Shown here: positions 1 to 27,350 of the stretch, piece by piece
Layout of the letters: the number at the start of each line of letters is the position of its first letter
Numbering within the stretch: the stretch's first letter is position 1
IMG/VR virus record: IMGVR_UViG_3300022939_000107
Coordinates: 1 to 27,350 of that record
Source: a virus
DNA length: 27,350 nucleotides
Reading direction: 5' to 3' (one strand)
Program-made: the position numbers and the translations under genes
The notes under the pieces: model-generated
The model's database searches: none
Told to the model about the DNA's origin: nothing
What the model saw: only the letters and a program-made list of their open reading frames with translations

Positions 1-450
1 ATTGCAAAGAATCTTGCACCAACAGGTGAGATGGACAACTATGACATAGAAGTGTTTGAACAGATTGCAGAAATATTTGCAGATAAACCACAGTACAAAC
101 ATGTAAAGTTTGTAATACCAGATGAGCCACACCTATCACTAAACGTATGCGGTACAAACATGAGTTTTACTCATGGACATCTTGCAGGTTACAGTGGCAC
201 AGTTGAAAATAAACTTATGAACTGGTGGAAGAACCAAACATTTGGTGGCTTCCATGCAGGATCCAGTGACATTCTTGTCACAGGTCATTATCATCATCAC
301 CGTGAATTACATGACGGACGCACATGGATACAAGTACCTAGCTTAGATGAGAGTACATGGTTTGAACATCAAGCAGGTAAGAAAACCAAACAAGGTGTAA
401 TGACTATGGTTGTTGATAGTAACGGACACAACAACAAAGAGATCGTATGA
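1..450 (+). CDS. Calcineurin-like metallophosphoesterase, C-terminal part (5' end outside window)
   Basis: The frame is open to the left edge of the window, so the ATG at 31 is probably internal and the gene begins upstream. The visible part has the two C-terminal metal-binding signatures of calcineurin-like phosphoesterases: THGH at 169-180 and GHYHHH at 283-300. These histidines would bind the second metal and the phosphate. After them comes a WIQVPSLDES segment and a short C-terminal tail. Many tailed phages carry such an enzyme next to replication and recombination genes; substrates are usually unknown and may be nucleic acid or nucleotide phosphoesters. The N-terminal metal ligands (DxH, GDxxD) lie outside the window, so activity cannot be judged. 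The gene is the last of its operon, because a hairpin-rich non-coding stretch follows directly. Confidence 0.8.
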   Translation: MAKNLAPTGEMDNYDIEVFEQIAEIFADKPQYKHVKFVIPDEPHLSLNVCGTNMSFTHGHLAGYSGTVENKLMNWWKNQTFGGFHAGSSDILVTGHYHHHRELHDGRTWIQVPSLDESTWFEHQAGKKTKQGVMTMVVDSNGHNNKEIV

Positions 451-474
451 GTTATACATGGCAAGGTACATAAA

Positions 475-509
475 AAGCAAGGCGGTCTCACAGGACCGCC
501 TTATTGCTT
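475..509 (+). terminator. Strong hairpin after the phosphoesterase gene, possible terminator
   Basis: GGCGGTC (481-487) pairs perfectly with GACCGCC (494-500) over a 6-nt loop. Outside it, AAGCAA (475-480) can pair with TTGCTT (504-509) around a 3-nt bulge. There is no clean run of T afterwards, so it could be a weak or bidirectional terminator, or an RNA-stabilising 3' structure. Confidence 0.5.
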
Positions 510-516
510 GGGAAGG

Positions 517-540
517 AGATAACACGTTTAGATGTTATCT
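517..540 (+). other. Hairpin overlapping an orphan Shine-Dalgarno-like sequence
   Basis: AGATAACA (517-524) pairs with TGTTATCT (533-540) over an 8-nt loop. The sequence GGAAGGAGATAA at 511-522 is the ribosome-binding motif used by other genes here, but the only following frame (ATG at 532, 43 codons to the stop at 661-663) runs through all the hairpins and is compositionally unlike phage genes. The hairpin would partly hide the GGAG. It may be a relic of a lost gene start or part of a structured RNA. Confidence 0.35.
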
Positions 541-552
541 GATCTCACCACA

Positions 553-569
553 ATACCATGTGGTATAAT
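553..569 (+). promoter_or_regulatory. Extended -10 promoter overlapped by an ATACCA/TGGTAT palindrome
   Basis: TGGTATAAT at 561-569 is a perfect extended -10 element (TGn plus TATAAT). No good -35 box is visible, as expected for an extended -10 promoter. The inverted repeat ATACCA-TG-TGGTAT (553-566) covers it, which is the arrangement of a repressor operator. Transcription would start near 576. The core TGTGGTA recurs several times in the control region at 9.3-9.7 kb. Confidence 0.45.
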
Positions 570-575
570 TAATGT

Positions 576-658
576 CAACACTCATTTCATTGATAAGAGG
601 TTTCCTCCTTTACTCTTATCCTTGACACCAGGTCAATTAACTTCGATCTGGTGTTTTT
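576..658 (+). ncRNA. Candidate short structured RNA or attenuated leader
   Basis: A transcript from the promoter at 561-569 would run about 80 nt before the terminator at 625-658. It would hold one hairpin, GATAAGAG (592-599) paired with CTCTTATC (613-620), followed by the terminator stem. The stretch holds no convincing gene. This is either a small phage RNA or an attenuated leader for the genes that begin at 715. The evidence is promoter, fold and terminator only; no RNA family was recognised. Confidence 0.3.
625..658 (+). terminator. Intrinsic terminator
   Basis: ACACCAGGTC (625-634) pairs with GATCTGGTGT (645-654), ten base pairs with one G-U, over a 10-nt loop. The stem runs straight into a T tract (TTTTT ending at 658). 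This is a textbook Rho-independent terminator on the plus strand. Confidence 0.75.
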
Positions 659-714
659 CGTAAAATTCTTGGATATTATGGTTTTTTATACTACACTTAT
701 AGTGGGAGGTAGTA

Positions 715-951
715 ATGACTGCAATTAATACTACGTTTGATGATAACTTTATGTTGTCTGAACTTGTACAATCAGTTGGTGAAACTGGTAGAGGATTTAT
801 TGTTATACATAAACATAGTCCTAAGTACATAGATAGCACAGGTGAGTTACGTGATTGGTTACACAGACACGGACTATACATTCATCACTTTGAGAATTGG
901 AATAATGTTATCCACTACGTATTTGTACGTTCAGAACGTGGTGGCGACTAA
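715..951 (+). CDS. Hypothetical protein, 78 aa
   Basis: First gene of the operon that runs to about 4.0 kb. GGGAGG at 704-709 gives a strong ribosome binding site five bases before the ATG. The 78-residue product has no motif I recognise. It is mixed in charge, with histidine and aromatic residues concentrated in the C-terminal half (HRHGLYIHHFENW). It looks like a small soluble protein of a strand-helix-strand kind, and no signal or membrane segment is visible. The terminator at 625-658 lies just upstream, so the gene needs its own promoter or read-through; I do not see a convincing promoter between 659 and 703. Confidence 0.7.
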   Translation: MTAINTTFDDNFMLSELVQSVGETGRGFIVIHKHSPKYIDSTGELRDWLHRHGLYIHHFENWNNVIHYVFVRSERGGD

Positions 952-954
952 GCC

Positions 955-1164
955 ATGAATATATTTACAAGTCAAAAGGATTTAAAGAAGTGGGCGATAG
1001 CTATGGCTAACGCATGCGGTGGTCAAGAAGTGTCACAGACTTCTATTAAACTTAACAAACCTAACGCAAAAAAAATAGAAAGTTTAACAAAACAATTTGT
1101 AGAAAACTACAATGAAATGATGATGACAGCAATAGAACTAGCAAGTAAGGAAGAACAAGAATGA
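955..1164 (+). CDS. Hypothetical protein, 69 aa, helical
   Basis: The ATG lies 3 nt after the previous stop, and the end overlaps the next gene by 4 nt (ATGA). The product is short, lysine- and asparagine-rich and probably mostly helical. I recognise no domain. A clear Shine-Dalgarno sequence is missing, so translation is probably coupled to the gene before it. Spacing and overlap support a real operon member rather than a chance frame. Confidence 0.65.
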   Translation: MNIFTSQKDLKKWAIAMANACGGQEVSQTSIKLNKPNAKKIESLTKQFVENYNEMMMTAIELASKEEQE

Positions 1165-1406
1165 GCGCACCTGATCCAATGGATAGAGATGTAAAAGTTA
1201 TGTTTACTGACAACAGTACACGTGATTATATAATGACTGCTAGCAATATAAAAGAAGCAGAAGAAGTGTTTGATTTGATTTTTAATCACATGGAACAAAG
1301 TATTACAGATTTACTAAAACAATATAGTGTTGGTAAAAAAACAAAAGTATGGGTAGAATATCATATAGATAAAGACCAAGACATGATGGAGGAGGAGAAC
1401 GACTAA
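1161..1406 (+). CDS. Hypothetical acidic protein, 81 aa
   Basis: Starts at an ATGA overlap with the preceding gene, with AAGGAAG at 1147-1153 as ribosome binding site, and ends in a TAATG overlap with the next gene. The product is acidic, with a strand-turn-helix look in the first half (VKVMFTDNSTRDYIMTA, then SNIKEAEEVFDLIF) and an acidic tail (EEEND). I recognise no family. Its position directly before the ssDNA/annealing-type gene suggests a DNA-metabolism role, by context only. Confidence 0.65.
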   Translation: MSAPDPMDRDVKVMFTDNSTRDYIMTASNIKEAEEVFDLIFNHMEQSITDLLKQYSVGKKTKVWVEYHIDKDQDMMEEEND

Positions 1407-2164
1407 TGGCATGGCAAGATGAATACGATCAAGTAGAAGATAGATTAAAAAAGTTTTGGAAAGATAATCCTAACGGCAGAATAGAAACTGATATTATTGC
1501 TATATCAGAAGACCACAAGTCTGCTGTTCATAAAGCAGAGATTTATAAAAACATGGAAGACGCAAGACCAGTAGCAACTGGTATAGCGCAAGACCAACAC
1601 GGACCTAAAGGTGCTAACCAAACATCATGGATAGAGAACGGGGAGACGAGCGCAGTTGGTAGAGCATTAGCGAACTGGATTTATCAAGCAAAGAAGCGTC
1701 CATCAGTCACAGAAATGCAGAAGGTGGAGAACTTGTCGGACAGTCAAGTTACCAAGAGTGTAGCTAAAACTGGCAACAGCAATAGCTATACTCCTTCACC
1801 TTCTATTAAAGAAAAAATTAAAGACGTACCTACAGGTCCAGTAGAAGATACTAAATCTGCATTAGAAGAGATTGGTGTAGTGGTTCAAGAAAAAGTTGTA
1901 GTAACTAACGGCACAGTAGAACCTAGATGTCTTAGTTGCCAGAGTGAGTTATGGGACAACAGGGTAGATAAAGCAAGCGGTAAAATAAAAGACACGTATC
2001 CAGATTGGAAGTGTAAGAACAAAGAATGTGACAATGGTAATCCACGTATATATTACATGGATAGTTTTAACGCAGAAAAACAAGCACCAGAAGAATGGTT
2101 TATGCCTTCAATGCCTGAAGCAAAAGCAATAGAGGACATTGGCGAAGACGAACCACCATTCTAA
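1406..2164 (+). CDS. Putative ssDNA-binding or annealing-type protein with zinc ribbon and SSB-like C-terminal tip
   Basis: A strong GGAGGAGG at 1388-1395 precedes the ATG. The first ~95 residues carry the segment WIENGETSAVGRALAN (75-90), reminiscent of the ET-SA-x-GRALA motif in phage ssDNA-annealing or recombination proteins of the Erf/Sak kind; this link is by memory, not search. Residues 110-165 look like a flexible Ser/Lys linker. A zinc ribbon follows (C175, C178, C203, C208). The last residues, DIGEDEPPF, match the acidic-aromatic tip of bacterial SSB proteins, specifically the DEPPF tip of actinobacterial SSBs. In SSB this tip recruits replication and repair enzymes. The protein may therefore coat or anneal ssDNA and recruit host enzymes. 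The resolvase-like nuclease in the same operon fits recombination. Confidence 0.55.
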   Translation: MAWQDEYDQVEDRLKKFWKDNPNGRIETDIIAISEDHKSAVHKAEIYKNMEDARPVATGIAQDQHGPKGANQTSWIENGETSAVGRALANWIYQAKKRPSVTEMQKVENLSDSQVTKSVAKTGNSNSYTPSPSIKEKIKDVPTGPVEDTKSALEEIGVVVQEKVVVTNGTVEPRCLSCQSELWDNRVDKASGKIKDTYPDWKCKNKECDNGNPRIYYMDSFNAEKQAPEEWFMPSMPEAKAIEDIGEDEPPF

Positions 2165-2298
2165 TGATACATATAAAAATAATACTTGATACTGGTGGTG
2201 TGTTTCAAGACGTAGAGATCGTAGAAAAACCTACACATATTGATTTACAAGTGACAGAAGAGATCAGGGAGGACGAGAACTGGTATGACGAAGATTAA
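2164..2298 (+). CDS. Hypothetical acidic microprotein, 44 aa
   Basis: Starts in a TAATG overlap with the previous stop and ends overlapping the next small gene by 14 nt. The product begins with a beta-rich stretch (MIHIKIILDTGGVFQDVEIV) and ends very acidic. No motif recognised. Translation is probably coupled to the gene upstream. Tight overlaps on both sides and a phage-like composition support it, but it is too short for certainty. Confidence 0.5.
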   Translation: MIHIKIILDTGGVFQDVEIVEKPTHIDLQVTEEIREDENWYDED

Positions 2299-2431
2299 AA
2301 AAAATGATCCGATAAATCCGTTTGATGGACCTGGTGTTAAGGTTGGATCAGAAGAGTTTAAGAACATGGTTATGGGTGTAATGATTAATAAACATTTAGA
2401 TCCAGATGAAGATTTTAATTTGAGTAAGTGA
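2285..2431 (+). CDS. Hypothetical microprotein, 48 aa
   Basis: GGGAGG at 2268-2273 sits 11 nt before the ATG. The stop overlaps the GTG of the SET-domain gene (GTGA at 2428-2431). The product is lysine- and aspartate-rich; residues 23-42 look helical. No family recognised. Position and overlaps support a real gene. Confidence 0.55.
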   Translation: MTKIKKNDPINPFDGPGVKVGSEEFKNMVMGVMINKHLDPDEDFNLSK

Positions 2432-2766
2432 CTTACAAGCCACTACCAGAGTATCTTACAATACAACCTAGCAAGATAGATGGCTTAGGTTTGTTTACAT
2501 TAGTAGATATAGATAAAGGTGTAAACTTAGGAATGTCACATATCATAGACACACCTACGTTAGATACAATACGCACACCGTTAGGTGGTTTTGTAAATCA
2601 TAGTGACACACCTAACTTAAAAAAAATATTGGATCATAGAAAATATTATTTATATACGATCGTTGACATACCTATGGGCAGTGAATTAACATTAAAATAC
2701 GAATGGTATGAAGTAGAAGGAGATGACTATGAGTATGAGAGACGAGATCCTACAGCTATTAGATGA
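2428..2766 (+). CDS. Small SET-domain protein, putative lysine methyltransferase
   Basis: Begins with GTG in a 4-nt overlap with the preceding stop. The 112-residue product reads as a minimal SET domain. KIDGLGLFT (16-24) matches the N-terminal SET motif (G-x-GLF/A). GGFVNHSDTPN (53-63) matches the NHSxxPN motif that lines the S-adenosylmethionine pocket and forms the knot. MGSELTLKYEWYE (83-95) matches GEELTxxYxW, whose tyrosine acts in catalysis. SET proteins transfer a methyl group from S-adenosylmethionine to protein lysines. The length is close to the viral SET of chlorella virus PBCV-1. A post-SET cysteine cluster is absent. The target is unknown: a host or phage DNA-binding protein is a guess. 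A non-catalytic SET-like role cannot be excluded. Confidence 0.75.
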   Translation: MTYKPLPEYLTIQPSKIDGLGLFTLVDIDKGVNLGMSHIIDTPTLDTIRTPLGGFVNHSDTPNLKKILDHRKYYLYTIVDIPMGSELTLKYEWYEVEGDDYEYERRDPTAIR

Positions 2767-2986
2767 TAAGAAGTGGCATTGTGCTACAGAGCTTATAGAG
2801 TTCGGTTGGTCTGCACGAAATAGAATATCAGAGATACGACAAGATCACGGACAAGATTATATACTAGGTGAAAAATGTACTATGCACACACACAGAGGTA
2901 GTGTCAGCATGTATAGATTGAATGATCAGGATAAAAAACAAGAGTTATTAAATAGACTTGACGATCAAATTCAGCTACAGTTGTAG
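2729..2986 (+). CDS. Winged-helix DNA-binding protein, 85 aa
   Basis: AAGGAG at 2717-2722 places the best start at ATG 2729, six bases away; ATGs at 2723 and 2735 are in frame, but 2723 touches the ribosome binding site. The gene overlaps the SET gene by 38 nt. Residues 2-65 read as a winged helix: helix 1 RDEILQLL, helix 2 CATELIEF, recognition helix SARNRISEIRQDHG, then a beta wing (YILGEKCTMHTHRGSVSMYRL). A helical tail follows. Small proteins of this shape in phages are usually transcription regulators or replication accessory proteins. No autoregulatory site is visible because the gene is inside an operon. Confidence 0.6.
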   Translation: MSMRDEILQLLDDKKWHCATELIEFGWSARNRISEIRQDHGQDYILGEKCTMHTHRGSVSMYRLNDQDKKQELLNRLDDQIQLQL

Positions 2987-2987
2987 T

Positions 2988-3425
2988 ATGAAAGACATAT
3001 TAAAAACCAAAGGCGGTATAGCTTCTTGGGATTTAATGGATACATGTGATGGTTTTCTTGAAGCAATAACATATTGTGAAGAGATAGAAGAGAGTGATCG
3101 AGTAGGATTTTTTCCTAACGATACTGTCGAAGACAATAGTTTGTATCAACAATTATATAAACTAGAACCACACTTTCCAACAAAAGATTGCCCACACTAT
3201 GGCGGAGTTAAAGTCGAAATAGTTACGGCAAAAGGCGTTGGGTATCTTAGTGTCTTACTAGACATGAACGATTTGTTTTCTTATCAGTATGTTCAACGGG
3301 GTGTGCAATTAGACTATGGTAGATTTTATCGTGCTGACATGCACGAATACTTAACTTCATTATCTAAGGTACTAAATTCACCGAAAGCATTAAAGGAGAG
3401 AAAACTATTTAAGAAAGAAGAATAG
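2988..3425 (+). CDS. Hypothetical protein, 145 aa
   Basis: I take ATG 2988, one base after the previous stop (2984-2986), rather than a TTG at 2958 inside the previous gene. No strong Shine-Dalgarno is seen, so coupled translation is likely. The product is soluble, with an acidic N-terminal third, a central beta-rich stretch (GGVKVEIVTAKGVGYLSVLLD) and a lysine-rich C-terminus. I recognise no family. The stop overlaps the GTG of the nuclease gene. By position it belongs to the DNA-metabolism operon. Confidence 0.65.
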   Translation: MKDILKTKGGIASWDLMDTCDGFLEAITYCEEIEESDRVGFFPNDTVEDNSLYQQLYKLEPHFPTKDCPHYGGVKVEIVTAKGVGYLSVLLDMNDLFSYQYVQRGVQLDYGRFYRADMHEYLTSLSKVLNSPKALKERKLFKKEE

Positions 3426-3802
3426 TGAGTAAACAAAAACAACAGGGAACTAAACTCGAAACCTTCGTAGCAAAGATGTTAGACGGTGAGAGAATTGCGG
3501 AAGGTGGTATGAACGATAAAGGTGATGTTAAATTTACATGGAACGGTAATGATTTTTTTGTAGAGTGTAAAGCTAGACAAAGTCTCAACGTTACACGTGA
3601 GTTAGCTAAGGCAATCAAGAAGTCAAAGTCGAACTTTACAGCGTTAGTTTGGAAGCGGTTAGTTAAAACATCTGGACAACGCAGACAACCAGACGGAGTG
3701 CCGATTATTGTATGCTTAACACTTGATACTTTTATAGAAATAGTTGAAACTAAAATCGGAAATTCATTCTTTGATGATCCATTCTGGAAACAATTACCAT
3801 GA
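3425..3802 (+). CDS. PD-(D/E)XK nuclease, putative Holliday-junction-resolvase-like
   Basis: GTG start at 3425 in a 1-nt overlap with the preceding TAG. The 125-residue product has the layout of a small PD-(D/E)XK nuclease: an N-terminal helix with E12 (KLETFVAKML), then GD34 (NDKGDVKF), then the FFVECK49 strand giving the E-x-K catalytic pair. A basic segment follows (RELAKAIKKSKS). Size and motif spacing fit archaeal Hjc-like and phage resolvases, which cut branched DNA before packaging. A restriction-type or VRR-like nuclease is the main alternative. The annealing-type protein in the same operon supports a recombination role. Confidence 0.65.
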   Translation: MSKQKQQGTKLETFVAKMLDGERIAEGGMNDKGDVKFTWNGNDFFVECKARQSLNVTRELAKAIKKSKSNFTALVWKRLVKTSGQRRQPDGVPIIVCLTLDTFIEIVETKIGNSFFDDPFWKQLP

Positions 3803-4011
3803 CAGATATAGATACAGTTGGACGGCAAGTAGCACTTAATCTAGCTAGTCTCATGGCTAAAGTTGAGTATGAATTTAACAGACATGAGCCATGTTTAGTA
3901 TGCAAAGAAAAATACATGCACCACATTGACGGACTACCGTGTGAGCGTGATGACGCACGTAAAGAAATAGTTAGACACAACCGTTGGAAAAAAAATATTT
4001 TAAAAGATTGA
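3799..4011 (+). CDS. Small protein with Cys/His cluster, 70 aa
   Basis: Starts in an ATGA overlap with the nuclease gene. The central part contains CLVCKEKYMHHIDGLPC, with C32, C35, two histidines and C48: a probable small zinc-binding site. The C-terminus is basic (RHNRWKKNILKD). This could be a nucleic-acid-binding accessory protein. It is the last gene before the promoter at 4008, whose -35 box overlaps its stop codon. Confidence 0.6.
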   Translation: MTDIDTVGRQVALNLASLMAKVEYEFNRHEPCLVCKEKYMHHIDGLPCERDDARKEIVRHNRWKKNILKD

Positions 4012-4036
4012 CATAAAATAAAACTTCGATTATAAA
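4008..4036 (+). promoter_or_regulatory. Sigma-70-like promoter for the endonuclease/clamp operon
   Basis: TTGACA (4008-4013), a 17-nt spacer, then TATAAA (4031-4036). This is the best promoter match in the window. It overlaps the end of the preceding gene. The start would be near 4043, about 210 nt before the first ATG, so the transcript has a long leader. Confidence 0.65.
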
Positions 4037-4041
4037 TTAAT

Positions 4042-4252
4042 TAACACATAATAATGGTTGGTGGTTCATTACCACCTAGACACGAAACAACTATATGCAG
4101 ACCACGTTAATTATGTGTTACAAGTGTAAGCTAACTATTGCGGGTAGCGGTTTGAAATTTAAGAATATAATACATAACCGCCACTACATAAAGTAGGAGT
4201 GTATCCAATTCTTAATAGTTAGCAAGCACTACATCTTTGTGGAAGGAGATAC
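4042..4252 (+). ncRNA. Long structured 5' leader (candidate regulatory RNA)
   Basis: This 211-nt stretch has no gene and lies between the promoter and the ATG at 4253. It folds into nested stems: TAACACATAA (4042-4051) with TTATGTGTTA (4111-4120), enclosing GGTGGT (4060-4065) with ACCACC (4071-4076). A second domain has GCTAACTATT (4130-4139) with AATAGTTAGC (4214-4223), enclosing GCGGTT (4147-4152) with AACCGC (4176-4181). Ten-base-pair long-range stems are not expected by chance in a short spacer. It might be a riboswitch-like leader, a ribosome-binding control element, or the remains of a self-splicing intron, since an endonuclease gene follows. No known family was recognised. Confidence 0.45.
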
Positions 4253-4852
4253 ATGAATTTACGTTGTGAAAATCACAAGTGTTACAACATTCTTAATATA
4301 CATAAGTTTAGGAAACATGGTAGAACATTACGTTATTGTAGTAACAAGTGTAACCAAAGATACTTCAAAAAAAGAACGCACCAAAAAACTACACGTCATA
4401 TTGGAGATACCGTGCGTTGTGGTTTTTGTAACTCTAAATTTATTTTAAGAGCAAGTAAGAGTAAATATTGCAGTCGTCAATGTTATTTGGATAGCATGTA
4501 TAAAACACGTAGAACGAAACTCAAAACAAAACACAAAAACAAAACACAAGAATTTTACTTTGCAGAGAACGATTACTTTTATAAGTTTGGTAGAACGTCA
4601 AGAGAGTTAGGTAGATTTCAAGAACACAGTAGAGTTAAATTAAATATTTTATATACAATTACAGATAGTTTTTACAATGTTGTTAATTATGAACGGCTAA
4701 TAAAAAATTTTGTAGTCGAACATAATTTAAAGCATGATCCGTTGTTTGTTTTTGACGGACATACTGAAACAATATGTAAAAGTAAATTAGATAAGCCAGA
4801 AGCTAAATGGCTTATTGATACATTAAAAAATAAGAAGGAGATAACTAAATGA
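4253..4852 (+). CDS. GIY-YIG-like endonuclease with two zinc fingers, putative homing endonuclease
   Basis: GGAAGGAG at 4241-4248 gives a clear start. The N-terminus holds two zinc modules: C5, C10, C29, C33 and C56, C59, C73, C77, both with the YCSxxC pattern. A lysine-rich linker (83-99) follows. Residues 100-175 resemble the GIY-YIG/T5orf172 fold: FYFAENDYFYKFGRTSR (101-117) for the YIG strand and arginine, E147 in NYERLI as the candidate metal-binding glutamate, and GHTETI (169-174). Such enzymes nick or cut DNA; free-standing ones in phages are often homing endonucleases. The classical GIY tripeptide is not conserved, so a T5orf172-type protein is the alternative. The gene is first behind a long structured leader, as seen for mobile endonuclease genes. 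The ATGA junction to the next gene shows it is now part of an operon. Confidence 0.6.
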   Translation: MNLRCENHKCYNILNIHKFRKHGRTLRYCSNKCNQRYFKKRTHQKTTRHIGDTVRCGFCNSKFILRASKSKYCSRQCYLDSMYKTRRTKLKTKHKNKTQEFYFAENDYFYKFGRTSRELGRFQEHSRVKLNILYTITDSFYNVVNYERLIKNFVVEHNLKHDPLFVFDGHTETICKSKLDKPEAKWLIDTLKNKKEITK

Positions 4853-5679
4853 AAATAGAAATAAAAATGGATTACAATGACGTAAAAGTTTTACGTGAGT
4901 TAGCAACCATAGGAATAGTAAAGAAAACAGATAGCCACACAAGAGATGAGTTTGCAATGGCGTTTAAATGGGATATGACAAGACAAATATTCTGGATAGA
5001 AGTTACTAACTCATACGTGTTAAACATTGTAGAGTTTGGTAAGAATTACTATCCAAAGTTTATTGTTGATGACGCAGTAAGAGATGATGAGAATATTTAT
5101 TGCGTAGCAGTAAGCCCGAAGCACTTACTACACACAACAAGACAGATACTAAAGCATAAGAAAACTACAGTAGATGATACATGTAAGTTAATTCTGGAGA
5201 GTGCAGAAGTAAATGTAGTGAGAGAGTTAGAGAATACTGAATACAAAACTATGGATAATTTATATTTTGATTTTGAGTTTAGTGATGATGAATACTTAAA
5301 CTTATTTAAGTTACCGCCACGAACACAACGTCAAGACGTTCGCATGATAGAAGCTATTGACAATGTCATGGATACTTTTATTAAAGACTTAGCTGATAGA
5401 TGTAAGTTGAGTGGAACAGAGTATCTTAATATGACACCAGACGTTTTTGGTATTAACACAGATATATTGACACAAGCTACAAAGATAATGAACATCAATA
5501 ACGATAAAGGAAATACCAGTATGCGTTATGTAAAGAATTGTTTTTATTTATGGAAGCATTCTAGTGCTGATGATAACGTAAAAAACAAAGAAGCTATTGT
5601 CATGCAACGTGTTCAGAACAGTGATGATGAGAAAACTTTAGATAAGTATAGAACTAAAGCCGAAGCAGTTTTAAGTTAG
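4849..5679 (+). CDS. Putative divergent sliding clamp (DnaN-like), 276 aa
   Basis: ATGA overlap with the endonuclease gene and AAGGAG at 4833-4838. I see a pattern that recalls the bacterial beta clamp: an N-terminal strand-helix (MKIEIKMDYNDVKVLRELA), FWIEVTNSYVLNIVEF (51-66) where clamps have a TDSYRL strand, and a C-terminal part with GINTDILTQATKIMN like the fN-x2-yL helix of clamp domain III and KEAIVMQRV (about 245-253) like the VVMPMRL end. If correct it would hold the phage polymerase on DNA. At 276 residues it is shorter than a three-domain clamp, and a 23-residue lysine-rich tail follows. The match is weak, and an unrelated fold is possible. Confidence 0.35.
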   Translation: MKIEIKMDYNDVKVLRELATIGIVKKTDSHTRDEFAMAFKWDMTRQIFWIEVTNSYVLNIVEFGKNYYPKFIVDDAVRDDENIYCVAVSPKHLLHTTRQILKHKKTTVDDTCKLILESAEVNVVRELENTEYKTMDNLYFDFEFSDDEYLNLFKLPPRTQRQDVRMIEAIDNVMDTFIKDLADRCKLSGTEYLNMTPDVFGINTDILTQATKIMNINNDKGNTSMRYVKNCFYLWKHSSADDNVKNKEAIVMQRVQNSDDEKTLDKYRTKAEAVLS

Positions 5680-5682
5680 ATC

Positions 5683-5967
5683 ATGAAGGTAAAAGAATTA
5701 AAAGATATTATTGCATATTTAGAGACAACAGATGAATTGCAACAAGATATAAAAAGTATAGTTGAACGCGCACTGGCTAATGGTTGGACGCAAGATACTA
5801 TATTTAAAATAAAAATGCCTAACGGATTAACGCCTTATCAAGAATGGAAAGATAAGTATTCTAATTACACAAATTTAATTATGAATTTGCGTAAGTATCA
5901 AAAAAATAAATATGAAGGTATGTATTACATGAGTAAGCACAGTATCTTTGCATGGAGAAAAAAATAA
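5683..5967 (+). CDS. Hypothetical basic protein, 94 aa
   Basis: Starts 3 nt after the previous stop; no strong ribosome binding site. The product is helical and lysine/tyrosine-rich (EWKDKYSNYTNLIMNLRKYQKNKY), ending WRKK. A segment RALANGWTQDTIFKIK could be a short helix-turn-helix, but this is not convincing. No family recognised. It ends in a TAATG overlap with a zinc-ribbon microprotein. Confidence 0.6.
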   Translation: MKVKELKDIIAYLETTDELQQDIKSIVERALANGWTQDTIFKIKMPNGLTPYQEWKDKYSNYTNLIMNLRKYQKNKYEGMYYMSKHSIFAWRKK

Positions 5968-6116
5968 TGGACGATACATTAACAGAATGTTATAAGTGCG
6001 GGAAGCATGCTAAATACAATGACGAAACTGATATGTGGTTTTGTATGAATTGTGGTAAAGACTTAGAGCAACAACACGTTGTTGAGTTTTGTAAGCCATG
6101 TTGTAGCGGACATTGA
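5967..6116 (+). CDS. Zinc-ribbon microprotein, 49 aa
   Basis: Starts in a TAATG overlap. Eight cysteines or histidines in 49 residues: C8-x2-C11 and C26-x2-C29 make a classical zinc ribbon (CYKCGKHAKY ... FCMNCGKDL), followed by a C-terminal FCKPCCSGH with further ligands (C42, C45, C46, H49). Zinc ribbons of this size bind nucleic acid or partner proteins such as RNA polymerase. Cysteine spacing and overlap make a chance frame unlikely. Function unknown. Confidence 0.6.
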   Translation: MDDTLTECYKCGKHAKYNDETDMWFCMNCGKDLEQQHVVEFCKPCCSGH

Positions 6117-6117
6117 T

Positions 6118-6312
6118 ATGGACTTATTAACGGGGATAACAGTATATTGTTTTGGTATTGGAACTGGATACATGTTTAGTGAATACAAAAACAGAAGCAT
6201 AGACGAACATAAGTTTAGTGCTTTACAATTAGAAAAAGAACATATAAAATCACAATTAGATATAGTTATGGATATTAACTATAACTTACGGAAGGAGAAG
6301 CGTGAAAAATAA
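6118..6312 (+). CDS. Small membrane protein with coiled coil, 64 aa
   Basis: ATG 6118 follows the previous stop by one base; an upstream TTG at 6079 in the same frame would overlap the zinc-ribbon gene and is rejected. Residues 3-20 (LLTGITVYCFGIGTGYMF) form one membrane segment. Residues 30-64 are charged and heptad-like (a coiled coil). Type and size recall phage accessory membrane proteins; a second protein of this layout is at 8832. Its position in an early operon away from lysis genes argues against a spanin. Confidence 0.6.
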   Translation: MDLLTGITVYCFGIGTGYMFSEYKNRSIDEHKFSALQLEKEHIKSQLDIVMDINYNLRKEKREK

Positions 6313-6469
6313 ATTATTACAATACATACATGACTTTACGTTACGTTGTATGACATTCTTAATGGAGAATGAGTATCCAATTACATACGATAGCGATATT
6401 GTTTGTCAAGAAGGAACTATTTTTGATGGTTGTTATTGCCCGCTACACAATGTTGAGAGCAATGTGTGA
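6302..6469 (+). CDS. Hypothetical protein, 55 aa
   Basis: GTG start at 6302 with AAGGAG at 6292-6297; overlaps the end of the previous gene by 11 nt and the next by 8 nt. The product contains four cysteines (CMTFLM, VCQ, GCYC), with a CYCPLH end that may bind metal. No family recognised. Confidence 0.55.
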   Translation: MKNKLLQYIHDFTLRCMTFLMENEYPITYDSDIVCQEGTIFDGCYCPLHNVESNV

Positions 6470-6542
6470 GTGTCAAGACGCGTATTGTGATTGTTGCGGA
6501 AGCGAATTAGTTTGCAACAGTTGTAGAGAAGGAGATTGTTAA
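6462..6542 (+). CDS. Cysteine-rich micropeptide, 26 aa
   Basis: ATG 6462 overlaps the previous gene by 8 nt, and the stop shares one base with the next ATG. Eight of 26 residues are cysteine (C2, C4, C9, C11, C12, C18, C21, C26), among them CDCCGSELVCNSC, which reads as a minimal zinc knuckle. Size makes it uncertain, but the cysteine spacing and flush fit between two genes support translation. Confidence 0.4.
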   Translation: MCECQDAYCDCCGSELVCNSCREGDC

Positions 6543-6838
6543 TGGAAGTTATTACTTATGACCAGTGGGAGAAAAAATATAAGCCACGTGTTATAAAAGA
6601 AGCGGGAGAAGGACGGCAACTATATCGTGATAGTGAGCCAATATATACATGGTTCGATACAGTCAAAGATGACTATGACTTAATGATGAAGCATGCTAAA
6701 CCAAATACAGTATGGACAGAACGTTATGATGATGACGATAAACCATACATGACAAGTGGAATAGGTTTAGTAGACAGATTTTGTTTTTATGTGACAGAAG
6801 TATCACATGAAGGTAAAGAAATAATTGTGGAAGGATAG
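6542..6838 (+). CDS. Hypothetical protein, 98 aa
   Basis: ATG 6542, eight bases after AAGGAG (6528-6533); an in-frame TTG at 6536 is less likely. The product is rich in aromatic and acidic residues (QLYRDSEPIYTWFDTVKDDYD; ERYDDDDKPYM) and ends in a beta-like SGIGLVDRFCFYVTEVSHEGKEIIVEG. No family recognised. The last codons and spacer to the next gene belong to a 24-bp sequence repeated at 7141-7164. Confidence 0.65.
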   Translation: MEVITYDQWEKKYKPRVIKEAGEGRQLYRDSEPIYTWFDTVKDDYDLMMKHAKPNTVWTERYDDDDKPYMTSGIGLVDRFCFYVTEVSHEGKEIIVEG

Positions 6839-6845
6839 ATATGGA
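6822..6845 (+). repeat. 24-bp direct repeat, copy 1 (gene-junction cassette)
   Basis: Identical over 24 bases to 7141-7164. It encodes the end VEG-stop of one gene, carries the GGAAGGA ribosome binding site, and includes the ATGGA start of the next. Begins TAATTGTGG and ends AGATATGGA. Confidence 0.85.
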
Positions 6846-6996
6846 TAAAGAATATATTGTGCAAAGAACATGCACAGAAGTATATAAAGTAAAAGCCAAG
6901 AATAAAGAACAAGCAGAAAACTATATAGCCAATAATCCTAGTGAGTTTTCTATGATTGGTGGAGAGACTATTGATATAGAAGTAGAGCAATTATGA
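6841..6996 (+). CDS. Hypothetical small acidic protein, 51 aa
   Basis: GGAAGGA at 6829-6835 precedes the ATG. The layout is strand (YIVQRTCTEVYKVKA), helix (NKEQAENYIANN), strand (ETIDIEVEQL). This matches a widespread type of small phage protein with the pattern y-x-V-x-A-x-n-x-EEA. Function unknown. ATGA overlap with the next gene. Confidence 0.6.
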   Translation: MDKEYIVQRTCTEVYKVKAKNKEQAENYIANNPSEFSMIGGETIDIEVEQL

Positions 6997-7157
6997 TTTT
7001 ATATAATTTGGGTGAACAAGTAGTAATAGATAAAAGTAATATTGTTGATGATTTGTTACATATACTAAAAATAAATTATATATTTGTTGATATTGTTAAT
7101 AACCGCAAGCAAGTATCGATTGTTGATGGCGTTGTAGAAGTAATTGTGGAAGGATAG
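6993..7157 (+). CDS. Hypothetical microprotein, 54 aa
   Basis: Starts in an ATGA overlap with the preceding gene, and ends in VEVIVEG, the same end as the gene that stops at 6838. The product is hydrophobic/beta-rich with valine and isoleucine runs. No family recognised. The shared ending comes from the 24-bp repeat; the rest of the protein is unrelated. Confidence 0.5.
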   Translation: MILYNLGEQVVIDKSNIVDDLLHILKINYIFVDIVNNRKQVSIVDGVVEVIVEG

Positions 7158-7164
7158 ATATGGA
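7141..7164 (+). repeat. 24-bp direct repeat, copy 2 (gene-junction cassette)
   Basis: Second copy of the sequence at 6822-6845, again spanning stop codon, ribosome binding site and start codon. The distance between copies is 319 bp and encloses two small genes. Confidence 0.85.
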
Positions 7165-7456
7165 CATACTAAAAGTAATTGATAAAGATATAGCTAGTGT
7201 AAAAGAACGTGTTGATAGTGAAAACAAAGACGGACATTATGATTATGAGTTTGACGGTGAGAAATTTGATACTGCGGACGAAGTATTAGAAGCAGTTGGA
7301 GAATGGGAAGCACTGGACTGCAACTTATCCTATGACGCGGGATATGTAGCGGGACTTAGTTGGGCAAAGATATATATTGAAACACAAAACAAGAGCAAGC
7401 TAAAGTCGGTATGGGCTAGACTAAAACCGAAATTACGCACTAAAGGATCATTATGA
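7160..7456 (+). CDS. Hypothetical acidic protein, 98 aa
   Basis: ATG with GGAAGGA (7148-7154) from the repeated junction. N-terminal half acidic and helical (KVIDKDIASVKERVDSENKDGHYDYEFDGEKFDTADEVLEAVGEWE, read in pieces); central AGYVAGLSWAKIYIE is amphipathic; basic C-terminus (KLKSVWARLKPKLRTKG). No family recognised. The D/E-rich first half could mimic nucleic acid, as in small phage inhibitors, but nothing proves this. Confidence 0.6.
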   Translation: MDILKVIDKDIASVKERVDSENKDGHYDYEFDGEKFDTADEVLEAVGEWEALDCNLSYDAGYVAGLSWAKIYIETQNKSKLKSVWARLKPKLRTKGSL

Positions 7457-7542
7457 ATAGAATTAAATTTTTAATATGGAAATATAAATTACCTTTTAGA
7501 ATTTTTAAATTAAATATGTATAACAAATATAAAAGAAAATGA
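7453..7542 (+). CDS. Very small basic peptide, 29 aa (uncertain)
   Basis: ATGA overlap with the preceding stop and ATGA overlap with the next gene. The product is lysine, isoleucine and phenylalanine-rich. AT-rich DNA easily gives such frames, so only the two overlaps speak for it. Confidence 0.35.
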   Translation: MNRIKFLIWKYKLPFRIFKLNMYNKYKRK

Positions 7543-7634
7543 AAACTTTAATTATGCTTTACGGGGTTATAGGTTTTATATTTGTTGTTACTGGTTTTAT
7601 TTATTACGGGGTTTTGTATATCCTTGACAAATAA
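7539..7634 (+). CDS. Single-span membrane micropeptide, 31 aa
   Basis: ATGA overlap with the preceding frame. Residues 5-28 are one continuous hydrophobic segment (IMLYGVIGFIFVVTGFIYYG), then a short charged end (LDK). Size and hydrophobicity fit a small membrane peptide, possibly an inhibitor or accessory lysis factor. The promoter box at 7624 begins inside its last codons. Confidence 0.4.
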   Translation: MKTLIMLYGVIGFIFVVTGFIYYGVLYILDK

Positions 7635-7652
7635 AAGATTATAAATAATAAT
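7624..7652 (+). promoter_or_regulatory. Sigma-70-like promoter
   Basis: TTGACA (7624-7629), 17-nt spacer, AATAAT (7647-7652). The start would be near 7659, giving a short leader before the ATG at 7687. Confidence 0.55.
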
Positions 7653-7686
7653 TAAGTAATTAATTTATTACGGGAAGGTGATAACT

Positions 7687-7872
7687 ATGTGGGAATATCC
7701 AGAACGGCTAGAAAAATCTAGCACTAATGAAATAACAGTATATAAAAATAAAATTAATGGCGCTTTAATATTACATGACGCGAATGACTTTGCAAACAAG
7801 CAAGTTTATATCGGTTATGGAATACAAGAAGCTAAAAGACAATTTAAAAAACATTTAAAGGGGATAGCGTGA
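7687..7872 (+). CDS. Hypothetical protein, 61 aa
   Basis: ATG 7687 lies eight bases after GGGAAGG (7672-7678); the GTG at 7678 would overlap the ribosome binding site. The product ends with VYIGYGIQEAKRQFKKHLKG, a strand-helix typical of small phage proteins of unknown role. GTGA overlap with the next gene. Confidence 0.6.
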   Translation: MWEYPERLEKSSTNEITVYKNKINGALILHDANDFANKQVYIGYGIQEAKRQFKKHLKGIA

Positions 7873-8327
7873 AAACATTAACTAAAGAACAACAACACGA
7901 ATTAAGTAAAGTGCAATTATTTAATATAATATTTGATACTAATTTTAAAGTGTATACAGATGATTACAAAGACTGGAACGGCATAAAACTGGCGGAACAT
8001 GTAAAAGAAAGTAATTGGGAAGCGCCAGACACTAAGCCAGTAATACACGGCTTAGTTAGACGGGTAAGCCCTAACGGAATGAATAGACAAATTAGTTTTC
8101 ACATGGCTAGCGGAAGCGAAATTTTAGACATTACTTATTTAATGAGTTGGGTTATAGATGAGAGAGAGCCGAAGCAAGACAAGTATGGAAGGAATATTTT
8201 ACGCGTGCATGGAACTGGAATGGATATGGTTTTCCACATGGTTTATACGTTGGGGATAATTTTATTTCGTGGCTTAGAGAGTGACATTGACCGCGCGGGG
8301 TATATGATTAGACATAGCCATTTATAA
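7869..8327 (+). CDS. Hypothetical protein, 152 aa
   Basis: GTG start overlapping the previous stop; AAAGGGGATAG before it serves as ribosome binding site. Mixed alpha/beta composition; the C-terminal third is hydrophobic and histidine-containing (HGTGMDMVFHMVYTLGIILFRGLESDIDRAGYMIRHSHL, read in pieces), but not a clear membrane span. No family recognised. It is the last gene before the structured region and terminator at 8331-8421. Confidence 0.65.
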   Translation: MKTLTKEQQHELSKVQLFNIIFDTNFKVYTDDYKDWNGIKLAEHVKESNWEAPDTKPVIHGLVRRVSPNGMNRQISFHMASGSEILDITYLMSWVIDEREPKQDKYGRNILRVHGTGMDMVFHMVYTLGIILFRGLESDIDRAGYMIRHSHL

Positions 8328-8330
8328 TTA

Positions 8331-8374
8331 TGTGCGCTTCATTGTAGCCCTTATACGTATGTAAATAGCGCACA
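8331..8374 (+). other. Hairpin in the 3' region of the operon
   Basis: TGTGCGCT (8331-8338) pairs with AGCGCACA (8367-8374). The 28-nt loop contains the palindrome ATACGTAT (8353-8360). Together with the terminator just behind it this gives a two-stem 3' end like the one at 592-658. Confidence 0.55.
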
Positions 8375-8380
8375 AGCAAT

Positions 8381-8421
8381 AAGCCCGCTAGGTATCCGCC
8401 CGATAGTCTTAGCGGGTTTTT
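8381..8421 (+). terminator. Intrinsic terminator
   Basis: CCCGCTA (8384-8390) pairs with TAGCGGG (8410-8416), with an inner TATC/GATA stem (8393-8396, 8402-8405). A TTTTT tract (8417-8421) follows directly. Confidence 0.8.
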
Positions 8422-8433
8422 GCTATATATATC

Positions 8434-8461
8434 TAAAATCGATACTTGTTTTATACGGATC
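8434..8461 (+). repeat. 28-nt post-terminator element, copy 1
   Basis: Aligns without gaps to 9079-9106 with 21 of 28 positions identical: TAAAATCG at the start, GTTTT in the middle and GGATC at the end. Each copy lies 8-13 nt behind a terminator. Copy 1 contains the -35 part of the promoter at 8446. Confidence 0.6.
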
Positions 8462-8474
8462 ATGGTTATATAAT
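8446..8474 (+). promoter_or_regulatory. Sigma-70-like promoter
   Basis: TTGTTT (8446-8451), 17-nt spacer, TATAAT (8469-8474). The start would be near 8481, about 20 nt before the ATG at 8503. Confidence 0.6.
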
Positions 8475-8502
8475 TAGCTTATGTATACGGGAAGGAAATA
8501 CA

Positions 8503-8832
8503 ATGAAATTAATAGATAATTGTAATAGTTATATGCTTGACTACTTTGGACTTAATTGGACAAAGTTTAATAAATTGCTAAGGTTTTTTAATCGGTTGAA
8601 GCATTTTAAATATAAATGGCGCTTGTTTGGTTTAGCTATTTTTATTTATTTATTACCTAAATTTATATTTTTTAAACTTAAATTATATTTATATATCAAA
8701 CCTAAATGGTTTATAGAAGGTTTAAAGAATAAATATATTAAACGTAAGAGTTACGGCTATAACGGTTATGAGACTTATAGCGAATATGACAAAGAGCGCC
8801 AGATTGACTGGGGAATGGATATGTATAAATAA
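8503..8832 (+). CDS. Basic membrane-associated protein, 109 aa
   Basis: ATG 8503 with GGGAAGGAAAT before it; in-frame codons further upstream (TTG 8446) lie in the promoter. Residues 42-57 (FGLAIFIYLLPKFIFF) form a membrane segment, with lysine- and tyrosine-rich stretches on both sides (FFKLKLYLYIKPKWF; YIKRKSYGYNGYETYSEYDKER). No family recognised. With the next gene it forms a two-gene membrane operon under its own promoter, just before the late control region. Holin or superinfection-exclusion roles are possible but unsupported. Confidence 0.6.
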   Translation: MKLIDNCNSYMLDYFGLNWTKFNKLLRFFNRLKHFKYKWRLFGLAIFIYLLPKFIFFKLKLYLYIKPKWFIEGLKNKYIKRKSYGYNGYETYSEYDKERQIDWGMDMYK

Positions 8833-9023
8833 TGAATGTAATTATATTATTGTTTTTAATTGCTTTTGCGTGGTATCTATCGGGACTAATGGCGGATAGT
8901 TACGCATTAAAAAAACGCATTAGAGAATTAGAAAAAACACTAGAGCGAACCAAATTAGAGTTAGAGAGTATTATTGATAATCAAGCAATAGAATTAAATT
9001 ATTATCAAGAACACTACGGCTAA
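8832..9023 (+). CDS. Membrane-anchored coiled-coil protein, 63 aa
   Basis: TAATG overlap with the preceding gene. Residues 3-19 (VIILLFLIAFAWYLSGL) are one N-terminal membrane segment. Residues 24-55 are a heptad-like coiled coil (YALKKRIRELEKTLERTK). This is the layout of inner-membrane spanins (Rz type), but no outer-membrane partner frame is visible and an actinobacterial host would not need one. A terminator follows 25 nt later. Confidence 0.6.
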   Translation: MNVIILLFLIAFAWYLSGLMADSYALKKRIRELEKTLERTKLELESIIDNQAIELNYYQEHYG

Positions 9024-9047
9024 CCAGTAACACAACAACAGAGAGAG

Positions 9048-9071
9048 AGCGGGACAAGTAGCCCGCTTTTT
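9048..9071 (+). terminator. Intrinsic terminator
   Basis: AGCGGG (9048-9053), 8-nt loop, CCCGCT (9062-9067), then TTTT (9068-9071). Closes the two-gene membrane operon. Confidence 0.75.
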
Positions 9072-9078
9072 CTTTATG

Positions 9079-9106
9079 TAAAATCGTATTTCGTTTTGTA
9101 TGGATC
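9079..9106 (+). repeat. 28-nt post-terminator element, copy 2
   Basis: Gap-free match to 8434-8461 (21 of 28). Unlike copy 1 it has no TATAAT at the right distance, so the conserved part itself, not a sigma-70 promoter, seems to be what is shared. Confidence 0.6.
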
Positions 9107-9114
9107 CCCGTTAG

Positions 9115-9233
9115 TTTTTTAAAAAATAGTATGCGGTTAGACTTGCGAACGCATAACAACACAGACGCGCGCACAACGTAGACGAACACGCGCATAGCAC
9201 AACATACAACCGCACACGCATAACACACGCATA
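9115..9233. other. A/T palindrome and CGCATA repeats (origin-like)
   Basis: TTTTTTAAAAAA (9115-9126) is a perfect 12-nt palindrome. After it comes a strand-biased A/C-rich stretch with repeats CGCATAACA (9150-9158), CGCATAGCA (9191-9199), CGCATAACA (9217-9225) and CGCATA (9228-9233). TGCGGTT (9132-9138) is inverted as AACCGCA (9208-9214). AT-rich palindrome plus short direct repeats is the make-up of an iteron origin or a multi-site operator. No initiator gene is in the window. Confidence 0.35.
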
Positions 9234-9307
9234 TATATAACCCCCATACCTTAACCGAAGCCGTGCGGAAATGTATATGAATACGTCAATGTTTATGTGG
9301 TAATTTG

Positions 9308-9385
9308 TGGAGGTGGCAGGATTTGCACCTGCGTTGAGTTAGTTAAGGTTGGAACAAACATCTAACTGCGATCTAAAACACCCCC
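9308..9385 (-). tRNA. tRNA-like element, degenerate or non-canonical
   Basis: On the minus strand, 78 nt begin GGGGGTG and end CACCTCC plus A: a full 7-bp acceptor stem, whose third pair is G-U, the identity pair of alanine tRNA and tmRNA. A perfect T-arm (GCAGG, loop TGCAAAT, CCTGC) sits in the right place. A D-like stem TTTA/TAGA is possible. The anticodon arm does not fold properly; GTTAG/CTAAC encloses a 19-nt loop, or a poor stem would present CCA. The T-loop has G where tRNAs have U55, and CCA is not encoded. It may be a decayed tRNA or tmRNA, a tRNA mimic, or the tRNA-derived core of an attachment site. Confidence 0.35.
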
Positions 9386-9396
9386 GTAGACAGTAT

Positions 9397-9463
9397 ACTA
9401 TATATAGTGGTACTATATGTGGTATATTACAAGATATAGTGCAGTCGCACTAATATCTGTAAT
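9397..9463. other. Cluster of palindromes including a 16-bp hairpin
   Basis: ACTATATATAGT (9397-9408) is a perfect palindrome; ATATAGT (9402-9408) is also inverted as ACTATAT (9412-9418). The main hairpin is ATTAC, AGATAT, AGTGC (9426-9442) paired with GCACT, ATATCT, GTAAT (9447-9463), 16 pairs with single-base bulges and an AGTC loop. No T tract follows on the plus strand. It could be a protein-binding site, a replication structure or an RNA element. Confidence 0.6.
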
Positions 9464-9641
9464 CTTACAGTCGAGTAGTCGTTGTAGGTGTAGCTAACCC
9501 TGTGTCACTCCCAACCCAAACCAGTTTATTAAGTGTAGTAACGTTTTTGCTCTCTCTCTAATAAATAAAATGTGAGGAATGTGGCTCAACCCACGACTAA
9601 GGCGGTCCTGCTAATCCAACCTTCTAAACGAGATCCTGAAC

Positions 9642-9673
9642 TTGTGGTACTTGTATAGGCAGGAATACCACAA
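9642..9673. promoter_or_regulatory. Inverted repeat upstream of the late operon
   Basis: TTGTGGTA (9642-9649) and TACCACAA (9666-9673), separated by 16 nt. The half-site TGTGGTA also occurs at 559-565, 9296-9302 and 9418-9424. Candidate regulator site or leader hairpin for terL. The stretch 9464-9641 before it holds no gene and nothing else I can name. Confidence 0.45.
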
Positions 9674-9687
9674 TGCTTGTTCCTGTA

Positions 9688-9696
9688 TGCTACACT
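9688..9696 (+). promoter_or_regulatory. Possible extended -10 of the terminase gene
   Basis: TGCTACACT resembles an extended -10 (TGn plus TACACT, four of six). Its start would fall near 9703, only about 7 nt before the ATG at 9710, which has no ribosome binding site. A leaderless message would fit, but the box is weak. Confidence 0.25.
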
Positions 9697-9709
9697 ATAC
9701 CATATAGAT

Positions 9710-11626
9710 ATGTCAAATAAAGAAAAAAACACACTTTGTACAGCTTCTGATTGTGTGTCCCCTTTACCAGAAGGTAGGCAAAAATACTGTAGCGACAAGT
9801 GCGCTAACAGAGTAAAGAAGAGGGCATATAGGGCAAAGAAGAGTGCAAAAGATATACAGGTTGTAAAAGACGTAGATCCAAACATACAGAAGCGTAGGGG
9901 AGACTACTACGCCATTATGAAGAAAAAAAATTTTTTTAACGACATTTTATCAGGTAGCAAAACTAAAAAAGAAATTGCCGACATACTGAACTGTAGCCAA
10001 GCAACTGTTAGTAGGGCTATGGCAGCGTATGTAGAAGATATGGCAAAAGAAGCAGAGTACGAAAAACGTACAAAAGCGGTTGTGGGGGAAATCCAGGAAG
10101 CGGACGTAGACGACTTTGTAAAATTTAGAGATGATTACTTTTTAACAGAACAAGGTAAGAATTATGAAACACCTGACTTTCAAAAGAAGTGGATTGGTGC
10201 TATCTTAGATAGTATAAAACATGGGAACAGGTTAATGATACTGTCACCACCTAGACATGGTAAAACAGACTTGTTAACACACTTTTGCGTATACATGATA
10301 TGTAAAAATCCTAACATTCGTATCATGTGGTGCGGTGGTAACGAGGATATTGCAAAGAACAGTGTTGGTGCGGTATTAGACCATTTGGAGAATAATGAAG
10401 GACTTATCCAAGATTACGGAGACTGGGACGGATTTAGACCTGCTAATCGTTCAGGAAAAAGTTGGTCGTCCAGTCAATTTACTGTTGCAACTAGAACAGT
10501 CTCTGGTATTAAGTCGCCAACTCTTGTCGCAATTGGAAAAGGAGGTAAAATCCTTTCCAGAGACGCAGACCTTATTATTGCAGACGACATCGAAGATCAT
10601 GGAAGCACTGTGCAACCAAGTGCTAGAGAAAACACCAGGAACTGGTGGACCACAACGCTACAGTCAAGAAAAGAGGAACATACAGGAATGGTCGTCATTG
10701 GATCAAGACAGCACCCAGACGATTTATACCATCACCTCTTAGAAAACAAAGCATGGGAAAGTATTGTAGACCGTGCGCATGATTTAGAAGTACCACTAGA
10801 AGATGAAACTATAGACCATACAGAACACATGTTATGGTCAGGCAAGCGTTCTCATAAATGGTTATTAGAACAATTAGCTGCAGCAGAGACAACAGGTGGT
10901 AGAAATATATTTGAAATGGTCTATCTTAACAAAGCTATACCAGACGGTATGAGTTTGTTTACAGCAGAAGCAGTAGATAGTTGTTTAGATCCATCACGTA
11001 AGTTAGGTGACATACCACCACATACAACACTTATTGCAGGATTAGATCCCGCAAGTACGGGATACCAGGCAGCAGTGTTATGGGCGTATAATGTAAAAAC
11101 ACAACAAGTATGGCTTGTAGATATAAAAAACGATCAAGGCGGTGGTATACAAAAAGCACACGCATTAATGAAAGAGTGGTATGACAAGTATTGGTTATCA
11201 CATTGGATAGTAGAAGAAAACGGTTTTCAACGTGCTATAGGACAAGACAGAGATATACGTAACTGGGCAGCAAGTCACGGTGTCAGAATAGAAGGACATC
11301 AAACCTATAAAAACAAATGGGATCCTACATTCGGTGTTACCAGTATGGTAGGTATGTATGAAAACCAAAAGATAAATTTAGCATGGGGAGACGCTGCAAC
11401 AAAACGTAAAGTAAATATTTTTAGACAACAGCTTATATATTTTTCACAAGCAGGTGCAAGTAATTCACGTAATGTTAAAACAAAAACTGACTTAGTTATG
11501 GCAAGTTGGTTTCCAATGAAACGTATACGCACAAACGTAAAAATGATGTTAGCTGAAGCAGAGAGCGACTATACTCCTTCTTATAACTATTATAAGCAGA
11601 GTGAATACAACGAGGTTTTTTGGTAA
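9710..11626 (+). CDS. terL: Terminase large subunit with N-terminal zinc finger and HTH
   Basis: Packaging motor that pumps DNA into the prohead and cuts it. I choose ATG 9710 (638 aa); the upstream TTG 9677 lies inside the inverted repeat region. Domains: zinc finger C10-x4-C15-x11-C27-x3-C31; helix-turn-helix at about 83-108 (TKKEIADILNCSQATVSRAM); ATPase with Walker A SPPRHGKT (179-186) and Walker B DLIIADDIED (287-296); RNase-H-like nuclease with D446 (AGLDPAST), E502/E503 (WIVEENGF) and D594 (KTKTDLVMASW). All catalytic elements are present. The N-terminal 120 residues are an addition to the usual TerL, and no small terminase gene lies upstream between the control region and terL, so the HTH may recognise the packaging site itself. 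No Shine-Dalgarno is seen. It ends in a TAATG overlap with the portal gene. Confidence 0.93.
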   Translation: MSNKEKNTLCTASDCVSPLPEGRQKYCSDKCANRVKKRAYRAKKSAKDIQVVKDVDPNIQKRRGDYYAIMKKKNFFNDILSGSKTKKEIADILNCSQATVSRAMAAYVEDMAKEAEYEKRTKAVVGEIQEADVDDFVKFRDDYFLTEQGKNYETPDFQKKWIGAILDSIKHGNRLMILSPPRHGKTDLLTHFCVYMICKNPNIRIMWCGGNEDIAKNSVGAVLDHLENNEGLIQDYGDWDGFRPANRSGKSWSSSQFTVATRTVSGIKSPTLVAIGKGGKILSRDADLIIADDIEDHGSTVQPSARENTRNWWTTTLQSRKEEHTGMVVIGSRQHPDDLYHHLLENKAWESIVDRAHDLEVPLEDETIDHTEHMLWSGKRSHKWLLEQLAAAETTGGRNIFEMVYLNKAIPDGMSLFTAEAVDSCLDPSRKLGDIPPHTTLIAGLDPASTGYQAAVLWAYNVKTQQVWLVDIKNDQGGGIQKAHALMKEWYDKYWLSHWIVEENGFQRAIGQDRDIRNWAASHGVRIEGHQTYKNKWDPTFGVTSMVGMYENQKINLAWGDAATKRKVNIFRQQLIYFSQAGASNSRNVKTKTDLVMASWFPMKRIRTNVKMMLAEAESDYTPSYNYYKQSEYNEVFW

Positions 11627-13377
11627 TGGTTTTAACACCTGACGAATTATTAATTAAAACAGACGACTTAAAAGGCATGCACGAACATAGTGGACACTAT
11701 GAGTATCGTGATAGAGTTCGTTCTATTATGAACGGTGGAAGCAATGGTATAGCAGCATTGTTAGGTGAGAGCGCAAAAAACTATGATATAGATTTACCTG
11801 TACCTAATCTTATAAATTCAGGATTAGAACACTTAGCACAAAAATTAGGACGTATGCCCGACATCAAAGTTGATCAGTATGCAGACAGTGAACGTGCTAA
11901 AAACAAAGCAGAAAAATTAGAGCGTATTGTAACTAACTTAGACAGTTACTCTAAGATGGATATGCAGTTACCACAGGCAGCAAGATGGCTACCTGGTTAT
12001 GGTTTCTGTGTATGGATTATAAGACAGAAGATGTCACCAGATGGCGTAATGTATCCTCATGCAGAACTACGAGATCCGTATGACTGTTATCCAGGATATT
12101 ATGGACCTGACCAAGATCCAAAAGAACTTGCATTAATACGACTTGTTCCTAATGCAGTTATAAAACAAATGTATCCACAAGCAAACGTTGCTATAGATGA
12201 AAGCAGTCAGTTTCCTTCTGGATATAGTAAGTTTAAATACCATGATGGTTTCCAAAGAAGTTGGGATAACCATTTAGCTGATGGTACAGAATTAGTAGAA
12301 TACTATGACGAAGATGGTACATACGTATTTTTACCAGATACAAAACAAATATTAGATTTTACACCAAATCCATTAAAGTCAGGACCTCGCTTTGTTATAT
12401 CAAAGAGATTTAGTTTTGACAGACTAACAGGTCAATATGACCATGTATTAGGTTTGATGGCAGCTATGGCAAAGATTAACGTCTTATCCATAATTGCTAT
12501 GGAAGATAGTGTATTTACAGAAACGAATATCGTTGGTGAATTAGAGAGCGGGAACTACAAACGTGGTAGATTTGCAGTCAATTACTTAACACCTGGTTCA
12601 CAAGTTGCTAAACCACCTAACAATGTTCCGTATCAGTTATTTACACAAATAGACAGAATAGAACGACAATTACGTGTTGGTTCTAGTTATCCAGTCAGTG
12701 ATGACGCTATATCTCCTAACTCGTTTGTAACAGGTAGGGGATTGCAAGAGTTACTATCGTCTGTTGATCTAAACGTAAAAGAATATCAGTTAGCATTAAA
12801 AACAGCAATAGAAGAAATTGATTATAAACGTTTAGAGATGGACGAAGCACTTAATGGCAATAGTAAAAAACCATTAGCAGGATTTCTAAAAGGCACAGCG
12901 TTTGCAGAACAATATACACCTAGCGCAGACATATCAGGTATGTACAAGACTAGACGTGTGTATGGTGTAATGGCAGGTTTTGATGAACCAACAAAGATTG
13001 TCTCTGGATTACAATTATTACAAGCAGGTATTATAGACAAAGAGACTTTGCAAGAAAACATGGACGGACTAGATAACGTACAAAAGATTAACGATAGAAT
13101 ATTAAAAGACGAAGCAGAACGTACATTGTTTGAGACACTTAAAGTGCAAGCAAGTCAAGGCGATCCTAAAGCAACTATGGCGCTTGTACAGATATATAAA
13201 AATCCAAACTCTATGCAATCTATACTTGACAAGTTTTACACAGCAGAAGAACCAGAGGTACCAGAAAATGAAGCTGCATTATTAGAGCAAGCATTAGGTG
13301 GCGGACAAGCACCAGTGCCACAAGGACCTGCACCAGATATACGATCGTTATTACTAGGAGGTGTACAAGGTGGCTAA
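11626..13377 (+). CDS. Portal protein
   Basis: ATG 11626 in a TAATG overlap with terL; 583 aa. Place (directly after terL), length and overall character fit the dodecameric portal through which DNA enters and leaves the head. Visible features: helical N-terminus, LPVPNLINSGLEHLAQKLGRMPDI (wing region, read in pieces), ELRDPYDCYPGYYG (a beta segment common in portals), a long helical stretch with LLSSVDLNVKEYQLALKTAIEE, and an Ala/Pro/Gly-rich C-terminal tail (EQALGGGQAPVPQGPAPD). No protease or MuF fusion seen. A head-tail connector of the podovirus kind is the same function under another name. Confidence 0.75.
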   Translation: MVLTPDELLIKTDDLKGMHEHSGHYEYRDRVRSIMNGGSNGIAALLGESAKNYDIDLPVPNLINSGLEHLAQKLGRMPDIKVDQYADSERAKNKAEKLERIVTNLDSYSKMDMQLPQAARWLPGYGFCVWIIRQKMSPDGVMYPHAELRDPYDCYPGYYGPDQDPKELALIRLVPNAVIKQMYPQANVAIDESSQFPSGYSKFKYHDGFQRSWDNHLADGTELVEYYDEDGTYVFLPDTKQILDFTPNPLKSGPRFVISKRFSFDRLTGQYDHVLGLMAAMAKINVLSIIAMEDSVFTETNIVGELESGNYKRGRFAVNYLTPGSQVAKPPNNVPYQLFTQIDRIERQLRVGSSYPVSDDAISPNSFVTGRGLQELLSSVDLNVKEYQLALKTAIEEIDYKRLEMDEALNGNSKKPLAGFLKGTAFAEQYTPSADISGMYKTRRVYGVMAGFDEPTKIVSGLQLLQAGIIDKETLQENMDGLDNVQKINDRILKDEAERTLFETLKVQASQGDPKATMALVQIYKNPNSMQSILDKFYTAEEPEVPENEAALLEQALGGGQAPVPQGPAPDIRSLLLGGVQGG

Positions 13378-13606
13378 TTCTTTCAATGAAAGAGAAGTTA
13401 ACAATTACAAATTTAGTGAAATAGTAAATAACTGTTTAGTAGATGTATGGCAAAAAACTGAAGAAGCTATAGCAGACCATGAAGATGAAATGTATGCAGA
13501 AGAGCCAGTAATTACAGATATGCCACAAGGCATGGTAGTTCAATATATACCTAATGGTCTGTTAATTTGGTTTGGAAAACAGGAGGATATGAATGGCGAA
13601 TGGTAG
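13370..13606 (+). CDS. Hypothetical acidic protein, 78 aa
   Basis: AGGAGG at 13356-13361 fits GTG 13370 (eight bases) better than GTG 13361. Overlaps the portal stop by 8 nt. Acidic, with a helical first half (SEIVNNCLVDVWQKTEEAIADHEDEMYAEE, in pieces) and a beta-hairpin-like end (GMVVQYIPNGLLIWFGKQED). No family recognised; a head-assembly accessory protein by context. Confidence 0.65.
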   Translation: MANSFNEREVNNYKFSEIVNNCLVDVWQKTEEAIADHEDEMYAEEPVITDMPQGMVVQYIPNGLLIWFGKQEDMNGEW

Positions 13607-14057
13607 TAGTAGAGAACGTGGCAGAAGAGGTGGAGTAAAAAGACCTGCTGCTGTTTCTGGACCAGGAAGACTTGCAAGGAGAACTGATGGTCAAGCACCT
13701 AGCATAGAAGATGTTAGAGGTATGGTTACTGAAAGTGCAGGAGAAGAAAAAGCACTTGTAGAACAAGTAAGGCAAGGTAACGTAGAACAACCTGCTGCAA
13801 CAGTTGCTGCACCTGCAGAACAACCACAACAAGAATTACAACCTTTACCACCAGCAGTAGGTGATATATTTGCACAAGGTGATGGTACACCTATAAATAC
13901 ACCATCTAGTATGCAAGCACAAGAAAGTAGCTTATTAGAACCAGATGATGTTATGTTAATTAGGGCAATGGCACAAATAAATCCTTCATCAGAACTTATA
14001 AGTTTATTACAGTTTGCGGAACAAAAAATAAATAGAACGCCACAACAATTCGGATAA
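13593..14057 (+). CDS. Low-complexity virion-operon protein, 154 aa
   Basis: AGGAGG at 13581-13586, six bases before the ATG; overlaps the previous gene by 14 nt. Residues 1-35 are strongly basic and Gly/Arg-rich (RERGRRGGVKR, RLARR), a likely nucleic-acid-binding tail. The middle is Ala/Pro/Gln-rich and probably disordered; the last 45 residues are helical. No family recognised. Could be a DNA-contacting head protein. Confidence 0.65.
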   Translation: MANGSSRERGRRGGVKRPAAVSGPGRLARRTDGQAPSIEDVRGMVTESAGEEKALVEQVRQGNVEQPAATVAAPAEQPQQELQPLPPAVGDIFAQGDGTPINTPSSMQAQESSLLEPDDVMLIRAMAQINPSSELISLLQFAEQKINRTPQQFG

Positions 14058-14060
14058 CAC

Positions 14061-17000
14061 ATGGGTGTATTTCATTTTGACAATCCTAAGTCAGAACAAG
14101 ACTTATATAAAGAGTTACAAGCTAGAAAAACACAATGGAACAGAGCGCAAGCTAGTGTAACAAAAGAAGACGCACAACGTGCAACAGCAATAGCACAGTT
14201 GTATCCTAACTTTTCACCAGATGTTATTACATCTCTTACAATGCTACAAGTAAAACCAGAAGCAGAAGTTTTGCGTACATTGTCAGAAAGAATATTAGAA
14301 CATAATAAAAAATCATTAGTAGATAAAGTATTCGATCCATTAAAAGGTGCAGTTAGATTTGGATTACTTGCTTTAGAAGATTTATATAGAACATCTGTAG
14401 ATAGACCAATTAACTCTATGATTGCTGCAACTATAGGTGACAAAGCAGAGGATCTTACATTTGCAGACGCATACAAGCAGTCAGGTAAATCAACCGTTAG
14501 ACAAGTGTTTAGTAATTTAGCACAAGGTAAAGAGGTTAATTTAGGTGACGGTTTGTTACCAAACTCTGATGTATTTGATCCAGACAATCCAAACAGTAAA
14601 TATTATGACGAATATAAATATCTTATACAATCTGGTTTTGACAATACACGTGCGCAAAACATTATACAAAATCAATTAGGTTCTGCTATTACAGAAATAG
14701 ATAGACGTATGCAAGAAGACAGTGGTCAGTTTACTATTACAAGACAATTAGGAACTGGTGAAGAAGTAGCTGTACCTATATCTTTAGGTAGAACAGTTGC
14801 ATTAGGTATGACAGAACCTGGCACAAAAGGTTTTAACGTTGTATCAGGATTATTAGACGCAGGTAAAGCATTGTTTTTAGATCCTGCAAACTATCTTACA
14901 TTAGGCGCAGGCGCATTAGCTAAATCAAGAAAAACACTTGCACCTAGTGACAACCTTATAAACATGATTAAAAAAACTGATACAAAGTTTACAGACGCAG
15001 AAAAAGCACAATTAGGTCTAGTTAAAAGAGGTTGGGGATTACCGTTTTTGTCACCTAAATCTGTTACAGATTATTTAAACAAAGATCCAGGCGGTATGAA
15101 GTTTGTAAAATATTTATCTAATTTGCAATCAGAAAGCAAGTTTATGGATATTACAGGCATAACAGATCCAAAAGTAGTACAACGTTTTATGAATATATCA
15201 CAAGACTTTACTAAGACAGCAGACGAAAAAGTTATAAATATGGCAGAACTCGTAGATCAGTCTATAGGTTTTAGAGATTTACCATTTGGAACAACAAAAC
15301 CTACTGTAGGTGCAATAGGTAGATTTTTAGGCGGTGCAACAGAAGCAATATCTAAAAACGTACCTGAAGGCACAGGTCAGTTGTTTGGTGCAAAAAAAGT
15401 TGTAAAACTGTCAATGATGGATAGCAATAGTAGAGCTGCACGTATTATGGCAACTTATACTAAAGATTTACCTGCACGTTATTTAGATAGCGAAAATATA
15501 GAACAATCTTTTGATGAAATAAAAAAATGGTTAGACAATTCTGATTTAAACAGAAATACAAAAGACAGATTATTAAAAGAAGCTATGGTATTAGAAAATG
15601 GTGATCAAGCAGGTTTATTCAGAATTGCTACTGAAATGTTAGATGAGGTAGGTAAAGACTTAGTAGATAACTATAAAGTTGACGCAAGAGACGCTGCAGC
15701 ATTTACACGTATATTTAGTGAAACATTTGATGACATGCGTAAATACTTTATAGACGCATACACAGGTCAGAATGTTAGGCATGCAGGTATGAAAATGAAA
15801 CCAGTTGTAGTAGAAGGTAAAATGAGACCAATAGCAGACGCACATCTTACTACAGAATTTATTAATAGAACTATACCTATGCCAGACGCAGGACAACTAG
15901 CTAAAGCTATGAACTCTATGTCAATACTTAGAAATAAATTAGGCGGTACAAAAGCATTTGATGATTTTATAGGAAAATATCCTAAGTCAATGCAAAAAGG
16001 TATTGTTGGTAAAAATATAGATTGGTATTACACAGAGTTTTGGAAACCTGCTGTATTGTTACGTGGTGCATGGTTGCTACGTGTAGTTGGAGAAGAACAA
16101 CTACGTATGTATACAAGAGGTTATGACAATATATTTTCAAGACCATTGTCTTTAATTTCTTTATCTTTACTTAAAAAAACAGACGCTGCACAAGCAAAAA
16201 GATGGACACAAAAAGATGTAGAGTTCAAAGATTTGTTTGGAGATCCACTAGCAGAAAGTTTAGAGTGGAAACAAGGATCTTCACGTATGCGTGGTGCTAA
16301 CAACAATGACGAAGCATTTGGTGGTGCGCAAAGATCACAAAGAAGACAACAAGGTAGGCGTAAAAAAGCAGGACCTCATGATTACGATATATTAGAAAAA
16401 ACACAATCTTTTGCAGGACTAAATGCAGGAGATAAAGCAAGTGCAAATAAATTTGTAAGAGCATGGACAAATGAAGTAGCAAAAATATATCAAGATGATT
16501 TATACGAATTGTTATTTAAAGGTAAAAACAATCCAGTAGCAAGACAAAACAAATTAAAAGAATGGGTAAAAGGCGAAAGTCCTGCAGCTAAAAAAGTAAT
16601 AGAAGAGTATGCAAAAGGTGGATCAAGATATGAAGATATTATGCAAACAGCAGGTGGTAGATATGTTTACGCTAAATCTGTAGAAGCTAGGTTACAGCAA
16701 GTAGCAGGCGGTGCTTTTGATGAAGACCTTGCAGTGTTAGATGATTTATTAAATAAATTTGATTTTGATGAAATAGATTTTAGTAAAAATCCGTTTCCGT
16801 TGCGTATAGATAGACCACGTAATGAAGATTTATACGACATGATGATAAGTGGTAAATTAGGTAAGATTGCAAAAGAAAGCGATAAAGGCGTATGGATAAA
16901 TAATCCTACACCGCAACAAATTAAACAAGCTACAGAAACTATAGAAGTTGGTGGTGAGATGAAATATTTTATTCCTGAATTAGATGGTTTAACTGGTATA

Positions 17001-19538
17001 GAAACATTAGATGATTTGTTTGCAATATTTGGAAAAGGTTTTACAAAGCTAGATGACAAGTCTATGCGTAAAGCAGCTAATAAATATTACGACACAATTA
17101 TAGAAGAATATGGAGATAGCTTACCAGAACTTGTTACAGCACCTATAGAAGGTACTTTATTAGATGATAGTAAATGGTTAGAACGATTTATAGAAAATGG
17201 CTTTGACGTTATTATGGGACAACGTACAGATAACGCTTCAAGATCACCAGTATTTAGACAAGCATATTGGCGTGCAGTTTATGACTTACTACCACGTATG
17301 ACACCTGCTATGCGTACAGTTTTATTAGAAGGTAAAAATTATAGAGCAGGTGGTAAAACAATAAAAGTGTCTGGTGCAAGAAAATCTAATATACCTAACG
17401 AAAATTTACTAAGCAGTATAAAAGCTGATATAGGTTTACCTGCACAAAAACTACGTAAAGCAGATACAGAAATAAATTTAGATATGTTTGAACGTAGAGT
17501 AAAAGAATTAAACGAAGCAGACGCAAAACTAGGAACTAAGTTTGTAGACAACACAGATGAAATACAAAAGATGACAAATGACTTACAAAAAGTTAGAAGA
17601 AAAGGTCAAGCAGAAATAGACGATATAGATGACAAAATTGCTAATGCTATAGACGAAGATGAAATACAAGCATTAACAAAACAAAAAGATGATCTTATTC
17701 GTGATTTAGATAATTACACAGCAGAAGAAGGTAGAGAAATAGAATATCTAGGAACTCTTGCAGGTTTTGATGATGGCTTTATAGACGCAGAATATATTGA
17801 CAATTTTGCTAAATCTATTGCATTGTCAGAGCTACAAGACTTACTTTACGATCTAAGTAAACGTAGTAAGATAACCTACAATCTTAGAGGTATATTTCCT
17901 TTTGGTGAAGCATACGTAGAAATATTAACTACATGGGCAAAATTATTAAAAGAAAATCCAGAAATAGCTAGAAGAGGTCAAGTAACAGTACAAGCACTTA
18001 GAGACGAAAATCCATTTAGTCCTGTAGAAGGTGAAGGATTTTTAGCTGAAGATGAAATAACTGGTGAAGAAGTATTTTATTATCCAATAGTTAATGAGTT
18101 AGTATCTGACGCATTGTTTGGTGCAGACAGAAATGTTGGTGTACGATTACCAGGATATGCAGGTTCTCTTAACTTAGCATTAGAAGTTGTGCCTGGTATT
18201 GGTCCAGTAGCAGCTATACCTGCGTCATTTGTACTAGAAGGTACACCTAAATTTGAAGAGACACAAAAGTTTTTATTTCCATACGGTTTACCAAGAGTAA
18301 AAAATATTGGTGATTTAGTACAAGAAGCAGGTGTACCTGCGTGGTTAAAAAATGCAGGACGTGCAATGTTTGCATTTAATGAAGACGCAGCACCAGGTGA
18401 GTTATCACGTATTGCTGCTAACACAACTATTGATGTATATAGAGTATTAAAAGCTAATGGTGAAGATGATATGACGCCAGAAGCACAACAAAGATTATTA
18501 GAGAAGGCACGTTCTATTGGTAAAAATTTAACTATGATTAAAGCATTTTCACAGTTTGTTGGTCCTACAGGATTAAATCCACGTTTTGATATAGGTGATC
18601 CAAGAAATGCAGGATCGCTTTACTCTATGCAAATACTTGCAGATAGATACAGAGAACTTATAGAGACACCACCTAAAGATCCAGTTAGCGGTGATTTCTT
18701 ATATGCACCAGGTGATAACTATTCTGCAACTAAGTATTTTATAGATGAATTTGGTTTTAATCCTTTAGATATATCTACACCTAAATCTATTGTTGTAGAA
18801 CCTAGACCAGTAGATGAACGTGGTGTACAGTTTGAAAAAGAAAATCCAGAGTTATTTGATGAATATAAACTTACTGCATTTTACGCTGTACCTAATGGCG
18901 GTGGTGGTGCTTTTGATTACGAAGCATATACAAGAACTATATACAATGAGCAAAGAGAACCATTAACACCAGAAGAATGGGTTGCTACACGTAACCAAAG
19001 ATTAGGTGAGTTCTATATGGAAGAAGAGCGTATAGCTACATTACAACAATTTGATATTACTGATCCATACCAAGCAAAACAGAGAAGTAGATTACTTGCT
19101 GTTAAAAGAAATGTAGCAGCACAAAGGTTTCCTGGATTTGACACAACAATACCAGGACTACCACAACGAGGTACATTAGATCAACAATTTGATGAACTTA
19201 AAAGATGGGAAGATGAACCTAAATTACGTGGATCAGAAACAGGACAAGCTGTTGCACAAGTATTAGATTATATAAAAATACTAGAAAAGAAATCATTAGG
19301 TCGTGGATTATCAGCTAATGGTTGGCGTACATCACGTACAATGTTACTTGAAAGACAACAACTTAGAGATTTTATAGGTCAAATATCTGTTAGTAATGAT
19401 GACTTTTACGTAATAGCACAAAACTTACTATTACCTTTATTCCAAGAAAGAACACAGTTCTTAGAGGATTTGGAGTACGATTATGATACAATGTTAGAAT
19501 ACGGTGCATATTTGCCCGTACAGCAGGGAGAAGCGTGA
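14061..19538 (+). CDS. Giant virion-associated protein, 1825 aa; putative internal/ejection protein
   Basis: One uninterrupted frame of 5.5 kb, by far the largest gene here; ATG 14061 has only a weak ribosome binding site. The product is mostly helical with many Lys, Asp and Gln residues. Visible segments: amphipathic KGAVRFGLLALEDLY near 95-110; a hydrophobic/amphipathic stretch around 663-705 (VLLRGAWLLRVVGEEQLRMY, then PLSLISLSLLKK); a basic patch near 755-775 (RSQRRQQGRRKK); a coiled coil at about 1143-1232; and a hydrophobic GIGPVAAIPASFVLEG near 1380. No catalytic motif recognised. Size and mixture of amphipathic helices recall T7 gp16-like internal proteins that cross the envelope during DNA ejection; a tape measure is less likely because of the position before scaffold and capsid. 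Confidence 0.7.
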   Translation: MGVFHFDNPKSEQDLYKELQARKTQWNRAQASVTKEDAQRATAIAQLYPNFSPDVITSLTMLQVKPEAEVLRTLSERILEHNKKSLVDKVFDPLKGAVRFGLLALEDLYRTSVDRPINSMIAATIGDKAEDLTFADAYKQSGKSTVRQVFSNLAQGKEVNLGDGLLPNSDVFDPDNPNSKYYDEYKYLIQSGFDNTRAQNIIQNQLGSAITEIDRRMQEDSGQFTITRQLGTGEEVAVPISLGRTVALGMTEPGTKGFNVVSGLLDAGKALFLDPANYLTLGAGALAKSRKTLAPSDNLINMIKKTDTKFTDAEKAQLGLVKRGWGLPFLSPKSVTDYLNKDPGGMKFVKYLSNLQSESKFMDITGITDPKVVQRFMNISQDFTKTADEKVINMAELVDQSIGFRDLPFGTTKPTVGAIGRFLGGATEAISKNVPEGTGQLFGAKKVVKLSMMDSNSRAARIMATYTKDLPARYLDSENIEQSFDEIKKWLDNSDLNRNTKDRLLKEAMVLENGDQAGLFRIATEMLDEVGKDLVDNYKVDARDAAAFTRIFSETFDDMRKYFIDAYTGQNVRHAGMKMKPVVVEGKMRPIADAHLTTEFINRTIPMPDAGQLAKAMNSMSILRNKLGGTKAFDDFIGKYPKSMQKGIVGKNIDWYYTEFWKPAVLLRGAWLLRVVGEEQLRMYTRGYDNIFSRPLSLISLSLLKKTDAAQAKRWTQKDVEFKDLFGDPLAESLEWKQGSSRMRGANNNDEAFGGAQRSQRRQQGRRKKAGPHDYDILEKTQSFAGLNAGDKASANKFVRAWTNEVAKIYQDDLYELLFKGKNNPVARQNKLKEWVKGESPAAKKVIEEYAKGGSRYEDIMQTAGGRYVYAKSVEARLQQVAGGAFDEDLAVLDDLLNKFDFDEIDFSKNPFPLRIDRPRNEDLYDMMISGKLGKIAKESDKGVWINNPTPQQIKQATETIEVGGEMKYFIPELDGLTGIETLDDLFAIFGKGFTKLDDKSMRKAANKYYDTIIEEYGDSLPELVTAPIEGTLLDDSKWLERFIENGFDVIMGQRTDNASRSPVFRQAYWRAVYDLLPRMTPAMRTVLLEGKNYRAGGKTIKVSGARKSNIPNENLLSSIKADIGLPAQKLRKADTEINLDMFERRVKELNEADAKLGTKFVDNTDEIQKMTNDLQKVRRKGQAEIDDIDDKIANAIDEDEIQALTKQKDDLIRDLDNYTAEEGREIEYLGTLAGFDDGFIDAEYIDNFAKSIALSELQDLLYDLSKRSKITYNLRGIFPFGEAYVEILTTWAKLLKENPEIARRGQVTVQALRDENPFSPVEGEGFLAEDEITGEEVFYYPIVNELVSDALFGADRNVGVRLPGYAGSLNLALEVVPGIGPVAAIPASFVLEGTPKFEETQKFLFPYGLPRVKNIGDLVQEAGVPAWLKNAGRAMFAFNEDAAPGELSRIAANTTIDVYRVLKANGEDDMTPEAQQRLLEKARSIGKNLTMIKAFSQFVGPTGLNPRFDIGDPRNAGSLYSMQILADRYRELIETPPKDPVSGDFLYAPGDNYSATKYFIDEFGFNPLDISTPKSIVVEPRPVDERGVQFEKENPELFDEYKLTAFYAVPNGGGGAFDYEAYTRTIYNEQREPLTPEEWVATRNQRLGEFYMEEERIATLQQFDITDPYQAKQRSRLLAVKRNVAAQRFPGFDTTIPGLPQRGTLDQQFDELKRWEDEPKLRGSETGQAVAQVLDYIKILEKKSLGRGLSANGWRTSRTMLLERQQLRDFIGQISVSNDDFYVIAQNLLLPLFQERTQFLEDLEYDYDTMLEYGAYLPVQQGEA

Positions 19539-21232
19539 CAGAAGAATATAAGCAAGCACTCGTAGACAGTATTAAAGCGCAAAGACAATTAGACGATAGC
19601 GCTGAATTTGCTAAAGAATTGAATGGTCTTGTTAAAGAAGGCATATCAGACGCATTGTTTATTGCAAAAGTAAATACTGCATTAGCTATATACGATCAAA
19701 GTTTAAATAGACAAGCTGAAACTGGATTAGGTATAAACAGAACAACTAAGAATGTTATGACTAACGCACTTAACGAAGCTATTGCAAGTGTTGAATTAGA
19801 AGGTAGAAACGCAGGTTACGCACCTGGACAATATACAGCATGGTTAGTAAATACACCACTTGACGTACGTGCAGACATATTAGAAGGACTTGATGTCTCT
19901 GCAGGTATAAAAGCAGCAGAAGAGAGCCAAGAGTATTTTGATTATCTTGTAGATAAGTTAGATGAATGGTATGACGCTACAGGTCAAATTGGTGCATTAG
20001 TTAAACCAGGCGGTGGTAAAGGTGTTGTATTGTTTTCATCTGGTGAATATGACAGATACAAAAAGAATTATGACAATCCAGAAGACACTATGCAAATATT
20101 TAGAGAGACTGATCCTGGTAGAACAAAAGTACCTAAAAAAGGATTTAGAACACAACCAACTGTTTTGTATGAACCAATAATGTCTGGTGATCCAGGTAAA
20201 TATGAATTTAGTGGTGAGTATAACAACAGAGTAAAAGATATATCTGACAATACATACAAGACTGTTGAACAAGCAGGTGGTCAGATAACAAAAATAAATA
20301 ACGAAACTCTTGAAATAGAAAAACTTACAGTTTCAGATAGTGAATATATAGCACTAGAAGAAGGTCAACTTGATGGTGGTTATACATTAATAAGAACACA
20401 AGAAGCTGCTGCAGTAGAACAAGCTAAAGCTGCATTATCAGATCAAGTAGATATTCCAGGTTACGGATTATTTGGTGGTATTACTCCTGGATATACAGTA
20501 TATAAAAATCCAGACCTAGCAGCAGTATTTGAAGAAGGCAAAGAACTTACACCTGGTGATTTAGCAGCAGAGACAATAACACTTACAGAAGAACAAGCAG
20601 CTAAACAGTATGGTGGGCAAGATCACATACAAATTGGTTACAACATGTTGCCACAAGAGAGATTAGCAGTACAAACAGATTTATTACAAGCAGGTTACTT
20701 AACCTATGACGAATGGTTTTTTGAACAAGGTAGTTGGGGATCAGCAAGCCAAAGAGCTATGCTAGAAGCCATGACTAATGCTAACTATGAATTAGCAGAT
20801 ATTGGAACACATCTAACAGAAGAGAAAGCAAGACTATACAAGAGACCACCATTACTTCCTAAAGTATTTGTAGAGCCAAGCCCTACACAAATAAAAGCAG
20901 AAATAGATGGTGCGTTAAGTGCAATAGGTATTGATAGAGAATTATCAGAAGCAGAGATGGTAGCTTTTGCAGACTTCTATACTGAAGCAAGTAAAGACTA
21001 TGAAACTGCAGTTGCTAACTTTAACAAGAATTATGACTTAGCACAACGTATGTTTCCTGGTGCAGATAAGAATTTGACAGTACCTGAAGCACCACAAGCT
21101 AGTTTGCAAGAGTATGCAGACAGTGTATTAGGTGCAGAGGTACGAGCAACAGAGCAAGCAACAAAGGAAAGAAATGATCTTAGCTACTTGTTTGGCACTC
21201 TTGATAGCATGTCCAGGTTGGCTAGTGGTTGA
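19535..21232 (+). CDS. Large virion-operon protein, 565 aa
   Basis: GTG start in a GTGA overlap with the giant gene; GGGAG just before. Helical, Ala/Glu/Gln-rich at both ends (KAQRQLDDSAEFAKELNGLV; QASLQEYADSVLGAEVRAT), with a Gly/Asp-rich middle (LVKPGGGKGVVLFSSGEYDRY; GDPGKYEFSGEYNN). No enzyme motif recognised. A virion or internal protein acting with the giant protein is the natural guess. The lysozyme gene begins inside its last 59 nt. Confidence 0.65.
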   Translation: MTEEYKQALVDSIKAQRQLDDSAEFAKELNGLVKEGISDALFIAKVNTALAIYDQSLNRQAETGLGINRTTKNVMTNALNEAIASVELEGRNAGYAPGQYTAWLVNTPLDVRADILEGLDVSAGIKAAEESQEYFDYLVDKLDEWYDATGQIGALVKPGGGKGVVLFSSGEYDRYKKNYDNPEDTMQIFRETDPGRTKVPKKGFRTQPTVLYEPIMSGDPGKYEFSGEYNNRVKDISDNTYKTVEQAGGQITKINNETLEIEKLTVSDSEYIALEEGQLDGGYTLIRTQEAAAVEQAKAALSDQVDIPGYGLFGGITPGYTVYKNPDLAAVFEEGKELTPGDLAAETITLTEEQAAKQYGGQDHIQIGYNMLPQERLAVQTDLLQAGYLTYDEWFFEQGSWGSASQRAMLEAMTNANYELADIGTHLTEEKARLYKRPPLLPKVFVEPSPTQIKAEIDGALSAIGIDRELSEAEMVAFADFYTEASKDYETAVANFNKNYDLAQRMFPGADKNLTVPEAPQASLQEYADSVLGAEVRATEQATKERNDLSYLFGTLDSMSRLASG

Positions 21233-22076
21233 TGTATCTGACTATACAGGACAAGTAAATTATTTATCACCTATAGGTGTTTTTAATAACGAAGTACCAC
21301 AAGACGAAACTGAAATTATAGAACACAAAACATCACAAGCTGCTATTGACTTTTTAAAAGATAAAGAAAAAATAGAACTAGAAGCGTATGATGATGGTGC
21401 AGGTAATTGGACTATTGGTTACGGACATACAGGTAGAAGTAGTGGTGTACCTGTAAAAGAAGGCATGGTAATTACAGCAGAAGAAGCTGAAGAATTATTA
21501 GTACAAGATTTACAAGAGTTTGAAAAGAATGTTTATAATCGTATGGTCAATTACAATACGCCATTATCACAAAGAGAGTTTGATTATTTAATTATTGCTA
21601 CATTTAACAGAGGTAATGACATAGTAGGTAAATCACTGTACGAAGCTGTAAGTAAAAGAGATAGAAATACTATTACAAAACTTATGGCAAAAACAATAGC
21701 GGAAAGTGATCCTAATGTTATTAAAGGTTTAGAAAATAGATTAGTAGATGAAGAAGAGTTTTTATTTGACTATTCACAATATATACCAACAACTACAACA
21801 ATGGGACCTGTAAATTTACCAACAACTACAACCACAACAATGCCAGGTAAAACACAGGCAGGTTATCCATTTGATATATACACACCACCAAATCCAAAAA
21901 AAGAAAAAGATAAATTAGAAGGTTTTTTAACAAAAATGGAAGAACTAGGTATAGCATACGAAAATAAAATAAATGAGATACTAGGTTTAGCACCAGGAGA
22001 AAAACCACCAAAACACGGTGTTTTAGGAAATGCAGTAATACAGAAATTTAATAAATGGTTTGGTAAAAATGGTTGA
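21174..22076 (+). CDS. GH24 (T4-type) lysozyme with N-terminal hydrophobic segment and Thr/Pro linker
   Basis: Cuts the beta-1,4 bond between MurNAc and GlcNAc in peptidoglycan. AAAGGAAAG just before ATG 21174 decides the start (300 aa) over GTG 21132. Residues 1-20 (MILATCLALLIACPGWLVVD) form a signal or membrane segment; LLIAC is lipobox-like. The catalytic series E65-x8-D74-x5-T80 is complete (KEKIELEAYDDGAGNWTIGYGHT, in pieces), followed by EGMVITAEEAEELL and LSQREFDYLIIATFNRG, all standard GH24. A Thr/Pro linker (204-225) leads to a C-terminal domain of about 75 residues, perhaps for wall or virion binding. It lies among virion genes, not beside a recognised holin, so it may act during entry; a signal-arrest or exported endolysin is the alternative. 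Confidence 0.88.
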   Translation: MILATCLALLIACPGWLVVDVSDYTGQVNYLSPIGVFNNEVPQDETEIIEHKTSQAAIDFLKDKEKIELEAYDDGAGNWTIGYGHTGRSSGVPVKEGMVITAEEAEELLVQDLQEFEKNVYNRMVNYNTPLSQREFDYLIIATFNRGNDIVGKSLYEAVSKRDRNTITKLMAKTIAESDPNVIKGLENRLVDEEEFLFDYSQYIPTTTTMGPVNLPTTTTTTMPGKTQAGYPFDIYTPPNPKKEKDKLEGFLTKMEELGIAYENKINEILGLAPGEKPPKHGVLGNAVIQKFNKWFGKNG

Positions 22077-23898
22077 ACAAATACCAGTACCAGATAATTT
22101 GCCACCAAAAAAATTATATCATGGTTCAGGTGGTTTTATAAAAGGACCAAAAGGCGTAATAGCAGCAGATAATATAAATTACGATATAGGATTTCACGTT
22201 GGTACATACAATGCTGCTGTAGACAGAAGAGCAGGAACTTTTGGTGATGACAATATAAATAAAATTATTAAAACTGCAGGACAATATGTTGATGATAAAT
22301 TAGAAAATTACAGTAGTGATTTCATGATTGCAGCAGAAGACTATAAAAAAACATTTGATAGTAGCAGATCAAATCCTTTATTTTATGATGAAAGTATTTT
22401 TTATAAATTAAATACAGATAAACCATACATACACGAAGTTAGAATAATGGGTTTTATGGAAGATGATAGAGCTACAATGAGATTATTTTGGTCTGATGAC
22501 GTAATAAGAAGCACATTGCAAGGCAGGAAACCAGATATTATTGAGACACAAGAATATGCTTATGTTGATTTCGATGAATTAGGACAAGTTGATGAGGTAT
22601 ATTCTGGACCACAATTTGATAGTTGGATAAAAAGTCAAAGTAAATTAAACGCACCAGAGTATTTTACAAATGATATTTTGTATGAAATAACTATGAAACC
22701 AGAAGCAGTGCAAGCTAAATTTAAAGACATTGGTGAAGTATATCTAGCTTTTGATGGTACACATATCCGTTTGTCTGACGCTGATAATATGGCAAATAAT
22801 CTACAAAGATATGTTGCAGGATATGATGGCAATTTAGATTGGAACGGTGTTAGTGCAGGTGGTTTTATTGCAGAGTTAGACATTGCAACTGCAGACCAAG
22901 TACGTGATGGTATTATCAGTCCAAATCAAGCATTAGCTAAATCAAAAAATTTATACAACGGCAGTGAGTTTTTAGATGAATTTGGTAATGCTGACATGCT
23001 GTCTTATACAAATGTTGTAGAAGATAAAGGTCAGAAAAGTTATATTATATTAAATGGAGACATTGTAGATATACAACCTGCTAATACAACAGATCAAATT
23101 AAGTTTCAACTCGAAGTAGATAGAAAACAAACAGAGACATTTATGAAACCACTTAATTTATATAGTGATGTTGACACAACACAGGTATTGGATATACCTG
23201 AAAATGTTACTAAACATATAGAAAGTGATTACATTATGTCAGGCATGAGAAACATGGACAGAACTGTATCTACGTCAAAAGACGCACGTATATTATTTTT
23301 AAATGATAATGTTATTCCCACTGTTAAAGGCACTGGCAACATAAACACATTGTCAGATGAAATTATAAACATTATAAATCCTGAACAAACACTTAAAGAA
23401 AAAGCTAAAAAAAGAATAGCAGACAGAGGTAAAAATTTAGGTAAAAGATTAGGAGTAGTAAATCCATTAGCAGGTGGACCTATCGGTGCAGCTATTATGG
23501 AAGCATTAGATTACTATGAAACATTTGTTATGACTGCAGGATTAGCGTATGGTTTTGCACCAGACATAGATACATTTGTAAAAAACCAAGCAAACAATAT
23601 GTTGGAAACTATGGCAGGCGCAGCAGGATATAAAATAAATTTAGACGATTACGAATATGATTGGCAAAGAGTAAATAAATCATTAGATTGGATAGAAGCT
23701 GTATCACCAACAGATATAGTATTAAAAAAAGCAGGCAAACTTATAAGTGAAGTAGGCGATACTGGTGCAGTTACAGGTTTTGGCTATGTACCTATTGAAG
23801 ATACATTAGGTAAAACATTGACATCAGGGCAAACAAAAGAGAAAGAAAGAGATCCTATGTATGATAGAATAAGTAGGACATTTAGTGGACAATATTAA
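22069..23898 (+). CDS. Virion-operon protein with ADP-ribosyltransferase-like domain, 609 aa
   Basis: ATG 22069, overlapping the lysozyme stop by 8 nt; TTG 22060 is less likely. Residues 15-340 read like the ART domains of phage polyvalent proteins: KLYHGSGG (15-22, NAD-binding start), GFHVGTYNAAVDRR (41-54, the G-x-HfGT-x-x-A strand), YIHEVRIMGF (a beta strand), and LSYTNVVEDKGQKSYIILNGDIVDI from 311, matching the Y-x-N-x-vE-x-x-G-x-x-SYivf end with E318 as candidate catalytic glutamate. The rest includes a basic helix (KEKAKKRIADRGKNLGKRLG) and a Gly/Ala-rich amphipathic stretch. ARTs move ADP-ribose from NAD to proteins; T4 Alt is a packaged, injected example. Target unknown. Motif match by eye; the enzyme may be inactive. 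Confidence 0.55.
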   Translation: MVEQIPVPDNLPPKKLYHGSGGFIKGPKGVIAADNINYDIGFHVGTYNAAVDRRAGTFGDDNINKIIKTAGQYVDDKLENYSSDFMIAAEDYKKTFDSSRSNPLFYDESIFYKLNTDKPYIHEVRIMGFMEDDRATMRLFWSDDVIRSTLQGRKPDIIETQEYAYVDFDELGQVDEVYSGPQFDSWIKSQSKLNAPEYFTNDILYEITMKPEAVQAKFKDIGEVYLAFDGTHIRLSDADNMANNLQRYVAGYDGNLDWNGVSAGGFIAELDIATADQVRDGIISPNQALAKSKNLYNGSEFLDEFGNADMLSYTNVVEDKGQKSYIILNGDIVDIQPANTTDQIKFQLEVDRKQTETFMKPLNLYSDVDTTQVLDIPENVTKHIESDYIMSGMRNMDRTVSTSKDARILFLNDNVIPTVKGTGNINTLSDEIINIINPEQTLKEKAKKRIADRGKNLGKRLGVVNPLAGGPIGAAIMEALDYYETFVMTAGLAYGFAPDIDTFVKNQANNMLETMAGAAGYKINLDDYEYDWQRVNKSLDWIEAVSPTDIVLKKAGKLISEVGDTGAVTGFGYVPIEDTLGKTLTSGQTKEKERDPMYDRISRTFSGQY

Positions 23899-25142
23899 TG
23901 GCAGTACAAGATAAATCAGCAAATAGACTTATAAACACTATATCTAAAGACTTTGAGATATGGGAAGAAATAACAGAATTTGGTAGTAAATTCTATCTTG
24001 TTGCACAATTACCTAGCTTTGAAGGAAGCGGGGGGGTGTTTACATGGCGTTACGAAATATCAGATTGGAACGCAGTAAAAGAAAAAGTAGCAGGAAATAA
24101 TTTAGTAGCAAATGTTGTTGTAGATAGTGACTTTAATATTATTGAAGGTACATCAAGTATTACAGGACAAGACTATAGTAATAGCTTTTATTTTGGTAAT
24201 GCTAACCAGTTATTGTTTTCTACAGCAGAACCAGGTGCAGAACCTTATGATCACTTAGTAGAAGCATTAAAAGAAGAAGCTAAATATAGTGAGTGGATAT
24301 TGTCAGAAGATGAAGATGGTAGATTAGATTTCTTAGCTATAGCTATAGAGAATGCACTAGAAGGTAAACAAGTTAGAGCAGCAGATCTACAAAGAACTAC
24401 TTGGTGGAAAACACATACACCTACAGAACGTGCAGCAGCAGAGTTGTTTGCAAGTGATCCTGCACAATATAAAGAAAAAGTTTTAAACACACAACAAACA
24501 ATTGTTGACGGTATGATTGCACGTGGTGTGCAAACAATAAATGCAGATGTAGTTGCAGGTCTAACTAATTTGTTTAGTAAAGGAACTATATCTGATGAAG
24601 ATGAACTAGGCAAGATATTAGATAAGATGGTAAATGATCGTATAAGATATACACCAGATCCAGAAGTACAAGCTGTATTAACAGGACAAAGTTTTGACAC
24701 AATACTTGCTACAAGAGATTTAGCATTAGGTATAGATCAAATTATTGGACCTGGTGCTAGTGAAAACTATGACTTAGAAGCTGTATATAAAGAAGCACAA
24801 GCTAATCCTGCATGGTATAGCGAGGTGTTCATACCACAAGTAGAAGCAGCATTTCAAACTAAATATTCACAGTTTCAAGGTACAGAAGTAAAATCATACG
24901 AAACTGCAGCAGGTGCTTTTAGAAATGAATGGGAAAGTATTACAGGACAAAAAGCAGATGAAACGTCACCTGCATGGCAAAAGTTTTTTGCAACAAATGA
25001 TGTAAAAGAAAGAGAAGATATTGCATTTGGAGAAGCAGCTAAATTAGGTACACAAACTTATAGAGATACATTAGCAGCTAAGATGGAAAAATCTTTTGGT
25101 AGAGCAGGACAAAGAGCCACAGGCGGAGGTAGATTTCAATGA
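23898..25142 (+). CDS. Virion-operon protein, 414 aa
   Basis: TAATG overlap with the preceding gene, ATGA overlap with the next. N-terminal ~115 residues are beta-rich and aromatic (FGSKFYLVAQLPSF; GGVFTWRYEISDW); the remainder is helical, with TTWWKTHTPTERAAAELFASDP near 165-190, and a Gly/Arg-rich end (GRAGQRATGGGRFQ). No enzyme motif. The layout (beta head, helical body) suits a structural or ejected virion protein. Codon use matches its neighbours. Confidence 0.6.
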   Translation: MAVQDKSANRLINTISKDFEIWEEITEFGSKFYLVAQLPSFEGSGGVFTWRYEISDWNAVKEKVAGNNLVANVVVDSDFNIIEGTSSITGQDYSNSFYFGNANQLLFSTAEPGAEPYDHLVEALKEEAKYSEWILSEDEDGRLDFLAIAIENALEGKQVRAADLQRTTWWKTHTPTERAAAELFASDPAQYKEKVLNTQQTIVDGMIARGVQTINADVVAGLTNLFSKGTISDEDELGKILDKMVNDRIRYTPDPEVQAVLTGQSFDTILATRDLALGIDQIIGPGASENYDLEAVYKEAQANPAWYSEVFIPQVEAAFQTKYSQFQGTEVKSYETAAGAFRNEWESITGQKADETSPAWQKFFATNDVKEREDIAFGEAAKLGTQTYRDTLAAKMEKSFGRAGQRATGGGRFQ

Positions 25143-26440
25143 GCATATTAGCTAGACTTGCACAGTTACAAGGTATAACTATAGATGGATTAGAGCCACC
25201 TAGAACTACACCTACTGCACCAGACAGAACACAAGTTAGAAATATTGTGTCAGCACCAGTTTTTGACTTTGCACCAGATCAAACTATAGAAGAAGTTGTT
25301 GAAGCTAGTGCAGGTGCAGCAGAAGCTGCAGGAATAATATCACAACCACCAGACGAAATTATACCGCCAAGTGAACCACCAAGTGATCCATTGGGCGGAG
25401 ATGAATTAACAGGCGGTGCTTTACGTACAATAGTTTCTACACAAACAGTTATAAAAAATGGTAGAAATGTATTACAAACAATATACAGTGACGGAAGCAT
25501 AGAAGAACAAGATTTAGGTCCAGTAGATGAAGGACCTCCTGCACCACCACCACCTCCAGGAACTACAGAAGTACCTGGCGATCCAGTAGAAGAGTTTGAC
25601 GCAAGAGAATATGCAAGACTTAATTATTCATGGTTAGGTGATGATCTTATAGATACATTTTTACAAGAGTTTAATACTAATGGTGGTGATGAAGAAGAAG
25701 CATTAAGAAATCTTAGAACTACACAAGCATACAAAGATAAGTTTCCTGGAATATTTAGAGAAGATGGCACAACACTACGTATAGAAACAGATACACCAGA
25801 GCTTGATTACCTAAAGATACGTGAAGACTATGGGAACTTGTTACAAGATTACAACCTTAATCCAGAATACTTTGAGGGACAGATAGAGACATTGTTTGAA
25901 AATGATGTTGCACCTAGAGTATTTGAGCAAAGACTTAATGTTGCATACAACAGTTTGTTTCCACAGTTTGACGCAGTAAAACAATACTATGTTAACAACT
26001 ATCCTAATATCTTTCCTACTACAGAAGATATTACAGATGAAGCTATATTTGCTAGTTTTATATCAGAAGATGTATCAGCAGATATTATCGAACAAAGAGT
26101 TAATGTATCACAAATAGGTGGTGCATTCTTAGAACAAGATTTTGCAATATCACAAGAACAAGCACAACGATTAGTTAGTGCAGGTTTGTCTGGTACTGGT
26201 GCGCAACAGTTAGCAGCTAGAGCAGAGACACAGCTACCAAGATTGCAAAGATTAGCTAGAAGGTTTACTGGTAGAGAAGATATATTTGGACTATCAGAGT
26301 TTATAGAAAGCGAAGTCTTTGGTGAAGGTGTTGCAGATCAAGTAAGAGAAAGACTAGAAGCAGAACAAGCTACAGTCTTTACAAGAGAAGGTGGCGCTGC
26401 AGTTACACAAGCAGGTGTTACAGGATTGGTAGAACAATAA
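25139..26440 (+). CDS. Virion-operon protein with proline-rich linker, 433 aa
   Basis: ATGA overlap with the preceding gene. Residues 60-160 are disordered and proline-rich (ISQPPDEIIPPSEPPSDP; EGPPAPPPPPGTTEVPGDP). The C-terminal 270 residues are helical, with two similar-looking segments, TFLQEFNTNGGDEEEALRNL and YFEGQIETLFENDVAPRVF, each ending in a D-V/E-rich turn. N-terminal residues 1-15 are a short amphipathic helix. No catalytic motif. Possibly a structural protein that bridges parts of the particle. Confidence 0.6.
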   Translation: MSILARLAQLQGITIDGLEPPRTTPTAPDRTQVRNIVSAPVFDFAPDQTIEEVVEASAGAAEAAGIISQPPDEIIPPSEPPSDPLGGDELTGGALRTIVSTQTVIKNGRNVLQTIYSDGSIEEQDLGPVDEGPPAPPPPPGTTEVPGDPVEEFDAREYARLNYSWLGDDLIDTFLQEFNTNGGDEEEALRNLRTTQAYKDKFPGIFREDGTTLRIETDTPELDYLKIREDYGNLLQDYNLNPEYFEGQIETLFENDVAPRVFEQRLNVAYNSLFPQFDAVKQYYVNNYPNIFPTTEDITDEAIFASFISEDVSADIIEQRVNVSQIGGAFLEQDFAISQEQAQRLVSAGLSGTGAQQLAARAETQLPRLQRLARRFTGREDIFGLSEFIESEVFGEGVADQVRERLEAEQATVFTREGGAAVTQAGVTGLVEQ

Positions 26441-26613
26441 TGTTTAAATGGGTTAGAGCAAGAAATAAAAAAGGTCACTTTGTTGCTGACAAAGCATGGA
26501 CATGGTGGAATGACGCTTATAAAATAAAATTAACACAATCAGGAAAAAATCTCGTAGCAGTACTTTTATGTGTTATAATAATATTACTGGCGTGGGCAGT
26601 ATCCGCTAGGTAA
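26440..26613 (+). CDS. Small single-span membrane protein, 57 aa
   Basis: TAATG overlap with the previous stop. The N-terminal 37 residues are basic and tryptophan-rich (WTWWNDAYKIK); residues 38-54 (LVAVLLCVIIILLAWAV) form one membrane span near the C-terminus. Size fits small holin-like or virion membrane proteins. No further evidence for a holin, but it is the only such candidate in the late operon. Confidence 0.55.
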   Translation: MFKWVRARNKKGHFVADKAWTWWNDAYKIKLTQSGKNLVAVLLCVIIILLAWAVSAR

Positions 26614-26732
26614 AAAATAGATCGCCATTCTGGTTTAGGGTTCCTACGTCCTAGCCACGTATTAAATTCGTAGAGGTGTTGTATGCGTAATTACAGCGCC
26701 CATTCAGCATGTAAACAAATACTGTAATCACT

Positions 26733-26757
26733 CCCAATACGATCCACACCTTATTGG
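26733..26757 (+). other. Hairpin before the scaffold gene
   Basis: CCAATA (26733-26738) pairs with TATTGG (26752-26757). It lies in the 180-nt gap 26614-26793, the longest in the late operon, which also has CTACG/CGTAG (26644-26648, 26669-26673) and the tandem TAGTGTAATAGTGTG near 26762-26776. The gap may set separate scaffold/capsid expression. No clear promoter seen. Confidence 0.4.
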
Positions 26758-26793
26758 AGAATAGTGTAATAGTGTGAGAAATGGAGAATATCA

Positions 26794-27240
26794 ATGACAG
26801 ACGAAATAATGGAAAGCAACGAAACTAACGAAGGCATAAAAGGTTTAAGGGAAAAACTTAAATCTGTAGAACAAGAGAATAAAGAACTAAAGAATGTTGT
26901 AAAGACTTCTTTGTTTAAAGATGTTGGATTAGATCCTAATTCTGGCACAGGTAAGATGGCTTACGATCTTTATGATGGAAAACCAGATACTGCAGAACTA
27001 GGTTCATGGCTTAAAGAAACTTACAATATCGATACTGAAGTACAGCAGAACAACGAAGTAGCTGCTGCAAAGATCGCTGAAAGTGACGACAAGCTAACAC
27101 AAATACAACAAAACTCTGCAGCTGCACAACCTGCAGATTGGACACAGAAAATGCAAGACGTTATAGCAAGTGGAGACACTTCTGTTAGAGATAGTCTAAG
27201 AGCAAAATTAGCTTTACAAGAAGAACTTAAAAGAAAATAA
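26794..27240 (+). CDS. Capsid scaffolding protein
   Basis: GGAG before the ATG. The 148-residue product is highly charged and almost all helical: coiled coil KGLREKLKSVEQENKELKNVV (residues 17-37, in pieces), then GLDPNSGTGKMAYDLYDGKPDTAELGSWL, a segment typical of siphophage and podophage scaffolds, a Gln/Ala-rich stretch and a basic C-terminal helix (RDSLRAKLALQEELKRK) that would bind the coat protein. Scaffolds direct coat assembly and leave before DNA is packaged. The position right before the capsid gene agrees. Confidence 0.75.
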   Translation: MTDEIMESNETNEGIKGLREKLKSVEQENKELKNVVKTSLFKDVGLDPNSGTGKMAYDLYDGKPDTAELGSWLKETYNIDTEVQQNNEVAAAKIAESDDKLTQIQQNSAAAQPADWTQKMQDVIASGDTSVRDSLRAKLALQEELKRK

Positions 27241-27268
27241 CTCGTAAGAGAGAAAGGCACATTTAAAC

Positions 27269-27350
27269 ATGGCAGCAATATCAGGTGCAAATCCTATAGT
27301 CGCTAGTGACGTGAACAACTTTACTGGTGAACTGTTTAAGATCACACCTC
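27269..27350 (+). CDS. Probable major capsid protein, N-terminal part (3' end outside window)
   Basis: ATG 27269 with AAAGG about 12 nt before. Only 27 codons are visible (MAAISGANPIVASDVNNF, then TGELFKITP) and the frame runs off the window. No motif can be judged. The call rests on the scaffold gene directly upstream, the usual gene order in tailed phages. Could instead be a small decoration protein placed before the coat gene. Confidence 0.5.
   Translation, partial: MAAISGANPIVASDVNNFTGELFKITP

What the first reader, a model, noticed from the sequence alone, without database searches (positions are those of the whole stretch)
22069..23898. ADP-ribosyltransferase-like protein inside the virion gene block
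KLYHGSGG (15-22), GFHVGT (41-46) and the TNVVEDKGQKSYI segment with E318 follow the order of ART motifs in phage polyvalent proteins. It is coded directly after a lysozyme and among large late proteins, so it may be packaged and delivered into the host, as T4 Alt is. That would be an injected host-modifying enzyme in a phage of a little-studied host.
Basis: partly seen in the sequence, partly recalled or inferred. Interest (0 to 1): 0.72.

Follow-up and report, generated by a model that had tools for sequence, protein, structure and literature searches.

The report
Swappable phage effector with ADP-ribosyltransferase-like domain
A marine phage gene next to its lysozyme encodes a protein whose front half is probably an ADP-ribosyltransferase-like enzyme and whose back half is a conserved anchor; related phages carry other enzymes in the same slot, and many swap the pieces at an identical ~28-base DNA seam.

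Summary
The gene, its coordinates and all three motifs are confirmed. P (22069-23898, 609 aa) follows a phage lysozyme, between portal and scaffold genes. No Pfam or PHROG family matches it. The predicted topology has the ART order. However, no fold search is significant, the ART-PolyVal profile misses it, and the core profile comparison with phage ARTs is weak (P=0.0013). "ART-like" is probable, not proven. It is not a T4 Alt homologue by these searches.

The larger result is the slot. Its C-terminal 190 residues are conserved in relatives while the N-terminus is replaced by NUDIX or unrelated modules; more distant phages carry GNAT, methyltransferase or HPr modules there. In 75 viral contigs, slot genes contain a ~28-bp DNA seam encoding DTPTNVVDD, nearly identical even at synonymous sites. 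One cassette (91-98% DNA identity) lies between unrelated neighbours with seams at its edges. Homologues of P's ART-like domain are such cassettes elsewhere; P itself has no seam. Packaging, injection and enzyme activity are inferred only.

The parts
22069..23898 (+). P: 609-aa slot protein, ART-like N-terminal payload plus conserved C-terminal anchor
   Evidence: two full-length homologues (48%, 41%) in the same gene order in G006 and G029
22102..23103 (+). ART-like domain, residues ~12-345, with two large insertions (~60-200 and ~215-295)
   Evidence: A7, 10 sequences; AF2 strands and local confidence; homologous domain is a seam-bordered cassette in L165, L205, L249 and starts L203
22111..22134 (+). 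motif I KLYHGSGG (15-22), H18 invariant, strand b1
22189..22227 (+). motif II GFHVGTYNAAVDR (41-53): H43, G45, T46, Y47, A49, A50, D52, R53 invariant; strand b2 and helix
22675..22695 (+). strand b3 ILYEITM (203-209), L204 and Y205 invariant
22993..23049 (+). motif III DMLSYTNVVEDKGQKSYII (309-327): D309, Y313, N315, E318, D319, G321, S324; strands b4 and b5
23332..23895 (+). C-terminal domain, residues 422-609: shared by slot proteins with unrelated N-termini; predicted helical at low confidence; proposed virion anchor
   Evidence: A3, hmmsearch
23791..23895 (+). C-terminal tail (575-609, ...DPMYDRISRTFSGQY), also found at the end of the lysozyme of a phage (G003) that lacks P
21132..22076 (+). 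phage lysozyme directly upstream, stop overlaps start of P
23898..25142 (+). conserved late gene g414 directly downstream, start overlaps stop of P

Best explanation
P is a late, probably virion-carried protein built as payload plus anchor. The C-terminal ~190 residues are the constant part and most likely place the protein in the particle. The N-terminal ~350 residues are a fast-evolving ART-superfamily-like enzyme (candidate active residues H18, H43, E318, with R53 and D52) that, once delivered with the DNA, would use NAD+ to modify or deplete a host target early in infection. The slot is polymorphic: relatives carry NUDIX, GNAT, methyltransferase, HPr or unrelated modules there, and many exchange them as cassettes. 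Shown: gene order, constant anchor, swapped N-termini, conserved motif residues, cassette behaviour of the domain in other phages. Inferred: ART fold, NAD+ use, packaging, injection, host target.
For: Anchor conserved while the N-terminus is replaced in G004, G032, G038; NUDIX in G004 and G038 (PF00293, E=2e-9 and 2e-8). Conserved residues concentrate at the three predicted motifs. AF2 strands and helices in ART order, ten-residue block confidence mostly 74-87 at the motifs, b3 and b4-b6. Core profile vs 7 phage polyvalent ARTs P=0.0013, 79 columns co-linear. Among non-significant PDB fold hits the highest Foldseek probability goes to RES (9r35, 6gw6), which from my knowledge is an ART-superfamily fold. 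Position among late genes next to lysozyme; ARTs and Nudix proteins encoded there are predicted to be packaged and injected (PMC5512222, PMC9503650). Purifying selection: 12 synonymous vs 6 amino-acid codon changes against L003.
Against: No significant fold match, no Pfam/PHROG/PDB sequence match, ART-PolyVal profile negative although it finds its prototype. Full-domain profile comparison aligns motif I only (P=0.02). Models are low to medium confidence (mean pLDDT 60-65). The weak core result depends on a core I selected. No proteomics: no direct evidence of packaging.
Confidence: 0.55

Rival explanations
1. The N-terminal domain is a divergent virion protein domain with another enzymatic or binding fold; the HGS/GTY/NxxED motifs form a different active site or a structural core and NAD+ is not involved.
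For: No significant ART match by any method; large insertions; invariant GTYxAAxDR is longer than usual ART motif II.
Against: Invariant H, H and E in the ART order on predicted b1, b2 and b4-b5; core profile score above all shuffles; slot variants carry NUDIX, GNAT and methyltransferase-like domains typical of phage effectors.
Confidence: 0.27
2. The ART-like domain is active but not delivered: P is made late and acts in the producing cell, for example on host translation, lysis timing or competing phages, or as a lysis accessory of the adjacent lysozyme.
For: Gene overlaps the lysozyme gene by 8 nt; in G003 the lysozyme bears P's C-terminal tail.
Against: Slot lies between large late genes and the scaffold gene, in conserved order; a constant anchor with variable payload is the pattern of packaged effectors; in the larger clade the slot protein reaches 1474-1850 aa, unusual for a lysis accessory.
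Confidence: 0.2
3. The domain is a degenerate, catalytically dead ART relative kept as a structural part of an ejection protein.
For: Rapid divergence (homologues at 19-22% identity) and insertions.
Against: Exactly the candidate catalytic residues are kept in all homologues.
Confidence: 0.12

Closest known systems
ART-PolyVal domains of phage polyvalent proteins (PF18760; prototype Roseovarius Plymouth podovirus 1 vRNAP, PMC5512222)
   Same: YHG motif on b1, helix with Ala after b2, b3 pattern, D before b4, acidic residue later; encoded among virion genes; single domain of a multidomain late protein
   Different: Profile does not match; H43 instead of Y; N-x-x-E-D-x-G motif III; two large insertions; only weak profile similarity
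Phage polyvalent proteins as a class (Iyer et al. 2017, PMC5512222)
   Same: Mosaic late proteins combining ART, GNAT, ParB and other domains, next to lysozyme and virion genes, predicted to be packaged and injected
   Different: P has one payload and a short clade-specific anchor; relatives assort modules at a repeated DNA seam; the words linker and shuffl* do not occur in that paper
T4 Alt
   Same: Proposed role: ART carried by the particle
   Different: No sequence match in PHROGs; similarity is functional analogy only
NudE-type and other Nudix proteins in phage late clusters (PMC9503650)
   Same: NUDIX payload occupies the same slot in G004 and G038 next to lysozyme
   Different: Here it is fused to the same C-terminal anchor as the ART-like domain

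Membership tests
ART superfamily | Split beta-sheet ART fold | tested here: inconclusive
   AF2 element order matches; Foldseek not significant, RES hits TMt 0.34-0.35, E~0.3
ART superfamily | Three-motif active site (H/R on b1, H/Y/S on b2, E/D/h on b5) conserved in homologues | tested here: met
   H18, H43 invariant in 10 of 10; E318 in 9 of 9 that reach it. The assignment to strands rests on prediction
ART superfamily | NAD+ binding and ADP-ribosyl transfer or NADase activity | not testable with these tools
   needs protein
ART-PolyVal (PF18760) | Match to the family profile | tested here: not met
   0 of 12 records at E<=10; prototype positive, E=1.5e-11
ART-PolyVal (PF18760) | H-Y-D active site (PMC5512222) | tested here: not met
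   H18 present, but H43 stands where Y is expected in all ten
Phage polyvalent protein | Multidomain protein encoded among late virion genes | tested here: met
Phage polyvalent protein | Packaged in the particle and delivered | not testable with these tools
   no proteomics; gene position and anchor only
T4 Alt family | Sequence relationship to Alt/ModA/ModB | tested here: not met
   no PHROG match of P or of the domain family to any named family, no Pfam match

The most novel reading that the evidence does not exclude
The slot is a payload-exchange system for virion-delivered effectors. Short enzyme cassettes, including relatives of the ART-like domain of P, are traded between phages at an in-frame ~28-bp DNA seam (AGACACACCTACAAATGTAGTAGATGAT, core inverted repeat CTACA-AA-TGTAG) that serves both as protein linker DTPTNVVDD and as recombination homology or site. 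Cassette exchange bordered by the seam is shown by sequence; that the seam drives it, and that the products are delivered, is inferred. P itself carries no seam.
Probability: 0.45. Interest if true: 0.85.

Novelty: new variant of a known kind. Interest (0 to 1): 0.66.

Why it matters
If right, a widespread group of uncultured marine phages carries a modular warhead: a constant particle anchor with interchangeable enzymes, and a sequence-visible way of reshuffling them. It gives a handle for finding new phage effectors (read whatever lies between seams) and makes testable how phages rebuild multidomain injected proteins, a question that the polyvalent-protein paper raises only for kinase cassettes (PMC5512222). 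The ART-like domain adds a candidate H-H-E ART family without any match in current family libraries.

Tried and rejected
Pfam, PHROG and PDB sequence searches of P: nothing. tblastn of P and of two diverged domain homologues against 50,697 phage records: no significant relatives. Genome contigs: no relatives of the domain. Foldseek of two AF2 models against PDB and of the first against viral models: no significant hit. Full-length hhalign against phage ARTs: motif I only. Host: terminase relatives in annotated phages are mostly Streptomyces phages at 27-28% identity, and one terminase relative (84%) sits in a metagenome bin labelled Rhodobacteraceae; bins are often wrong for lytic phages, so the host is left open. 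I considered that seam identity reflects the DNA-pattern search itself; loci fetched by protein or terminase show 17 of 17 identical copies, so it does not. The linker-like DIPENVT in P (aa 375-381) is not a seam copy: the window has no seam within 3 mismatches.

Full report
What is there. The window is an IMG/VR virus record of 27,350 bases. P, 22069-23898 (+), is a 609-aa protein from ATG 22069. It overlaps the preceding lysozyme by 8 nt (PF00959 E=1e-21) and the next gene by 1 nt. Terminase (PHROG 38, E=3e-67) and portal (PHROG 104, E=1.5e-5) lie upstream in the same direction.

Relatives of the whole protein. A terminase search gave 76 related loci. Searching 44 of their full records with P gave two full-length homologues, in G006 (48%) and G029 (41%), a near-identical copy, and three proteins that match only P's last ~190 residues, in G004, G032 and G038. 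The gene order terminase-portal-g81-g154-g1825-g565-lysozyme-slot-g414-g433-scaffold is the same (scaffold is my label for the 148-aa protein, from its position). In G004 and G038 the slot protein begins with a NUDIX domain (E=2e-9, 2e-8). In a second clade, with about 55% identical g1825, the slot holds a 1474-1850-aa protein followed by a different late protein, with NUDIX and GNAT domains in some. So the C-terminal domain is the constant part and the N-terminus the variable part.

The ART question. P and its two full-length homologues share LYHxS, GFHxGTYxAAxDR and YxNxxEDxGxxSY. Slot proteins found by other routes gave seven more homologues of the domain: L203, L165, L205 (hmmsearch E=7e-14, 7e-12, 4e-8) and L247, L248, L249, L253. 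In this set of ten, sharing 19-44% with P, the invariant columns are H18, H43, G45, T46, Y47, A49, A50, D52, R53, G128, L204, Y205; D309, Y313, N315, E318, D319, G321, S324 and V350 are invariant in the nine that reach them. AlphaFold2 with 19 rows gives b1 16-20, b2 42-45, helix 47-56, b3 203-209, helix 298-306, b4 310-314, b5 323-327, b6 333-337, helix 340-359. Mean confidence is low (pLDDT 60, pTM 0.51), but ten-residue blocks at the motifs, b3 and b4-b6 are mostly 74-87. This is the ART order with two large insertions. Foldseek finds nothing significant; in the last search the highest-probability hits are RES toxin chains (0.33-0.41, E~0.3), which I know to be an ART-like fold. PF18760 does not match P or 11 relatives but finds its prototype. 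hhalign of the domain with seven phage polyvalent ARTs aligns only motif I over the full length (P=0.02), and 79 columns co-linearly over the strand-defined core (P=0.0013, none of 60 shuffles reaches it). The core was chosen by me, so this is support, not proof. I put ART-superfamily membership at about 0.7 and an active enzyme somewhat lower. H43 in place of Y makes it H-H-E rather than the H-Y-D of the polyvalent clade (PMC5512222); PMC9503650 divides ARTs into H-H-h, H-Y-[EDQ] and R-S-E clades, so this domain does not fall cleanly into one.

The slot as a cassette system. A profile of the anchor found 18 loci. In several (L146, L151-L154) the N-terminal part is a chain of modules joined by DTPTNVVDD. 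The linker DNA is the same to the base in nearly every copy. A 22-mer of it occurs in 75 viral contigs, always in frame inside an ORF; 62 of the 75 loci also hold homologues of the window's late genes, with portals 56-87% identical to the window's. In loci not fetched by the DNA pattern, 17 of 17 copies use the same synonymous codons; by the codon usage of these genes one copy would do so with probability 0.02 (copies are not independent). For comparison, 33% of conserved residues between P and its 48% homologue use different codons. Conservation covers ~28 bp with sharp edges and includes the third base of the preceding, variable codon (94% A), so it is conservation of DNA, not only of protein. 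A 222-aa module occurs in five genes between different neighbours; its DNA is 91-98% identical pairwise, while the 300 bases on either side are at or near background (at most 0.53), with the seam at the breaks. Homologues of the ART-like domain are such cassettes: in L165 and L205 the domain starts directly after the seam, in L249 linker-like sites lie on both sides, in L203 a seam follows it. P has no seam.

Mechanism. Proposed steps: (1) late expression together with the lysozyme [gene overlap shown]; (2) incorporation via the C-terminal anchor [inferred; supported by its constancy and by the presence of its last ~33 residues on the lysozyme of G003, which lacks P]; (3) delivery with DNA [inferred from class behaviour, PMC5512222, PMC9503650]; (4) NAD+-dependent action on a host target [inferred]. 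Exchange between phages would be by recombination at short homology; the window encodes an exonuclease (PHROG 284) and a RusA-like resolvase (PHROG 244), and 28 bp is within reach of phage annealases by general knowledge.

Novelty. Virion-delivered multidomain phage proteins with ARTs are known. New here are the domain family, the payload/anchor slot in this marine phage group, and the DNA seam. I found no description of such a seam in the polyvalent-protein paper or in two literature searches, which is not an exhaustive search.

Noticed in passing
L146, L148, L151-L154, L157-L231: ~28-bp DNA seam AGACACACCTACAAATGTAGTAGATGAT, in frame as DTPTNVVDD, up to 5 copies per gene, nearly the same codons throughout, module breakpoints at it; core inverted repeat CTACA-AA-TGTAG.
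   Followed up: yes
L172, L175, L158, L199, L179: One 222-aa cassette (91-98% DNA identity) sits between unrelated neighbours in five phages, with breaks at seams.
   Followed up: yes
L184, L208, L169, L178 (slot proteins): A PTS-HPr domain (PF00381, best E=3e-5) follows the seam in several slot proteins: a sugar-uptake phosphocarrier as possible delivered payload.
   Followed up: partly
L168:6354-8408: Slot protein matching class II fructose-bisphosphate aldolase (PF01116, E=6e-36) at residues 510-681.
   Followed up: no
L093:201-1160 (G003): Phage without P: lysozyme carries a degenerate linker DTPMNTVD and P's last ~33 residues (MYDRIxRTFSGKF).
   Followed up: partly
L203, L165, L223, L247 slot proteins: A second possible ART of R-S-E type (WRGG ... 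S(T/M)SKS ... ExE) and, in L203, L223 and L247, a methyltransferase-like domain after it; by eye except weak Methyltransf_23 hits (L203, L223).
   Followed up: no
L153, L165, L247 slot proteins: ParB-like motif (EGNHRL) modules, by eye.
   Followed up: no
window 2428-2766: 112-aa SET-domain protein (PF00856, E=2e-7) in a phage, with a PHROG of unknown function.
   Followed up: no
window 9716-11626: Terminase large subunit has an N-terminal CGNR zinc finger match (PF11706, E=2e-5).
   Followed up: no
L256 (NZVE01000026): 84% terminase relative in a bin labelled Rhodobacteraceae: possible host hint, or misbinning.
   Followed up: no
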